The notes beneath the pieces are model-generated. The model searched no databases and was not told the origin of the DNA. It saw only the letters and a list, made by a program, of their open reading frames with translations. The translations under genes and the position numbers were made by a program. Below, one piece after another: positions 1-64,000 of a stretch of DNA of 64,000 nucleotides. Numbering within the stretch: position 1 is the first letter of the stretch; each line of letters starts with the position of its first letter. This stretch comes from Planctomycetota bacterium. Lineage in GTDB: Bacteria > Planctomycetota > UBA1135 > GCA-002686595. The stretch is taken from assembly GCA_020853575.1 (NCBI GenBank), contig JADYYP010000024.1, positions 124,001 to 188,000 on the forward strand. Direction: 5' to 3'.

Positions 1-1974
1 GTCGCGGGCGCGGACATCGACGCCATCGAGGCCCTGGGCAGCGCCGAGCTGGCCAGCGAGCTCGCGCGCTTCGGCCAGAGTCTGTTCGAGCGCCTCGCGC
101 GCCTGCGGGCCTTCAAGGTCGCCGCCGTCGGTGGTCCCGTGCCCGGCGGAGCCTTCGAGCTCTCGCTGGCGTGCGATCGCATCGTGCTCGCCGACCACAA
201 GAGCACGCGCATCGGACTGCCGGAAACACGGCTCGGCATCCTGCCCGGCTGGGGCGGGTGCCAGCGCTTGCCGCGGCGCGTGGGAGTTCCGACAGCGCTG
301 GCGGCGATCCTCGCGGGCAAGCTGTACGTGCCGCGCGAAGCGCTCAAGCTGGGCCTCGTCGATCGCTTGTGCGCGCCAGAGAACCTGCGGCGCATCGCCT
401 GCGAGATCGCGCTCCGCCGCATGCCTTGCGCGCGCTTCGAGCGTGGCCCGTGGAGCGTCGTCGTCGATCGCAATCCACTCGCGCGAGCGCTGATCGGCTC
501 CACCGCGCGCAAGAACCTGCGCGCGCAGACCAAAGGCCACTATCCGGCGCCGGAGCGCGCGCTCGAACTGGTGCTGGCCGCGCCCTCGACCGCCCTGGAG
601 CGCGGCTTCGAGCGCGAGGCACGCGCCTTGGGCGAGCTCGCCGTCACGCCGGAGTGCAAGAGCCTGATCTCGATCTTCCGCGCCTCGGAGGACTCGAAGA
701 AGCTCTCGAAGCTGGAGCACGGCGGCGAGGCGCGCGCGATCCAACGCGCGGGCGTGATCGGAGCGGGCGTGATGGGCGGAGCGATCGCCGGCCTGCTCGC
801 CGAGAAGGGCGTGCGAGCGCGACTCGCCGACATCGCGCGACCGGCCTTGGACAAGGCGCTCGCGGAGCATGCGCGGCGCGTCGACAAGAGCTTCAAGAAG
901 CGTCATCTCGAGCCGCACGAGGCGCGCGCCGCGCTCGACCGGCTGAGCGTTTCGAGCGAGCTCGCGGGACTGGCGCGTTGCGACTTGGTGCTCGAGGCCG
1001 TCGCCGAGAGGCTCGAAGTCAAGCGCGCCGTGTTCGGCAAGGTCGCCGAGCAAGTCGCGAGCGATGCGATCCTCGCCACCAACACATCGTCGCTCTCGGT
1101 CGACGCCATCGCTGCGTCGCTGCCGCATCCCGAGCGCGTCATCGGCCTGCACTTCTTCAATCCCGTGCACATGATGCCGCTGGTCGAGATCGTGCGCGGC
1201 TCGGCGACCAGCGCCGAGGTCGTCGCGCGCACGGCGAAGCTCGCGCTCGCGTTGGGCAAGACACCGGTCGTGGTGCGCGACGTCGCCGGATTCTTGGTCA
1301 ATCGCGTGCTCGGGCCGTATCTCGACGAAGCGGTGCGCCTGTACGAGCTGGGCCTCGAGCCCGAGCGCATCGAGTGCGCCGCGCTCGACTTCGGCCTGCC
1401 GATGGGACCGCTGGAGCTGCTGGACGAGGTCGGACTGGACATCGCCGCCCACGCGGCCCAGTCGCTCGCGGCGGCCTACGGTGAGCGCATGCACTCCAGC
1501 GGCATGGTCGCGCGCATGCTCGCCGCCGAGCTCCGGGGCAAGAAGAGCGGCGCGGGCTTCTTCAGCTACGCCGCCGACCCCAAGACCGGCCGCCCCAAGA
1601 AAAGCGGCGTGAATCCGCGCCTGGCGGAGTTCGCGCAGCGCGCGGGCGCCGCGCCACAGCTCGACGACGCGACGCTGCGCGATCGGCTCGCGCTGGCGTT
1701 GGTCGGCGAGGCCGCGCTGTGCCTCCAAGAGCGCGTCGTCGACTCACCGGCCGAGCTCGACCTCGCGACCGTGTTCGGACTGGGCTTCCCGCCGTTCCAC
1801 GGCGGCGCGCTGCGCTACGTGCGCTCGCGCGGCGCGGACGAAATCGTCGCGACCCTCGCGCGGCTCGCGGAGCTGCCCGACGTCCGCGCGCGCAGCGGCG
1901 CACGACAGCGCTTCGAGGCCTGCGAGCTCCTGCGGGAATTGGCGCGCGCTCCACGCGTCGCTGCGCCGCGCTGA
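1..1974 (+). CDS. Fatty-acid oxidation complex alpha subunit (FadB/FadJ-like), 5' truncated
   Basis: Bifunctional enoyl-CoA hydratase / 3-hydroxyacyl-CoA dehydrogenase of beta-oxidation, cytoplasmic. The reading frame is open from base 1, so the N-terminus lies outside the window. The crotonase part begins with the oxyanion motif AGADI (codons 2-6). Its two catalytic glutamates are visible in GGAFE (codon 53) and GLPE (codon 75). The dehydrogenase part starts near base 748 with the NAD-binding motif GVIGAGVMGG. It carries the catalytic dyad region HFFNPVH followed by PLVEI near bases 1150-1185. The C-terminal FGLGFPPFHGG is typical of the family. No thiolase partner is in the window. FadB and FadJ cannot be told apart here. 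The gene converges with its right-hand neighbour with 23 bases between stops. Confidence 0.93.
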   Translation, partial: VAGADIDAIEALGSAELASELARFGQSLFERLARLRAFKVAAVGGPVPGGAFELSLACDRIVLADHKSTRIGLPETRLGILPGWGGCQRLPRRVGVPTALAAILAGKLYVPREALKLGLVDRLCAPENLRRIACEIALRRMPCARFERGPWSVVVDRNPLARALIGSTARKNLRAQTKGHYPAPERALELVLAAPSTALERGFEREARALGELAVTPECKSLISIFRASEDSKKLSKLEHGGEARAIQRAGVIGAGVMGGAIAGLLAEKGVRARLADIARPALDKALAEHARRVDKSFKKRHLEPHEARAALDRLSVSSELAGLARCDLVLEAVAERLEVKRAVFGKVAEQVASDAILATNTSSLSVDAIAASLPHPERVIGLHFFNPVHMMPLVEIVRGSATSAEVVARTAKLALALGKTPVVVRDVAGFLVNRVLGPYLDEAVRLYELGLEPERIECAALDFGLPMGPLELLDEVGLDIAAHAAQSLAAAYGERMHSSGMVARMLAAELRGKKSGAGFFSYAADPKTGRPKKSGVNPRLAEFAQRAGAAPQLDDATLRDRLALALVGEAALCLQERVVDSPAELDLATVFGLGFPPFHGGALRYVRSRGADEIVATLARLAELPDVRARSGARQRFEACELLRELARAPRVAAPR

Positions 1975-1997
1975 CGGCCCGGTGCGCGCGCCGCGCG

Positions 1998-3539
1998 CTA
2001 CGGCACGATGTCGAAACCGTCCGGCGCGAGCGCCAGGCCGCCCAGTGGGTCGAACACGACGCCGGCGCAGTCGATGCGCGTGCCCACCAGTTGCAGCGCC
2101 AGGTTGGGATTGGGCGTGAAGCGTGCTTCGGCTCGGCCAACGCGGTCGAGCCGGCCGAAGGTGTCCGAGAACTCCGGCGTGTTGACGCCCAGGTACGACG
2201 CGGTCAGCAGATTCGACGAGTTGAGCTGCAGGGTCGTGCCCGCGAAGGGCAAGCCCGGCGCCGTGCCCGCATTCGACAGCAGCACGATGTAGTTGCGGAA
2301 GCGCTGCGGCGGGCCGGCGTGAACGACGATCGGCACGCTCACGCCCGCGCTCAGCGACGCCTCGTCGTGGCCGCAGTGCACCGGTTGCAAAGGGTCGACG
2401 CGCAGCGTGATGTCCGGCTGCAGCGCGATCGCACCTTGACCGTCGTCGACCATCACGCGCCACACGTCGGTCCCGACGCCTTGCTTGGCGCGCACGGAGA
2501 ACGAGTACGAGCCGTCGCCGTGGTCGGACACCGGGCCAGCCGCTGTCACCGGCACGTTGGTCGAGAGATTGAGCAGGGTGACCGTCGCCCCACCGTGGGT
2601 CAGCGGCACGCCGTCGATGTCGCGCAGCACGAACGCGACGTTGGCGGAGGTGGTGCGATCCGCGACCAGGGCTCGAGCGTCGACGAAGAGCTCGCTGTGC
2701 ACCTGGTCGGGACGTCCGATCTGCGCCGTGCGCCACACCGCGTAGTCCTGTTGGAGCGCGAGCACCGGCTCGGGCCCGCTGGTGCTCACGTTGAGCGCGC
2801 AATACAGCGCTCCCGACGCGCAGCCCGTGCCCGAATTGCACTGCGAGGCCCCGCTGTCGCCGATGCGTCCGATCAAGAAGAAGCCGACCAGCGAGCTCAT
2901 GAACGGAGCCGGTGGCGGCAGCGGTTGACACGAAGTCGGCGCTACGTCGCTGCAGGAGCAGCGACCGTCGCCACCCCAAGCGCGCGCCGCCTCCATCGCC
3001 GCCATGACCTTTTGTCCGAGATCTCCCGGAGCGCTGAGGAAGGCCTGCTCGGCCTCGAGCACGACCTCGTCACCGGCCAGGATGTTGCCTTGGATCGCGT
3101 ACTTGAAGTCGCCCACCACGCCGACCACGCCGGGGTTGGCCTCCGAGGTGAAGGCCCCGCTGAAGCTGACCGGCGCGTCGTCCATGTTGACGATGCCGTA
3201 CTGGCGCGACTGGTGCAGCGGTTGCGCGGCGAGCTGCGCCAGGATCGCGGAAGGCGAGAGCCCGGCCCCGAGCCCGTTCCACATGATCAGCCGATTGGGC
3301 CCCGCGTCGACCATCGCTTGCGCCGCGCCGCCGCCGACTCCGATGCGCATCACCGCCAGGTTCTTGCGTAGATTGAAGTTCGAGAGGCAGGTTGCGCCGG
3401 CGACGCAGACTTCCTTGGTGCGCGTGTTGACCGCGATGATCGACCAGGTCGGGAAGGCCGGCCCAGCGAGCAAGGCCAGCGTGGCCGCGCCGGCGAGGAT
3501 GCGCTGGAGACTCGAAGTGTTGTTGCGCGTGGCGCTCAT
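1998..3539 (-). CDS. Secreted DUF1028 family protein
   Basis: A 513-residue exported protein. The start is at MSATRNN, followed by a hydrophobic signal segment ending near the AGPAF stretch. The frame is open further upstream, but the upstream part overlaps another gene antisense and looks non-coding. The mature part opens with FPTWSIIAVN and later shows RQYGIVN and QGNILAGDEVV, which match the DUF1028 family (an Ntn-hydrolase-like fold of unsettled function). After about residue 200 comes a Cys-rich linker and a beta-rich C-terminal half without a recognised domain. That half lacks the C-terminal domain shared by other secreted proteins here. Function is unknown; a role in extracellular amide or peptide processing would be speculation. 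Confidence 0.85.
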   Translation of the reverse strand: MSATRNNTSSLQRILAGAATLALLAGPAFPTWSIIAVNTRTKEVCVAGATCLSNFNLRKNLAVMRIGVGGGAAQAMVDAGPNRLIMWNGLGAGLSPSAILAQLAAQPLHQSRQYGIVNMDDAPVSFSGAFTSEANPGVVGVVGDFKYAIQGNILAGDEVVLEAEQAFLSAPGDLGQKVMAAMEAARAWGGDGRCSCSDVAPTSCQPLPPPAPFMSSLVGFFLIGRIGDSGASQCNSGTGCASGALYCALNVSTSGPEPVLALQQDYAVWRTAQIGRPDQVHSELFVDARALVADRTTSANVAFVLRDIDGVPLTHGGATVTLLNLSTNVPVTAAGPVSDHGDGSYSFSVRAKQGVGTDVWRVMVDDGQGAIALQPDITLRVDPLQPVHCGHDEASLSAGVSVPIVVHAGPPQRFRNYIVLLSNAGTAPGLPFAGTTLQLNSSNLLTASYLGVNTPEFSDTFGRLDRVGRAEARFTPNPNLALQLVGTRIDCAGVVFDPLGGLALAPDGFDIVP

Positions 3540-3580
3540 TGCATCAGCATAGCGCGAGCGCGGCGCGGCGCCGGACGCGC

Positions 3581-6500
3581 TCAGGGCAGGCGCAACTCCA
3601 CCAGCTTCGAACGGCCGAGCTCGAGCTCCAGCGCGCTCTCGATGCTCGCCACACCGCTGGCCAGATCGCGCAATCGCCCCACGCGCAGCCCGAAGCTGCC
3701 CACCGGAACCCGCGGCATCGAGAAGCGCCCGCGTGCATCGAGCTCGAGCATCGCGTTGGCCCGCTCGAAGCCCTGCGAGCGAGCGAGGGGAATGCGTGCG
3801 CCGTCGGACGCGACGAGCTCGACCGCCCAACGCTCGCCGCTCGAAATCCCGTGGACCGTGCCCTCGAGCCGCGTCGTCGCCACGGTCACGAACTCGACCA
3901 GGTAGTCGCCGCCCGCGTAGTAGAGCGGCTCGCTGGCTTGCAACGCGAGCGCCTGCTCGCCACAGCTCGCGGCGATCCCGAACGCATACACGCCGGCCGA
4001 CATCGGCGGCAGATCGAGCTCGACGCCCTCGAACGCCTCGCACCCGAAAGACCAGCGGCCGAGCTGATCCTCGCCGCCGGAAATGCCCGCGAATCCCAGC
4101 GGCGCTTGGAGCGGCCAGCCCGCGAGCGAGTCGACGCGAGCACGCGCGTCCGCCGGGGTGAATGCTCGCTGCGGATCCCGCGGCACCAACGCTGCGCGCA
4201 GCGCGATGCCCGAGCACGAATCCGCCGCGCGGAAGCGCGGCTTGACGCGCACCTCGCGCCCGGCGTCGTAGCGCAGCTCGAGAGCGCTCGTTCCAGCGTC
4301 GATCCCGCGAAACGCGCGCGTGCCGTGCTCCCAGGAGTAGAAGCTGAAGTCGACGCGCGACAGGAACAGATCCCACTTGCCCGGCGACAGCCCGCGGATC
4401 TCGAAGCGGCCGTCGTCGAGCCACTCGACCGCCGGAGCAGCGCTCGAGGCGTCAGCCTCGAAGGCGCTCGCGCCCGAAGGTGCCGCGCGCAATCGATACG
4501 CGCCGGAGCGTCCGTCGAGCGCCGCGCCGCCGGTGTCGAGCGCGCGCCCGGTGATCGTCGAGGTGGGCGCCAAGCGCAAGTCGATCGCCAACTCGCCCGC
4601 GGCGAGCAAGTCCGCGTCGAACAGCAGCGCGCCTTGATACTCCGCTCCCGAGCAAGAGAGGTGCGCGGACGAGAGCGCTCCCGCGACGTGACTCCAGGCG
4701 TTGGTCGACTTGCCCGCGCCCAGGCGCAGTCGGCCCGAGAGCTCGCGCGCACGCACGTCGAGAGTGTAGTTCCCGAGCCCGTCGCTGACCGTCGCGGCGC
4801 GGGCCCGCGCGCCGAGCACGGCTCCCTCGACGCCGTCGAAGAGCTCGACCGTCGCACCCGACACCGTCTCGCCGGTCTCGGTGAGGGTTCGGCCACGCAC
4901 AGTCGCGCGCGCGTTCCATGTCGCCGTGCAGGAGCGCGTCTCGCCGGCCACGAGCACCAACGGGGCGCCTTCGCGCGCGTCGTCGCCGAACACGAGTTGC
5001 TCGCCCAGCACCGCGTCCGCGCGCTCGCCCGCGACCACGACGCTCAGTCGATGACCAGCCCACACGCTCTCGAGCAGCACGCTCCCATCGTCCGCGGTCG
5101 TGCCCTCGCGCGCTTCTTCGCCCCACATGCCGACGGCCCGCGCCGTCCGGCGCTCGCTCTCGTGCAACACCACACGCACACTCAGGCCGGCCACGCCGCG
5201 ACCTCGGCCATCGACCACCTGCAGCGCCAGGCGGGCGCTGTCGGCGAGCACCACCTCGAGTCCCGACGCACCGCCCCCTTCGTTCCAAGACGGTCGCTCG
5301 TAGGACAGGATCTTCCAGCGCGGGTCGAGCACGCGCACTGACTTCACCGAGCCGCGCAGCGGCGCCAACAACCGACCGTTGGCATCCGCTTCCACATCGA
5401 GGTCCGCCACACCCGCGCTCGTCGAGCTCAACGCGAAGCGCACGTGCGGAACGCCGTCGCCCAGCGCGTCGACCACGCGACCTTCGACGAAACCGTGCGC
5501 CGCGCGCACGAACTCGATGTCCGCGCGCCCGGCCGCGCCGACTCCCACGGGCTCCTCGAGCGCGACGCCGCGGAACACGTCGTTCTCCTCGACGCGCACG
5601 CGCAGCGACTCGGGCGCTCCCTGGGGACACTCGAGCTCGACGACGAAGGCTCCCGACGAGTCGGTGCGCGCCACCGCGCTAGCGATCGAGCTCGCCGACC
5701 AAGCCTGGCCGCGCATTCCGCTCACCACGACCTCGACGTCGACCGCCGCTCCACCGGCGATGCCGAGCGGAGCGTAGGGCAAGTCGAGCACCCGGCCGGA
5801 GACGCGGAAGGTGCGCTCGCCGATCGAGTTGGATGGAACCGCCGCGCGCTCGCCGTCCGGCTGGGTCGCGAGCACGGCGCTGGGCGCGCGCTCGGCATCC
5901 AGCGGCTCGCCAGCGTCGGCGCTCGCCGTGAGCGCGGCCGGCGGTGTCGGCTCGGTGCGCGTGACGCTCCACGCGAGCCACGCCGCGGCGACGAAGACCA
6001 CGGCCAATGCGCATTTGGCGGCGCTGGCGGTCGTGACCGCGAGCGAAGCTCGCGTCGCGTCCGTGAGCGAGGCCAGCGCGAGGCTCCACGCGGAGCGCGA
6101 ACCGTGCGTTTCGTCGAGTCGCTCGCGCAGCAGTGCGTGCGCACGCTGCAAGCGCGACTTCACGGTGGCCAGCGGTACGCCGCTCTCGCTGGCGATGCGC
6201 GCGGGCTCCCAGCCCTTGAAGTAGCGCGCGACCACCGTGCCGCGGTAGGGCTCGTCGAGCCCGAGCACGGCCTCGACCACGCCGCGCATCACGGCGGCCT
6301 GTGCGAGCTCGTCATCGACGCTGGGCAGCGCCTCGCTGCGCGCCGCGCGAGCCTCGCGGGTCGCGCGACGATCGCGGGCCCGGTGCGAGCTGCGCGCCAA
6401 GTTGGCCACGACCGTCGCGAACCAGCCGCGTGGATCGAGCGCGCCACGAGGTGGCGCCTCGAAATAGCGCACCCAGGCATCTTGCGCGAGGTCGTCGGCG

Positions 6501-6592
6501 TCGTGCTGGTCGCGCAACAGACGTTGGGCCAGCGCGCGCACGAATCCACCGTGTTGCGCGAGGACCTCCGAGCTGGGAAGTGCGGGCTCCAT
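3581..6592 (-). CDS. ECF-type sigma-70 factor fused to transmembrane segment and large exported region
   Basis: A 1003-residue fusion. Residues 1-160 form an ECF sigma factor: region 2 around DADDLAQDAWVRYF (residues 31-44) and region 4 helix-turn-helix around VPLATVKSRLQRAHALLRERL (split here as VPLATVKSRL and QRAHALLRERL, residues 139-159). A single hydrophobic helix follows at about 192-210. The remaining ~790 residues are beta-rich and resemble carboxypeptidase regulatory-like (Ig-type) repeats, presumably outside the inner membrane. Start chosen at MEPALPSS, 2 bases after the upstream esterase stop; an upstream start at 6646 would overlap that gene. Planctomycetes are known to have sigma factors with long C-terminal extensions. 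Tethering and signal-controlled release of the sigma part is inference. Confidence 0.88.
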   Translation of the reverse strand: MEPALPSSEVLAQHGGFVRALAQRLLRDQHDADDLAQDAWVRYFEAPPRGALDPRGWFATVVANLARSSHRARDRRATREARAARSEALPSVDDELAQAAVMRGVVEAVLGLDEPYRGTVVARYFKGWEPARIASESGVPLATVKSRLQRAHALLRERLDETHGSRSAWSLALASLTDATRASLAVTTASAAKCALAVVFVAAAWLAWSVTRTEPTPPAALTASADAGEPLDAERAPSAVLATQPDGERAAVPSNSIGERTFRVSGRVLDLPYAPLGIAGGAAVDVEVVVSGMRGQAWSASSIASAVARTDSSGAFVVELECPQGAPESLRVRVEENDVFRGVALEEPVGVGAAGRADIEFVRAAHGFVEGRVVDALGDGVPHVRFALSSTSAGVADLDVEADANGRLLAPLRGSVKSVRVLDPRWKILSYERPSWNEGGGASGLEVVLADSARLALQVVDGRGRGVAGLSVRVVLHESERRTARAVGMWGEEAREGTTADDGSVLLESVWAGHRLSVVVAGERADAVLGEQLVFGDDAREGAPLVLVAGETRSCTATWNARATVRGRTLTETGETVSGATVELFDGVEGAVLGARARAATVSDGLGNYTLDVRARELSGRLRLGAGKSTNAWSHVAGALSSAHLSCSGAEYQGALLFDADLLAAGELAIDLRLAPTSTITGRALDTGGAALDGRSGAYRLRAAPSGASAFEADASSAAPAVEWLDDGRFEIRGLSPGKWDLFLSRVDFSFYSWEHGTRAFRGIDAGTSALELRYDAGREVRVKPRFRAADSCSGIALRAALVPRDPQRAFTPADARARVDSLAGWPLQAPLGFAGISGGEDQLGRWSFGCEAFEGVELDLPPMSAGVYAFGIAASCGEQALALQASEPLYYAGGDYLVEFVTVATTRLEGTVHGISSGERWAVELVASDGARIPLARSQGFERANAMLELDARGRFSMPRVPVGSFGLRVGRLRDLASGVASIESALELELGRSKLVELRLP

Positions 6593-6594
6593 GG

Positions 6595-7800
6595 TCACTT
6601 GCGCGCCGCGAGCCAGCTCACCGCGTAGTAGGCCTCGTAGGTGCAAGGCGCCTCCTGCAGGAGCTTCTCGAGCTTGGCGTAAGCCTCGTCCTTCTTCTCT
6701 TGCTGGAACAGCGCGCGCGCTTCCTCGAACAAGCGCGCGCCATCGCCGCGCTGCTTGTCACGGCGCTCCAGGTACTTCTTGACCACGCTCTTCGCCGGCG
6801 CGCTAGCACCGTACACACGCCAGAACTCGAGCCACTTGGGCAACCACTCGCGCGCCGGCCCCTCGAGTGCCTCGCTGATCTCGGCCGTCGCCTGCTTCGC
6901 GGCGGCTTCCGCGTCCTTCTGCAACTTCGGCTGGCTGGCCTGCGCGCTCTCGAGCGCCTGGAGCACCCAACCCCACTCGCCGTCCTTGGCCCAGCGGCTG
7001 GCCAGCTCGAGCGCGCGCTTCTCGTCGATCCCGTTCATCGCGTCGAGCCAGTCGAGCGCTTCCTGGACCGGCGAGAGCATGAACTGGTGTCCGAGCTCCG
7101 CGGGTGCGAACAGGCGCAACTTGCTCCAACCCATCGCGCGGAAGCAATCGTAGCCGTGCTGTCCCTGGCTGAAGTCGACCACCGGATCGGCCTTGCCGTG
7201 GATCACCGCGAGCGCGACACGCCGCTGCTTCTCGAGCACCTCGGGCTGACCCTCCCACAGGTTCGGCTCGTTCTGCATCCAGCAGTCGCCGGCCATCGGA
7301 AGCGCGCCGCGGTACAGCTCGGGGAAGTGCGTGATCACGCTGTAGGTCAGGAAACCACCCTGCGAGTGACCGCCGACGTAGGTGACCTTGGTCTTGAAGG
7401 CCTTCTGCACTTCGCGCGTGACGTCCGCGACGAACGGCGCGCTCCCGAAGGTGAAGTTGTTCTGGCCGAAGGGATCGCTGCCCTGCTCGCCGTTGGGGCA
7501 GCACAGCAGCGCGTCATCGGCCCAGTTCATCGACTCGAACGAGCGCAGGTAGTCGAGTCCGTTCATGTTCGAGCCATGCAGGAACACGATCAGCCGCGCG
7601 CCGGACTTGGTGTCGAGCTTCTTGGGCACGCGCAGGAAGTAACCCATGCCCATGTCCTTCGACTTGAGCAGTCCGACCTGGCCGGGCTTGACCTTGGACG
7701 GCGCGTCGAATGCGCTCGGGCGCTCGTCGCCGGCGAAGGCGCTGGCGGCGCCCAGCACCCACGCCGCGGCGCAACGCAGGATCGATGTCGGGGAAGGCAT
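6595..7800 (-). CDS. Secreted alpha/beta hydrolase, phospholipase/carboxylesterase-like
   Basis: A 401-residue protein with an N-terminal signal peptide (hydrophobic stretch ending ASAFA, about residue 23). The fold is alpha/beta hydrolase: HGS oxyanion region near residue 75, nucleophile in GGHSQGG (Ser146), probable acid in HGKADPVVD and catalytic His in ELGHQF. The last ~120 residues form a helical, Lys/Glu/Ala-rich tail that may be a TPR-like module (EARALFQQEKKDEAYAKLEK). Its stop is 2 bases before the start of the membrane-tethered sigma factor on the same strand, so the two are probably co-transcribed and translationally coupled. Substrate is unknown; an ester substrate outside the cytoplasm is inferred. 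The open frame upstream of MPSPTS is antisense shadow of the neighbouring gene. Confidence 0.85.
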   Translation of the reverse strand: MPSPTSILRCAAAWVLGAASAFAGDERPSAFDAPSKVKPGQVGLLKSKDMGMGYFLRVPKKLDTKSGARLIVFLHGSNMNGLDYLRSFESMNWADDALLCCPNGEQGSDPFGQNNFTFGSAPFVADVTREVQKAFKTKVTYVGGHSQGGFLTYSVITHFPELYRGALPMAGDCWMQNEPNLWEGQPEVLEKQRRVALAVIHGKADPVVDFSQGQHGYDCFRAMGWSKLRLFAPAELGHQFMLSPVQEALDWLDAMNGIDEKRALELASRWAKDGEWGWVLQALESAQASQPKLQKDAEAAAKQATAEISEALEGPAREWLPKWLEFWRVYGASAPAKSVVKKYLERRDKQRGDGARLFEEARALFQQEKKDEAYAKLEKLLQEAPCTYEAYYAVSWLAARK

Positions 7801-7877
7801 GCCGATGTGTCTCCGAGAATGCGGACTGGCCAAGAGACGCCGCCGGCGCGCGCGCGGATGCACCGGAGGCGCGAAAG

Positions 7878-9038
7878 TCACGGACAGACGACGATCTCGA
7901 GCGCGTCGGAGAGCTGCGTGGTCTTGGGAGCCGGCGGATCGCGGTACCAAGCCTGCACCTGGAAGCGCGCCCCGGCGGCGAGCGGCTGGCCGAGCGCGCC
8001 CGGGTTGGCGGCGAGGAAGGCTCGCAAGTCGAGCGAGAAGGCTCCGTCGCACGCGCCCAGCGTCCCCTGCGAGCTGCGCGCGCTGGTGCGCTGCGTCGGC
8101 GGCTTCACGCACAGGAAGCTGGAGTTCCCGCTGCCCCAGGGCGTGGCCAGCGCACCGCTCGTGCCGTAGAAGAACAGCCCCACGCGCTGGCCTTCGAGGC
8201 CGCTGCAGGTGACGTCGAAGGAGCTCGCGGCCGAGGCGCTGAACGAGCCGCTGGCGCTCAGGATCGCGCTGCAGCCATGGGTGCTCGTGCCGGGCGTGCA
8301 GTAGCTCGCGGCCGCGCCGCAACTGGGGACGCTCGTGCCTTCGAGCACGAACGGGAAGTCCTGCTGCGCGCTCGAGGCCAAGTCGCGCACCTCGACCCAG
8401 CCGCCGCCCGCGCTGAAGAAGCGCGCGTTGTCGGTGAACGCGTGCGGCACCGTCGGAACCGCGAACGGACCCGAGGCGAGCGAGCCCGCGACTTGCACGT
8501 CGATCCACCACACGCCTTCGCCCAGCGGAGGAGCGCTCGACAGATCCGCGACGGCGTCGATGATCGCGCGCGACGAGTCGCCGGGCAGGGTCACGACGCG
8601 AAAGCAGTTGCTCCAGACTTGCGACTGCAGCACGTTGGCCGCGCTCGACCACAGGGGCGCGCCGCCGGTCGTCGGCGCGGAATTCCACAGGTTGACCTGG
8701 ATGCCGCTGATGGTTCCGGAGGTCGGAGCGCCGGTCTGGAACACGAACCAGTGCAGCTCCGAAAGCGTCCACACCTCGCCCGCCGGAACGACGAACTCGT
8801 CGGCCAGCCGCGCACCCGAAGCGGCGGAGCACGAGTAGCCGCTGGTCGAGAAGCCGCTCTGCATCAAGCTCGTGTCGGCGCCGCCCGCACCGTTGCCCAG
8901 TCCGGTGACGAACGGGCCATTCGAGTGCACGAAGGGGCCGGAGAGTGCGTTGGCCGGAGCGCGAGCCGCGGTGCTCGCGAGCGCGACGGCCACGGCGAGA
9001 CTCGCGCGGCGATGCGCGGGACGACGGTTCGAGCTCAT
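7878..9038 (-). CDS. Secreted protein with type I Cys-rich C-terminal domain
   Basis: A 386-residue exported protein. Start chosen at MSSNRR, giving an Arg-rich n-region, an alanine-rich hydrophobic core and an ANA-type cleavage site; an earlier ATG at 9137 adds an unlikely leader. The central ~210 residues are beta-rich with GTISGIQVNLW and GVWWIDVQV, and resemble no family I recognise. From about residue 240 it carries the C-terminal domain shared with four other proteins here: SYCTPGTS, GLFFYG, FLCVKPPTQRT, a Cys-Asp-Gly segment, YRDPP and a final LSDALE. The FLCVKPPTQRT block is identical in the P-domain protein at 57-60 kb. The domain is likely a secretion or surface-sorting tail, by analogy only. 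Cellular role unknown. Confidence 0.8.
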   Translation of the reverse strand: MSSNRRPAHRRASLAVAVALASTAARAPANALSGPFVHSNGPFVTGLGNGAGGADTSLMQSGFSTSGYSCSAASGARLADEFVVPAGEVWTLSELHWFVFQTGAPTSGTISGIQVNLWNSAPTTGGAPLWSSAANVLQSQVWSNCFRVVTLPGDSSRAIIDAVADLSSAPPLGEGVWWIDVQVAGSLASGPFAVPTVPHAFTDNARFFSAGGGWVEVRDLASSAQQDFPFVLEGTSVPSCGAAASYCTPGTSTHGCSAILSASGSFSASAASSFDVTCSGLEGQRVGLFFYGTSGALATPWGSGNSSFLCVKPPTQRTSARSSQGTLGACDGAFSLDLRAFLAANPGALGQPLAAGARFQVQAWYRDPPAPKTTQLSDALEIVVCP

Positions 9039-9254
9039 GGTGGCAGTGCGCGGCGCCGCGCCTCGAAAGCCAGCGCACGGGAGCCTGGTTCCGGCGCGCG
9101 GCAGCGCAGCGGCGGCATTGTAGAGCGCAGCGCGCAACCCGCGACCGGACCGAACCCGAGTCAGGAGGCGGAAGCGTGAGCTCGGCGCGCGGCGCCTCCG
9201 AGCGAGTCCTTCGCAGAAGCCGTGCGCGGCGCGCGGAATCTCCGGGGGACTAGC

Positions 9255-10091
9255 TCAGCGCAGCGCTTCCTCGAGCGCCGTGGCGCGGTCGGTCTTCTCG
9301 TCGCGGTACTTCACGATCAAAGCACAGGCGATCTGCAAGCGGCGCAGGCCGGCCCAGGCGTGCGCGACGCCGTCGCGGGCGACGGGCCGCGTTCCCGGCA
9401 CGACCACGGCGTTCTCGGGGATCTCCAGGGGCACCTCGCGCGAACCGCGCAGCTCGCGCTCGTGGACCAGGTCGTACACGACCGTGCCCGAAGAGAGCAC
9501 GGTGCCCGCGGCCAGCACGGCGCCCGCGCGCAACAGGACACCCTCGTACACGCCGCAATTGCCGCCGACGAACACGTCGTCCTCGACGATCACCGGGCGT
9601 GCGTTGGCGGGCTCGAGCACCCCGCCGATCTGCGCACCCGCGGACAGGTGCACGCGAGCCCCGATCTGGGCGCAGGAACCGACCAAGACGTGGCTGTCGA
9701 TCAGCGTGTCGACGTCGACGTAGGCGCCGACGTTGACGTAGCTCGGCGGCATCACGATCACCCCGTGGTCGAGGTGCGCTCCGCGCCGAATCGACGAGCC
9801 CCCGGGCACGATGCGCACGCGGTCGGCCACCTCGAACGCGCGCGGCTCGAGCGCGCCCTTGTCGATGAACGACGCCGGAGTGTGCGAGACGAACTTGTCG
9901 ATCAACTCGCGCCGCCGCACGCTGGGCCACGGAATCGTCGCCGGGCTCGAGGCACGGAATACGGCGAGGATCTCCTCCTTGATCCAGGCGTGCACGACCC
10001 ACGCGCCGTCCTCGAGCGGCTCCGCCACGCGCACGTCGCCGCGCTCCAGCGCATCGAGCAGCGCCTCACCCTTCAAGCGTTCTTCGGTCAT
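9255..10091 (-). CDS. dapD: 2,3,4,5-tetrahydropyridine-2,6-dicarboxylate N-succinyltransferase
   Basis: Cytoplasmic enzyme of the succinylase branch of diaminopimelate/lysine synthesis; it transfers succinyl from succinyl-CoA to tetrahydrodipicolinate. It is 278 residues, close to the usual ~274. An N-terminal helical domain is followed by a left-handed beta-helix of hexapeptide repeats, recognisable in SSIRRGAHLDHGVIVMPP, NVGAYVDVDTLID and VLVGSCAQIGARVHLS. Conserved GGVLEP and EDDVFVGGNCGVYEG segments complete the acyltransferase core. Its ATG overlaps the stop of dapE by 4 bases (ATGA), so the two form one operon. Diaminopimelate is needed for both lysine and peptidoglycan, so the pair suggests the organism makes a DAP-type cell wall. 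Confidence 0.95.
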   Translation of the reverse strand: MTEERLKGEALLDALERGDVRVAEPLEDGAWVVHAWIKEEILAVFRASSPATIPWPSVRRRELIDKFVSHTPASFIDKGALEPRAFEVADRVRIVPGGSSIRRGAHLDHGVIVMPPSYVNVGAYVDVDTLIDSHVLVGSCAQIGARVHLSAGAQIGGVLEPANARPVIVEDDVFVGGNCGVYEGVLLRAGAVLAAGTVLSSGTVVYDLVHERELRGSREVPLEIPENAVVVPGTRPVARDGVAHAWAGLRRLQIACALIVKYRDEKTDRATALEEALR

Positions 10092-11122
10092 CGCAGGGGC
10101 TCCTGGTGCGCGAGCAGTTCGCGCGCGGTCCGTGCATATTCGTGCACGGCGCGCTCGAACGAGCTCTTCGAAATGCACTCGTGATCGGTGTGCGCGTCGA
10201 GGATCCTCCCGGGACCGTAGAGCAGCGGCTTGCCCCAGCGTTTGAGGTGCGGGGCATCGGTGCCGAAGGCCACCGGGATCGGCGTGTGGCCATGCGGCAC
10301 GTGGAATTCGGTCGGGCCGTAGCTCTTGTAGGGCTTCTGCAGCTCGACGCGCTCGCCGAGGCACGCGCGCAACTTGCGCTCGGTGACCGCGGGGTCCTCG
10401 ACCGCACGCAAGAGCAGGCTCGCCACCGCGCGCTCGGCGACGACGTTGGCGGCGACTCCGCCCGCGAGCGTGCCGATGTTGAGCGTGCCCGGCCCGAGCA
10501 GCGCATGCCGGCCCCAGTCCTGCGCCAGCAAGCGCTCGATGGCGTGCACCAGCTCGTGGATCGCAGACGGCAGGTTGGCCTGGGAGCTGTGCCCCGCCAC
10601 GCCGTGCGCGACGAGCTCGGCCTTGTAGACACCCTTGTGCGCGCCGACGAAGCGATTGTCGGTGGGCTCGCCGACGATGGTGAAGCGTGGACGCCACGGT
10701 TCGGCGAGGCGCTCGTTGGCCAGCGCGGCCCCGGCCGAATCGGTCTCCTCGCCGCAAGTGAACAGGAATCCGACGCGCTCCTCGCCTTGGTCGAGCAAGC
10801 TCCGGGTGGCCTCGAGCATCGCCAGCGCGGGTCCCTTGGCGTCGCACGCGCCGCGCCCGTGGACCGCGTCGCGTTCCTCGCGCGGGCCGATGTACGGGGG
10901 CACGGTGTCGAGGTGCGTGCAGAACACCACCTCGGGCGCGCGCGCACCGCGAGCGAGCACGTTGAAGCGGCCTGGAGCGAGCTCTTGGCGCTCGACGCCC
11001 AAGCCCAACCCACCCAGCTCGCGCGCAAGGGCGTCGGCGTAGTCGCGCTCGTCGCCGGTGATCGACGGGATCGCGATCCAATCGCACAACTTGGAAAACA
11101 CGTTGCTCGAGGAGGTGCTCAC
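10088..11122 (-). CDS. dapE: M20 family peptidase, succinyl-diaminopimelate desuccinylase-type
   Basis: A 344-residue zinc hydrolase of the ArgE/DapE group. Metal-site motifs are visible: CTHLDTVPP (first His), GRGACDAKGP (bridging Asp), TCGEETDSAG (catalytic Glu pair) and a C-terminal His in DAHTDHECI. The dimerisation domain lies between about residues 165 and 280. The gene is directly coupled to dapD by a 4-base overlap, which favours N-succinyl-LL-diaminopimelate as substrate over acetylornithine. A related lysine-biosynthesis aminoacyl hydrolase cannot be excluded on motifs alone. It is transcribed divergently from the GNAT gene at 11160, with only 37 bases between starts, so their promoters must overlap. 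Confidence 0.88.
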   Translation of the reverse strand: MSTSSSNVFSKLCDWIAIPSITGDERDYADALARELGGLGLGVERQELAPGRFNVLARGARAPEVVFCTHLDTVPPYIGPREERDAVHGRGACDAKGPALAMLEATRSLLDQGEERVGFLFTCGEETDSAGAALANERLAEPWRPRFTIVGEPTDNRFVGAHKGVYKAELVAHGVAGHSSQANLPSAIHELVHAIERLLAQDWGRHALLGPGTLNIGTLAGGVAANVVAERAVASLLLRAVEDPAVTERKLRACLGERVELQKPYKSYGPTEFHVPHGHTPIPVAFGTDAPHLKRWGKPLLYGPGRILDAHTDHECISKSSFERAVHEYARTARELLAHQEPLR

Positions 11123-11159
11123 GGCGCGCGCAGTGTAGGGACACTAGACTGGCGCCGCG

Positions 11160-11960
11160 ATGAGCGACTTCGTCAAGGTCGTGCCCGCGGAATCGCGCCA
11201 CTACGGCGAGTTCGTGAGGCTCTTCCCGGAGCTCGGTGTCGACGATCCGATCCCGGACTTCGCGTTGTGGTACGAGCGCATGGCGCCCGACTCGCTGTTC
11301 CTCGAAGAGCACGGGATGGTGCTGGCCTACGCCTGGTTCTACGCGCTCGACGACGAGGGCTTCGTGCGCCACGTGATCGTCGACCCGACCGCGCGCGGCC
11401 GCGGCCTCGGCGCGCGCCTGATGCACGAGATCGCGCAGCGCCTGCGCCAGCGCGGCTGCTCGAACTGGCAACTCAACGTCAAGCCCGACAACCGGCCGGC
11501 GGTCAGGCTGTACCGCGCCTACGGGATGGACACGGATTACCGCACGTGGGTCGTGCGCATCGCGCGCCAGAGCGTGGCCGCGTTCGCGAGCCCGGGCTCG
11601 CCGGCGGTCGAGCTCCCGGCCAACGAGGACCCGCACACCGAGGTCGAGTTCGACTTGCCCGGAGGCTTGCTGACCAAGCTGCGCTCGGGACCGGACATCC
11701 GCGTGCTCGGGGTTCGCGCGGGAGCCCGCCTGCGCGGCGTGGCGCGCTTCGACCCGTTGTTCCCCGGCGCTTTTCCGTTCCTGGCGCGCGACGACGACGC
11801 CGCGCGCGGATTGCTCGAGGCGATGCTGGCCTGCACACCGCCCGACAAGCCTTGGGTCCAACTCGTGCTCGAACGCGACGCGCGCCTGGCTCAGGCGCTA
11901 CTCGACGGCGGAGCTTGGTTGATGTTCGAGATCCACCACATGACGGGCACGATTCCCTGA
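11160..11960 (+). CDS. GNAT family N-acetyltransferase
   Basis: A 266-residue cytoplasmic protein. The N-terminal ~135 residues form a GNAT domain, with the acetyl-CoA binding loop in VDPTARGRGLGARL and a typical beta-alpha end in NRPAVRLYRAYGMD. The remaining ~130 residues form a second region (VEFDLPGGLLTKLRSG and FDPLFPGAFPFLAR) that resembles a domain found behind some GNATs, but I cannot name it. Substrate unknown. The gene is divergent from dapE across a 37-base gap. The region downstream holds one copy of the 57-bp dispersed repeat. Confidence 0.85.
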   Translation: MSDFVKVVPAESRHYGEFVRLFPELGVDDPIPDFALWYERMAPDSLFLEEHGMVLAYAWFYALDDEGFVRHVIVDPTARGRGLGARLMHEIAQRLRQRGCSNWQLNVKPDNRPAVRLYRAYGMDTDYRTWVVRIARQSVAAFASPGSPAVELPANEDPHTEVEFDLPGGLLTKLRSGPDIRVLGVRAGARLRGVARFDPLFPGAFPFLARDDDAARGLLEAMLACTPPDKPWVQLVLERDARLAQALLDGGAWLMFEIHHMTGTIP

Positions 11961-11995
11961 GCCTGTCGAGCAGCGCGGATCGGATTTCCCGAAGT

Positions 11996-12052
11996 GTCGG
12001 AAGCGCCGGCGCGCTCCAGGCGCGGGACGTCGAGACGGTGAGCTCCTCGCGG
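11996..12052 (+). repeat. 57-bp dispersed intergenic repeat, copy A
   Basis: This stretch aligns without gaps over 57 bases with copies at 53366-53422 and, inverted, 61641-61697, and with one gap to the inverted copy at 15831-15887. The best conserved core in the family is GCCGGACGTCGAGACCGTGA; here it reads GCGGGACGTCGAGACGGTGA. It lies between the GNAT stop and the next start, outside coding sequence. Confidence 0.7.
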
Positions 12053-12165
12053 TCGTTTCATCTCCGAGCGCTGGCCCGTCGTCCCGCTCCGTGCCGCCAC
12101 CGCTAGACTGCGCGCAGGCCTCCCGGCACCCGTTCCGCCCGTCGCCGCACCGCTCTCGATCCACC

Positions 12166-15100
12166 ATGCAACACACCCAACGCGCTCTCGCGCGCCTGTG
12201 CGCCGTCCTCGTGCCCTGCGGCCTCGCGCTGGCACAGTCGAGCTTCGTCAACTACGAGAACCCGCACGTCCATCCGCTCGAGCGCACTCCCGACGGAACG
12301 CGCTTGATCGCGGTGAACACGCCCGACAACCGCATCGAGGTCTTCGACCTCACCGGCGTGCGCGTGTTCCCCCAGTTCTCGGTGCCGGTCGGGCTCGACC
12401 CGGTCTCGGTGCGCGCGCGCAGCGCCACCGAAGTCTGGGTCGTCAACCACGTCTCGGACTCGATCAGCATCGTCGACCTTTCGACCGGCAACGTGGTGCG
12501 CACGCTCGCCACCGACGACGAGCCGGCCGACGTGGTGTTCACCTCCAGCCCCGCGCGCGCGTTCGTCAGCTGCAGCCAGGCGAACAGCGTGCTCGTGTTC
12601 GATCTCGCGAATCTGGCGGCCGTTCCACAACGCATCGCGATCGTCGGTGAGGAACCGCGCGCGCTGGCCGTCGACGCCACGGGCTCCAAGGTGTACGCGG
12701 CGATCTTCGAGTCGGGCAATCGCTCGACGGTGCTCGGCGGCGGCTTGGCCGTGTCCGGCACGCTTTCGTTCCCGCCCAACGTGGTCAGCGATCCGAGCGG
12801 TCCCTATGGAGGCCTCAATCCGCCGCCGAACAATGGCGCCCAGTTCGATCCACCGCTCAACGGCGCCTCGGGCACTCCACCGCGCGTCAGCCTGATCGTG
12901 AAGCAAGACGGCGCCGGCCGCTGGCGCGACGACAACGGCACCGATTGGACCGACTTCGTCAGCGGATCGAGCGCGGCCCTCTCCGGCCGCCCGATCGGAT
13001 GGAGCCTGGCCGACCACGACATCGCGGTGATCGACTCCGCCAGCCTGTCGGTCGGGTACGCGAGCGGCCTGATGAACATCTGCATGGCGCTGGCCGTGCA
13101 CCCGACCAGCGGCGCGATCACCGTCGTCGGCACCGACGGCACCAACGAGGTGCGCTTCGAGCCCAAGGTCAACGGGACTTTCGTGCGCGTCGAGTTGGCG
13201 CGCGTCGACGCGACCACGCAGCTCTCGCTGGGCACGAGCGATCTCAACCCGCACCTGGGCTACGCGAGCGCGACCGTGCCGCAAAGCGAGCGCGACAAGT
13301 CCCTCGGCGATCCGCGCGCGATCCTGTGGCGCGCCGACGGCTCGCGCGGCTACGTCAGCGGCATGGGCTCGAACAACGTGATCGTGATCGACGCTCTGGG
13401 CCAGCGCGCCGGGCTCGCGCCGACGATCGAGGTCGGCGAGGGACCGACCGGGCTCGCGCTCGACGAGGCGCGCGGCAAGCTGTACGTGCTCGACAAGTTC
13501 GAGAGCGCGCTCTCGATCGTCGACTTGGCCCTCGAGCGCGAGGTGGCGCGCGTTCCGTTCCACGATCCGTCGCCGGCGGCGATCAAGCTCGGGCGCAAGC
13601 ACCTCTACGACACGCACAAGAACTCCGGGCTCGGGCAAGCGGCCTGCGCGTCGTGCCACGTGGACGCGCGCCTGGACCGCCTGGCCTGGGACCTCGGCGA
13701 CCCGTCGGGAGCGCTCAAGCAGACCACCGGGCAGAACCTCGGCGCCAACATCCCCGGGCTCAACACCGGCTTCCAGCCCTGGCACCCGATGAAGGGGCCG
13801 ATGACCACGCAGACGCTGCAGGACATCGTCGCGCACGAGCCGCTGCACTGGCGCGGCGATCGCGCGGGCCTCGAGGAGTTCAACGGCGCGTTCGTTGGCC
13901 TGCAAGGCGACGACACCAACCTCACGCCCACGGAAATGCAGCAGTTCGAGGACTTCCTGGCGACGATCACCTACCCGCCCAACCCGTACCGCAACTTCGA
14001 CAACACGCTGCCGACCAATCTGCCCTTGCCGGGCCACTTCACGACAGGTCGCTTCGCGCCCGCGGGCCAAGCGCTGCCCAACGGCAACGCCATCGCTGGA
14101 CTGGCCGCCTACCGACCGCCGAGCTTCCTCGACGGCGGCAATCTGGCCTGCGTCACTTGCCACACCCTGCCCACGGGCATGGGCACCGACTATCGGCTGC
14201 AAGGCGCGGCGCTCGTGCCGATCGCACCCGGGCCGTCGGGCGAGCACCACCGCGCCTTGGTCTCGGTCGATGGCACGACCAACGTCAGCACCAAGATCCC
14301 GCAGCTGCGCAACATCTACGAGAAGACCGGCTTCAACACCACGCAACTGGTCAACACCGCGGGCTTCGGCTATCTGCACGACGGCAGCGTGGATTCGATC
14401 GAGCGCTTCCTGGCGGAACCGGCCTTCGACGTCACGAGCGACCAGATGGTCGCCAACTTGACGGCCTTCATGCTGGCCTTCTCGGGCAGCGAGCTCCCGG
14501 TGGGCTCGACCAATCCGCTCAACGCCGAGCCGCCGGGAGGCACGAGCAAGGACTCGCACGCCGCCGTCGGCGCGCAGCGCACGTTTTCCGCGCCCGCCAA
14601 CGCCGCGGACCAGGCCTGGATCAACCAAGTGATCGGCTTCGCCAACGCGAACAAGACGGGCCTCGTGGTCAAGGGTCGCCAAGGCGGATTGACGCGCGGT
14701 TACGCCTGGGTCCCGGGCTCGAATCTGTTCCAGTCCGACCGCGCCGCGCAGAGCTCGAGCGCCAGCGCGCTGTGGGCCGCGGCCGGCGGCGGGAACGAGC
14801 TGACCTTCACCGTCGTTCCGCGCGGCAGCCAGACGCGCATCGGCATCGACCGCGACCTCGACGGCACCTTCGATCGCGATGAGCTCGACCTCGGCACCGA
14901 TCCCGCGGACGCCGCGAGCCATCCCGGCGGCTGCCTCGAGCTCACGCCGCTGGTGCCCTCGGGCCTGGTGACCACGACGCTCGGAGCGAACGCGATCCAC
15001 CTGGCCTGGACCGACAACGCCTCGAACGAGCAGGGCTTCACGGTCGAGCGCGCGCCGCTGGGCTCGGGCGCGTTCGCGGTCGTGGCCACGCTCGGCGCCG

Positions 15101-15678
15101 ACGTGACGTCGTTCCGCGACAGCTCGATCGCCTGTGAGTCGGCCTACGACTACCGCGTCAGCGCGTTCAACTGCGCGGGCTCGTCGGGTTTCGCGATCTC
15201 ACTCGGGCTCGGCGGCTCGTGCTGCTCGAATGCGGTCACCTACTGCACGGCGAAGACCAACAGCCTGGGCTGTGTCCCGTTCATCGGCGCCAGCGGACAA
15301 GCGAGCGCGAGCGCCACCAGCGGCTTCCTGGTCGTCGGTGCCCAAATGCGCAATCTCAAGCCGGGGCTCTTGTTCTACGGCTTCAGTGGACGCGCCGCGG
15401 CACCCTTCCAAGCCGGCACGATGTGCGTCGCCGCGCCGCGCTTCCGCGGCATCACCTCGAGCTCCAATGGCAACGCCGCGCCCGCCGACGATTGCTCGGG
15501 CCGCTTCGCGCTCGACTTGAACGCCTTCGCCTCCGGCGCGCTCGGCGGCAACCCGATGCCTGGACTGCGCGTCGTCGGCAGCGTGGTCAACTGCCAGTGG
15601 TGGGGCCGCGACACGGGCTTCGCGCCGCCGAACAACACCACCCTGAGCGACGCGCTCGAGTTCACGATTTGCCCGTGA
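12166..15678 (+). CDS. Secreted YncE-like beta-propeller / di-haem cytochrome c fusion with type I C-terminal domain
   Basis: A 1170-residue exported protein starting at MQHTQRA, with a signal peptide ending ALAQ. Residues ~25-480 form a YVTN/YncE-type beta-propeller (NRIEVFDLTGVRV, DSISIVDLSTGNVVRTL, GPTGLALDEARGKLYVLD). Next is a cytochrome-peroxidase-like region with two haem c motifs, CASCH (residues 494-498) and CVTCH (662-666). Near residue 900 there is a Ca-binding-like RDLDGTFDRDELDLGTD, then a fibronectin-type segment (ITLAWTDNASNEQGF type). The end carries the type I C-terminal domain (TYCTAKTNSLGC, GLLFYG, LSDALEF). The layout suggests a periplasmic or surface redox protein. Related propeller/di-haem proteins occur widely in environmental bacteria. 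The electron acceptor or substrate cannot be read from the sequence. Confidence 0.87.
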   Translation: MQHTQRALARLCAVLVPCGLALAQSSFVNYENPHVHPLERTPDGTRLIAVNTPDNRIEVFDLTGVRVFPQFSVPVGLDPVSVRARSATEVWVVNHVSDSISIVDLSTGNVVRTLATDDEPADVVFTSSPARAFVSCSQANSVLVFDLANLAAVPQRIAIVGEEPRALAVDATGSKVYAAIFESGNRSTVLGGGLAVSGTLSFPPNVVSDPSGPYGGLNPPPNNGAQFDPPLNGASGTPPRVSLIVKQDGAGRWRDDNGTDWTDFVSGSSAALSGRPIGWSLADHDIAVIDSASLSVGYASGLMNICMALAVHPTSGAITVVGTDGTNEVRFEPKVNGTFVRVELARVDATTQLSLGTSDLNPHLGYASATVPQSERDKSLGDPRAILWRADGSRGYVSGMGSNNVIVIDALGQRAGLAPTIEVGEGPTGLALDEARGKLYVLDKFESALSIVDLALEREVARVPFHDPSPAAIKLGRKHLYDTHKNSGLGQAACASCHVDARLDRLAWDLGDPSGALKQTTGQNLGANIPGLNTGFQPWHPMKGPMTTQTLQDIVAHEPLHWRGDRAGLEEFNGAFVGLQGDDTNLTPTEMQQFEDFLATITYPPNPYRNFDNTLPTNLPLPGHFTTGRFAPAGQALPNGNAIAGLAAYRPPSFLDGGNLACVTCHTLPTGMGTDYRLQGAALVPIAPGPSGEHHRALVSVDGTTNVSTKIPQLRNIYEKTGFNTTQLVNTAGFGYLHDGSVDSIERFLAEPAFDVTSDQMVANLTAFMLAFSGSELPVGSTNPLNAEPPGGTSKDSHAAVGAQRTFSAPANAADQAWINQVIGFANANKTGLVVKGRQGGLTRGYAWVPGSNLFQSDRAAQSSSASALWAAAGGGNELTFTVVPRGSQTRIGIDRDLDGTFDRDELDLGTDPADAASHPGGCLELTPLVPSGLVTTTLGANAIHLAWTDNASNEQGFTVERAPLGSGAFAVVATLGADVTSFRDSSIACESAYDYRVSAFNCAGSSGFAISLGLGGSCCSNAVTYCTAKTNSLGCVPFIGASGQASASATSGFLVVGAQMRNLKPGLLFYGFSGRAAAPFQAGTMCVAAPRFRGITSSSNGNAAPADDCSGRFALDLNAFASGALGGNPMPGLRVVGSVVNCQWWGRDTGFAPPNNTTLSDALEFTICP

Positions 15679-15707
15679 TATGGGCGGGCCGCGGGCCAAG
15701 AAAACGA

Positions 15708-15744
15708 CCCGTCGCTCGGACCCGTGTGGGCTCCGAGCGACGGG
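15708..15744 (-). terminator. Hairpin between convergent genes
   Basis: A perfect 13-bp inverted repeat (cccgtcgctcgga at 15708-15720 with its complement at 15732-15744) around an 11-base loop. On the minus strand it is followed by a T-rich run (complement of 15698-15704), so it can serve as an intrinsic terminator for the M16 peptidase gene. It may also stop the plus-strand cytochrome gene that ends at 15678. Confidence 0.65.
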
Positions 15745-15830
15745 ACTTGGCGACTGGCGACCTCGCACGCGAAGCAGTCGAGCCGCGCGCTCGCGCGCAC
15801 GCGCAGCTCCAGCGCGCGCCGAGCCCTCAG

Positions 15831-15887
15831 AGCGTGAGGCCGTCGCGGTCTCGACGGCCGGCGCCCGCGGGCGCCGGCGCATCCAAC
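15831..15887 (-). repeat. 57-bp dispersed intergenic repeat, copy C (inverted)
   Basis: The reverse complement begins GTTGGATGCGCCGGCGCC and contains GCCGTCGAGACCGCGACGG; it aligns with copy B at 53366 with one single-base gap. It contains a perfect palindrome at 15857-15878 (10-bp arms around GC) that the other copies retain only partly. It sits between two convergent stops, just outside the M16 peptidase gene. Confidence 0.7.
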
Positions 15888-15924
15888 GTCTCGAGCGCGC
15901 GCAGCCTCATTTCTCCGCGAGCGC

Positions 15925-18795
15925 TCAGCGCAACGGAGCTCCGCTCTCGTCGAGCTCGATCGGGTCGCCGAGACCGAGCTCGGCCAAGCCGGCCGCGATC
16001 TTCTGCTTGTCGCCGACGACCAGCACCACCATCGAGTCGGGACGCACGTGGGTCGCCGCCAGGCGCTGCTGCTCCGCGAGCGTCATCGACGCCAACTGCT
16101 GCAGGCGTTGCTCGGCGAAGTCGTCGCTCCAGCCGAACTTGGCGATGGCCTCGAGCATGCCGCCCAGCGCGCGCGTCGACTCGTACTCGCGAGCGGCGCT
16201 CTGCGAGATCGCGTCCTTGGCGAAGGCCAGTTCCTTCTCGGTCACGCCCTCGCGGATCGCGCGCAGCTCCTTCATGAACTCGACCACCGACTCCTTGGTG
16301 ACGTCGGTCTTGACCGCCGCGCTGGCGGTGAACGCGCCCGGCGAGCGTCCGCCGTCGAGCCCAGTGCGGGCACCGTAGGTGTAGCCCTTGTCCTCGCGCA
16401 GGTTGAGGTTGACGCGGCTCGAGAAGGCGCCGCCGAGCGAGTAGTTGAGGATCGTCAACGGGTAGTAGTCGGGGTCGGTCGAGGCCAGCGAGACGTTGCC
16501 GATGCGGATCTCGGACTGCGCGGCACCGGGCTTGTCGACCAGGTACACGCGCGTGGTCTCGATCGGCCGGGGTGCGGGCGGGGTCGGCTGAGCGAGCGCG
16601 GCGGCTCCGCGCCATTCGCGGGTGATCGGCGCGAAGAGCTGCTCGACCCGTCGCGCGTCGCCTCCGCCGACGTACACCAGCCGCGCTCCGTTCGGGATGC
16701 CGTGCGAGCGCCAGAACTCCACCAGATCCTCGAGGCGCAGGGCTTCGATCGTGGATTTGGTGCCGACGCTCGGCAGCCCCTGCACCGTGTCCCCCCACAA
16801 GATGCGCCGGTACGCGTCGCCCGCGACGGCGCGGATCTGGTCCTTGCGCGCCTCGAGCGCGACCAAGCGGTCCTTGCGGATGCGCTCGAAGTCCTCGGCG
16901 GCGAAGCGCGGGCGCAGCAGCACGTCCGCGAACAACTCGAGCGCCGCGTCCAGGTGCTTGTCGAGGCAAGTGAGCGAGAGCGTGATCTCGTCCTCTCCGG
17001 CGCCGACGTCGAGCGACGCTCCCAGTCGATCGAGCGCTTCGGTCAGTCCGCGCACGTCGAGCTCCCGAGTTCCTTGCTGCAGCAGCTCAGCGGTCATCGA
17101 CGACAACCCGAGCGTCGCCGTGGTCTCGTGGACGCGGCCGGCGGGCACCGACAACGACAACGTGGTCATGGGCAGCTCGGTGTAGCGCGTTCCGAGCACG
17201 CTCAGGCCGCCGGCGAGCTCCGTGCGCCAGACCTTCGGCGCGTGGAACGTGATCGGCGCTCCGGGCGCGGGCTTGAGCGTGCGGTCGAACTCCGCGGCAA
17301 CGCTCGCGCGCGGCTTGATCGCCGGCAGCGGGCTGGGGAAGCTGCGCTCGATCGGCGCCGAGGCTTCGACGGCCGCGGATGGCGCGCCCGCGCCCTTGGA
17401 CGAGTTCGCAGCGGCGAGCTGCAGCTTGCCCTCGGGCACGACGGACAGGACCACCGCCGGTTGTCCGACCAGGTAGCGCGCCAGCACGCGCTGCACGTCC
17501 GCCGGCGTCACCGCCAAGTGGCGCCGGATGTCCTCGTCGAGATAGCCCGGCTCGTCGAGGAAGGTGTTGTAGTTGGCCAAGGTCGAGGTGCGCGATCCGA
17601 CCGTTTCCTGGCGCCGCACGAGACCGGCTTCGTAGCGGCTCTTGACGCGCTCGAGATGGTCGGCGGAGACGCCTTCACGCGCGAGCTGCTCGAGCAGGGC
17701 CAGCGTCTTCGACTCGAGCGTGTCGAGCGTCACGCCCGGATGGGGCCGCAGTTGGATCGAGAACTCGCCGGCGAGCTCGCGCGACTCGTTGCGCGCGCGC
17801 ACCATGCTCGCGAGTTGCTCGTCGATCGACAGGGCCGAGGTCAGCACCGACGAGTCGTTGGCCGCCAGGATGCTGCCCAGGAAGTCGAGCGCCGGCTCGT
17901 CGTCGGCCTGCGCCGGAACGGCGGGCCAGGTGAAGCTCAGCTGCGGGAGCTTGACGCGATCCTCCATCACCAGCCGCGCGCTGCTGCTCAGCGACACCGG
18001 CCGCGGCCGCGGCGGCGCGACTTCCGGTCCGCGCGGCAGCGAGCCGAAGTACTTCTGGACCAGGGCCACGACTTCATCGGTGCGCACGTCGCCGCCGATC
18101 GCGAGCGTCGCGTTGTTCGGCCCGTACCAGCGTTCGAAGAACGACTTGACGTCGTCGAGGCTGGCGGCGCTCAGGTCCTCCTGCGAGCCGATCGTCAGCC
18201 AGCTGTAGGGATGGCCCGGCGGATAGAGCGCCGCGGCGATCACACCGTCGGCCTGACCATAGGGCGTGTTCTCGTAGTTCTGGCGACGCTCGTTCTTCAC
18301 CACGTCGCGCTGGTTGTCGAGCTTCTTCTGGGTCAGCGCGGGCAGCAGGAAGCCCATGCGATCGCTCTCGAGCCACAGCGCGAGCTCGAGCTGGTTGGCC
18401 GGCAAGACCTCGAAGTAGTTCGTGCGGTCGGTGTTGGTCGTGCCGTTGAGCGTTCCGCCCGCTTCCTGCACGAGCTTGAAGTGCTGGTCGTCACCGACGT
18501 GCTCCGAGCCCTGGAAGAGCATGTGCTCGAACAGGTGCGCGAAGCCCGAGCGACCGAGCTCCTCGCGCGCGCTGCCGACGTGGTAGTAGACGTAGACCGC
18601 GACCAACGGATCGGAGTGATCCTCGTGGACGATCAGCTCGAGCCCGTTGTCGAGCACGAACTTCTGGTAGGGAATCGAGGAGCGCGCGTTGGTCGTGGCG
18701 AAGTCGAGAGGCGCGGACCGCTGCGGCGCGTCCGTCGCACGCTCCGGAGCGGCGACGCACGAGGTCAACAGCACGAGCGGGAGAATGCGACGCAT
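15925..18795 (-). CDS. M16 family zinc peptidase, predicted lipoprotein
   Basis: A 956-residue two-module M16 (pitrilysin/insulinase) metallopeptidase. Start at MRRILPLV gives a short lipoprotein signal with lipobox LTSC (Cys13), so the protein is probably anchored in a membrane on the periplasmic side. The first module has the inverted zinc motif HLFEH (residues 87-91) and the distal Glu in NER (Glu169), spaced 77 residues from the motif as in active members. The second module (from about 520) lacks HXXEH, as is usual for the non-catalytic half. The role is likely degradation of exported peptides or misfolded fragments. It diverges from the exported methyltransferase gene across 235 bases. 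A hairpin follows its 3' end. Confidence 0.93.
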   Translation of the reverse strand: MRRILPLVLLTSCVAAPERATDAPQRSAPLDFATTNARSSIPYQKFVLDNGLELIVHEDHSDPLVAVYVYYHVGSAREELGRSGFAHLFEHMLFQGSEHVGDDQHFKLVQEAGGTLNGTTNTDRTNYFEVLPANQLELALWLESDRMGFLLPALTQKKLDNQRDVVKNERRQNYENTPYGQADGVIAAALYPPGHPYSWLTIGSQEDLSAASLDDVKSFFERWYGPNNATLAIGGDVRTDEVVALVQKYFGSLPRGPEVAPPRPRPVSLSSSARLVMEDRVKLPQLSFTWPAVPAQADDEPALDFLGSILAANDSSVLTSALSIDEQLASMVRARNESRELAGEFSIQLRPHPGVTLDTLESKTLALLEQLAREGVSADHLERVKSRYEAGLVRRQETVGSRTSTLANYNTFLDEPGYLDEDIRRHLAVTPADVQRVLARYLVGQPAVVLSVVPEGKLQLAAANSSKGAGAPSAAVEASAPIERSFPSPLPAIKPRASVAAEFDRTLKPAPGAPITFHAPKVWRTELAGGLSVLGTRYTELPMTTLSLSVPAGRVHETTATLGLSSMTAELLQQGTRELDVRGLTEALDRLGASLDVGAGEDEITLSLTCLDKHLDAALELFADVLLRPRFAAEDFERIRKDRLVALEARKDQIRAVAGDAYRRILWGDTVQGLPSVGTKSTIEALRLEDLVEFWRSHGIPNGARLVYVGGGDARRVEQLFAPITREWRGAAALAQPTPPAPRPIETTRVYLVDKPGAAQSEIRIGNVSLASTDPDYYPLTILNYSLGGAFSSRVNLNLREDKGYTYGARTGLDGGRSPGAFTASAAVKTDVTKESVVEFMKELRAIREGVTEKELAFAKDAISQSAAREYESTRALGGMLEAIAKFGWSDDFAEQRLQQLASMTLAEQQRLAATHVRPDSMVVLVVGDKQKIAAGLAELGLGDPIELDESGAPLR

Positions 18796-19030
18796 GGAGG
18801 AATCCTGTGTGGGGCACGAGGGGCGCACACGATGCGCGCGCGCCCGGCGTGGATCCGCAGGATAGCGCTACACGGCCGCGCGGGACGTCCGGCGCTCGCT
18901 CTGCTGCTGGCGCGTGCCTGGGCTGGGACAGCAGGCCGCGCGCTCGCGCATTGCCTCGGGAACCCGCGCGCGGCACCATCGCGCCTGCAGCCGCTCGCTC
19001 CAGTCCGCATTCGCCCACCGGAAGGTCCGT

Positions 19031-19756
19031 ATGTCGCGTCTCCAATTCGCTGTGTGCGTCCTGTCGTTTTGCGCAGCGTGCGCCGGCCCGACGAGCGTGG
19101 ACGCGGGCACGGCTCCCGCGGCCGTCGCGCGCGAAAGCGTCAAGCCCGGCATCAACAAGGACTACCTCGATCCCGATCTCGACGCCGAGAAGTTCGTGCA
19201 GCGCTTCGAGACCGAGAGCCGCGAGGTGTTCGTCGAGCGCGCCGCGATCCTCGCCGCAGCCGGACCGCAAGCGGGCCAACGCGTGGCCGACATCGGCGCG
19301 GGCACGGGCCTGTTCACCGTGATGTTCGCCGATGCGGTCGGTCCGCGCGGCAAGGTCTACGGCGTCGACATCGCGCCAGCCTTCGTCGATCGCTTGGCCA
19401 AGCTCGCGGCGGAGCGCGGGCTCTCCAACATCGAAGGCGTGGTGTGTGGCGAGGACGACGTGCGACTGCCTCCGGGCTCGATCGACCTGGCGTTCGTCTG
19501 CGACACCTACCACCACTTCGAGTATCCCTCGGCGAGCTTGGCCTCGATCCACCGCGCGCTGCGCGCCGGAGGAGAGCTCGTGGTGGTCGACTTCCAGCGC
19601 ATCGAAGGTGTCTCGCGCGAGTGGACGCTGCAGCACGTACGCGCCGGCCTCGAGGTCGTCGTGCGCGAGATCGAGGACGCGGGCTTCGAGCGCGTCGAGC
19701 AGGCCGCGCCCGCGGGGCTGCGCGAGAACTACATGCTGCGCTTCCGCCGGCGCTAG
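19031..19756 (+). CDS. Class I SAM-dependent methyltransferase with export signal (predicted lipoprotein)
   Basis: A 241-residue protein. Start at MSRLQF gives a hydrophobic leader ending LSFCAACAG, a plausible lipoprotein or Sec signal; an earlier ATG at 18914 adds an arginine-rich leader and is less likely. The SAM-binding motif I is VADIGAGTGLFT (near residue 83), followed by acidic YGVDIAP and a motif around LVVVDFQRIEGV. The fold matches Methyltransf_11/31. An exported SAM-dependent enzyme is odd because SAM is cytosolic. Related leader-bearing methyltransferases occur in environmental Gram-negatives, but their substrate is not established. The leader could also be a membrane anchor facing the cytoplasm. 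Confidence 0.8.
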   Translation: MSRLQFAVCVLSFCAACAGPTSVDAGTAPAAVARESVKPGINKDYLDPDLDAEKFVQRFETESREVFVERAAILAAAGPQAGQRVADIGAGTGLFTVMFADAVGPRGKVYGVDIAPAFVDRLAKLAAERGLSNIEGVVCGEDDVRLPPGSIDLAFVCDTYHHFEYPSASLASIHRALRAGGELVVVDFQRIEGVSREWTLQHVRAGLEVVVREIEDAGFERVEQAAPAGLRENYMLRFRRR

Positions 19757-19971
19757 GGAGCGGCGGTCGCGGAGCACTCCGGGCCGCGGCCAGGACGGAG
19801 CGTCGGGGAAGCGCTCGCGGGGCCCCCGACCAGTTCGGTCGTGCCGGGAGCGCTTCCAGAGCCGACGGCGGCCGCGCGTGTGGGGCATTCGCGGTCTCGG
19901 CGGCGCCCGCTTCGTGATTCACGGGATCGAGAGTTCCCCCGCTCCCGGGCCAACGCGCTAGATTATGAGGC

Positions 19972-21381
19972 ATGTTGTCCCTGGCGCTCGCATTCGCCAC
20001 AGCCCCTCTGCAATCGAGCTCGACGCCGCCCCAGGCGCGTCGACCGGTGCCCACCACGTTGCAGATCCTCCCGGTGCAGCCGCAGTCGTCCGCCGCGACC
20101 TTCGCCGGCGATCTCGACTGCGAGTCGCTCCCACCACCGAATTCCACGCTGGGCGGCGGCGTGCAATCCAACCCGGCCGCCGATGAGCTGGGATCGGCGC
20201 CGCTGTTCGCCGAGTACATCATCCAGGTGCCCAACCTCGGGCAAGAGCGCTTGCTCTTCCAGCGCTCCAAGATCCCGTCGCCGCGCCCGCTGTTGGTGCT
20301 GTTCCACAAGTACAGCACGAACCACTACGACCCGCTGCTCAACACGCACTACTTCCAGGAGGCCTGGCGCCGCGGCTGGAACTGCGTGGCGCCCTTCGGC
20401 GGCAATCAGACGCACTACTCGTCGATGCCGAGCCAACAGCGCCTGGACGCGGTGTTCGATTGGATCGATGCGAACTTCGCGGTCGACCGTGCACGCGTGT
20501 ACGGCGTGGGCTTCTCGATGGGGGGCGGCGCAGCGACGAACTACGCGGCTCGCCACCTGGATCCGAACGACTACGTCTTCGCGGCGGTGGTCAACATCTC
20601 GGGGATGGTGTCGCACGAGTACACGTACCTGAACGAGCTCAGCGCGCAGCCGCGCTTCGACGACTTGTTCGGCGTGCCGCCCAATCCCGCCGACCCCTGG
20701 CGGATGCAGCGCTCATCGCTGTTCAGCTTCGATCCCTTCAGCTTCGTCACGCTGCCCGACACCGATCTCGCGCGCAATCTGTTGCACATCTCGACCGCGA
20801 GTTTCCGCGCCAGCGGCGACATTCCCTACCTGGCGACCGAGAACGATCTGTTGCAGCAGCACTTGCTGGCGCTGGGTGCCAATCCCGCGCAGCACTCGCT
20901 GACCGTCGTGCCCACGGCTCCCTTCTACCACTCGTGGAACGTCGTGGACGAAGGCGTCGTGTGCAACTGGCTCAAGACCAAGAGCGCGCAGTGGCCGAGC
21001 TCGGGCAACACGCTCGCCGACCGCAATGCGCGCTATTTCTACTTCGAGGTCGAGCAGGACGTCGCCGGCGCGTTCACGCCGTTCCAGTGGTCGATCCAGA
21101 GTGCGCCCAACACCCTGAGCCTCGGGGGCACGCGCAATCTCAAGCGCCTTGCGGTGCACACGCTCGACGCAGGTCTCGACCGCCAGCGCGACGTGCAGAT
21201 CACGCTCTCGGCCGCGGACGGGATCGCCGACGAACTGACCTTGCTCGATTGGCCGACGGCGCCGCTCGACGTCCTGCGCGACGGTGTGTCGTCGCAAGAC
21301 TGGTCGCACGACGCCAACGCCGGCAAGCTGAGCCTGCTCGAATTCGACGCCGCTGCCCACGTGTGGACGATCGTCCACTGA
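19972..21381 (+). CDS. Secreted alpha/beta hydrolase (esterase/depolymerase-like)
   Basis: A 469-residue protein with a short N-terminal hydrophobic leader. The alpha/beta hydrolase core spans about residues 80-340: FHKY region near the oxyanion hole, nucleophile elbow GFSMGGG (Ser182) and a late His in FYHSWN. The arrangement resembles PHB-depolymerase/feruloyl-esterase-like secreted hydrolases, although the substrate cannot be deduced. A C-terminal ~130-residue beta-rich region (FEVEQDVAGAFTPFQW, DVQITLSAADGIADELTLL) may aid binding. It does not carry the shared C-terminal domain. It converges with the small membrane protein gene, with 3 bases between stops. Confidence 0.8.
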   Translation: MLSLALAFATAPLQSSSTPPQARRPVPTTLQILPVQPQSSAATFAGDLDCESLPPPNSTLGGGVQSNPAADELGSAPLFAEYIIQVPNLGQERLLFQRSKIPSPRPLLVLFHKYSTNHYDPLLNTHYFQEAWRRGWNCVAPFGGNQTHYSSMPSQQRLDAVFDWIDANFAVDRARVYGVGFSMGGGAATNYAARHLDPNDYVFAAVVNISGMVSHEYTYLNELSAQPRFDDLFGVPPNPADPWRMQRSSLFSFDPFSFVTLPDTDLARNLLHISTASFRASGDIPYLATENDLLQQHLLALGANPAQHSLTVVPTAPFYHSWNVVDEGVVCNWLKTKSAQWPSSGNTLADRNARYFYFEVEQDVAGAFTPFQWSIQSAPNTLSLGGTRNLKRLAVHTLDAGLDRQRDVQITLSAADGIADELTLLDWPTAPLDVLRDGVSSQDWSHDANAGKLSLLEFDAAAHVWTIVH

Positions 21382-21384
21382 CGC

Positions 21385-21810
21385 TCACGCGCGGCGCGCG
21401 GCCAGCGCCAGGCACGCGAGCGCACCGCCCAACCCCAGCGCCAAATCCGCGAGCAGGTCGGGCACGTCGTTCGACCAGCGCGTCAGGAACCAGCTGTCGG
21501 CGGCGAACTCCGCGATTTCCCAGGCGATCGCGACCACCGCGGTCAGGCCCAAGGCCAGCATTCCCAGCGCGAGCTCGTTGGGTGCGCCGAGGAGTTGCGC
21601 ACGCGCCGCCGCGCGCACCCAAGCCAGCGAGAACCACGCGATCGCCGCGCCACCGGCGAGGTGCATCGGAATGTCGAACTCCGGGAAGCTGGCATAGACG
21701 TCGATCACGAACGCCGTCAGCAAATGCACCCCGAAGACCGCCAGCGGTGCCCAGCCCGCGCGGCGCACGGCGACCCACGAGCTGGCGGCGAGAAGCGCCG
21801 CGCGGCTCAC
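21385..21810 (-). CDS. Small integral membrane protein (VanZ/DUF2238-like)
   Basis: A 141-residue membrane protein with about four transmembrane helices. The start is GTG at 21810, overlapping the stop of the biotin-carrier gene as GTGA; no ATG is available in the coherent region. The patterns FPEFDIPMHLAGG, AIAWEIAEFAADSW and a C-terminal NDVPDLLADLALGLGGAL resemble DUF2238/VanZ-type membrane proteins with conserved His and Asp residues in or near helices. The overlap with the carboxylase genes suggests co-expression, but no functional link is known. Function unassigned. Confidence 0.7.
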   Translation of the reverse strand: MSRAALLAASSWVAVRRAGWAPLAVFGVHLLTAFVIDVYASFPEFDIPMHLAGGAAIAWFSLAWVRAAARAQLLGAPNELALGMLALGLTAVVAIAWEIAEFAADSWFLTRWSNDVPDLLADLALGLGGALACLALAARRA

Positions 21811-22316
21811 GGCGCCGCGACCAGCGTCACGAGCTTCGCGCCGCTCGCGACCGCCTCGCGCTCGCGCACGTGCAGCGCCTTGACCACGCCCGCCGCCGGC
21901 GCGGCGATCTCGTTCTGCATCTTCATGGCCTCGAGGATCAAGAGCGGCTGCCCCTTCTCGACCGCCGCACCCTCCTGCACTAAGAGCTTGACGACGACGC
22001 CCGGCATCACGCTTTTGACTGTGCCGCCACCCTTGGTCGCTTCGCGCTCGGCGGCGTGCGCCGCGCGCTCGCGCTCGTCCTCGATTGCGACCGCATACAG
22101 GTGTCCGGCGATGTTGCACGACACCTCGTGCTCGTCGCCCTCGATCGAGACGCCCCACGAGCGCCCGCCGGAGATCAGCGCGACTTGGCCGAGATTGTCG
22201 ACTTCCTCGTAGGACAGGTCGAGCTCGCGCCCGTCGACCTTGACGGCGAGCTCGCCCAAGCGCTCGACGACGTCGACCTCGTGCGCGATGCCGTTGACGG
22301 TGACGAAGTACTTCAC
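21807..22316 (-). CDS. Biotin carboxyl carrier protein of an acyl-CoA carboxylase-type enzyme
   Basis: A 169-residue protein with GTG start at 22316, overlapping the biotin carboxylase stop as GTGA. The C-terminal biotinyl domain has the biotinylation motif EAMKM (biotinyl Lys132) in a MPGVVVKLLV context. The N-terminal ~90 residues (NGIAHEVDVV, GHLYAVAIEDERERA) resemble the linker/BT region of acyl-CoA or propionyl-CoA carboxylase alpha chains rather than AccB. So an alpha subunit appears split into two genes here. No carboxyltransferase subunit is in the window, so the acyl acceptor (acetyl-, propionyl-, methylcrotonyl-CoA or pyruvate) is unresolved. Confidence 0.88.
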   Translation of the reverse strand: MKYFVTVNGIAHEVDVVERLGELAVKVDGRELDLSYEEVDNLGQVALISGGRSWGVSIEGDEHEVSCNIAGHLYAVAIEDERERAAHAAEREATKGGGTVKSVMPGVVVKLLVQEGAAVEKGQPLLILEAMKMQNEIAAPAAGVVKALHVREREAVASGAKLVTLVAAP

Positions 22317-23836
22317 TGTCCACCTCCGTTGCCCGCGACGTGCGCCGGGTAGGGCGAGAGCGACGCCCGGCTGCGAGTTCCCCACGCGGCGCGCGACGAG
22401 TCGCTGGTCCTCAAGGCCTTGCGCCGCATCAGCAGGTGACGGTGGATCGCCGAGGCCGCCGCGACGAGCACGTCCTCGCCCTTGCGCGGCGTCGCCAGGT
22501 CCATGTGATTGAGGAAGTGCGTGTCGAACTGGCCGCGGACGAAGCGCTCCTCCTCGAGCACGAGCAGCGCAGCCGGCGCGCTGGTGCGCACTCCGCCGAC
22601 ATTGAGCTCCGCCAGCGCGCGCTTCATGCGCTCGATCGCCGCGTCGCGGTCGGGGGCCCAGACGATCAGCTTGGCCAGCATCGGATCGTAGTTGAGGCTG
22701 ACTTCCATGCCGCGGTACAGCGCGGCGTCGAGCCGCACCCACGGCCCGCCCGGGGCGCGCAGGTTGTGGATCGTGCCGATCGAGGGCACGAATCCGTTGA
22801 ACGGATCCTCGGCGTTGATGCGCACCTCGATCGACCAACCGTGCTTCTTCGCCAGCACGTCGCCCTGCGTGTAGCCCAGCGGCTCGCCAGCCGCGACGCG
22901 CAGCTGCTCGCGCACCAGGTCGACGCCGTAGACCATCTCGGTCACCGGATGCTCGACCTGCAAGCGCGTGTTCATCTCGAGGAAGTAGAACTCGCCCTTG
23001 GAGTACAGGAACTCCACGGTGCCCGCGTTCTGGTAGCCCACGGCCGCGCCGGCGCGCACCGCGATCTCGCCCATCTTGGCGCGCAGCGCGTCGTCGACGA
23101 CCACCGAGGGCGCCTCCTCGATCAACTTCTGGTGGCGGCGTTGGATCGAGCATTCGCGCTCGCCGAAGTGCACGCCCAGCCCGTGCTTGTCGAACAGGAC
23201 CTGCACCTCGATGTGCCGCGGTTCGTCGACGTAGCGCTCCATGTACACGCGCCCGTCGCCGAAGCTCGCCAGCGCTTCGCCGGACGCCGTGCGGAAGGCC
23301 GTCGCCATTTCGTCCTTGGAGCGCACCAGGCGGATGCCCTTGCCGCCGCCTCCAGCCGCGGCCTTGATCGCGATCGGGTAGCCGATTTCCTCGGCGGCGG
23401 CGAGCGCGCGCTCGACGTCGTCGACTGGATCGACCAGCCCGGGCACGACCGGCACTCCGGCCTTCTTCATGTTGCGGCGCGAGGTGATCTTGTCACCCAT
23501 GGCCTCGATCGCTTCCGGCGGCGGACCGATCCACACCAGGCCGGCCTCGGTGACCTTGCGCGCGAAGGCCGAGCGCTCGCTCAGGAAACCGTAGCCCGGA
23601 TGGACCGCCTCGGAGCCGCTGGCCTTGGCCGCCGCGATCACCTTGTCCATGTCGAGGTAGCTCTCGCGCGGTGTCGAACCACCGAGCGCGACCGCGGAAT
23701 GCGCCATGCGCACGTGCAGCGCCTTGCGATCGACGTCGGAGTAGATGGCGACGGGCTCGACGCCCATCTCGCGACAGGTGCGGATCACGCGCAGCGCGAT
23801 CTCGCCGCGGTTGGCGACCAGGATGCGTTTGAACAT
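22313..23836 (-). CDS. accC: Biotin carboxylase subunit of an acyl-CoA carboxylase
   Basis: A 507-residue ATP-dependent biotin carboxylase; it carboxylates the biotin on the adjacent carrier protein. It opens with MFKRILVANRGEIALRVI and has the carbamoyl-phosphate-synthase-type ATP-grasp loop AAAGGGGKGIR, the catalytic ERECSIQRRHQK and EMNTRLQVEHPVTE. It is about 55 residues longer than E. coli AccC, with a C-terminal tail (SSRAAWGTRSRA) likely joining the BT region. Together with the overlapping carrier gene it makes a split alpha subunit. Order on the minus strand: carboxylase, carrier, small membrane protein, each overlapping the next by 4 bases. The symbol reflects enzyme class, not proof of a role in fatty-acid synthesis. 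Confidence 0.95.
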   Translation of the reverse strand: MFKRILVANRGEIALRVIRTCREMGVEPVAIYSDVDRKALHVRMAHSAVALGGSTPRESYLDMDKVIAAAKASGSEAVHPGYGFLSERSAFARKVTEAGLVWIGPPPEAIEAMGDKITSRRNMKKAGVPVVPGLVDPVDDVERALAAAEEIGYPIAIKAAAGGGGKGIRLVRSKDEMATAFRTASGEALASFGDGRVYMERYVDEPRHIEVQVLFDKHGLGVHFGERECSIQRRHQKLIEEAPSVVVDDALRAKMGEIAVRAGAAVGYQNAGTVEFLYSKGEFYFLEMNTRLQVEHPVTEMVYGVDLVREQLRVAAGEPLGYTQGDVLAKKHGWSIEVRINAEDPFNGFVPSIGTIHNLRAPGGPWVRLDAALYRGMEVSLNYDPMLAKLIVWAPDRDAAIERMKRALAELNVGGVRTSAPAALLVLEEERFVRGQFDTHFLNHMDLATPRKGEDVLVAAASAIHRHLLMRRKALRTSDSSRAAWGTRSRASLSPYPAHVAGNGGGQ

Positions 23837-24066
23837 GGGCGCGGGATCGTAGCCGCCCGCCGCGGCGAGCGGTACGGCGCAGAGCGGTCCGTGCGCCCAC
23901 CCACTCGATCCGGCGCGCGCTACGCAGCTCGGCGTGCAGACCGCGGGCAGCGCGCGTGCTCTCTTGTCGAACAGCGGCCGGGCGATGGTCGCACCCTGGA
24001 GTCCGGCGCACGCCGGCCCTCCGCGACGGCCTCGGTCGCCCCCTTCTCAAGCAAGGAGGAAGCGCC

Positions 24067-24657
24067 ATGAAAGTGGTTCGATGGCTGGCGGCGGTGTTGC
24101 TCCCCTGCGTGTTCGCCTTCACGGCCTTCGCGCAGAATCCGATCGGCGGAGACATCCAGGCGCGTTGGACGCGTGTCGACGCCTCGCGCACGCTGATCGA
24201 GGGCGTGTTCTTCAACTCCAGCGGCGCGCCGGTGTTCGTGTTCGACGCCGAGCTCCTCGGACGCGACCTGGGCGAGTTCCGCGGCGTCGCGGTGCCCGCT
24301 CCGTTGCCCGAGCCGAGCTGCGTGCCCATCCGCTATCTGCTCGCGGGCGCGTTCATCCTGCGCGGCGACGGTCGCGTGCAAGTCGACGCCTGCATCTCGC
24401 TCGATCTGCGCCCCTTCGGCTACGACAAGGAAATCGTCGTCGGCGATCTGCAGGGCGTGCTGGACCCGACGCCGGTCAAGAAGCCGCCCAGTGGAACGCT
24501 GCGCGCGAGCGCTCCTGGTGGTTGGTGCCCCGGCGGTCTGCGGCCGCTGGGAGTCGACGTGCCGACCCCGGTCGGCGGATCCAGCGGACTCGCGCCGCAG
24601 CCTGGTCCGAGCGCGCGCCCCAAGGGTCACTTCCATGGCCGCTGGCGCATGACCTGA
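24067..24657 (+). CDS. Small secreted protein of unknown function
   Basis: A 196-residue protein preceded by a strong Shine-Dalgarno (AAGGAGGA at 24053-24060, 6 bases before ATG), which fixes the start at MKVVRW over upstream in-frame codons. A signal peptide ends TAFAQ. The mature part is beta-rich (ARWTRVDASRTLIEGVFFN), with a Pro/Gly-rich C-terminus from about residue 140. It resembles no family I know. Bases just before it share weak similarity with the 57-bp repeat family. A hairpin terminator follows its stop. Confidence 0.72.
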   Translation: MKVVRWLAAVLLPCVFAFTAFAQNPIGGDIQARWTRVDASRTLIEGVFFNSSGAPVFVFDAELLGRDLGEFRGVAVPAPLPEPSCVPIRYLLAGAFILRGDGRVQVDACISLDLRPFGYDKEIVVGDLQGVLDPTPVKKPPSGTLRASAPGGWCPGGLRPLGVDVPTPVGGSSGLAPQPGPSARPKGHFHGRWRMT

Positions 24658-24682
24658 AACCTCATCCTGTGCCCGCGGTCGA

Positions 24683-24714
24683 CGGAGAGGAGTGGACCTC
24701 AACGCTCCTCTCCG
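24683..24714. terminator. Hairpin terminator between convergent genes
   Basis: A 10-bp perfect stem (cggagaggag at 24683-24692 with ctcctctccg at 24705-24714) around a 12-base loop, followed by cctttg. It lies between the stops of the small secreted protein and the membrane partner of the octahaem cytochrome. A second GC-rich arm pair (around 24671 and 24729) could extend it. Confidence 0.65.
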
Positions 24715-24748
24715 CCTTTGCCGCGGACGCTCCGCGGGCCGTGGCACC

Positions 24749-25153
24749 TCAGGCCAACGCGCGCGCGGCGCGCACCAGCGCGAGCAGCAAGAACAGCGCG
24801 CCCAGAGGGACCAACGCGATCCCGAGCGAAGGGTCGCCGCCCTGTTCGAGCACGCCGCCGGCGAAGAAACCCAGCGGCAGCAAGATCGCTCCGACGCGCA
24901 GATCGCGTGAGACCGCGGCGCGCGAACGTTCGGCGACGTGGCGCTCCGCGAGCGCGGCGAAGACCAGCAACAGGATTCCGAGCAGCGTGCCGTGCGCGTG
25001 CGCGAGGCGCCACATCTCGCGGCGCACCTCGCTCTCCAGGTAGCCGCGCACCTTGAAGCCATGCAGCGCCTCGAGCGTGACGCCCAGCGGCAACGAGATG
25101 GCCAGCAGGATCCAGCCGGTGCGCAGAGCCTTGCGGGTCGAGGGGTCGCTCAT
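24749..25153 (-). CDS. Small membrane protein paired with octahaem cytochrome
   Basis: A 134-residue protein with about four transmembrane helices (WILLAISLPLGVTL, GTLLGILLLVFAALAE, AILLPLGFFAGGVL, LVPLGALFLLLALVRA). Its ATG overlaps the stop of the octahaem cytochrome gene by 4 bases. Histidines in LEALHGFK and LAHAHGT lie near helix ends and could bind haem or quinone. The tight coupling makes it a candidate membrane anchor or quinone-facing partner of the cytochrome. No family could be named with certainty. Confidence 0.75.
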   Translation of the reverse strand: MSDPSTRKALRTGWILLAISLPLGVTLEALHGFKVRGYLESEVRREMWRLAHAHGTLLGILLLVFAALAERHVAERSRAAVSRDLRVGAILLPLGFFAGGVLEQGGDPSLGIALVPLGALFLLLALVRAARALA

Positions 25154-27021
25154 TCGCCGATCGAGATCACGTGGTCGGATTGCAGGTTCAGGAGCTGTGT
25201 CACGCGCTCGAGGTCGAGCGCGAGGTTGGCGTCGAGCAAGGTCTCGGGCCGCGCGGCGTCGCTGCGCGAGCGCAGAGCTTGCTGCGCGCGCTTCAAGAGC
25301 GCCAGCAGTCGCGTGCGGCGCTCGTCGACGCTGGAGAACACGTCGAAACCCTCGAGCTCGGCTGCCAGGCCGAGGCCCAGCTCGGCATCGAGCGCCCGCA
25401 GCGAGCGCCGCGCGATGCCGCGGATCGAAGGATAGCCGTCGCCGAGCGCGACGATCAGGTTGGAGACCGCGAAGGCCTTCTGCCGCGCTCCGAGCGCCGC
25501 ATCCGCGCGTCCCAGTTGCTTGGCGTACACCGCGCGCAGCACGGCGTCGCCGGAGTGCAGCGACGCGATCGAATCGGCGAGCTCCAACGGCGCGCCATCG
25601 GGCCGCGACGACGGCGCGGCGAACCGTTCGCCCCACCATGCGCGCATGCTCTCCGCGGCCCACGCCGCGCCGCGGTCGAGGTGGCAGCTGGTGCAGGCGT
25701 TCGGGCGTCCGGCCTCGATGTCGCGCTTGGGATCGGGCACCTCGATGCGATGGCTGCGGTGGATGTCGAGGATGCCGTAGACCATGCGCGGCATGTGGCA
25801 CTCCAGGCAACGCGAGCCCGAGCGCGCCGGATCGTGATGCGTGTGCGCACGCGGGTCGCGCGCGATGTCCTCGTGGCACTGCGTGCAGGCCGCGTCGCCG
25901 CGCTTGTCCGGCTCGATGTTGCCGTGCACGTCGCCCGAGTGCATCACGTGGCAAGAACCGCAGGTGAACGCGCTCGACTGCATGCACGGCGACTGCGTCA
26001 CGCCCAGGTACTCGTAGGCCGAGAGCCGCGCGCTGCCGTCGCGCCAGAAGCGATCGGAGAAGATGCGCCCGTTGTGCGCGTCGATCGGAGGCGTGTCGCG
26101 CGTGATCGGCCGGACGTGGCCGGCGAGCGCTGATCCGGGCCGGAAGCTCGCGCCCTGCTCGAGGAACTCCGTGATGCGCTCCAGCGGTTCGGGCAGACGC
26201 TGCGAATGGCACTGGCCACACACGGCGAGCGACTCCATCTGCCCGACCTTCGCCGGGTGCACGATGTCGCTCGAAGGCGCGTCGTCGAGGTGCGCGCGAT
26301 AGCGCTCGACGGGCGACGCCATGCGCGCGACGTGTCGCTCTCCCGGCCCGTGACACGCCTCGCAGGCGATGCCCAGCTCGGCCACGGTGGTGTCGAAGCT
26401 CTTGCTCGGCACGGCCTCGCTCGAGAGCGCGAGCCGCGGCACCGGCGCGGTGTTGTGGCAGAACACACAGTTGTCGTTCCAGCTCGAGGCGTGCACCGAC
26501 CAGTCGGGATTGTCGGGCTCGAGGAACACGCCGTTCAGGTGCATCCAACGCTGCTCGCCGACATGCCACAGGAGCGGCAAGCGCACGTAGGTGTCGCCTA
26601 GGGCCGCGCCTGCGAGCTCGAAGTACTGCTGGTAGCGATTGGATCCGACACACAGCGCCACGCGCGCCTCGCGCTCGCCCCTGGCGTCCGGGAGGCGCAT
26701 CCAAAACTCCCCGTCGCGCTCGAAGGGTGTCGCGCTCCGTCCATAGAAGGCCACGGGTTGCCCATCGAACTTCCCGAGCACCGCGGCGCCGCGCGGCAGT
26801 TGCGTCATCGTCGCGTGGAAGGTCCGCGCCCAGCTGGCGTGTTGCGCTGGATGACACGCTTCGCACGAGGCCGAGCCCTCGTAGTCGCGCTCGAGCTCGC
26901 GCAGCGGTTGCGCGGCCTGGAGCGCGACCGGATCGGGCCCGAATGCCAAGGCCAGCCACGCGGCCAGCGGCGCGACGACGAACAGGGCGGCGGAGAGCAG
27001 CAGGGCGCGCACGGCGAGCAT
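25150..27021 (-). CDS. Octahaem c-type cytochrome, membrane-anchored or periplasmic
   Basis: A 623-residue protein starting at MLAVRALLL, which forms a signal or anchor helix (residues 6-28). Eight CXXCH haem motifs are visible: CEACH (53), CVFCH (185), CEACH (220), CGQCH (268), CGSCH (354), CTQCH (379), CLECH (405) and CTSCH (443). The C-terminal ~170 residues are haem-free and helical, HEAT/TPR-like (ADSIASLHSGDAVLRAVYAK). The pattern resembles cytochrome c554/DmsE-type multihaem proteins of periplasmic electron transfer. The adjacent four-helix protein may link it to the quinone pool. The terminal acceptor is not evident. The frame is open further upstream to 27426, but that part is not protein-like. 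Confidence 0.92.
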   Translation of the reverse strand: MLAVRALLLSAALFVVAPLAAWLALAFGPDPVALQAAQPLRELERDYEGSASCEACHPAQHASWARTFHATMTQLPRGAAVLGKFDGQPVAFYGRSATPFERDGEFWMRLPDARGEREARVALCVGSNRYQQYFELAGAALGDTYVRLPLLWHVGEQRWMHLNGVFLEPDNPDWSVHASSWNDNCVFCHNTAPVPRLALSSEAVPSKSFDTTVAELGIACEACHGPGERHVARMASPVERYRAHLDDAPSSDIVHPAKVGQMESLAVCGQCHSQRLPEPLERITEFLEQGASFRPGSALAGHVRPITRDTPPIDAHNGRIFSDRFWRDGSARLSAYEYLGVTQSPCMQSSAFTCGSCHVMHSGDVHGNIEPDKRGDAACTQCHEDIARDPRAHTHHDPARSGSRCLECHMPRMVYGILDIHRSHRIEVPDPKRDIEAGRPNACTSCHLDRGAAWAAESMRAWWGERFAAPSSRPDGAPLELADSIASLHSGDAVLRAVYAKQLGRADAALGARQKAFAVSNLIVALGDGYPSIRGIARRSLRALDAELGLGLAAELEGFDVFSSVDERRTRLLALLKRAQQALRSRSDAARPETLLDANLALDLERVTQLLNLQSDHVISIGE

Positions 27022-27196
27022 CGTAGTGTCGAGGCGCCGCTCCAGGGCCAAGGCGCGTGCACCGGCGTCGGCGTGGCCGCGAGTCCGAGCGTGGATTCCG
27101 GAGATTGGCTGATCTGCGCGCCGGCGCGCTTGCGTTGCCCTGGAGGACCGCGCTCCGCGGCCTGAAACGAACGGCCCTCGCCCCCACTTTCCAGCC

Positions 27197-29668
27197 ATGC
27201 ACAGCACCCAGCACCTCATGCCGACCCTCGCCGTGCTCAGCCTGACCGCCGCCGCCGGCGCCCAGGTCCTCGAGCGCTCCGGCGCCCCCGTCCCCGCCCC
27301 CCAGGCCGACGTCAAGACCGCGGCTCCGCTCGAGCAACTCGCGCTGCCCGCGCCGCCCGCGCGCCCGTCCGGCTCCGGCGCCCAGGCGCCCGCGGAAGCG
27401 GCGGAGAGCGCGGTGGTCGAGCTCACACCGGCGCCGGCCGGGATCGCCTTCGACCGCGTGCGCTACCAAGACGCTCCCGATGGAGCGCTGTGGGCGCGCG
27501 GAGCGAGCTACAAGATGCGTTTCGATGCGCACAGCGCATCCGTGCTGCCCTACTTCTCCCCGCGCGCGCCCAAGAACTTCGAGCTGGTCTTCGACCTGCG
27601 CGAGGTCTCGGTCGACGGCACGGCTCTCGAGCTCGCCGACGCGGCGGCGCTGCGCCACGGCGACGACCTGGTCACGCTGGACCACGGGCTGGTCGACGAA
27701 CGCTATCAGCTCGGCCTCGAGCGCATCGAGCAGAGCTTCGTGATCGAGGCGCTACCCGCGAGCGGCGCGCTGCGCCTGCGCTTGGGCGCGACGACCGAGC
27801 TCACGGGCACGAGCGACGCCGACGGTTTCACGTTCCAGAACGACTGGGGACGCGTGAGCTACGGCCGCGCGACGGCGATCGATGCCCGCGGTCGTTCGCT
27901 CGCGCTCGAGAGCGAGCTCTCCGGAGGCGAGATCGTGATCACGGTCCCGGCCGCGTTCACCGCGACGGCCGCACTGCCGCTGGTGATCGATCCCGTGATC
28001 GCGATCTTCGGCGTCGAGACCAGCGCTTCGACCGCGTTCTCGGCCGACTGCTCGTTCGACTTCTCCGGCGGCGGCGTGCTGCACGTCTACAACGTGCCCT
28101 TCAGCGCCAACGACTGGGACGTCGGCGGCTACGCCACCGACCGCTACGGCAACGTGTGGGCGGGCTCGTTCTTCTGGAACGACTTCAGCGCGGCGCACTG
28201 GGTGCGCCCGCGCGTCGCGCACAACGGCGCCACCGATCGCTTCCTCGTCGCCGCGGAAGTCGGCCCCGTCGGCTCGCGAGCGATCTGGGGCCAGGTGCGC
28301 AGTGTGTTCAACAACTCGATCAACCCGCCGCAGCTCCTGAGCGGCCCCGAAGTCGGCGAGAAGTTCAACGTCGACGTCGGCGGCGATCCGTGGGGCGCGC
28401 TCCCGAGCTATTTCTGCATCGTGTACGAGCGCAACCTGAGCGCGACCGACCACGACATCCACGCGCAGCTCGTCGACACCCTCGGTGTGCGCCAAACGAC
28501 GCCCGGGACGATCTTCGTCGACAACTCGGGCTCGACGCTCGACGCCTTCCCCACCGTCTCCAAGTCGAACCGCACGAGCACCTGGAACCTGGCCTGGCAG
28601 CGTGACGTGACGGGTCAGTCGACGCGCATCTTCGGTGCGCGCGTCTCGTGGGGCGGTGCGATCACCGCCGCGCCCTTCCAGATCTCGCTGTTCTCCCTGC
28701 CGCAGCGCCGCCCGAGCGTCTCGAGCCCGCTGGCCGACGCAACTCACTACCTCGTCGTGTGCGAGGCCGATTACAGCTCCGACAACGACATCTACGCCTA
28801 CTCCGTCAACAACAACGTCGTCGAGCAGTCGATCAACATCAGCGAGGCCGACTTCGGCACACTCTTTCGCGACCAGCGCGAGCCGAGCGTCGACACCGAT
28901 GGCGGTCACTACATGACGGCCTTCATGGAGCTCACTCCGGGAATCGCCAACAACTACGACGTGTTCGCCAGCGAAGTGCAGCTCTCCGGCACGAGCCCGA
29001 GCGTCCGCCAGCACCGCATGGCCTTGGCGACCACCGGCGCGCGCGAGGGTCAGCCGCAGATCGCCTCGCACGAGAGCAGCCACCCCAACCACGGCGGCTT
29101 CCGGGATTACGTCGCGATCTACGACCGCGGCATCGGCAGCGGCGCGGGCACCACGGACGACGTCTTCGCCGCGCTCGTCGAAGGCACCTACGGCGGTCAG
29201 ATCGAGTCCTTCTGCACCCGCTCCCAAGTGAGCTGCCCGTGCGCGAGCGGTGCGGGTTCGACCGGCTGTCCGAACTCGGGCAACGCGGCCGGAGCGCTGA
29301 TGAGCGCCTACGGCGTGGCGTCGACCGGTGCTGACACGCTCGGCTTCCAAATCACCGGGATGCGCCCGAACTCGACCTGCATGGTGTTCCAAGGCACCGG
29401 CCTGATCAACTCGGGCTTCGGCAACGTGCTGGGCGACGGCGTGCGCTGCGTCGGAGGCCTGATCGCGCGCTTCGCGCCCCATCAAAACGACGCGGGCGGC
29501 AACTCGTTCCACCCGCAGTCGGGCAATCTCCCGATCTCGTTGCAGGGCGCGGTGCCCTACATCGGCGGCACCTACTACTACCAGACCTGGTATCGCGACA
29601 CGGCGGCCTTCTGCACCGGCGACACCACCAACCTCTCCAACGGCCTCAAGGTGACCTGGACCCCGTGA
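27197..29668 (+). CDS. Large secreted beta-rich protein with type II C-terminal domain (paralog 1)
   Basis: An 823-residue exported protein with leader MHSTQHLMPTLAVLSL ending AAGAQ. Residues ~85-260 form a beta-rich domain (GALWARGASYKM, FELVFDLREVSVDG, LPLVIDPVIAIFG) shared with the next gene. Then comes a long repetitive beta-propeller-like region (CIVYERNLSATDHDIHAQLV). The final ~150 residues are the type II Cys-rich C-terminal domain (SFCTRSQVSCPCASG, TGCPNSGNA, GDGVRC, YQTWYRD, TNLSNGLKVTW). It is a tandem paralog of the gene at 29812, colinear over its whole length. The domain set suggests a surface or extracellular structural protein; no enzyme motif is visible. Confidence 0.82.
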   Translation: MHSTQHLMPTLAVLSLTAAAGAQVLERSGAPVPAPQADVKTAAPLEQLALPAPPARPSGSGAQAPAEAAESAVVELTPAPAGIAFDRVRYQDAPDGALWARGASYKMRFDAHSASVLPYFSPRAPKNFELVFDLREVSVDGTALELADAAALRHGDDLVTLDHGLVDERYQLGLERIEQSFVIEALPASGALRLRLGATTELTGTSDADGFTFQNDWGRVSYGRATAIDARGRSLALESELSGGEIVITVPAAFTATAALPLVIDPVIAIFGVETSASTAFSADCSFDFSGGGVLHVYNVPFSANDWDVGGYATDRYGNVWAGSFFWNDFSAAHWVRPRVAHNGATDRFLVAAEVGPVGSRAIWGQVRSVFNNSINPPQLLSGPEVGEKFNVDVGGDPWGALPSYFCIVYERNLSATDHDIHAQLVDTLGVRQTTPGTIFVDNSGSTLDAFPTVSKSNRTSTWNLAWQRDVTGQSTRIFGARVSWGGAITAAPFQISLFSLPQRRPSVSSPLADATHYLVVCEADYSSDNDIYAYSVNNNVVEQSINISEADFGTLFRDQREPSVDTDGGHYMTAFMELTPGIANNYDVFASEVQLSGTSPSVRQHRMALATTGAREGQPQIASHESSHPNHGGFRDYVAIYDRGIGSGAGTTDDVFAALVEGTYGGQIESFCTRSQVSCPCASGAGSTGCPNSGNAAGALMSAYGVASTGADTLGFQITGMRPNSTCMVFQGTGLINSGFGNVLGDGVRCVGGLIARFAPHQNDAGGNSFHPQSGNLPISLQGAVPYIGGTYYYQTWYRDTAAFCTGDTTNLSNGLKVTWTP

Positions 29669-29683
29669 GCGTCGGCCCACGCG

Positions 29684-29734
29684 CCGCGCGGCCGCGAGTC
29701 TCCCGGTGGAGCTCGCGGCCGCGCGGTTTTTTTT
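29684..29734 (+). terminator. Strong rho-independent terminator
   Basis: A perfect 15-bp inverted repeat (ccgcgcggccgcgag at 29684-29698, complement at 29712-29726) with an inner 4-bp stem (29700-29703 with 29708-29711), followed directly by eight T residues (29727-29734). It begins 16 bases after the stop of the upstream paralog, so the two tandem paralogs are separate transcription units. Confidence 0.92.
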
Positions 29735-29811
29735 GCGGGGCGCGCTCCGACCGCGCGCCGGCGAGCGGGATACGGTTCCTGGTCGGGCTCCGTCGGTGCT
29801 CGGCCCTCCCC

Positions 29812-32262
29812 ATGCACCCCGCCCTCGTCCGCCGCGGCCTGGTCGCGGCCATGCTCGCACTGTGCGCCACGGCGCAACGTGAAGTTCCTGCGCGTCGACC
29901 GCGACCGGTCGTCGACTTCGATGGCTCGCGCTCGCTGGCCGCGCAAGTCGCCGACACGCCGCTCGCTCCGCGCCAAGCCCCGGGAGCCAGCGCGGTCATC
30001 GGAGATCCGGGCCCGCGCGGGAGCGCCGTGCGTTTCGAGCGCGACCGCGAGCGCGTGCTGTTCGACCAGCGGCCCGGCGAGTTGTGGGCGCGCGGAGCCA
30101 ACTACAAGCTGTGCTGCGCGGACGGCCGTCTGCGCTACGTGCCGTTCCTGGCCAGTTTCGCCCCGCGCAACTACGAAATCGCTTTCTCGCTGCGCGAGGT
30201 GACCATCGACGCACGCAGCCTCGCGTTCGAGGGTTTGGCCACGGCGCACCTGGACGGCAACACCGTGGAGCTCGAGCGCGGCAGTCTGACCGAACGCTAC
30301 GACTGCGCGCCGCGCACGGTCGAGCAGTCGTTCGTGTTCGACACCTTGCCGGAGCGCGGGACGCTCAGCTTGAAGCTCGATGTCGCGAGCGATCTCGGCG
30401 TGCGCGAGACCGAGGAGGGCTTCGAGTTCTCCAACGAGTACGGGCGCGCGCTCTACGGCCGCGCCACGGCGCTCGACGCCAACGGGCGCTCGCTCGAGCT
30501 GCACAGCTCGCTCGTCGACGGCGTGCTCGAGATCACGGTGCCGGCCGAGTTCGTGGCGCAGGCCGCGCTGCCGCTGGTGGTCGATCCGGTGCTCGCCTCC
30601 TTCGGCGTCGAGGCCTCGCCGGTGAACACCTTCGCGCCGGACGTGACCTTCGACGCGAACGGCGCGGCGGTCCTGTACTGCTGGGAGGAGGAGTTCAGCG
30701 CCAACGACCACGACATCTGGGCCGACGTCTACGACGCGAACGGCAATCCGCTGTACGCCGGCGACTGGCTGGACATGACCGCCACCTACTGGGGCCGGCC
30801 ACGCAGCGCGAATCTGGCCTCGACCAACCGCTTCCTGGTCGTCGCCCACATCGTCAACTCGTCGACGGGCCGCGTGGAAGTCTGGGGCCGCACGCGCAGC
30901 GTCACGAGCGCGCTGCTCTCGCCGCAATTCAAGATCACCGGCTCGGCCAACTACGACGTGATGTTCCCCGATGTCGGAGGTGACCCCTACGGCACGAGCC
31001 CGAGCTTCTTCTGCGTGGCCTACGAGCGCGTCTACGCGATGAACGCGGACCACGACATCCACGCCAGGTTGGTCACCGACGCGGGCACGCTGGCCACCGG
31101 CGCATTCGGCATCGACACTTCGATCAACACGCTCGACACCGATCTGTCGATCTCCAAGAGCAACGGCTCGAACGCCTGGAACCTCGCCTGGCAACGTGCG
31201 AGCCCGGTCGGCGGCCACGACATCTTCGGAGCGCGCGTCGATTGGGACGGCGTGCTCTCGTCGCCGCCGTTTCCGATCGCGGTTTCTCCGGTGGACCACA
31301 CGTTTCCCGCGGCCTCGTCGAGCGCCGAGAGCTCGAACCTGTGGGTGTGCGTCTACGAGGAGGACTTCGGCACCGACCACGACATCGTCGCCACCGGCCT
31401 CGACGCCGCGCAGATCGTGCGCACGCTGAACCTGAGCGCCTACGACGGCCCGTACGCCTACCAAGACCAGCGCTTCCCCGCGATCGACAGCGACGGCGTG
31501 CACTTCGCGTGCAGCTACAGCGAGCTGTACTCGACCAGCGCCAGCGACTACGACGTCTACATCAGCGAAGTGCTGTTCAACGGCGCCTCGATGTCGGTGA
31601 TCGAGGCCCACCAGCCCGTGTTCCAGACCGACGGCGCCGAGCTCGAATCGCAGATCGCCTCGGTCGAGTCCTCCAAGCCCGCGCAGAGCTCGCACGACTA
31701 CGTCGTCGCCTGGCACCGCGAGCCCGACTTCTACTTCTTCGGCAGCGACGACATCCTCGGCGCGAGCTACCGCGGCCACGCCGGCGGCCAAGTCGCGTCG
31801 TTCTGCAATGGCTCGAGCATCGTGTGCCCGTGCGGCAACGGCAGCTCGACCAGCGGCGGCTGTCCCAACTCGGCCAATGCCTCGGGCGCGGTGCTTTCGT
31901 GGAGCGGACAGCCCTCGACGACCACCGACACGTTGCAGTTCTTCGTCAGCGGCATGCCGAGCAACGTGGTGTGCCTGTTCTTCCAGGGCGGCCACGCGCT
32001 CAACGGAGTCCAGGGTCTGCCTTTCGGCGACGGCATCCGCTGCGCGGGCTCGCCGATGCGACGCTTGGGGACCAGCCCCGCGAGCGCGGCCGGCGCCGCC
32101 CTGTATCCCGCAGCCGGCGACCTGCCGATCTCGATCAAAGGCCAGATCGCGCCCAGCGGCGCGACCGTGGTCTACCAGGCCTGGTATCGCAACCCACAGA
32201 GCTTCTGCACCGCGAGCACCACCAACCTCTCCAACGCGTTGGTCGTCGCCTGGACGCCTTGA
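29812..32262 (+). CDS. Large secreted beta-rich protein with type II C-terminal domain (paralog 2)
   Basis: An 816-residue exported protein; start at MHPALVRRG gives a leader ending CATAQ. It parallels the gene at 27197 throughout: GELWARGANYKL, YEIAFSLREVTIDA, LPLVVDPVLASFGVE, then AYERVYAMNADHDIHARLV repeats. It ends in the same type II C-terminal domain (IVCPCGNGSS, GGCPNSANASGA, GDGIRCAG, QAWYRNP, TNLSNALVVAWTP). The upstream open frame (from 29665) crosses the terminator and is rejected. The pair is a tandem duplication that has diverged strongly in the middle. Repeated 'DHDI' motifs in the middle region may bind Ca, which is speculation. Confidence 0.82.
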   Translation: MHPALVRRGLVAAMLALCATAQREVPARRPRPVVDFDGSRSLAAQVADTPLAPRQAPGASAVIGDPGPRGSAVRFERDRERVLFDQRPGELWARGANYKLCCADGRLRYVPFLASFAPRNYEIAFSLREVTIDARSLAFEGLATAHLDGNTVELERGSLTERYDCAPRTVEQSFVFDTLPERGTLSLKLDVASDLGVRETEEGFEFSNEYGRALYGRATALDANGRSLELHSSLVDGVLEITVPAEFVAQAALPLVVDPVLASFGVEASPVNTFAPDVTFDANGAAVLYCWEEEFSANDHDIWADVYDANGNPLYAGDWLDMTATYWGRPRSANLASTNRFLVVAHIVNSSTGRVEVWGRTRSVTSALLSPQFKITGSANYDVMFPDVGGDPYGTSPSFFCVAYERVYAMNADHDIHARLVTDAGTLATGAFGIDTSINTLDTDLSISKSNGSNAWNLAWQRASPVGGHDIFGARVDWDGVLSSPPFPIAVSPVDHTFPAASSSAESSNLWVCVYEEDFGTDHDIVATGLDAAQIVRTLNLSAYDGPYAYQDQRFPAIDSDGVHFACSYSELYSTSASDYDVYISEVLFNGASMSVIEAHQPVFQTDGAELESQIASVESSKPAQSSHDYVVAWHREPDFYFFGSDDILGASYRGHAGGQVASFCNGSSIVCPCGNGSSTSGGCPNSANASGAVLSWSGQPSTTTDTLQFFVSGMPSNVVCLFFQGGHALNGVQGLPFGDGIRCAGSPMRRLGTSPASAAGAALYPAAGDLPISIKGQIAPSGATVVYQAWYRNPQSFCTASTTNLSNALVVAWTP

Positions 32263-32269
32263 GCGCGCG

Positions 32270-34111
32270 CTACATCTCGAGCAGGCCTTTGACCTTCAAG
32301 CCGATCACCGCCACGCCCATCAAGCTCTCGCCGGCGATGAAACCCGAGGCGATCGGGGTCACGAAGCGCTCGGCCGCCTGACGCCAGAAACGCCGCACCA
32401 ACTCGGCCAGCGCGCCGCCGAGGAACATGGCGATGCCGTTGGAGCCCGGGATGACCATCGCGATGCCCAGCCCCGACGGCGAGGGCACGAAGGGCTTGAG
32501 CGCCTTCGGAGCGAACTTCTCCACCAGCGCGAGCGCCAGGCCGAGCGCCAGACCGACCGCGATGCCGAGCTTGGCGCTGGAGTCGAGCGCTCCCAGTCCA
32601 TGGGAGAATGCCTCCGACACGCCCTTCCACACCAGGCAACTCGGCGCGGGCCAGTCGTCGCCGCCGAGCACGCTGGGGTCGGGCATGATCATGTGGAAGG
32701 CGGGCACGATGATCGCCGCGCCGACCACCACGCCGATCAGCTGCGCGTAGAACTGCACGCGCGGATTGCCGCCGAGTAGCCAGCCGCTCTTGAGCGTCGT
32801 CAACAAGTCCGCGGCGTGCAGGCCGATCCCGCCGGTGACGTTGGCGCTCATGATGTTGCCCGCCATGTTGCCCGGCGTGAGCACGCCGAAGATCATTTGG
32901 GTCACCGGTCCGAGCGCCTTGGTCGGCGTGATGTCGGTCTCTCCGGTGACGCGCGCCGCGACGAAGCCCATCACCAACGCCAGTGGGACGGCGACGATGC
33001 AGGCCCAGATCGGGATCTGGAACAGCACGAACATCAACACCACCACGATGGGCGTCAAGACCGCGAAACCGAGCGGGAACCACCACGCGGGACACTCGAT
33101 CTCGTCCAGCGGATCGGCGCTCGCGCCGCGCTTGGCGCCGAACACGCGCCCCAGGCCACTGAACGAGCGCAACACGCTGCGCCAATCGAGCGCGAAGCTG
33201 GTCAGGCCCGAGGCGACCAGGATCGCCGCTCCCGGCCAGACCGTCCAACCGACGATCGCCTTGTAGCTGACATCCTTGACGATGCCCTGCTCGACCAGCG
33301 CTGGCGCGAGCACCGCGTAGGTCAGCACCGAGCCGAGCAACAGCGACCAGGCGGTGCGGAAGCTCATCAGCGCGCCGGCGCCGACCAGCACCACCTCGGC
33401 CTTGAGCTCGAGCGTCCAGGCCGCGGCCTTCTTGCCCGCGATCTCGAACGGCAACGGCAGCTTGGCCGGCACGTTGAACGGCATCCACGCGGCCTTGGCA
33501 TCGCGCAGCCAGGTCAAGAGCGCCGCGCCGCCCGCGGCCCAGGCGAGCGACTTGGCCTTGAGCGAGCCCTCACCCACGGCCGCGCCGTGGATCGTCTCGA
33601 GCGTCTCCGCCGTCGCCGTTCCCGTCGGGAACGCCAGCGCCTCCTTGTTGATCAGTTGGCGCTTGATCGGAATCGCCGCGAACACGCCGAGCGCTGCGAT
33701 CACCGCGAACCAGGCCACCATCGGCAGTGTGCCCGGAAGCGGCGCGGTGGCCGCCGTCGAGACCATCAGGAGCGCGCCGAAGGCCGCCATGTTGCCGCCG
33801 CCGGTCATGTAGCCCGCGCCGGAGGCCACGGTCGTCAGGGCGTTGTTCTCCAGCGCCGTCAGCGGTGCGCGCGCGAGGCCAGCCGACTGCAAGCCGCGGA
33901 ACAGCGCGAAGGCCAGGATGCCGGCGGTGATCGTGACCCCCATCGACCAACCGGTCTTGAAGAACACGTAGAGGTTCGAGACGCACATCACCGCGCCGAT
34001 CAGCATCCCCGCGATCACGGCGCGCGCGGTCAACTGCGGCACACCGCGCTTGTAGGTCTCGCGCAGCCAGCGGCGCTCGGCGTCCTCGGGTACTTGCGTG
34101 TTCGCGTCCAT
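32270..34111 (-). CDS. OPT family oligopeptide transporter
   Basis: A 613-residue polytopic inner-membrane protein with about 14-16 hydrophobic segments. Segments such as AGMLIGAVMCVSNLYVFFKTGW, split here as AGMLIGAVMC and VSNLYVFFKTGW, and GNMAGNIMSANVTGG, IPGSNGIAMFLGG match the OPT family (proton-coupled oligopeptide or metal-chelate uptake). The start ATG at 34111 has GAGGAAGG upstream (minus strand, 5 bases away), so it is well supported. The stop lies 7 bases from the convergent secreted paralog's stop. Substrate class (peptides versus iron-siderophore complexes) cannot be told from sequence alone. Confidence 0.92.
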   Translation of the reverse strand: MDANTQVPEDAERRWLRETYKRGVPQLTARAVIAGMLIGAVMCVSNLYVFFKTGWSMGVTITAGILAFALFRGLQSAGLARAPLTALENNALTTVASGAGYMTGGGNMAAFGALLMVSTAATAPLPGTLPMVAWFAVIAALGVFAAIPIKRQLINKEALAFPTGTATAETLETIHGAAVGEGSLKAKSLAWAAGGAALLTWLRDAKAAWMPFNVPAKLPLPFEIAGKKAAAWTLELKAEVVLVGAGALMSFRTAWSLLLGSVLTYAVLAPALVEQGIVKDVSYKAIVGWTVWPGAAILVASGLTSFALDWRSVLRSFSGLGRVFGAKRGASADPLDEIECPAWWFPLGFAVLTPIVVVLMFVLFQIPIWACIVAVPLALVMGFVAARVTGETDITPTKALGPVTQMIFGVLTPGNMAGNIMSANVTGGIGLHAADLLTTLKSGWLLGGNPRVQFYAQLIGVVVGAAIIVPAFHMIMPDPSVLGGDDWPAPSCLVWKGVSEAFSHGLGALDSSAKLGIAVGLALGLALALVEKFAPKALKPFVPSPSGLGIAMVIPGSNGIAMFLGGALAELVRRFWRQAAERFVTPIASGFIAGESLMGVAVIGLKVKGLLEM

Positions 34112-34359
34112 CGGCCTTCCTCGAACGGTTGTACGCGCTCTCGGAGCGCGGGCGGGAGGCGCAATCGAGCACCACATCCACGCACTGCCAAGCGTCGAGT
34201 CCCTACTTTTTGCGCGACCTCCCACGGGGTCCGGTACGGATTGCGTCCACCTTGACGATTCTGAGTCGGGCTCGGACAGTCGCGAGCACCGGCGTTCGAC
34301 CCGCGCCGGTCTCGCGCTGGCTCGCACCACTGCTCGCGCGTGCTTTTCCGGGGGATTTC

Positions 34360-34374
34360 GAGGACACTCGCATG
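34360..34374 (+). promoter_or_regulatory. Ribosome binding site and ATG of an out-of-frame leader
   Basis: GAGGA at 34360-34364 lies 7 bases before ATG at 34372. This ATG opens MSLSLSSSQFAVR, which reads like the n-region of a signal peptide. With the present repeat copy number its frame ends at 34455 instead of entering the downstream gene. Confidence 0.7.
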
Positions 34375-34389
34375 TCGTTGAGCTTGTCG

Positions 34390-34417
34390 AGTTCGCAGTT
34401 CGCAGTTCGCAGTTCGC
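34390..34417 (+). repeat. Heptanucleotide tandem repeat, AGTTCGC x4
   Basis: Four perfect head-to-tail copies of AGTTCGC. The unit length is not a multiple of three, so each gain or loss of one copy shifts the downstream frame. With three copies the ATG at 34372 reads directly into the signal peptide and body of the gene ending at 36253. With four, as here, it does not. Confidence 0.9.
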
Positions 34418-34525
34418 GCGGGCGCGCTGACACTCGCGTGGGCACTGTCCGCTAGCGCCTCACAGGCACTCGCGGCGCCGCAGTTCTGGGACCAGCACAC
34501 GGCGAGCAGCACGCTGTCGCCCAAC

Positions 34526-36253
34526 ATGTTCCCGCAGGATTGTGGAGCAACGACCGACCACCGACGCGCGGCCGTGCGCTACGCGGATCCAAGCTCCAAT
34601 TCCGCGGTCGTGGGCGTGTGGGATCTGACCGGACCGTGGAGCGCGGGATCGGCCAGCCCGCTCGCGGTTTTCGGCGGCGGCGCGCTCAAGTCCGGCTTCC
34701 CGACGGCGCTCAGCGGCGGCTACCGCTACCGCCCCTCCGACCGCATCGAGCTGACCAATGAATGGGGCGTCTCGATCGGATCGGGAGCCTCCGCCGCCGG
34801 CGGCGGCGTGATCGACGAAACCTACATCGAGGTGTTCATGATCGGCACCACTCCTCCCTCCTTCGTGCAGCAGTTCACCGTTCCCGCCGCGAGCGGTCAG
34901 GACGTCGCTGGCTACGCCAACGATTTGGCGATCACGCGCGACGCCCAGTTCGCCGTGGTCAACAGCCGCAACTGGATCCAGGTGCTGCAGCTCTCCGTGC
35001 CTCCCGGAGCCGTGAGCAAGCTGGACTTCAACATCGGCTCGCTCGACTACTCCACGACGCCTCCCACGCCATGGACCCGTCCCTGCGATCCCGACGGCGC
35101 CGTGGACTCCGTGGCCGTGACCAACGAGCGCGCGGTGGTGACGACCAAGCGCTTCAGCGCGACGGCGAACACCTTCACCACCTGGGTCTACATCATCGAC
35201 CTGGTGGCGAGCGGTGGGCCGACGATCGTGCTGCAGCACGAGATCTTGCCGCCGGCGGACTGGGAGCCCGAGTCGGAGAGCGACGTCGAGCATCCGCACG
35301 ATGTCGCGATCACGCCTTCGCGCGATGGTGGCGGCACGCGTGCCGTCGTGACGACCAACCACAGTGTTGCGCTCTACGACCTGGTGACGAACACGTTCGT
35401 GGCGCGGCACTTCGACGAGAAAGACCGGCGCCAATACCAACAGCAAGTCGACTCGGTCGAGCTGACGGGCAAGGTGGCGGTCGTGATCGCGGACGTCGTG
35501 AGCGCCAGCGGACCGACGGTTTGGGGCGTCAAGCTGTTCGACGTGAGCGCGGCGAGCAGCTTGCCACTGGTCGCATCCGACGTGGACGCCAGTCCGCCGC
35601 AGGGTGGCAGTCGGGCCCACGACCTCGCCATCGACTGGGACTTCGACAAGGGTCTGGTGCGCACGACGGAGACGAACGTCTACCTGAGTTCGCTCGTCAC
35701 ACCGACCGCGCCGTTCCAAGAGCTCGTGGGCTCGACGGTGTCGGATGCGTATGCGTATGAGGGCTATCGTCTGCAGTACGCCGGTGTTTTCAGCTCGGAC
35801 TCAGTCGTGATCGGCAGCGAGCAAGGTGGAGTTCTGATGGCGGCGTCGATTGGCGGCATTCGCTCGCTCTCGGGAGTCTACTCAGGCCAAGTCGACTTGA
35901 TCGACCTCCTGGCCACGACTCCGGCGGTCACACCGGTCGCGATCGTGTCGCCCTCCGGCACCTTGGGCGGCTGCGTTCCGCTCGACCTCGCGACCGGCTT
36001 CAACCAGAACGAGGTCGTGGTGCGGAGCGCGGAACGCCCGACCCAGCTTCCGTCGACTCCCGGACCCGATTTGGCGCGCATCGCGTTGGCGAGCGGGGCC
36101 TTCGTTCAAACCTACGGTGGCGACGGGGTGTTGATGGGGTTGGACTCGCTGGCGACGCCTTCGCTGACGGGATTCGTCAACACGGCGCGCAAGCTCTTGA
36201 GCATCTCCGAGGACCCACTCACCGGTCTCGACTACGTGCACGTTGCGAGGTGA
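34526..36253 (+). CDS. Secreted beta-propeller protein, apparent OFF state (leader out of frame)
   Basis: The longest frame with a standard start gives 575 residues from ATG 34526, without a signal peptide. The same frame continues upstream to an in-frame stop at 34379-34381 without any ATG, GTG or TTG. It encodes an ideal hydrophobic signal core (AGALTLAWALSASAS, then QALAA) at 34418-34480. Removing one AGTTCGC unit joins this to ATG 34372, which has a good ribosome site. So the real product is probably ~620 residues from 34372. The body has WD/YVTN-like repeats (ANDLAITRDAQFAVVNSR, AHDLAIDWDFDKGLV). No type I or II C-terminal domain is present. Base composition is a little lower in G+C than that of most neighbours. 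Fixed frameshift or sequencing error is possible. Confidence 0.78.
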   Translation: MFPQDCGATTDHRRAAVRYADPSSNSAVVGVWDLTGPWSAGSASPLAVFGGGALKSGFPTALSGGYRYRPSDRIELTNEWGVSIGSGASAAGGGVIDETYIEVFMIGTTPPSFVQQFTVPAASGQDVAGYANDLAITRDAQFAVVNSRNWIQVLQLSVPPGAVSKLDFNIGSLDYSTTPPTPWTRPCDPDGAVDSVAVTNERAVVTTKRFSATANTFTTWVYIIDLVASGGPTIVLQHEILPPADWEPESESDVEHPHDVAITPSRDGGGTRAVVTTNHSVALYDLVTNTFVARHFDEKDRRQYQQQVDSVELTGKVAVVIADVVSASGPTVWGVKLFDVSAASSLPLVASDVDASPPQGGSRAHDLAIDWDFDKGLVRTTETNVYLSSLVTPTAPFQELVGSTVSDAYAYEGYRLQYAGVFSSDSVVIGSEQGGVLMAASIGGIRSLSGVYSGQVDLIDLLATTPAVTPVAIVSPSGTLGGCVPLDLATGFNQNEVVVRSAERPTQLPSTPGPDLARIALASGAFVQTYGGDGVLMGLDSLATPSLTGFVNTARKLLSISEDPLTGLDYVHVAR

Positions 36254-36339
36254 TGGCAAGACACGTCGGCGTGCACGTCGCGAGATGTGCGCGCCGACTG
36301 CGCGGATGACTCGGAGTTGTCGTTCCAAGGAAAGTGAGC

Positions 36340-38016
36340 ATGCAACGGACACGCGTGTCGCTCGTCGTTCTCGGCGTCTTGGGTTCGCTCGGACGCACAT
36401 CTCTCGCGCAGGTGGGTTGCTCTTCGAGCTTCTCTGCCGAGATGTACCCCGTGGGCTCGACCCCAGGGATCTACCTCGGGCGGGACATGGTGCTTTCGCA
36501 CGACGGAGAACGAGCCGCCGTGGTTCAGGTGTTCAACCCAAGCCTGAACACCGTCAACAAGGTCTGGGTGTTTGACGGCATCAGCGCCCAGACACAGAGT
36601 GCGGTTCCGATCGTGCCGACTCCCTCCCAAGATGTGAAGGGGTTCGGTATCTCCCTGGACATGAGTCGATCGAACGACGTGCTCGCAGTCGGAGCGGACG
36701 GAGCTGGAACGTCCTTGGGGCGCGCTTTCGTCTTTCGCTACGATGGGCTCAATTGGAGTCAGGAGTGGCAGGCGATCGGAATCGCCAATGACCTGCTCGG
36801 AAACGCCGTCGTCCTGAGCGCGGATGGCGAAACGCTGGTCTTGGGGGCGCCGTTGCGCGTCGTCGGCAGCGATTGGGGTAGCGTGTTCACCTACCGACGT
36901 ATTGCGGGTGCTTGGACTCTGCAGTCTACGATCACGCCCCTCAACCTCCCGCTCAGTACGCGGATAGGAAACGTTCTGGCGCTCACGCCCGACGGCAACA
37001 CACTCGCATTTCGCTCTTTCGGTTGGTGGTACGGGGAGTCCGGGGCCATTTTCGTGTTCGAACGAAATGGCAGCTCCTGGACCCCGGTCACGCGCCTGAT
37101 CGAGCCGGTGTTCTACTCCAACGGCGGGTTCGCTGGTGCACTCGACATTTCTGCGGACGGGCGCACGATCGTCGCAGGAAACTACGCGGACAGCCGCCTG
37201 GCCTACAGCCAAGGGGCCGTGACGATCTTCCGCAAGGGCGCATCCGGATGGGCCTACGATTCTGTGCTGCTGCCCGCGGTCGCGACGGCTGGAGCGGGGT
37301 TCGGCTGGCGCCTGGCCCTCAACGACGCTGGCGATCGCCTGTGGGTCGGAGTGCCGGGACAAACGCTCAACGGCGTCATGGTCGGATCGGTCGAGGAGTT
37401 CGAGTTGTCGGGCGGCAGCTTCGTGCGCACGGCCGTACATTTCTCTCCGCAGCCGACACAGTATGCGTCGTTTGGCGACAACGTGTGCTCGAGCAGCACC
37501 GGTGCGCGCTGGCTCGCCAACGAGCCGCAGTGCGATATCTACGGCCCCAATGCCGGTCGCGTGTTGGTGTACGACGCGCCCTGCCTGAACCCGACCAGCT
37601 ACTGCACTGCGCAGACCAACTCGCTGGGCTGCGCGGCGCAGATCAGCGCGCAGGGAACGCCCAGCGCCTCCGCTCCCTCGGGCTTCGTGATCCGCGCGGA
37701 CAACCTGCGCAACCAGCAGAACGGTCTGTTGCTCTACGGCGCGAGCGGCCGCGCCGCGTTGCCTTGGTTGGGCGGCACGCTGTGCGTGCAGCCACCGCTG
37801 CGGCGCACGCCGCTCGCGAATTCCGGCGGCAGCGCGCAACCCGCGCTCGATTGCACGGGCTCACTGGCGCGCGACTTCAACGCCATGGCCTTCGCCACCC
37901 TCGACCCGCAGCTCTTTGCCGGCCAACACGTGCGCGCCCAGTTCCTCTCCCGCGACCCCGGCTCCCCCTCCAACCTCAACCTCAGCGACGCCCTCGAGTT
38001 CTACCTCGAACCGTGA
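36340..38016 (+). CDS. Secreted FG-GAP-like repeat protein with type I C-terminal domain
   Basis: A 558-residue exported protein. ATG 36340 is chosen (AAGGAAAG upstream); a GTG 6 bases earlier is possible. The leader ends SLAQ. Residues ~50-400 hold FG-GAP/integrin-like repeats of the form 'LSADGETLVLGAPLRVV ... GSVFTYRRIAGAWTLQ', repeated about five times. The last ~140 residues are the type I C-terminal domain (SYCTAQTNSLGC, GLLLYGASG, LCVQPPLRRT, LSDALEF). The body (to about 37500) is clearly less G+C-rich by eye than the tail and the neighbouring genes. That suggests a foreign or fast-evolving body joined to a native tail. Likely surface exposed. Confidence 0.83.
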   Translation: MQRTRVSLVVLGVLGSLGRTSLAQVGCSSSFSAEMYPVGSTPGIYLGRDMVLSHDGERAAVVQVFNPSLNTVNKVWVFDGISAQTQSAVPIVPTPSQDVKGFGISLDMSRSNDVLAVGADGAGTSLGRAFVFRYDGLNWSQEWQAIGIANDLLGNAVVLSADGETLVLGAPLRVVGSDWGSVFTYRRIAGAWTLQSTITPLNLPLSTRIGNVLALTPDGNTLAFRSFGWWYGESGAIFVFERNGSSWTPVTRLIEPVFYSNGGFAGALDISADGRTIVAGNYADSRLAYSQGAVTIFRKGASGWAYDSVLLPAVATAGAGFGWRLALNDAGDRLWVGVPGQTLNGVMVGSVEEFELSGGSFVRTAVHFSPQPTQYASFGDNVCSSSTGARWLANEPQCDIYGPNAGRVLVYDAPCLNPTSYCTAQTNSLGCAAQISAQGTPSASAPSGFVIRADNLRNQQNGLLLYGASGRAALPWLGGTLCVQPPLRRTPLANSGGSAQPALDCTGSLARDFNAMAFATLDPQLFAGQHVRAQFLSRDPGSPSNLNLSDALEFYLEP

Positions 38017-38039
38017 CGGCGTACTGCACGCGCGCGGTC

Positions 38040-38060
38040 CCGGCGGCCCCGGGCCGCCGG
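38040..38060 (+). terminator. GC-rich hairpin after the FG-GAP gene
   Basis: A perfect inverted repeat, ccggcggccc at 38040-38049 and gggccgccgg at 38051-38060, starts 23 bases after the stop codon. It lacks a T tract, so it is a weak candidate terminator or mRNA-end stabiliser. Confidence 0.4.
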
Positions 38061-38176
38061 CCGGAACTCGGCGGCGTGTGGTAGTTTGGCGCGCTTCACG
38101 CGCGTTCTCCCGGTCGCACGACCGCGATCGGAGCGCGCTCCGTCCGCCCCCTCGCGCGCTCCATCCAGAGATCTCC

Positions 38177-39994
38177 ATGTCCCAGCGCTCCGTCGTCGCT
38201 TCGCTGTTCGCTGCCTCGCTCCTCGCCGCTTCGGCCTTCGCGGGCCAGCGCTACGTCAACGTCAACCTCGCCGGTGGTGCCAACGACGGCTCGTCCTGGG
38301 CCAATGCCTACCGCACGGCCGACGGAGTGAGCCTGGCGCTGGCCGCCGCCGTCAGTGGCGACGAGGTGTGGGTCGCGGCCGGCACCTATCTGCCGACCAC
38401 GCTGGGCACGCGCACGCTGGCCGTCCAACTCAAGAACGGCGTCGCGGTGTACGGAGGCTTCGCCGGCAACGAGACGCTGCTGTCGCAGCGCGACGTGGCG
38501 CTCAACGTCACCGTGCTCTCGGGTGACCTCGGCGGCAACGACGGAAGCTCGATCTTCACCGACAACTCCTACCACGTGGTCAACGCGGCCTCGACCAACG
38601 CCTCGGCGATCCTCGACGGCTTCGTCGTGCGCGGCGGCAATGCCAACGGCGCGGCCTCCAACCAAGATCGCGGCGGCGGCATCCTGTGTGTCGGCGGCGC
38701 CAGTCCGACCGTGCGGCGCTGCACGTTCACGTCCAATCGCTGCTCCTTCGGCGGGGGCGCGGGCTACATCAACGGCTCCAGCCCGAGCTTCAGCGACTGC
38801 GTGTTCGAGAGCAATCTCGGCGGGAGCTTCGGCGGCGCGTTCGACATGGCGAGCGGTGTCGGTGCGACCTTCGATCGCTGCGTGTTCCGCAACAACAGCG
38901 CGGCACGCGCCGGCGCGATCGAGATCTTCGGCTCGAGCCCGGTGCGCGTGCTCAACTCGCTGTTCTACGGCAACGTGTGCAACGGCAGCGGAGGCGGCGG
39001 AGCGATCTTCGTGTCGAGCTCGGCGGCGTTGATCCGCAACTGCACCGTGGTGCAGAACAGCTGCACGGTCAATGCGGCCGGCGGCGGCCTGCTGGTCAGC
39101 GGCGGATCGCCGACGGTGACCAATTGCATCTTCGATCAGAACACCGCGGCGGGCGGCGCGAGCGGCGCCTCGGCGCAGATCAGCCCGACCACGGGCGTGG
39201 CCGTGACGTACTCGATGATCCCCGCCGGCTACGCCGGCACGGGCAACATCGGCTCGACGCCGCTGTACGACAATTCGGGCGCGCTGCCCTTCCGCTTGAC
39301 GGTCAGCTCGCCCGGCCTCGACGCCGGGAACAACGCCGGAGTCCCGGCGGGAGTGCTGCTCGATCTCGCCGGAGCGCCGCGCTTCCAGGAGGTGCTGTCG
39401 GTGCCCAACAGCGGCTCGGGCTCGGCGCCGATCGTCGACATCGGAGCCTTCGAGTTCTCTCCCGACTGCAATGGCAACAACGTGCCGGACTTCACCGACA
39501 TCGCCAACGGCGCTTCGCCCGACGTCAACGGCAACAACGTCCCCGACGAGTGCGAGTGCTCGGGCGGCACGCCACCGGTCGTGTACTGCTCCTCGAAGCT
39601 CAACTCACAGTTCTGCCTGCCGGCCGTCTCGTTCCAGGGCAATCCGAGCGCATCGAACGCCACGAGCTTCACGATCCACGCAACGAACATCATCAACAAC
39701 AAGAGTGGTCTGCTGTTCTACGGCTACACGACGCAGTCGACGCCGTTCCTCGGCGGCACGCTGTGCGTCGCGGCTCCGATCCGCCGCACGGCGGTGATGA
39801 GCTCGGGCGGCTCGGCGGCGGGCACCGATTGCAGCGGCACCTTCAGCTTCGACTTCAACGGCTACATCGCGTCGGGCGCGGACCCGCTCTTGATCGTCGG
39901 TCAGTCGATCGGCGCGCAGTTCTGGAGCCGCGACCCGCAGGATCCGTTCACCACCAGCCTGACCAACGCCGTGCGCTTCGGCATCTGCCAGTAG
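38177..39994 (+). CDS. Secreted right-handed beta-helix protein with type I C-terminal domain
   Basis: A 605-residue exported protein; ATG 38177 gives a signal peptide ending AFAG. Residues ~25-400 are a right-handed parallel beta-helix of the polymorphic/pectate-lyase-like type (YVNVNLAGGANDGSSWANAY start, then repeated 'GGG ... NCTF ... N' turns: RRCTFTSNRCSFGGGAGY, RNCTVVQNSCTVNAAGGG). Around residues 430-460 there is a type-3/dockerin-like Ca-binding pair (DCNGNNVPDFTDI, DVNGNNVPDECE), common in planctomycete surface proteins. The type I C-terminal domain follows (VVYCSSKLNSQFC, GLLFYGYT, LCVAAPIRRT, WSRDP). Ligand unknown; polysaccharide binding or adhesion is possible. Confidence 0.87.
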   Translation: MSQRSVVASLFAASLLAASAFAGQRYVNVNLAGGANDGSSWANAYRTADGVSLALAAAVSGDEVWVAAGTYLPTTLGTRTLAVQLKNGVAVYGGFAGNETLLSQRDVALNVTVLSGDLGGNDGSSIFTDNSYHVVNAASTNASAILDGFVVRGGNANGAASNQDRGGGILCVGGASPTVRRCTFTSNRCSFGGGAGYINGSSPSFSDCVFESNLGGSFGGAFDMASGVGATFDRCVFRNNSAARAGAIEIFGSSPVRVLNSLFYGNVCNGSGGGGAIFVSSSAALIRNCTVVQNSCTVNAAGGGLLVSGGSPTVTNCIFDQNTAAGGASGASAQISPTTGVAVTYSMIPAGYAGTGNIGSTPLYDNSGALPFRLTVSSPGLDAGNNAGVPAGVLLDLAGAPRFQEVLSVPNSGSGSAPIVDIGAFEFSPDCNGNNVPDFTDIANGASPDVNGNNVPDECECSGGTPPVVYCSSKLNSQFCLPAVSFQGNPSASNATSFTIHATNIINNKSGLLFYGYTTQSTPFLGGTLCVAAPIRRTAVMSSGGSAAGTDCSGTFSFDFNGYIASGADPLLIVGQSIGAQFWSRDPQDPFTTSLTNAVRFGICQ

Positions 39995-40053
39995 CCGAGC
40001 GCGATCCGCTCCCGATTGCCGGCTCGCGGCGCGCCGCGTAAGGTGCGCCGACC

Positions 40054-41175
40054 GTGGCCGAGTCCTCGACAAGTGCGGCGCTGCGCGTGGCGCTCCTGGA
40101 TTCGATTCCGACTTGGGGCGGGGGCGAGAAGTGGTGCCTGGATGCGGCGACGGCACTGCGCGCGCGCGGTCACTTCGTTGCCATCGCGTGCGCCAGCGGC
40201 GGAGCGCTCGCCGAGCGCGCGAGCTCGGCCGGCATCGTCACCTGGCCGTTGCGCATCGGGGGTTGGCGCAATCTGGCCGCAGCGCTCGAGCTCGGCGCGC
40301 ACCTCGAACGCGAGCACGTCGATGTCGTGGTGGCCAACATCGGACGCGACGTACGGCTGGGCGCGGTCGCCTGCGCCCGCTCCCGGGCCGAGCTGGTGCA
40401 GCGCCGCGGCATCGCGCGCAAGCTCAAGCGCGACCCGTTGACGCGCATGATCTACCGGCGCTCGGTGCGGCGCGTGATCGCCAACTGCGCCGCGATCCGT
40501 GACGAGATGCTCGGCGATGGCTCGGTGATCGGGCCGGAACGCTTCGTGGTCATCGAGAACGGCATCGAGCTGCGCGACGCCGGAGAGCGCGGGCGGGCGC
40601 GGACCCGGCACGCGATCGCCGCCGACGCGCCGCTGGCCTTGGTCGTCGGACGCCTGGCGCCGATGAAGGGCCACGAGCACCTGCTGCGCGCCTGGCCGCG
40701 CGTGCTCGAGCGCGTTCCCCGGGCGCGTTTGATGCTCGCCGGTGACGGCGAGAGCGGATCGCGGCTTCGGGCACTCGCGGGAGAGCTGGGCATCGACGCG
40801 TCGGTCGTGTTCACCGGATTCCTGCGCGACCTCGCCGACCCCTACGCCGCGGCGGACGTGTTCGTGCTGCCCTCGGTGCGCGACGAAGGCTGCAACAACG
40901 CCCTGCTCGAATCCATGGCGCGCGGCCTGCCCGCGGTGGTGACGGATTGCGGCGGGCTGCCCGAGAGTGTCGTGCACGGCGAGACCGGGCTGGTCGTGCC
41001 GCCCGCCGACGCGCCGGCGCTCGCCGACGCGCTCGCGCGCTTGCTCGCCGATCCCGCGCTGCGCTCCACGTTCGGCCGAGCGGCTCGCCGCCGCGCCGGC
41101 GAGCGCTACTCCATCGCGCGTGTCACCGCGGAGCTCGAGCGCGTGCTGCGCAGCGTGCGCGACGGCGCGCGCTGA
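40054..41175 (+). CDS. GT4 family glycosyltransferase
   Basis: A 373-residue cytoplasmic glycosyltransferase starting with GTG at 40054. GT-B fold: N-terminal IPTWGGGEKWCLDAATAL (glycine-rich acceptor loop), and a C-terminal donor-binding half with VVGRLAPMKGHEHLL, FTGFLRDLADPYAAADVFVLPS and the EX7E motif in EGCNNALLESM. It is the first gene of a surface-glycan cluster that runs to 50486. It converges with the SGNH protein gene with 9 bases between stops. Sugar and linkage are not predictable. Confidence 0.9.
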   Translation: MAESSTSAALRVALLDSIPTWGGGEKWCLDAATALRARGHFVAIACASGGALAERASSAGIVTWPLRIGGWRNLAAALELGAHLEREHVDVVVANIGRDVRLGAVACARSRAELVQRRGIARKLKRDPLTRMIYRRSVRRVIANCAAIRDEMLGDGSVIGPERFVVIENGIELRDAGERGRARTRHAIAADAPLALVVGRLAPMKGHEHLLRAWPRVLERVPRARLMLAGDGESGSRLRALAGELGIDASVVFTGFLRDLADPYAAADVFVLPSVRDEGCNNALLESMARGLPAVVTDCGGLPESVVHGETGLVVPPADAPALADALARLLADPALRSTFGRAARRRAGERYSIARVTAELERVLRSVRDGAR

Positions 41176-41184
41176 GACGCGGGC

Positions 41185-42243
41185 TCAACGGCGCGCCAGG
41201 AAGCGCGGCTCGATGAAGGCCGCGAACAACTCGGCCTTGACTCGCGCGCCCTCGGCATTGACGTGCCGGCCGTCCTTCCAAAAGTGCCTCTCGGTCGGCA
41301 TCACCGCGACGTAGTCGAAGAACGCGACGCCATTGCGGTCCGCGACGCGCTTGGAGACTTCGTTGGTCTCGCGGAACCCGCGCTGATAGTCGGGGTCGGA
41401 GGCGTAGTCGTCCTCGAACTCCGAGCACCAGGCCCAGTTCGCGATCAACACCTGGGCGCCGTGCTGGCGCGAGACCGCGATCATGTTCTCGAGGTTGTCC
41501 GCGTAGAAGCGCGGCGAATTGGCGTCCAGGCATGCGGCCTGGTCGAGCCCGTCATAGTCGATCTCGGTCATGCCGCTGACGCTGTTCTTGCGCGCGGCGC
41601 CGAAGAGCATGCCGGCGCGCCGCAGCACGACACTGCGCTCCCACCACGACCAGTCCTCGACCCAGCCGCGGCGAAAACCGGCGTTGTCGCGGCGGTAGCT
41701 CTCGGGCGGCACGAGCCGCGGATGGACCTCGTTGGTGCCGCAGTACACCACGACCAAGTCGGGCTCGAGCTCCAAGCCACGGAACTCGAGGTCGACCAAG
41801 CTCTCCCACGAATTCCACGACGGACATCCGGCGTTGATCACCTCCAGCGGCGGCGCGCCCGCGCGTTCGCGCAGGATGCGCTGCAGCTGCGCGGTGAAGG
41901 TCTGCGTGTGGTCGGAGACTCCCGTCTCGTAGGTGGTCGAGCCGCCGAGCACCAGGATGCGGTAGGTACCCGCGGGCTTCTCGAGCGCGAGCTCCTCGCC
42001 GCGGTAGCCCAGCGCATTGTGGCGGTTGCGACCGTCGCGACTGCGGTAGAGCGGATTGAGCGTGTAGGCCGTGTAGGGATGCGCGCGGTACATGCGCTGC
42101 TCCGGAGCGACCCAGGTCGGTGGCGCGTACTTCGAGAAGTCGCTCTCGCTCGCGAACCAGGCCAGCCAGACGCGGCCAGCGATCTCGGATGCGATCAGCG
42201 TCACGAGACACCCGAACAGGAGCGCACGGAGTTTCCGGGGCAT
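41185..42243 (-). CDS. Membrane-anchored SGNH/GDSL hydrolase-like protein
   Basis: A 352-residue protein with an N-terminal transmembrane helix (LLFGCLVTLIASEIAG); start MPRKLR chosen over an ATG 21 bases upstream because the charge pattern fits a leader. SGNH blocks: nucleophile in LVLGGSTT (Ser102), Gly/Asn in CGTNE (Asn171), and C-terminal catalytic DGRH (Asp324, His327). The order and spacing fit an active GDSL/SGNH hydrolase facing the periplasm. In glycan clusters such proteins often remove or add acetyl groups on sugars, so a glycan-modifying role is inferred. Divergent from the DegT aminotransferase gene (95 bases apart). Confidence 0.85.
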   Translation of the reverse strand: MPRKLRALLFGCLVTLIASEIAGRVWLAWFASESDFSKYAPPTWVAPEQRMYRAHPYTAYTLNPLYRSRDGRNRHNALGYRGEELALEKPAGTYRILVLGGSTTYETGVSDHTQTFTAQLQRILRERAGAPPLEVINAGCPSWNSWESLVDLEFRGLELEPDLVVVYCGTNEVHPRLVPPESYRRDNAGFRRGWVEDWSWWERSVVLRRAGMLFGAARKNSVSGMTEIDYDGLDQAACLDANSPRFYADNLENMIAVSRQHGAQVLIANWAWCSEFEDDYASDPDYQRGFRETNEVSKRVADRNGVAFFDYVAVMPTERHFWKDGRHVNAEGARVKAELFAAFIEPRFLARR

Positions 42244-42338
42244 GGGGCGGCGGCGCGCGAGCATAGCGTGGCCGAGGCGCTCGACCGTCCCGCGGCGGAT
42301 GGGAACCGAGCGGAGCTTTCCGTACGATCGCCGCTCTC

Positions 42339-43520
42339 ATGAGCAAGCCCTCGACCGTCGTGCGTCCCGTGCGCTCCAAGGAGCGCTTCCTGGTCTTCGG
42401 CCGGCCGACGATCGAGGACGCCGAGATCGCCGAGGTGGTCGACAGCCTGAAGAAGTGCTGGCTCGGCACGGGCCCGAAGGTGGCGCGTTTCGAGCGCGAG
42501 TTCGCCGCCTACGCCGGTGCGCCGCACTCGGTGGCGATGCACTCCTGCACCGCGGCACTGCACCTCTCGATCCTCGCCGCCGGCCTCAAGCCGGGCGACG
42601 AGGTGATCACGACGCCACTCACGTTCTGCGCCACGGTCAACGCGATCTTGCACGCCGGCGCGACGCCCGTGCTGGCCGACGTCGACCGCAAGACGATGAA
42701 CCTCGACCCCGAGCGCGTCGAGGCCGCGCTCACGCCGCGCACGCGTGCCATCCTGCCGGTGCATTTCGCCGGACGGCCGTGCGACATGGACGCGCTGACC
42801 GACCTCGCGCGGCGCAAGCAGCTGGTGATGATCGAAGACTGCGCCCACGCCATCGAGACGCGCTACAAGGGCAAGCAGGCGGGCCTGTTCGGAGACTTCG
42901 GCTGCTTCTCGTTCTACGCCACCAAGAACATCACCACCGGCGAAGGCGGGATGGTGCTCACCAAGGACGAGTCCAAGGCCGCGCAGCTCAAGATGCTCGC
43001 GCTCCACGGCATGTCGAAGGACGCCTGGAAGCGCTTCAGCGACGACGGCTACAAGCACTACTCGGTGGTCGAGCTCGGCTTCAAGTACAACATGATGGAC
43101 CTGCAAGCCGCGATCGGCTTGCACCAGCTGCCGCGCATCGAGCAGTGGCACGCGCGACGCGCCGAAGTCTGGCAGGCCTACGACCGCGCCTTCGCCTCCC
43201 TTCCCGTCGAGCGTCCGGCGCCGCCCGAGCCCGACACGCGCCACGCGCTGCACCTGTACACGCTGCTCGTCGACGAGGGTCGCGCGCGCCTCACGCGCGA
43301 CGAATTCCTGTCGGCGATGACCGCCCACAACATCGGCGTCGGCGTCCACTACCTCTCGGTGCCCGAGCACCCCTTCTACCAGCGCACGTTCGGCTGGAAG
43401 CCCGAGCATTTCCCCAACGCGATGGAGATCGGCCGGCGCACGGTGAGCATTCCGCTCTCGGCCGGCCTGAGCGACGAGGACGTGGCCGACGTGATCACGG
43501 CCGTGAAGTCGGTGCTCTGA
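42339..43520 (+). CDS. DegT/DnrJ/EryC1/StrS family aminotransferase
   Basis: A 393-residue PLP enzyme that typically converts a nucleotide-keto-sugar to an amino sugar. The PLP lysine is Lys196 in FYATKNITTGEGGM. Other conserved parts are HSCTAALHL, DEVITTPLTFCATVNAI, PVHFAGRPCDMDAL and IEDCAHAIE. Length is normal for the family. It supplies an amino-deoxysugar for the surrounding glycan genes. The last codons converge on the sulfotransferase gene, with 12 bases between stops. Confidence 0.95.
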   Translation: MSKPSTVVRPVRSKERFLVFGRPTIEDAEIAEVVDSLKKCWLGTGPKVARFEREFAAYAGAPHSVAMHSCTAALHLSILAAGLKPGDEVITTPLTFCATVNAILHAGATPVLADVDRKTMNLDPERVEAALTPRTRAILPVHFAGRPCDMDALTDLARRKQLVMIEDCAHAIETRYKGKQAGLFGDFGCFSFYATKNITTGEGGMVLTKDESKAAQLKMLALHGMSKDAWKRFSDDGYKHYSVVELGFKYNMMDLQAAIGLHQLPRIEQWHARRAEVWQAYDRAFASLPVERPAPPEPDTRHALHLYTLLVDEGRARLTRDEFLSAMTAHNIGVGVHYLSVPEHPFYQRTFGWKPEHFPNAMEIGRRTVSIPLSAGLSDEDVADVITAVKSVL

Positions 43521-43532
43521 TCCCGGCGCGGC

Positions 43533-44441
43533 TCACGCGCGACGTTCCAAAGCGAGCGCGAGCTCGCGCTCGAGCTGTGCGCGCCGCTCGGGCGCGAGTC
43601 GGCGCGCCTCGAAGCGCTCGCGCGGCGTGAACGCGGCGCGGCGGCGCAACCCGACGCCCAGCTGCGCGTAGCGCGCCTCGAGCCACTCGAGCAGTTGCGC
43701 CGGCCGCTCGCAGAAGCGCTCGTAATCGAGCTCGAGATGCCGCCCGGGGGCCACGCGTGGCAAGCGCTCGCGCAGGTACTCGTCGATGCCGCGCAGCGTG
43801 AACGCGACCTGCTCGATTTCGCTCGAGAAGGCGCGCGTGAGATGCTGCGGCGGGGCTGCGCTCCACCACTCGCCGAGCGCGACGCCGAAGCGACTGCGCG
43901 CCTCGAGCAGTGATGCCGCCGCCTCGGGATAGCTGCGCGTGACGTGCACGAAGAGCGCGCCGGGGAACAGCGCCGCGAGCGCTTCCACGCGCATCGAGTT
44001 CGCGTTGTTCTTGGTGAAGAACGGCGCATCGAAGGCGCGCTCGAAGCCGGCCACGATCCGCCGCAGTCCGCGCGCGCTCGCGGCGTGCTCCGCACGCGCC
44101 TCGGTGTAGGGCTCGAAGAAGCGGTCGAACACGTCCCAGCCGTCGCTCGGCGCGAGCTCGCCCTCGACCTTGCCATAGGCGTTGTCGTAGGACGGCTCCC
44201 AGCGCTGCGCGCGCAGCGCGCGCATGCAGCGCACCAGCGCCGTGCGCTTGTGCGCCTTCGAGACGTTCGGCACGTAGGCCAACTCGAACGCGGCCAGCGC
44301 GTGCAAACCCGCGACCGTGGTCCCCGCTCGCGGCGGCCCGACCATGAACGTCGGCGGGAAGCTCGGTTGCGCCGGTCCGGTCAGGAGCGTCCAGCGTTCC
44401 AGTGGACGCAGCGCGAGTTCTTCGAGGGAGGTGCGCGGCAT
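43533..44441 (-). CDS. Sulfotransferase family protein
   Basis: A 302-residue protein. Start at MPRTSLEE is chosen because the upstream open frame overlaps the next gene antisense. The PAPS 5'-phosphosulfate loop is FMVGPPRAGTTV (residues 33-43). A second conserved part is FVHVTRSYPEAAASLL, corresponding to the 3'-phosphate binding region, followed by LELDYERFCERPAQLL, typical of Sulfotransfer_1/3 proteins. In a glycan cluster it would transfer sulfate from PAPS to a sugar hydroxyl; the acceptor is unknown. Divergent from the FemAB-like gene with 60 bases between starts. Confidence 0.85.
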   Translation of the reverse strand: MPRTSLEELALRPLERWTLLTGPAQPSFPPTFMVGPPRAGTTVAGLHALAAFELAYVPNVSKAHKRTALVRCMRALRAQRWEPSYDNAYGKVEGELAPSDGWDVFDRFFEPYTEARAEHAASARGLRRIVAGFERAFDAPFFTKNNANSMRVEALAALFPGALFVHVTRSYPEAAASLLEARSRFGVALGEWWSAAPPQHLTRAFSSEIEQVAFTLRGIDEYLRERLPRVAPGRHLELDYERFCERPAQLLEWLEARYAQLGVGLRRRAAFTPRERFEARRLAPERRAQLERELALALERRA

Positions 44442-44501
44442 GACGCGGTTGGGCGCGGCGTGGCGCTTGATACCATACGCGGCGCACGGGATCACCCACG
44501 G

Positions 44502-45494
44502 ATGAGCACACCGCCCAGCACCGATCGTTCCGCTCGCGCGTGGCGTTGGGTCGAGGCGGCGGAGTGGGACGAGTTCGTCGCAGCGAGCCCGTGTGCGACG
44601 CCGTTTCACACGCGCTCCTGGATCGAGAGCTTCGCGGCCTACGATGGTCGTTTCGCCGCGCGCGCGCTGGCCATCGAGCTCGACCAGGCCAGCCTGCTCC
44701 TGCCGCTCTTCGCCCGGCGCGGAGTGCTGCGCCGCGGCCCGTTCGCGCGCGCCGTCGCCGCGCAGCCCGGAGTGTACGGCGGCCCCCTGTCGCGCACGGG
44801 CGCTCTCGATTCCGCCACCTGGATCGCGTTCGCGCGCGCGCTCCCGCAATTGCCCTTTGGACGGCTCGACTGCTTCGGCAACGTGTTGGACCCGCTGCCC
44901 GCGGAAGCAGCCAGCGCGTTGCGCGCGACGACGCGCACGACTCACGCGCTCGAGCTCGCGAGCTTGCCCGAAGACCCACGGTCGACCTACAGCAAGGGCT
45001 GCAAGCACTCGCTGACCAAGTCACGCCGCGCGGAAGTGCGCTGCGAGCGCACGCACGACATCGCCGGCTATTTCGAGGTCTACCGCGACAGTCTTCGGCG
45101 CTGGGGCAAGGCGCCAGAGCGCGCCTATGGCCTCGAGCTGTTCGAGCGCTTGCTGGCGACGCCGCTGGCCGAGCTGTGGGTCGTGCGCATGCCCAGCGGA
45201 GAGATCGCCGCGGGCGGGCTGTTCCTGTTCACCGCGCGCCACTGCGTGTGGTGGCACGGAGCGATGCGCGACGCCTTCTCCGACGCCTGCCCGAGCAACG
45301 CGTTGATCCACACGCTGATCGGCCGCGCGCGCGAACGCGGGTGCGCGTTGTTCGATTTCAATCCGAGCGGTGGCCACGAGGGTGTCGATTCGTTCAAGCG
45401 CTCCTTCGGGGCTCGCGGCCTCGAAGTCCCGGTCTTTTCCTGGCGTTCGGCGCTCGCGGCGCGCCTCGGCGGCGCGTCCAAGGAACTGCGATGA
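44502..45494 (+). CDS. FemAB-like / GNAT (Acetyltransf_6) acyltransferase
   Basis: A 330-residue cytoplasmic protein. ATG 44502 follows the divergent promoter region. N-terminal half: ASPCATPFHTRSWIESF and LLLPLFARRGVLRRGPF. C-terminal half: KGCKHSLTKSRRAEVRC, YFEVYRDSLRRWGK, IAAGGLFLFTARHCVWWHGA and a final FDFNPSGGHEGVDSFKRSFG. This double-GNAT order is that of FemAB-related proteins often found in polysaccharide or PEP-CTERM/exosortase clusters. Substrate unknown. Its TGA overlaps the next gene's ATG by 4 bases. Confidence 0.85.
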   Translation: MSTPPSTDRSARAWRWVEAAEWDEFVAASPCATPFHTRSWIESFAAYDGRFAARALAIELDQASLLLPLFARRGVLRRGPFARAVAAQPGVYGGPLSRTGALDSATWIAFARALPQLPFGRLDCFGNVLDPLPAEAASALRATTRTTHALELASLPEDPRSTYSKGCKHSLTKSRRAEVRCERTHDIAGYFEVYRDSLRRWGKAPERAYGLELFERLLATPLAELWVVRMPSGEIAAGGLFLFTARHCVWWHGAMRDAFSDACPSNALIHTLIGRARERGCALFDFNPSGGHEGVDSFKRSFGARGLEVPVFSWRSALAARLGGASKELR

Positions 45495-46522
45495 CCCGCG
45501 CGCCGTGGAGCCGCGAGCCCGGCGAGGTCGGCGAGATCCCGACCATGGTCTCGCGGGAAGAGCGTCGCTACTTGCATTGGTTGGGGCGCACGCAGTGGCA
45601 GGACCACGGGCACGTGCTCGAGATCGGACCGTGGCTCGGTGGCAGCACGGTGTGCCTGGCGCAGGGGATGCGCGCCGGCCACGCGGCGCCGCGCCACGCG
45701 CTGCACGCCGTCGACAATTTCCGCTGGCGCGAGTTCATGGCGCGCTACGCGCGGCTCCCGCTCGCACCCGGAGACTCGTTCCGGCCCTACTTCGAGCGCA
45801 ATGTCGCGCGCTTTGGCGAGCTCGTGCGGCCGCGCGCCGCGGTCCTGCCCGACGAAGCGATCGCGGTCGACGAATGGGCCGACGTGACGCGCGCCAAATC
45901 GAGCGAGAGCGATGCGCCGTTCGAATGGGACGACCGCGAACCGATCGAGATCCTGTTCATCGACGGCGCGAAGTCGTGGCGCGGCATGCGGCACTTGCTC
46001 GCTGGCGTCGTCGGCGCCCTGAAGCCGGGTGAGAGCCTGCTGGTGGCCCAGGACTACAAGCACTGGGGCGCGTTCTGGGTGCCCCTGTTCCTGCAGCACG
46101 TGGCCGACGTGCTCACGCTCGAGCACGACGTGCGGCGCGGATCGACCGTGACCTTTCGACTCGAACGCGAGCTGCCGCTCGAGCGCATCCTGGCGTTGCC
46201 CGATCACGTCGGCGCGCTCGACGTGCAACTCGCCGCGCACGCGCTAGCGCAGGCCGCGGACCGACTCGCCGCGCTCGGCGACGACCTCGGCGCCGCGCAG
46301 GTCGAGCTCGGCGCCGCCATGCTCGCCCTGCACCGCGGCGACCGCGCGCGCGCGTCCGAGGTCTATCGACGAGCCTGCGCGACATGGCCTCGAGGAGCCG
46401 ACGACCACGCGCTGCGCAACGCGCACGAACGACTGTCGCTGAGCGGTGTCCCCGAACTGACGTCCCCGCCGCGCATCTCGCGCCTCGCGCGCCTCAAGCG
46501 CCGGCTGCTCGGCCGCGCGTGA
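45491..46522 (+). CDS. Class I SAM-dependent methyltransferase (Methyltransf_24-like) with TPR-like tail
   Basis: A 343-residue protein whose ATG overlaps the preceding stop. SAM motif I is VLEIGPWLGGSTV (residues 42-54), with HAVDNFRWREF and ILFIDGAKSWRGM supporting the Methyltransf_24 type. Residues ~230-300 are alanine-rich and helical (LAQAADRLAALGDDLGAAQVEL), like a pair of TPR units. It is co-transcribed with the FemAB-like gene. Within this cluster a sugar or lipid-linked glycan O-methylation is inferred. Confidence 0.83.
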   Translation: MTRAPWSREPGEVGEIPTMVSREERRYLHWLGRTQWQDHGHVLEIGPWLGGSTVCLAQGMRAGHAAPRHALHAVDNFRWREFMARYARLPLAPGDSFRPYFERNVARFGELVRPRAAVLPDEAIAVDEWADVTRAKSSESDAPFEWDDREPIEILFIDGAKSWRGMRHLLAGVVGALKPGESLLVAQDYKHWGAFWVPLFLQHVADVLTLEHDVRRGSTVTFRLERELPLERILALPDHVGALDVQLAAHALAQAADRLAALGDDLGAAQVELGAAMLALHRGDRARASEVYRRACATWPRGADDHALRNAHERLSLSGVPELTSPPRISRLARLKRRLLGRA

Positions 46523-46582
46523 TGGCCTGCGGCTCGACGCGTCCAAGGTCCCGCCGCGCATGTCGCGACGCCGGACGACGAC

Positions 46583-47305
46583 TCAGGAACTGCCCTTGCC
46601 TGGCTTGCGCGCGACCACCAGATACATCCAGGTGAAACGCTCGTCCTGCGGCAACACGCGATCGAGCGCGGGCGCGGCCAGATTCGCGCAGGCCACTGCG
46701 AGCCGCACGAAGGGCTTGAGCACGCCGCGGCGCACGCGCTGCAAGTAGTAGTTCCACTGCGTCAGCGCCATCAGCGGGTAGCTCGAGAGCGGCACCAGCT
46801 CGAGCACCTCGAAGCCGGCCTTCTCGAACAGGTAGCGCAGGCCGTGGCGCGTGTAGCGGTAGAAGTCGCGCGGCTCCTCGTGCAGCGGGAAGAACAGCGG
46901 CACGGTGTAGAGCGCGACGCCCTGCGGCTTGAGGATGCGGTGCGCCTCGCGCAGCGCGTCGAGCGGCTCCTCGAGATGCTCGAGCACGGCCGTGCACAAC
47001 GCGCAATCGAACGAGTCGTCGGGCAGCGTGGTCGCGTAGGCGCTGGCGAGGATGTCGATGTTCGTGTGGTCGTGGATGCAGTCGGCGTGGTCGACCCCGA
47101 TGTACTCGCTCACCAGGTCGCCCAGCAACAGCTGCTTGTTCTTGTCGCCGCAACCGAGCTCGACCAAGCGCCCCTTGAAGTAGCGCGCGCCGTACTCGCG
47201 CAGCGCGCGAGCCGAGCGCTTGGCGACCGCCTGCCCGGGATTGGTCAGCCCGCGGCGTGCGTAGAACTGCGTGAAATCCGGCTCGCGTCCGCTCGCGGGG
47301 CTCAT
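46583..47305 (-). CDS. Class I SAM-dependent methyltransferase (Methyltransf_11-like)
   Basis: A 240-residue protein with SAM motif LVELGCGDKNKQLLL (from residue 47), IGVDHADCIHD and CTAVLEHLEEPLDALREAHRILKP. Its ATG overlaps the stop of the glycosyltransferase gene upstream (minus strand) by 4 bases. The C-terminal part has a hydrophobic stretch (FVRLAVACANLAAPAL) that may sit on the membrane. Expected to modify the surface glycan; substrate not known. Confidence 0.87.
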   Translation of the reverse strand: MSPASGREPDFTQFYARRGLTNPGQAVAKRSARALREYGARYFKGRLVELGCGDKNKQLLLGDLVSEYIGVDHADCIHDHTNIDILASAYATTLPDDSFDCALCTAVLEHLEEPLDALREAHRILKPQGVALYTVPLFFPLHEEPRDFYRYTRHGLRYLFEKAGFEVLELVPLSSYPLMALTQWNYYLQRVRRGVLKPFVRLAVACANLAAPALDRVLPQDERFTWMYLVVARKPGKGSS

Positions 47306-48486
47306 CGCGACGCCGCTCCGCTGGGCGCGGCGCGTCTCAGCTCCGAGCTCGCGTCGTACAGCTCCTCGAGGCGCGCGAACTGCTTCGACAACGAGTACTC
47401 GCGCTCGACGTGCGCGCGCCCTGCGCGGCCCCACTCGCGCCAGCGTTGCGGAGCGCGCGCGACCTCGAGCAGCGCGCTGGCCGCGGCCGCTTCGTCGTTC
47501 TCGTCGAACAGCAGGCCCGCGACTCCGTCCGGGGCGACCTCCGGGATGTCGCAGTGCCGCGAGGCGACGATCGGCATGCCCGTGGCCGACATGTCGATGA
47601 TCGAGACCGGCGCTCCGCCCTCCGCATCGCCGTCGCTGGCGTGCAGGCTGGGCGCGAAGAACACGTGGTAGTCGAACAGCGACGCGCGGTACTCCGCGTA
47701 GGGCCGCGGTGCCGGGAAGTCGACCAGCGCTTCCAGCGCGAGCTCGCGCACGAGTTGGCGCAGCCGCTCGAGGCGCGCCTTCTCGTCGTCGGACTTGGCC
47801 AAGATCATCAGCGACAGCCGCAACGCTGGGAACTCGCGCTGCGCGCGGGCGAAGGCACGCACAGCGAGCTCGTGGCCTTTCTTCTCGACCGCACGTCCCG
47901 AAGCCAGCACGCGCACGCTTCCATCGGCGCTCGGAACGCGTTCGGCGAAGCGCGTCGCGTCGACGTCGACGCCCAAGTGCTGGATCACGATCTTCTCGCG
48001 CGGGCAGCCGAGCTGCTCGACCTTGGCGCGCATGGCATTGCCCTCGACGAAGAAGCGCTGCCCGTGCGCGAACAGCTCCCGGTACCGCGCGCGCCACAGC
48101 TCGTGGCGCGAGTTTTTCCAGATGTCGGCGCCGTAGAAGCTCGTGACGTGAGCCAGTCCGGAAGCGCGCGCCAAGGCCAGGTCGAGCCAGCCCTGGTGCG
48201 CGAAGTGCGAGTGCAACACGCTCGCGCCGTGCTTCTCGATCGCCGCCAGCATGAACGGGAAGGCTCCGCGTCCCAGCCGCCGCCCGAGGCGCTCCTTCAC
48301 CTGCGCCAACAGCCCGAGATCGGTGAGCGCGTACACGTCGTCGAGTGGGAACTGCTCGCGGTTCTGGCGCCGCTTGCAGAGCACGATGCCGCGCCAGCGG
48401 CGCAGCGAGACGATCTGCGTGTAGACCCAACTCCCCGTTCCGAACAGGAAGGGATTGACCGAGTGGGCGACGACCTTCATCGCCAT
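47302..48486 (-). CDS. GT4 family glycosyltransferase
   Basis: A 394-residue GT-B glycosyltransferase. The start region has TTG, ATG (48486) and ATG (48480) close together; 48486 is chosen, 4 bases after the upstream stop. N-terminal SVNPFLFGTGSWVYTQI and LHSHFAHQGWLDLALAR, and C-terminal VLASGRAVEKKGHELAVRAF, FAPSLHASDGDAEGGAPVSI (EX7E-type region) and MPIVASRHCDIPEV mark the family. It resembles colanic-acid-type (WcaL/AmsK-like) transferases. Co-transcribed with the GT upstream and the methyltransferase downstream. Confidence 0.9.
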   Translation of the reverse strand: MAMKVVAHSVNPFLFGTGSWVYTQIVSLRRWRGIVLCKRRQNREQFPLDDVYALTDLGLLAQVKERLGRRLGRGAFPFMLAAIEKHGASVLHSHFAHQGWLDLALARASGLAHVTSFYGADIWKNSRHELWRARYRELFAHGQRFFVEGNAMRAKVEQLGCPREKIVIQHLGVDVDATRFAERVPSADGSVRVLASGRAVEKKGHELAVRAFARAQREFPALRLSLMILAKSDDEKARLERLRQLVRELALEALVDFPAPRPYAEYRASLFDYHVFFAPSLHASDGDAEGGAPVSIIDMSATGMPIVASRHCDIPEVAPDGVAGLLFDENDEAAAASALLEVARAPQRWREWGRAGRAHVEREYSLSKQFARLEELYDASSELRRAAPSGAASR

Positions 48487-48490
48487 CAAG

Positions 48491-49669
48491 CTACGAGTCG
48501 CGCGTGCGCCGATCCACAGTCGTCGCGCGCTCGAGAGCCACTCGCTCCAGCACCGCGATCATGCGCTGCATCGTGGTCTCGAAGCCGTGGAGCTCGGCGC
48601 GAGCGCGCGCGCGGCCGGTGCTGGCGCGGCGGCGCTCGGGGTCGCACCACACGCGCAGTGCAGCGGCCAGCTCCGCGGCCTCGGCGGCGCCGGAGACCAC
48701 TGAGCCGTGGATCCCGGAGTCGACCAGCTCGGCGGCACCCGCGGACGTGGTCGTCACCACCGGAGTTCCGCAGGCCAAGGCCTCGAGCACGGTGAACGCG
48801 AAGCTGTCGTACCAGGTGGGCAGGAAGTGGACGTCGCAGGCCGCCAAGCACAGCTCGGGATCGCGGCGGAGCCCGAGGAACTGCACGCGTTCCGCGACAC
48901 CTAGTTCGCGCGCCAACGCCTCGTACCACGGCTGGCCAGCGTCCTCGCCGGCGATCGCGAGCCGCGCCCGCGGCTCCATCGCGGCCAGCTCACGAAATGC
49001 ACGCAGTCCACGCTCGAGCCCCTTGCGCGCGAACCCCTTGCCGAGGAACAGGAACACGATCTCGTCCGCGCTCCATCCGAGCCCGCGGCGCAGCTCGGCC
49101 CGCTCGCTCTCGGCGCGCGGACGGAAGCGCGCGAGATCGACCCCGTTGTAGATCACCTCGGTCTTGTCGAGTGGAAGCGCGTAGCGCGCTGCGAGGTCGT
49201 CCCGCACGAGATTCGAGTTGGTGATCACGCGGCGGTACGCGCCTGGAGCGTAGGCGCGACGCTCGATGCGCAGCGCGAGCCGGTTCTTGAGAGCGTGCAG
49301 CCACAACGCATCGCGCCACGAGCCGCCCTGGGCCTTGGAGAGTTGCTCGATCCAAGCGGCGTGCGATCCACCGCTCGCGCGCAGCACGTCCTGCGTCCAG
49401 GTTCGCCCCAGGCCGAAGACCAAGTCGTAGGTCGTGCGCGCCAGGTGCTTCTCGACCGCTTCGGCAAAGGCCCACATGCGCCACGCGCTGCCGATCACCG
49501 GGCTGCGCAACACGACGAAACGCTGCGACGGATGCGTGGCCTCGGCGTGGCTGCGGCACACGAGCGTGACCTCGTGCCCGCGCTCCGACAGCCGCCGTGA
49601 GACCTCGTTCAAGATGCGCTCGGTGCCGCCCACCTGGGCGTGGCGCATGTGGACGAGGGCGATTCGCAT
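48491..49669 (-). CDS. GT4 family glycosyltransferase, WaaG-like
   Basis: A 392-residue GT-B enzyme starting MRIALVHMRHAQVGGTERI. The donor-binding half has FLFLGKGFARKGLERGL, FLGLRRDPELCLAACDVHFLPTWYD and FAFTVLEALACGTPVV. The FARKG and 'PTWYD-F-VLEA' signatures resemble WaaG/RfaG, the LPS core glucosyltransferase, more than general GT4 proteins. A sugar-phosphorylating WaaP/KdkA-like kinase is encoded divergently 76 bases away, as in LPS core clusters. So a role in LPS-core-like glycan assembly is likely. Exact acceptor unknown. Confidence 0.88.
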   Translation of the reverse strand: MRIALVHMRHAQVGGTERILNEVSRRLSERGHEVTLVCRSHAEATHPSQRFVVLRSPVIGSAWRMWAFAEAVEKHLARTTYDLVFGLGRTWTQDVLRASGGSHAAWIEQLSKAQGGSWRDALWLHALKNRLALRIERRAYAPGAYRRVITNSNLVRDDLAARYALPLDKTEVIYNGVDLARFRPRAESERAELRRGLGWSADEIVFLFLGKGFARKGLERGLRAFRELAAMEPRARLAIAGEDAGQPWYEALARELGVAERVQFLGLRRDPELCLAACDVHFLPTWYDSFAFTVLEALACGTPVVTTTSAGAAELVDSGIHGSVVSGAAEAAELAAALRVWCDPERRRASTGRARARAELHGFETTMQRMIAVLERVALERATTVDRRTRDS

Positions 49670-49745
49670 CTGGGCGGATCGTAGCGGTGGCCACGGAGAG
49701 CGTCGAGCGCGTCGGAACGCGCGCGGTCGCAGTACAGTGAGCGCG

Positions 49746-50486
49746 ATGAGCCGCAGCGCGCGCCCCTACTCACTCGGACTCGGCCGTGGAATCGCGTTCG
49801 CCGAGCTCCCCGCCGAGATCGAGGCCGCGTTGCCGCAGTGGATGGCGAGCGCGACCGTCGCGGGCGCTGTCGAGCTCAAGCCTTCGACGGTGTGGCGTGT
49901 CGGGGCGTTCGCGGTCAAGCGTTTCCCGGCGCCGACGGCGTGGCTGCGGCTCACGCGCAGAGCTCCGGCGCTGCGCTGCGCCGAGGCCTGCGCGCGCATC
50001 GCTCCGGTCGCGACACCCGCGCCGCTCGTCGCGCTCGAAGTCTCGGCGGGACCGCGCGCTGGCGAGAGCTGGTTGATCGTCGATTTCATCGAGGGCGAGC
50101 ATCTGACGCGCGCTCTGCGCGGCGATCCACGCGCCGTGAGCGAGCTGCCCGCGTTCTTCGCGACGATGCACGAGCACGGCGTGCTCCACGGCGATCTCAA
50201 CGCGGCCAATTTGCTGTGGGACGGCACGCGCTGGCAGTTGATCGACCTCGAGGGCTTGCGCGGGTCGCTGCACCGATTGCGCATGCAAGCCATCGCCCGC
50301 GATCAGTGGTCGCGCGTCGTGGGAACACTGCGCGACCCCGAGTTCGTGCGGCCATTGCACGCGGAGTACTGCAAACTCCTCGGGCGCGGCGATGCCGAGC
50401 GCGAGTGGCCGCGCATCGAGCGCCGCGGACGGCGACTCGCCCAGCGCTACGATCGGCTGCTCGCCGAGCGCGCCGCCAAGGGTTGA
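49746..50486 (+). CDS. Lipopolysaccharide-type kinase (WaaP/KdkA/InaA superfamily)
   Basis: A 246-residue protein kinase-like fold. Probable ATP lysine is Lys58 in FAVKRF. The catalytic loop is HGDLNAANLL (His148, Asp150, Asn155), and the metal-binding Asp is in LIDLEG (Asp167). This short 'HGDLNAANLL ... LIDLE' form is typical of KdkA/WaaP kinases that phosphorylate Kdo or heptose of lipid A-core. Located divergently from the WaaG-like transferase, which supports the same pathway. Confidence 0.87.
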   Translation: MSRSARPYSLGLGRGIAFAELPAEIEAALPQWMASATVAGAVELKPSTVWRVGAFAVKRFPAPTAWLRLTRRAPALRCAEACARIAPVATPAPLVALEVSAGPRAGESWLIVDFIEGEHLTRALRGDPRAVSELPAFFATMHEHGVLHGDLNAANLLWDGTRWQLIDLEGLRGSLHRLRMQAIARDQWSRVVGTLRDPEFVRPLHAEYCKLLGRGDAEREWPRIERRGRRLAQRYDRLLAERAAKG

Positions 50487-50663
50487 ACGGCATCGAGGAA
50501 GGTCGCGGCCGCTCCGCTCGCAAGGGCGAAACCCGTCAATCTTCGTGCAGCGCGCGGCGCGAAGGGCGTAGTGCGAACTCGACGCGTCTCGGCAGCGGTC
50601 CACCCCGCACGTTTGTCGCGCGAAGGGGCTGCGCTCCGCGAGCGCGCTCGTAGGATGCGAAGC

Positions 50664-51182
50664 ATGTCGAGCGCACCCACACGCTGCCCAGGTTGTGGCT
50701 TCGAACACCCCGCCGGAACGGGAGTCTACGAGGGCTACTATCACGCTTCGCCCGAGTGCTGGAACGTCTTCCTCCAAGTGATGACGCGCGAGTACGAGGA
50801 CGCCGTGTTGTTCGGTCAAGTGCACCAACTCTCGGTCGATGCCTACGCCGTGCAGCACGCCGGCGGTCCGCATCCCGACAAATCCGTGTGCATCCACCTC
50901 GTCGGTCTGTACTGGACCTTGGAGCGTGGAGTCGCACCGCCGGACGTCCCGCGGCGCCTGCAGGCACTGGCGGCGAATGTCGAGCGCTGGCCGCATCTCG
51001 AGCTTCCCGCGCAGCGCGCGGCGCTCACGGTCGCGCACGTCGCCGACGCCGACACGCCCAGCGAGCACGCACGAAACGTGCGCGCCTGGTCGAGCGAGGT
51101 GTGGGCCTCCTGGAAGGAGCACCACGCCGCGGTCGCACAGCTCGCGCAACGCACGTTCGAAGCCGTTAGCTCGGGGGCGTGA
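50664..51182 (+). CDS. DUF5946 family protein
   Basis: A 172-residue cytoplasmic protein. It starts with a metal-ligand-like CPGCGFEHP, then ASPECWNVF and HQLSVDAYAVQHAGGPHPDKS, and a LVGLYWTLERG segment; these match DUF5946. ATG 50664 is chosen; ATG 50655 is three codons earlier. Its stop overlaps the GTG of the next gene (GTGA). Function unknown. Confidence 0.8.
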   Translation: MSSAPTRCPGCGFEHPAGTGVYEGYYHASPECWNVFLQVMTREYEDAVLFGQVHQLSVDAYAVQHAGGPHPDKSVCIHLVGLYWTLERGVAPPDVPRRLQALAANVERWPHLELPAQRAALTVAHVADADTPSEHARNVRAWSSEVWASWKEHHAAVAQLAQRTFEAVSSGA

Positions 51183-52102
51183 GCTCCGCTCAGCGCTCTC
51201 GCGTCAGCGGCCTCGACGCTCTTGGCGCGCCGCCGGGCAAGCGCCGCAGCCGTCGCGTAGTGTTCGCGCTCGCCACGGCGTGCGCCTTGGCCGCGGCCCT
51301 GGCGCTGAGCCGCGGCGCATTCGCGCCACCGTCGACGGAGCACGCCTTCGAGGGTCGCCCCCAGCCCACCGAACAGCTCTACACCACCGCCGCGGGGCGC
51401 TCGATCTTCGCCGCAGCGACGGGGCTCGATTCCGGACCGCTGATCGTATTCGTCCACGGCACGCCGGGGGCTTGGAACGACTTCGCGTTCGTGATGGCCA
51501 CGCCGGAGCTCGCGGCGCGCGCGCGCCTGGTCGCGGTCGACCGCATCGGTTGGGGACACTCGGCCGAGGGCGGGATCGAGGCCTCGCTCGCGGAGCAGGC
51601 GCGCGCCGTCGCGAGCGTGATCGAAGCTCAGCCCGAGACGCGCACGGTCGTGCTCGTCGGGCATTCGCTGGGCGCTCCGATCGCCGCGCGCCTGGCGGCG
51701 GACCGCGCCGAATTGATCGACGCCCTGGTGCTCGTCGCCGGCGCGCTCGATCCGGCGCTCGAGGAGCCGACCTGGTACCAAGCGCTCGGACGCACGGCGT
51801 GGATCACCCCGCTCGTACCCGAGGTGCTGCGGCGCGCCGACCTCGAGCTCTTGTCGCTGCGCGCCGAGCTCGAGGCGTTGGCTCCGGCCCTGGGCGAGCT
51901 CACGCTGCCCGTGCGCGTGCTGCACGGGCTGGACGACGCGCTGGTCCCCGTCGAGAACGCCGACTACCTCGCGCGCTCGCTGCGCCGCGCGCCGTTCGAG
52001 ATCGAGCGCATCCCCGACCAGGGGCATTTGATCCCTTGGCAGTGCCCCGAGCGCATCGTCGCGGTGCTGCTGGCGCTGCTGAGCGAGAGCGACTCTCGCT
52101 AG
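51179..52102 (+). CDS. Membrane-anchored alpha/beta hydrolase
   Basis: A 307-residue protein starting with GTG 51179 within the preceding stop. A hydrophobic helix near residues 26-46 follows an Arg-rich segment, so the enzyme is probably exported or anchored. Alpha/beta hydrolase motifs: HGTPG (93-97), VGHSLG (nucleophile Ser163), GLDDALVP (acid) and QGHLIPW (His). Substrate unknown; related proteins include haloalkane dehalogenase- and esterase-type hydrolases. Confidence 0.86.
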   Translation: MSSAQRSRVSGLDALGAPPGKRRSRRVVFALATACALAAALALSRGAFAPPSTEHAFEGRPQPTEQLYTTAAGRSIFAAATGLDSGPLIVFVHGTPGAWNDFAFVMATPELAARARLVAVDRIGWGHSAEGGIEASLAEQARAVASVIEAQPETRTVVLVGHSLGAPIAARLAADRAELIDALVLVAGALDPALEEPTWYQALGRTAWITPLVPEVLRRADLELLSLRAELEALAPALGELTLPVRVLHGLDDALVPVENADYLARSLRRAPFEIERIPDQGHLIPWQCPERIVAVLLALLSESDSR

Positions 52103-52204
52103 GGCGCGGAGCTCTCGGCCTGCGCACACTTTCCCGCGCGGCCGCGGCTGCGAGAACTTCCGAGCGGCGCGCCAGAAGTGCTAGCGTTGTTCCAGGAGGT
52201 CGCG

Positions 52205-52411
52205 ATGAGCACATCCACGAACCATGGAGCGGGTGAGAGCGGCGCACACGACGCGAAACAGCGCGGGAAACCCGAGCGAGCGCCCGCGACTCCGCCCGAG
52301 AGCCAAGCGCAGCAGCCGCTCGAGGATCTGACCGGAAACGAGCCGCAGCGCACGCGCACCTTCGAGTTCCGCGCCCTGCGCCAGGAGCTCGACGAATCCG
52401 GCGGACACTGA
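52205..52411 (+). CDS. Small hydrophilic hypothetical protein
   Basis: A 68-residue, Gln/Glu/Pro-rich protein with a good ribosome site (AGGAGG at 52194-52199, 5 bases before ATG). No cysteine, no signal or transmembrane segment; it is likely disordered in its first 50 residues. Not recognised. The strong ribosome site and codon pattern support expression. Confidence 0.55.
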   Translation: MSTSTNHGAGESGAHDAKQRGKPERAPATPPESQAQQPLEDLTGNEPQRTRTFEFRALRQELDESGGH

Positions 52412-52590
52412 ACAGATCACTGGCGGGGCGCTGCGCCGCGCACCGGTTCTCCAAGGGGGTCGCTCCACGCATCCGGCGCGCCAGTGCCAGCCAACGGAGC
52501 TTCTGGTCAGTTCGAAGCGCGGGCGAGGTGCGTTTCGCGGACGGTTCGCGCACGCGCTCGCTAAACCGTTGGAGAAGGTACCGTGATCCC

Positions 52591-52830
52591 ATGAGCACCA
52601 AGCCCGTAGCGCCTTGTCCCAACTGCGGCGGCAGCAACCTGTATCGGAGCCAACTACTGCGTGCTGGTGGCGGGTACGCGCCGAACTACTTGCCCGACCT
52701 CGGCTCGTTCTGGGCGGTGGCCAGGTTCAAGCTGGTCGTGTGCAGGGACTGCGGTCTCACGCGTTGGTTCGCGCAGCCGCCGGCCTTGGAGAAGCTCGAC
52801 ACGTCCGATCATTGGGAGCCTGTGAATTAG
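52591..52830 (+). CDS. Small zinc-ribbon protein
   Basis: A 79-residue protein with two CXXC pairs, CPNC (Cys9, Cys12) and CRDC (Cys51, Cys54), the usual arrangement of a zinc ribbon. The region between them is hydrophobic and aromatic. ATG 52591 is preceded by GGAGAAGG. Function unknown; such proteins occur near many unrelated genes. Confidence 0.72.
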   Translation: MSTKPVAPCPNCGGSNLYRSQLLRAGGGYAPNYLPDLGSFWAVARFKLVVCRDCGLTRWFAQPPALEKLDTSDHWEPVN

Positions 52831-52861
52831 CGCACAGCGGATCGCTGGCACGTTCGGCGAT

Positions 52862-53107
52862 TCACTTCGCTCTCGTTGGCTTGCTCGCGGCCGCGGCACG
52901 CGCTTGCTCCAGCCACACCGCATCCATCGCCGCGATCGCTTCGGCGAAGAGCGCGCGCTGCTCGGGGTCGGCGATCTGGCGCAGTTCGAGCCAGGCGGCG
53001 ACTTCGGTTGGCGCGATCCCGGACGCAGTGCCGGAGACCGCGTTGACGGCCCGTGAGATCAACAGCTCGAAGAACCCGCTCCAGATCCGGCGCAGATCGT
53101 CGAACAC
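52862..53107 (-). pseudogene. Small hypothetical protein, probably a decayed or frameshifted remnant
   Basis: From a GTG at 53107 the frame encodes 81 residues (MFDDLRRIWSGFF ... ELRQIADPEQRALF ... AMDAVWLEQ). The same frame stays protein-like further upstream to 53269 (GEVAGKLVAALRWKLAYG, RDAANHQAKRSKAWRRRV) but has no ATG, GTG or TTG there, only CTG at 53245. Upstream, a second frame carries LRERIAEQAGRWENLRAER before a stop. Together this suggests one gene broken by a frameshift. Not recognised as a known family. Confidence 0.4.
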
Positions 53108-53478
53108 CTCGACGCGCCGCCGCCATGCCTTCGAGCGCTTGGCCTGGTGGTTCGCCGCGTCCCGGCCGTAGGCGAGTTTCCAGCGGAGCGCGGCTACGAG
53201 TTTCCCAGCGACCTCGCCTTGCGTTCCGCTCGGAGGTTCTCCCAGCGGCCGGCCTGCTCCGCGATCCGCTCACGCAGCGGCCGATGCTGACAGCTCAGCG
53301 TCGGGTCGCGGGCACTGGCTCGCGCTCGAATGTCGTGGACGCTCGAGGATGCGAGACCTCAGGATGTTGGATGCGCCGTCGCCCCGAGGGTGCCGGACGT
53401 CGAGACCGTGATGCCTTCTCGCACTCCGAGCGCACCATACCGCGCGCCGCCCGGGCCAAGAAACCGACAGAACTCACC
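53108..53478. other. Gene-poor stretch before the DsrE-like gene
   Basis: This 371-base stretch contains the upstream, start-less part of the putative broken gene (to about 53300) and one copy of the 57-bp repeat (53366-53422). No other coding signal was found. A promoter for the DsrE-like gene should lie in its last ~60 bases but no clear boxes are visible. Confidence 0.5.
53366..53422 (+). repeat. 57-bp dispersed intergenic repeat, copy B
   Basis: This copy begins GTTGGATGCGCCGTCGCC and has the core GCCGGACGTCGAGACCGTGA, the best conserved of the family. It aligns without gaps to copies at 11996-12052 and (inverted) 61641-61697. It lies 57 bases upstream of the DsrE-like start codon. Confidence 0.7.
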
Positions 53479-53805
53479 ATGCGCACCGTCGTTCTCTGCA
53501 CGCAAGATCAGATGGGTCACGGCGACCGCGAGCTCGGCCGCAAGATCCTGGGCACGTTCCTGCGCAAGGCGATCGCGCTCGATGGCTTGGACGCGATCGT
53601 GTTCTACAACTTCGGCGTCAAGCTGCTGGCCGCCGACTCGCCGGTGCTGACCGAGCTCACACTGCTCGCCGAGCGCGGCATCGACTTGGTTCCCTGCGGT
53701 ACGTGCGTCGAGAAGCTCGGGATCCAGCTCGCGCTCGGCAAGGTGTCCGACATGGACACGATCCTGCGCGAGCTCGCGCGCGCCGAGAAAGTGATCACGC
53801 TGTGA
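53479..53805 (+). CDS. DsrE/YedF-like sulfurtransferase-fold protein
   Basis: A 108-residue protein of the DsrE-like fold. It shows MRTVVLCTQDQMGHGDRELG at the start, then FYNFGVKLLAADSPVL and a reactive-cysteine loop LVPCGTCVEKLGI (Cys73, Cys76), then LGKVSDMDTILRELARAEKVI. This order matches the YedF/selenium-metabolism and TusD-like families, which relay sulfur or selenium through a cysteine. No SirA domain, so it corresponds only to the C-terminal half of YedF. Its last 11 bases overlap the convergent membrane protein gene. Confidence 0.82.
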   Translation: MRTVVLCTQDQMGHGDRELGRKILGTFLRKAIALDGLDAIVFYNFGVKLLAADSPVLTELTLLAERGIDLVPCGTCVEKLGIQLALGKVSDMDTILRELARAEKVITL

Positions 53806-54325
53806 GCGCGCCGGCTCCGGCCGCCGGAGCGTCGGGCACGAACGCGTAGTCGTCGTCGAAGGCTCCGAGGAAGGTGTTGGCCGGCGAGAACAAGAGCAGC
53901 ACCGGCTGCATGCGCTGGATGCGCGCGTAGAACGACGGCCCGACGTCGATCAACATGCGCTCGCACGGCACTCGAGCCGGCGAGGCTCGCCCCGCCAGCG
54001 TGAAGTGGTAGGCGGCCGTGATGCGCACGACGATCTGGTGCATCGGCTCGCCGCGCGCCTTCGAGTAGGGCGAGAGCTCCTTGCGCGCGATCACGGCCTG
54101 GAGCAGCAAAGGGCGCCGCAGCCGATCCAGAGACCCGCGCAGACCGAAGACCGCGGTCGTGAACAGCGCCAACCACGCCAGCGGGGCGCGCGCGGGCGGC
54201 GGGCTGAAGTAGGCGCCTGCGCCGAGCGCCGCGCCGATCGCGAGCCCGTACCACCAGTCGTGGCGACGGTCCTTGCGCAGCGCGGGCTGCGCGAGCGGCA
54301 GGATGCGGTCGAAGTCGGGCTCCAC
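53795..54325 (-). CDS. Membrane protein of unknown function
   Basis: A 176-residue protein from a GTG at 54325 (MEPDFDRILPLAQPAL). Two hydrophobic helices lie at about residues 25-65 (YGLAIGAALGAGAYF and LAWLALFTTAVFGLRG). The following ~110 residues are soluble and include a beta-rich segment (MHQIVVRITAAYHFTL, MLIDVGPSFYARIQ). No family recognised. It diverges from the MsbA-type gene (220 bases apart) and overlaps the DsrE-like gene's 3' end. Confidence 0.68.
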   Translation of the reverse strand: MEPDFDRILPLAQPALRKDRRHDWWYGLAIGAALGAGAYFSPPPARAPLAWLALFTTAVFGLRGSLDRLRRPLLLQAVIARKELSPYSKARGEPMHQIVVRITAAYHFTLAGRASPARVPCERMLIDVGPSFYARIQRMQPVLLLFSPANTFLGAFDDDYAFVPDAPAAGAGALTA

Positions 54326-54545
54326 GGCGCGGAGCGCGAGCCTAGCCCGGCCGATCGGCGGGCTTCGCGCTGAAAGCACCAAAACAGCTCCGCCGCCGGT
54401 CGACGGGAGCAGCGCTCGCGCGAGCGGCACCGCGATGGAATCGCGGCCGGCGCGCGCCCGCTCTCGCTCGAGGATTCGCCGCACCGATCCTCCGGCCGTA
54501 TCGTGGCCACGATCGGCGCGCCGCGGCGGGTGCGCGGGACCCGAG

Positions 54546-56357
<1,812 letters not shown>

Positions 56358-56483
56358 GCACGACCGCGCGCCGCGACCGGGTACGCACGCGCACCCCATG
56401 GCGGATTTCAAATGTGGACTCCTAGACTCGCGGGACCGTGACGATCGCCGTCACCTTCCCTCCCCCGAAACTCGGAAGCTCCC

Positions 56484-57251
56484 ATGTCCCACGATCTCGG
56501 AACCCCCATCGAAGCCACCCCCGCACGCTCCGTTCTCACGCCGCTGGCGATCGCGCTGGCCCTCGCCGGTTGCAGCACGACGCCCGCGCGTCACGACGCG
56601 CTCGCCGCGCGGCCCATGCCCGCCACGGAATCCGGCCTCGAGCGCGCGAGCGACGCGGGCGCGCGCAACGAAGCCAATTTCCCCGAGCTGACGCCGAGCC
56701 CGCTCGCGCTCCAAGAGTCGGGCTTCGTGCCGGAGTGGTGCTTCGCGCTTTCCGTGGGCTACACCTGCGTCGACAGCTCGAGCGGTGATTTCTCGCAGAA
56801 CGATGTCGACGAGACCGACACCGGCTTCGCGGGATCGGTGGCCTATCGCCCGCTGCGCTGGGTCTCGGCGGAGCTCTGCTACCAAGACCTCGGCCAGGAG
56901 ACCTACATCGATCGCAGCACGCCGGGCTTCGTGTTCGATGGCAAGGTCGACACCACGGCCTACGGCCTGTCGGCGGTCGGCCACTACCCGCTGAGCGAGC
57001 TCGGGCTCGGTGGCTTCTGGGCGCGCGTCGAAGCGCTCGCACGCCTGGGCGTCCTCAAGTGGGAGGCCGAGGACAAGGGCGTCACCGTCGGCGCCGGCTC
57101 GTACTCCGAGAGCGACGACGGCACCGATCTGACCTACGGCCTGGGAGCGCGCGTCGTGCTGCTCGACCACCTCTCGGCGCGCCTGGAGTGGAACGCCATC
57201 GACGACATCGACTTCTCGAACTGGTGGCTCGGGTTCCTCTGGTCGCTGTGA
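56484..57251 (+). CDS. Outer-membrane beta-barrel lipoprotein
   Basis: A 255-residue protein. Leader with lipobox LALAGC (residues 25-30) marks a lipoprotein. After a flexible Ala-rich linker there are alternating amphipathic strands (CFALSVGYTCVDSSSG, VAYRPLRWVSAELCYQDLG, AYGLSAVGHYPLSELG, LTYGLGARVVLLDHLSARLEWN) ending in Leu, as in OmpA/OMP_b-brl eight-strand barrels. Barrel lipoproteins of this type occur in many Gram-negatives, function usually unknown. A hairpin lies between it and the convergent P-domain gene. Confidence 0.8.
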   Translation: MSHDLGTPIEATPARSVLTPLAIALALAGCSTTPARHDALAARPMPATESGLERASDAGARNEANFPELTPSPLALQESGFVPEWCFALSVGYTCVDSSSGDFSQNDVDETDTGFAGSVAYRPLRWVSAELCYQDLGQETYIDRSTPGFVFDGKVDTTAYGLSAVGHYPLSELGLGGFWARVEALARLGVLKWEAEDKGVTVGAGSYSESDDGTDLTYGLGARVVLLDHLSARLEWNAIDDIDFSNWWLGFLWSL

Positions 57252-57261
57252 TCCGCGGCGA

Positions 57262-57296
57262 GCTCCACGGCGCGCACGCGCGCCGCGTCGTGGAGC
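57262..57296. terminator. Hairpin between convergent genes
   Basis: Inverted repeat gctccacg (57262-57269) with cgtggagc (57289-57296), extended inside by a GC-alternating stem. No T run follows. Located between the stops at 57251 and 57307; probable bidirectional terminator. Confidence 0.45.
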
Positions 57297-57306
57297 CGCG
57301 CCCGCG

Positions 57307-59853
57307 TCAGGGCTGGTAGGTGAGCTCGAGCGCGGCGGAGAGGAACGTCGTCTTGCACGACTGCGGGTCGCGGAACCAACCCTGGACGTGCGCTTGCTGC
57401 CCGATGCTCCAAGGGTTTCCGAGCGCGCTCGGATTGGCCAGCTGGAAGGCGTTCCAATCGAGCACCAACGAGCCGTTGCACTGCCCCGCGGCCCCGCCGG
57501 AGATCTGCGCGAAGGTGCGTTGGGTCGGCGGCTTGACGCACAGGAAGCTCGAGCCGCCGCTGCACCAGGCCTGATTCTGCGTGCCGTTGACGCCGTAGAA
57601 GACGATGCCGGACTTCTGGCCTTCGACGGACGACACCGTCACCACGCAGATGTTGGAGTGGGCGACGTTGGGGTTGTTGACCGCCGCAATGCTCGGGATG
57701 CAGCCCGAGCTCGTGCCAGGCAAGGTCGGCGTGCAGAACGTCAGCGGGCCCGACCCCGAGCACGTCGAGAGCGTCAGATCCCAGCGGTTGAGCGTGCCCG
57801 TGTCGTTGCCGAAGTCGTCGAACACCTCGATCGTCCAGGTGCCGTTGGGGTTCTCGCCCACGAAGTTGTCGAACGAGCCTTCCGGGGCCAACGGCGTCGC
57901 GACCACCAGGTCGAGGTAGGGATAGTCCGAGGGTGCGACGGCGAGCGCCGGATCCCAGGTCGTGCCGTTGTAGACGTCGTCGAGGTTGCCGGCGTTGTCG
58001 CTGGCGACCACCACCGTGGTGCCCGCGGGTGAGGTGAGCTTGATGTCTATGTCGTCCGACCAGGTGTGCTGGATCTCGGTGTAGAGCACGAGCTTCGAGA
58101 GCGACGTGCTCAAGCCGCTGACGGCGATCGTGTCCGTCACCGAGCCGAGGTCGGGAATCGCCACCAAGGGCGAGCTCGAGAAGGTCGTCGCGCTCGTCAC
58201 GGGAGCGATCGGGACCGTCGCCAGCGTCAGCGACCAGTTGGTCAAACTGCCCGCGACCGCCGTGGAGTCGTCGGTGATGCGCAGCGTCCACACGCCGTTG
58301 GGATTCTCGCCGCGGAACGCGCTCAAGCGTCCCTCGGGGCTCAGCGGCGTCGCCACCACGTTGAGCGTGTAGAAGTGGTCCGTCACCGGATCGTTGGCGT
58401 CGTCGTCGAACAGCGTGCCGTTGAACACTCCGCCGGTGAAGCCGTTGTCGGTCGTGACCGTGATCGTCTTGCCCGAAGGCGCGGAGAGCGTGATGTCGAG
58501 GTCGGCGCAGGCGCCGTGGGCGATGGTGGTGAGCAAGTCGACGTCCCACAGATACGAGCCCATCCCCGAAACGTTCGCGGTGAAGGCCGTCGTCGGTCCC
58601 GCGCCGAATTCCGGGATCGCTCCGCTCGTGCCGGAGAAGCTCGCGAGCGGGCTGGGGCTCAACGGCGCGCTGGCCGAGACCGTCAAGTCCCAGCGCACCA
58701 AGCTGCCAACGTTGGTCGCGGTGTCGTCGCTGACCGAGAGCGTCCAGTTGCCGTTGGGATTCTGGCCGAGGAAGTTGTCGAACGACCCCTCGGGCGAGAG
58801 CAGCGCCGCGACGACGTTGTCGGCGAACAGCTTGTCGGTCACCGGCGCGGTTGCATCCGGATCGAAGGTCGTGCCGTTGAACACGTTGTCGAAGCTCCCG
58901 CCCCCATCGGTGGTGACCACCACCGCTGTGCCCGCGGGCGAGATCAAGCGCACGTCGAGATCGGCGGAGAACGTGTGGGGCAGCTCGACGTAGAGCTTGA
59001 CGGCGGTGGTGAACGAGCCGAGCCCGGAGACCGCGACCACGTCGTTGGTCGTGGCGTTGTCGGCCAGCGCCAGGTTCGGGGTGCGCGCGAAGGTGCTCGT
59101 CGTCTGGCTCGGCGCGCTCGGCAAGCTGGCCACCTCGATCGTCCACGAGCCGAGCGAGCCGGTGTTGGACAAGTTGTCGTCCTGGACGAACAGCGTCCAC
59201 GTGCCGTTGGGGTTCTCGCCGCGGAAAGCCGCCAGTCGACCCTCGGCGCTCAGCGGCGTCGCGACCACCAGATTCGTGAACACGCGGTCGGTGACCGGAT
59301 CGTTGACGTTGTCGTCCCACAGGGTGCCGTTGAAGCAGTCGTCGTTGATGCCCGCGTTGTCCGTGGTCAACACCACCGCGGTGCCCGCGGGCGAGATCAG
59401 GGTGACATCGAGGTCCTGGCAGGCCGTGTGTGCGAGGAAGGTGCGCACGTTGACGTCCCACAGGTAGGCGCCCAAGCCCGAGACCGTGGCCGTGAACTGC
59501 ACCGAGGAGGTGCTCGGGATCGGACCCGCGCTGCCATTGAACACGGCCGAAGTGGTCGACGAGCCACAGGTCGGCGTGATCAGGGATTGGGCACTCGTGA
59601 GCGGGCTCGCCGCGAGCTCGCCCATCGTCCCGAAGGTCGCGTTCGCCGGATCGTCGCCACCCAAGTGCTCGGCGTGCCGCTGGTAGCTCTCGAGCAGCGC
59701 CGTCAACTCACGCTGCGGGGCCCCGCTGGTCCGTGCGCGCTCGATCTGGCGTGCGATCTCGAGCATGCGCTGGTGTTCCTGCGACTGCGCGAGCGCGCCG
59801 CCGCCGAGCACCCAACCGGCCAATGCGAACGAGAGCGAGAGACAACGAACCAT
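57307..59853 (-). CDS. Secreted protein with four P-domains (P/Homo B) and type I C-terminal domain
   Basis: An 848-residue exported protein; start at MVRCLSLS is fixed by AGGAGG 6 bases upstream. The leader ends ALAQ. After a helical spacer (residues 25-75) come four proprotein-convertase P-domains of ~150 residues, each with the DLDVTLISPAGTAV-type core and GENPNGTWTL. Domains 1 and 3 share 'YLWDV ... AH.ACQDLD'; domains 2 and 4 share 'KLYVE.PHT.SADLD', so the order is ABAB. No peptidase domain is present although P-domains usually follow subtilases. The end carries the type I C-terminal domain (LTFCTPTLP, FLCVKPPTQRT, WFRDP). Role likely adhesive or structural. Confidence 0.88.
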   Translation of the reverse strand: MVRCLSLSFALAGWVLGGGALAQSQEHQRMLEIARQIERARTSGAPQRELTALLESYQRHAEHLGGDDPANATFGTMGELAASPLTSAQSLITPTCGSSTTSAVFNGSAGPIPSTSSVQFTATVSGLGAYLWDVNVRTFLAHTACQDLDVTLISPAGTAVVLTTDNAGINDDCFNGTLWDDNVNDPVTDRVFTNLVVATPLSAEGRLAAFRGENPNGTWTLFVQDDNLSNTGSLGSWTIEVASLPSAPSQTTSTFARTPNLALADNATTNDVVAVSGLGSFTTAVKLYVELPHTFSADLDVRLISPAGTAVVVTTDGGGSFDNVFNGTTFDPDATAPVTDKLFADNVVAALLSPEGSFDNFLGQNPNGNWTLSVSDDTATNVGSLVRWDLTVSASAPLSPSPLASFSGTSGAIPEFGAGPTTAFTANVSGMGSYLWDVDLLTTIAHGACADLDITLSAPSGKTITVTTDNGFTGGVFNGTLFDDDANDPVTDHFYTLNVVATPLSPEGRLSAFRGENPNGVWTLRITDDSTAVAGSLTNWSLTLATVPIAPVTSATTFSSSPLVAIPDLGSVTDTIAVSGLSTSLSKLVLYTEIQHTWSDDIDIKLTSPAGTTVVVASDNAGNLDDVYNGTTWDPALAVAPSDYPYLDLVVATPLAPEGSFDNFVGENPNGTWTIEVFDDFGNDTGTLNRWDLTLSTCSGSGPLTFCTPTLPGTSSGCIPSIAAVNNPNVAHSNICVVTVSSVEGQKSGIVFYGVNGTQNQAWCSGGSSFLCVKPPTQRTFAQISGGAAGQCNGSLVLDWNAFQLANPSALGNPWSIGQQAHVQGWFRDPQSCKTTFLSAALELTYQP

Positions 59854-60064
59854 CGAGCGCCTCCTGAGCAGGTCGTCACGCTTCGCCGCGCCGAGCGCCG
59901 AACGCTCGACCCACCCGCGGACGAAAGAGCACGCCATGGTACGCGCCGTCGCGCGGACTCGCAGCCGCCGCGGCGCCGTTGATCGAAGCTTGTCGGAGGC
60001 TCGGGCGCGTCTCGAGACGCTGGCCACACTCCACGGCGAGGCGCCGGCGCGCTATCGTCCCGGC

Positions 60065-61027
60065 ATGAAGCGCGCACGCCCGTCCCCCAGCGAGTTGTTC
60101 CCCGAGATCGAGCCCTACGCGGAAGGCGAGTTGGCGGTCTCCAAGCTGCACACGATCCACTACGAGGAGTGCGGCAATCCGCGCGGGAAACCGCTGGTGT
60201 TCCTGCACGGCGGGCCGGGCGGCGGCATCGACCCGCTGTACCGCCGCTACTTCGACCCCAAGAAGTGGCGCATCGTGCTGTTCGACCAGCGCGGCTGCGG
60301 GCGCAGCACTCCGCACGCGGAGCTGCGCGAGAACTCGACCTGGGATCTGGTGCGCGACATCGAAGCGCTGCGCGAGAAGTTGGGCATCGAGCGTTGGGTG
60401 GTGTTCGGCGGCAGCTGGGGCAGCACGCTCTCGCTGGCCTATGCCCAAACGCATCCGCGGCGCGTGCTCGCCCTGGTGCTGCGCGGCATCTTCCTGTTGC
60501 GCCGCAGCGAGCTCCTGTGGTTCTACCAGGAGGGCGCGAGTCACCTGTTCCCCGATGCCTGGGAGGAGTACCTCGAGCCGATCCCGGTGCGCGAGCGCGG
60601 CGACATGATGAAGGCCTACTACAAGCGCCTGACGAGCCCCAACCGCGCCGTTCGCGCGCGCGCGGCGCGCGCTTGGTCGGTGTGGGAAGGCACGACCAGC
60701 AAGCTGCGCACGGATCCCGAGTTGGTCAAGCGCTTCGCCGGCGGCAAGTTCGCCGATGCCTTCGCGCGCATCGAGGCGCACTACTTCGTGAACCGCGGCT
60801 TCCTCGAGCGCGACGACCAGCTGCTGCGCGGCGCCAAGAAGCTCGCCAAGATCCCGGGCGTGATCGTGCAGGGACGCTACGACGTGGTGTGCCCGATGCG
60901 CTCGGCCTGGGACCTGCACCGCGCTTGGCCCCAGGCCAAGCTGATCGTCGTGCCCGACGCGGGCCACTCGATGACCGAACCCGGCATCCGCGCCGCGCTG
61001 GTCTCCGAGACCGACGCGTTCGCCTGA
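60065..61027 (+). CDS. pip: Prolyl aminopeptidase
   Basis: A 320-residue S33-family serine peptidase that removes N-terminal proline from peptides. Motifs: oxyanion loop HGGPGGG (48-54), DQRGCGRS (74-81), nucleophile GGSWGS (Ser117), the acid in GRYDVVCPM and the base in DAGHSMTEPG. No signal peptide, so cytoplasmic. Start ATG 60065 is chosen; upstream in-frame codons (to 59765) are not supported by any ribosome site. Length is typical of the family. Confidence 0.95.
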   Translation: MKRARPSPSELFPEIEPYAEGELAVSKLHTIHYEECGNPRGKPLVFLHGGPGGGIDPLYRRYFDPKKWRIVLFDQRGCGRSTPHAELRENSTWDLVRDIEALREKLGIERWVVFGGSWGSTLSLAYAQTHPRRVLALVLRGIFLLRRSELLWFYQEGASHLFPDAWEEYLEPIPVRERGDMMKAYYKRLTSPNRAVRARAARAWSVWEGTTSKLRTDPELVKRFAGGKFADAFARIEAHYFVNRGFLERDDQLLRGAKKLAKIPGVIVQGRYDVVCPMRSAWDLHRAWPQAKLIVVPDAGHSMTEPGIRAALVSETDAFA

Positions 61028-61057
61028 GCGCGGCCGACCAGCACCCGCAACGCCGCG

Positions 61058-61621
61058 GTGAAGAGCTACTCCACGCGCAACGACGTGCTGTCGAAGCCCA
61101 CCACCTTGACGCTCGTCGCAGACGCGCTGCGGGTCGAGGTCGAGGGCTCGGCGACGCGCACGATCCCCCTGTCCACGGTCGAGGAACTGCGCCTTTCATT
61201 CGCGCCCACGGGTGCCGAGCACGCGCGCTTTCGCGCGAGCCTGAGGGCGGCGCGCGAGCGCGAGATCGTGTTCTTCAACCGGCGCTACCGCGGGCTCTAC
61301 GACTTCGAGGACACGAGCGCGGAGTACGTCGCGTTCCTGCGCGAGCTCCACCTCGAGCTCGCCGCGCGCGCGCCGGCGTGTCGCTTCGTCGCCGGCTGCG
61401 GTGGCTTGCGCTATCTGGTCAACGTGCTCGCGCTGGCGATCGCGGCTCTCGCGGTGCTGGGCGCCGTGGTGTACTTCCTCATCGTCGGATTGGTGTGGTT
61501 GGTTCTGCTCAAGCTGGTGTTGATCGCATTCGCGCTCCCGACCGCGCTGCGCTGGCTCGCGCGCAACAAGCCTCGCGGCTACGCGCCGCGTGCCATTCCG
61601 AGCGACGTCCTGCCGGGCTAG
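61058..61621 (+). CDS. Membrane protein with PH-like N-terminal half
   Basis: A 187-residue protein from GTG 61058, 30 bases after the pip stop on the same strand. Residues 1-105 are soluble, beta-rich (KPTTLTLVADALRVEVEG, TIPLSTVEELRLSFAPTG, REIVFFNRRYRGLYDFED), resembling a PH-like domain. Residues ~120-165 form two transmembrane helices (VNVLALAIAALAVLGAVVYF, IVGLVWLVLLKLVLIAFAL). Function unknown. Confidence 0.75.
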   Translation: MKSYSTRNDVLSKPTTLTLVADALRVEVEGSATRTIPLSTVEELRLSFAPTGAEHARFRASLRAAREREIVFFNRRYRGLYDFEDTSAEYVAFLRELHLELAARAPACRFVAGCGGLRYLVNVLALAIAALAVLGAVVYFLIVGLVWLVLLKLVLIAFALPTALRWLARNKPRGYAPRAIPSDVLPG

Positions 61622-61640
61622 CCGAGCGCGGACGGCCAGC

Positions 61641-61697
61641 GCGCGAGGAGCTCACGCTCTCGACGTCCGGCGACGGTGGGGTGACGGCGCCTCCCAT
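61641..61697 (-). repeat. 57-bp dispersed intergenic repeat, copy D (inverted)
   Basis: The reverse complement aligns without gaps to copies A and B; its core reads GCCGGACGTCGAGAGCGTGA. It lies between the stop of the membrane protein and the stop of the flagellin gene (convergent pair), a setting like that of copy C. Confidence 0.7.
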
Positions 61698-61734
61698 TTC
61701 CCGAGAGCGCGCATGCGCGCTCAAGATCGAGCGC

Positions 61735-62556
61735 TCACAGTCCGAGCAGGCGCAGCGCCAACTGCGGCTGGAGATTGGCCTGGGACAAGACGCTCACCGA
61801 CAGTTGCTGCAGGATCGAATTGCGCATCATGTCCGCGGTCTCGAGCGCGATGTCCACGTCGCGGATGCGCGACTCGGCCGCCGAGAGGTTCTCGCGCGAG
61901 TTGAGGATCGAACGGATCGCGCTCTCCAGTCGATTCTGAGTCGCGCCGAGCCCGCCGCGCACCTGATTGACGTCGTCCAGCGCGCCGTCGAGCGCGCTCA
62001 GCGCCGTGTTCGCGCCTCCGACGCTCGCCAGCGAGAGCGACCCGATGCCGAGCGTCGTCGCCGTGATGTCGCCCAGCGAGATGGCGATGGTCTCGCCGGC
62101 GTTCGTGCCGACTTGGATCGAGAGCGTGGACGCCAGACCGTCGAGTAGGCCGACTCCGTTGAAGCTGGTTTGGGAGGCCACGCGCGCGATCTCGACGATC
62201 AGCGACTGGAACTCGGTGTCGAGCGTGGCGCGATCGGACGTCGACAGCGTCCCGTTCGAGGCCTGCACCGCGAGCTCGCGCATGCGGATCAAGTTGTTGT
62301 CGACCTCGGCCAGCGCACCCTCGGCCGTCTGCACCAGAGACACGCCGTCCTGGGCGTTGCGGCTGGCTGCGGTCAGTGAACGAATCTGCGCGCGCATGCG
62401 CTCCGAGATGCCGAGCCCCGCGGCGTCGTCGGCCGCGGTCGCGATCCGCAGACCACTCGAGAGCCGCGCGAAGTTGCCCTGCAGACGCGCTGTCACGCTC
62501 GCCAGGTTGCGCTGAGCGGTGAGCGCGGAGACGTTCGTGTTGACGCGCAGTCCCAT
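61735..62556 (-). CDS. fliC: Flagellin
   Basis: A 273-residue short flagellin, the filament subunit exported by the flagellar type III system. The N-terminal D0/D1 region begins [18 protein letters not shown] with [20 protein letters not shown]; the C-terminal region has [17 protein letters not shown] and [24 protein letters not shown]. The central variable domain is only ~60 residues. Start at MGLRVN is clear by family pattern; an upstream ATG at 62601 is rejected. No other flagellar gene is in the window. Confidence 0.97.
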
Positions 62557-62699
62557 GGCCTCGCGGCGTCGAGCCGCACACGCGCAGTCGTCGACCCGCA
62601 TCGACGATCTTCAGCTGCGCGCGCGAAACCGCGCGGGCCGACGAGGCCCGCGGATCGACTCGGAAAGTGCTTCCACGCACTCAACCCGGGAAGCGCCCG

Positions 62700-62882
62700 G
62701 CGCTGGCCCCCACACAGCTCGAGCGTGTTGCCCTCGGGGTCGACCACCCAGCCGAACTTGCCGCACTCGGAGACCTCGGTGCGCGTGTCGACCTGGCAGC
62801 CCGCGGCGCGCAGCTCGGCCAACACGCGCTCGAGCTCGCGGCGGCGCAGCGTCGCGCCACCCCAGGCCAGAGTCTCCAGTCC
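62700..62882 (-). pseudogene. Remnant of a VOC/glyoxalase family gene
   Basis: On the minus strand the frame reads LETLAWGG, ELERVLAELRAAGCQVDTR and GKFGWVVDPEGNTLEL, matching the C-terminal half of VOC-type (glyoxalase/dioxygenase-fold) proteins. The N-terminal half is missing, and the frame runs on without a stop towards flagellin. It is therefore a truncated gene. The rest of the 62557-63040 interval shows no other feature. Confidence 0.55.
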
Positions 62883-63040
62883 GAGGTGCGCGCGGCAGCA
62901 CTCAGCCAGAGCTTTGGAACGCGGGCCTTCGCTTACACCCCACCGACGCCGGTCACGCGTTGCTTGCTCGTCGCCTCGCGTGCCACGCTGCATCGGTCGC
63001 TCGCGGACTGCACGCAAGACGGCGTACACTCCAACGTCCC

Positions 63041-63544
63041 ATGGAAGTCGCCTCGACCGAGCGCCTCGTCTTGCGCGAGCTCACTGCCGACGACGCCGCC
63101 GAGATGTTCGCGCTCAACGCCGATCCCGAGGTCCTGCGCTACCTGAGCGATGTGCCCTACGCGTCGGTCGACGCGGCGCGCGCGTTCTTGGAGGCCTACC
63201 CCGAGTACCGCAGGCGCGGCTTCGGTCGCTGGGCAGTCATCGAGCGCGAGAGCAACTCCTTCGTCGGTTGGTGCGGACTCAAGGACATCGCCGGCGTGGT
63301 CGACCTGGGGTACCGCTTGCACCGTCGGTTTTGGAGCCGTGGATTCGCGACGGAGGCGGCGCGCGCCAGCCTGCGCCTGGGGTTCGAGCGCTTCGCGCTG
63401 GAGCGCGTCGTTGGACGCGCGTTGCCCGCGAACCTCGCGTCGCGCCGCGTGCTCGAGAAATGCGGCATGCGGCTGTGGAAGCGCGCGCCTCACGACGGGT
63501 TCGACGATGTCGTGCACTACGTCGTCGAGCGAGGTGCGCCGTGA
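63041..63544 (+). CDS. GNAT acetyltransferase (RimJ/Acetyltransf_3 type)
   Basis: A 167-residue acetyltransferase of the RimJ/RimL type: STERLVLRELTADDAAEMF start, GWCGLKDIAGVVDLGYRLH core, FWSRGFATEAARASLRLGFE (acetyl-CoA loop) and RVLEKCGMRLW near the end. Its TGA overlaps the GTG of ung (GTGA), so they share a transcript. Substrate unknown; protein N-termini or small molecules are both possible. Confidence 0.9.
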   Translation: MEVASTERLVLRELTADDAAEMFALNADPEVLRYLSDVPYASVDAARAFLEAYPEYRRRGFGRWAVIERESNSFVGWCGLKDIAGVVDLGYRLHRRFWSRGFATEAARASLRLGFERFALERVVGRALPANLASRRVLEKCGMRLWKRAPHDGFDDVVHYVVERGAP

Positions 63545-64000
63545 ACGTGCCGCACAGCTGGCGCGAGGCACTGTCCCGTGCCGTCGACAGCCCGTCGTTC
63601 GCCAGGCTCGCGAGTTTCGTCGAGGCCGAGCGCGCCGAGCACGAGGTGTTCCCGCCGCGCGAGGACGTCTTCGCGGCGCTCGAGCGCACTCCGCCGACGC
63701 ACGTGCGTGCCGTGTTGCTCGGCCAGGATCCATACCACGACGTGGGGCAGGCCCACGGCTTGTGTTTCTCCGTGCGACGCGGCACGGCGCTCCCGCCCTC
63801 CCTGCGCAACGTGTTCAAGGAGCTGAAGAGCGACCTCGGCTGCGACGCGCCCGGACACGGGGACCTGGGAGCCTGGGCGGAACGCGGCGTGCTGTTGCTC
63901 AACAGCGTGCTGACCGTGCGAGCCCACGCGGCTGGATCGCACCGCGGTCGCGGCTGGGAGCAGTTCACCGATGCCGTGCTCGAGCACGTGTGCACGGCGC
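63541..64000 (+). CDS. ung: Uracil-DNA glycosylase, 3' truncated by window end
   Basis: The first 153 codons of family I uracil-DNA glycosylase, which removes uracil from DNA in base-excision repair. GTG start at 63541 overlaps the stop of the GNAT gene. The catalytic water-activating motif GQDPYH (near residue 60) and LPPSLRNVFKELKSDL and GVLLLNSVLTVRAHAAGSH confirm the family. The second catalytic motif (HPSPLS type) would lie beyond the window. Confidence 0.96.
   Translation, partial: MNVPHSWREALSRAVDSPSFARLASFVEAERAEHEVFPPREDVFAALERTPPTHVRAVLLGQDPYHDVGQAHGLCFSVRRGTALPPSLRNVFKELKSDLGCDAPGHGDLGAWAERGVLLLNSVLTVRAHAAGSHRGRGWEQFTDAVLEHVCTA

Follow-up and report, generated by a model that had tools for sequence, protein, structure and literature searches.

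In the opa genes of Neisseria, pentameric CTCTT repeats lie in the leader-peptide codons of a multigene surface family, and slippage at about 1e-3 per cell per generation changes the copy number that sets the frame at several loci per genome (PMC3960869). In Haemophilus influenzae, heptanucleotide repeats control the surface protein HMW1A by slippage (PMC8262952), although the hmw repeats probably lie in the promoter and tune transcription. In lake Planctomycetota, tandem repeats were reported from long reads to vary within populations, but this concerns noncoding deletions at intergenic repeats, and no frame switch of secreted genes is described in the parts of that work compared here (PMC9426551). 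Long simple repeats have been tied to dependence on a eukaryotic host (PMC4060949 citing Mrazek 2007), and no report of phase variation in Planctomycetota was found in a literature search that did not cover subscription papers. Here, a secreted-protein gene of an uncultured planctomycete was found to carry a 7-bp repeat in its export signal that throws it out of frame, and 20 further leaders of related or similar genes in the same GTDB family have the same layout, mostly with other units, which points to an on/off gene switch previously known mainly from pathogens. The layout resembles that of opa, with a non-triplet coding repeat in the signal-peptide region, but the locus is not a member of the opa genes. 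Opa keeps one unit in its genes and is an outer-membrane barrel of host-associated bacteria, whereas here the units differ from gene to gene (2-17 bp) and the proteins are unrelated. In contrast to the probable promoter position of the hmw repeats, the 7-bp repeat is inside the coding sequence and sets the frame.

The window, the whole 64-kb stretch of DNA analysed, corresponds to positions 124001-188000 of contig C24 of a 6.17-Mb draft genome of 88 contigs (hereafter G000; other genomes of the family and their contigs are likewise given G and C numbers). The original prediction, that four copies of a heptanucleotide repeat hold a secreted beta-propeller gene out of frame and that three copies would restore it, was confirmed to the base with respect to the sequence (Table 1). 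The frame holding the signal-peptide core, AGALTLAWALSASASQALA, is open from 34382 to 36253 (623 codons, no stop), is closed upstream by a stop at 34379 and offers no ATG, GTG or TTG before 34526, which lies beyond the signal peptide. The body itself comprises about 590 codons. The two frames differ by +1, and loss of one unit or gain of two would join them. The body frame looks coding, with GC by codon position of 0.63/0.51/0.85 at 70% GC overall and 0 stops against 20 and 2 in the other frames. No non-triplet array of this size arose in 60 simulated 64-kb windows (first-order Markov), the window has no other perfect array of unit 4-13 with four or more copies, and the unit pair AGTTCGCAGTTCGC occurs nowhere else in the genome, indicating that the array is not due to chance.

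Table 1. Positions of the leader features in the 64-kb window and of other repeat arrays noted in G000 and related genomes (L numbers denote loci).
Position	Strand	Feature	Observation
34361..34365	+	GAGGA, Shine-Dalgarno-like site 7 bases before the ATG	Comparable purine-rich sites precede most of the other leaders
34372..34455	+	Leader ORF in the ATG frame, 27 codons plus stop; inferred product of the OFF state	MSLSLSSSQFAVRSSRGRADTRVGTVR*
34390..34417	+	Array of 4 perfect copies of AGTTCGC	Tandem Repeats Finder: period 7, 4.0 copies, 100% matches
34415..34474	+	Signal-peptide core and cleavage region in the body frame	RAGALTLAWALSASASQALA; repeat-free homologues carry a signal peptide in frame here
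34475..36253	+	Body of the secreted protein, predicted beta-propeller	Intact, +1 to the leader ATG
G000:C20 about 3198-3224 (L159)	-	(TC)13.5 inside the signal peptide of a second copy of the same protein family	Out of frame
G000:C35:3784 (L204) and G000:C50:3711 (L205)	-	(TC)12 and (TC)11.5 in the leaders of two related exported proteins	Both out of frame
L066:1668-1697 (G049:C54:161668)	-	GCGGGCG x4.3 directly at the ATG of an ECF sigma factor gene	Body in another frame
L218:3455-3515 (G027:C206)	-	(CT)30.5 about 25 bases upstream of the ATG of an apparently exported protein	
L078 about 1860 (G049:C46)	-	Run of seven C after the ATG of a relative of the G000:C50 protein	Body in the +1 frame
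L086:6781-6890 (G049:C62)		28-bp unit x3.9 ahead of an exported protein	Every unit carries its own ATG
L225 about 1419 (G052:C16)		TCGCTCTC x3.1 in the leader of a relative of the G031 proteins	Signal and body in yet another frame

The beta-propeller assignment in the original prediction is only moderately supported. No Pfam family was matched, either for this protein or for its family, and the structural model was of low confidence (mean pLDDT 52, pTM 0.63). However, its matches among solved structures were almost all propellers, and weak profile hits to YncE-type proteins were also observed. A surface or exported sensor, adhesin or binding role is a guess.

To examine whether the layout recurs, homologues were collected by a protein search in relatives and a profile search over 81 genomes of the GTDB family, with a second query from a divergent copy, which gave a family of 560-630-residue proteins. 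A class search at E 1e-10 found no member outside this GTDB family. A search of genome contigs for close relatives found only one, which is the same contig as G004:C666; the GTDB genus of G000 includes the genome whose contig equals JABWBL010000080.1, titled 'Planctomycetaceae bacterium isolate MAG_29' (same 9,945-base length and leader). Ten further members have a perfect or near-perfect tandem array between the start codon and the signal-peptide core: CTCGC x5.4 in G004; CGCTCCG x6.4, CTCGC x6.4, GCTCGTCC x9.25 and GCGAGTGCGT x5.7 in G049; TCGCACTC x5.4 and a 16-mer x2.9 in G032; a 17-mer x2.9 in G056; a 16-mer x4.1 in G001; and TC x13.5 in contig C20 of G000. The units are of 2, 5, 7, 8, 10, 16 and 17 bp and never a multiple of three, although only such units would keep a frame. 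All eleven leaders, this one included, are out of frame, seven by +1 and four by +2, and in none is there a start codon in the body frame between the leader start and the signal core, although in C20 the body frame is open far upstream and holds an ATG about 100 nt before the leader ATG. The OFF bodies have no internal stops over 560-630 codons (one, at a contig end, is cut at 315), so they have been under selection. Members without arrays (G049:C22 and C10, G014:C312, G056:C85) have ATG, signal peptide and body in one frame, which shows what the ON form looks like. Relatives with the same copy number and an intact frame were not seen.

On a maximum-likelihood tree of 15 bodies, near neighbours carry different units. 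The 7-mer of this locus sits beside the 5-mer of G004 (support 97/97), and the TC array of G000:C20 sits beside a 16-mer of G001 (99/95; the latter is a partial row on a long branch), indicating that the arrays are not one inherited array but are repeatedly replaced or regained at one place. The family would offer a natural record of how contingency loci arise. Within 2.30 Mb of sampled DNA from G000 and G049, 11 non-triplet arrays reach the size of the one at this locus, and 6 of them lie in these leaders, against about 0.002 expected from the density elsewhere. The sampled contigs were partly chosen because they carry the family, but the comparison density comes from the rest of the same DNA.

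The same layout was also observed in front of other exported proteins when the 81 genomes were searched for (TC)10 and the contexts were read. These comprise two related proteins of 741 and 755 residues in G000 (C35 and C50; no Pfam family), proteins with weak LVIVD-repeat matches in G031 (C37, C94), and further leaders in G032 (C42, C329) and G025 (C8, C64). Following the G031 family added two leaders with 10-mers (GCACTCTCGC x8.2 and CGCTCTCCCG x5.5). In G052, a relative of the G031 proteins has a leader array plus a second shift, and in G049 the C run after the ATG of a relative of the G000:C50 protein is a possible homopolymer switch. Several TC arrays are not leaders (in G017, G013, G053, G039, G020, G030 and G114), and a search for NTCGC arrays gave, beyond the known leaders, only sites that are not clear leaders. 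In G025 the two leaders sit in a shared stretch of nearly 300 bp that is almost identical between the copies and differ by exactly two TC units; with the GTG start, one is in frame and the other is not. This is the nearest thing to a direct view of a copy-number change. In total, 21 leaders were found in eight genomes, 20 out of frame and 1 in frame, with at least four in G000 alone, a wider occurrence than originally proposed.

These results support the original interpretation, and the array is very probably a slipped-strand contingency switch. It is inferred that replication slippage adds or removes 7-bp units, that at frame-joining copy numbers (three here, or six) the ATG leads through the repeat into the signal peptide and the protein is exported, and that at other copy numbers, as in this assembly, the ribosome stops after 27 codons and no exported protein is made. 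The locus would be one of a set of independently switching secreted proteins, giving each cell a random exported repertoire that is mostly off. Without raw reads or same-species genomes, no copy-number variation within one species was seen, and four copies of a 7-mer is a short array. Free slippage predicts one third of leaders in frame, and 1 of 21 is low (P = 0.002 if independent; paralogues are not fully independent). The excess of OFF alleles is unexplained; selection for OFF in most cells is the simplest account, as expression of exported proteins can be costly. A broader reading is about as likely as not, in which unrelated exported families of this planctomycete clade form a secretome-wide set of contingency loci, new non-triplet repeats of many unit lengths keep arising at the signal-peptide codons, and most alleles are held OFF so that each cell exports only a few. 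This would be a phase-variable repertoire like those of host-adapted pathogens in bacteria not known to live in a host, with no known host immune system to evade, perhaps driven by phage or predators. Gene callers will miss or truncate such genes, since the out-of-frame body loses its signal peptide.

Among the alternatives, neutral slippage in a tolerant leader with no switching role is unlikely. Signal peptides tolerate sequence change, and some arrays (TC) make a plausible hydrophobic stretch in any frame. However, neutral change compatible with expression should favour triplet units, none of which was found in these leaders, and the arrays are highly enriched here over the rest of the sampled sequence. 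Recoding, in which the ribosome (or RNA polymerase) shifts frame on the repeat so that the body is made at a set low rate without any DNA change, is not excluded but appears improbable. It is favoured by the 20 of 21 leaders out of frame, of which 15 are offset by +1 and 5 by +2 (P = 0.04), but the mixed offsets argue against a single programmed frameshift as the general cause, the units and sequences are unrelated, no shared slippery site is visible, and one leader is in frame. Assembly or sequencing error, with three copies in the real genome and a plainly expressed gene, is likewise unlikely; the genome is a draft and only one copy number is seen, but arrays of 20-74 nt with different units in eight separate genomes would nearly all have to be miscounted into a wrong frame, and non-triplet arrays in these leaders would still be unexplained. 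A decayed pseudogene with the repeat as the scar of inactivation is very unlikely, since, although the gene is off in this assembly and all repeat-bearing homologues found are off, the bodies are intact, coding-like and conserved across genera and the lesion is always a tandem repeat at the same spot.

Arrays of other arrangements were also noted near start codons (Table 1). The heptamer at the ECF sigma factor gene of G049 (Pfam Sigma70_r4_2, E 1e-10) is a possible switch of a regulator. The CT array of G027 lies upstream of the start codon and may tune transcription or translation rather than frame, and in the 28-bp array of G049 the copy number would change the number of start codons.
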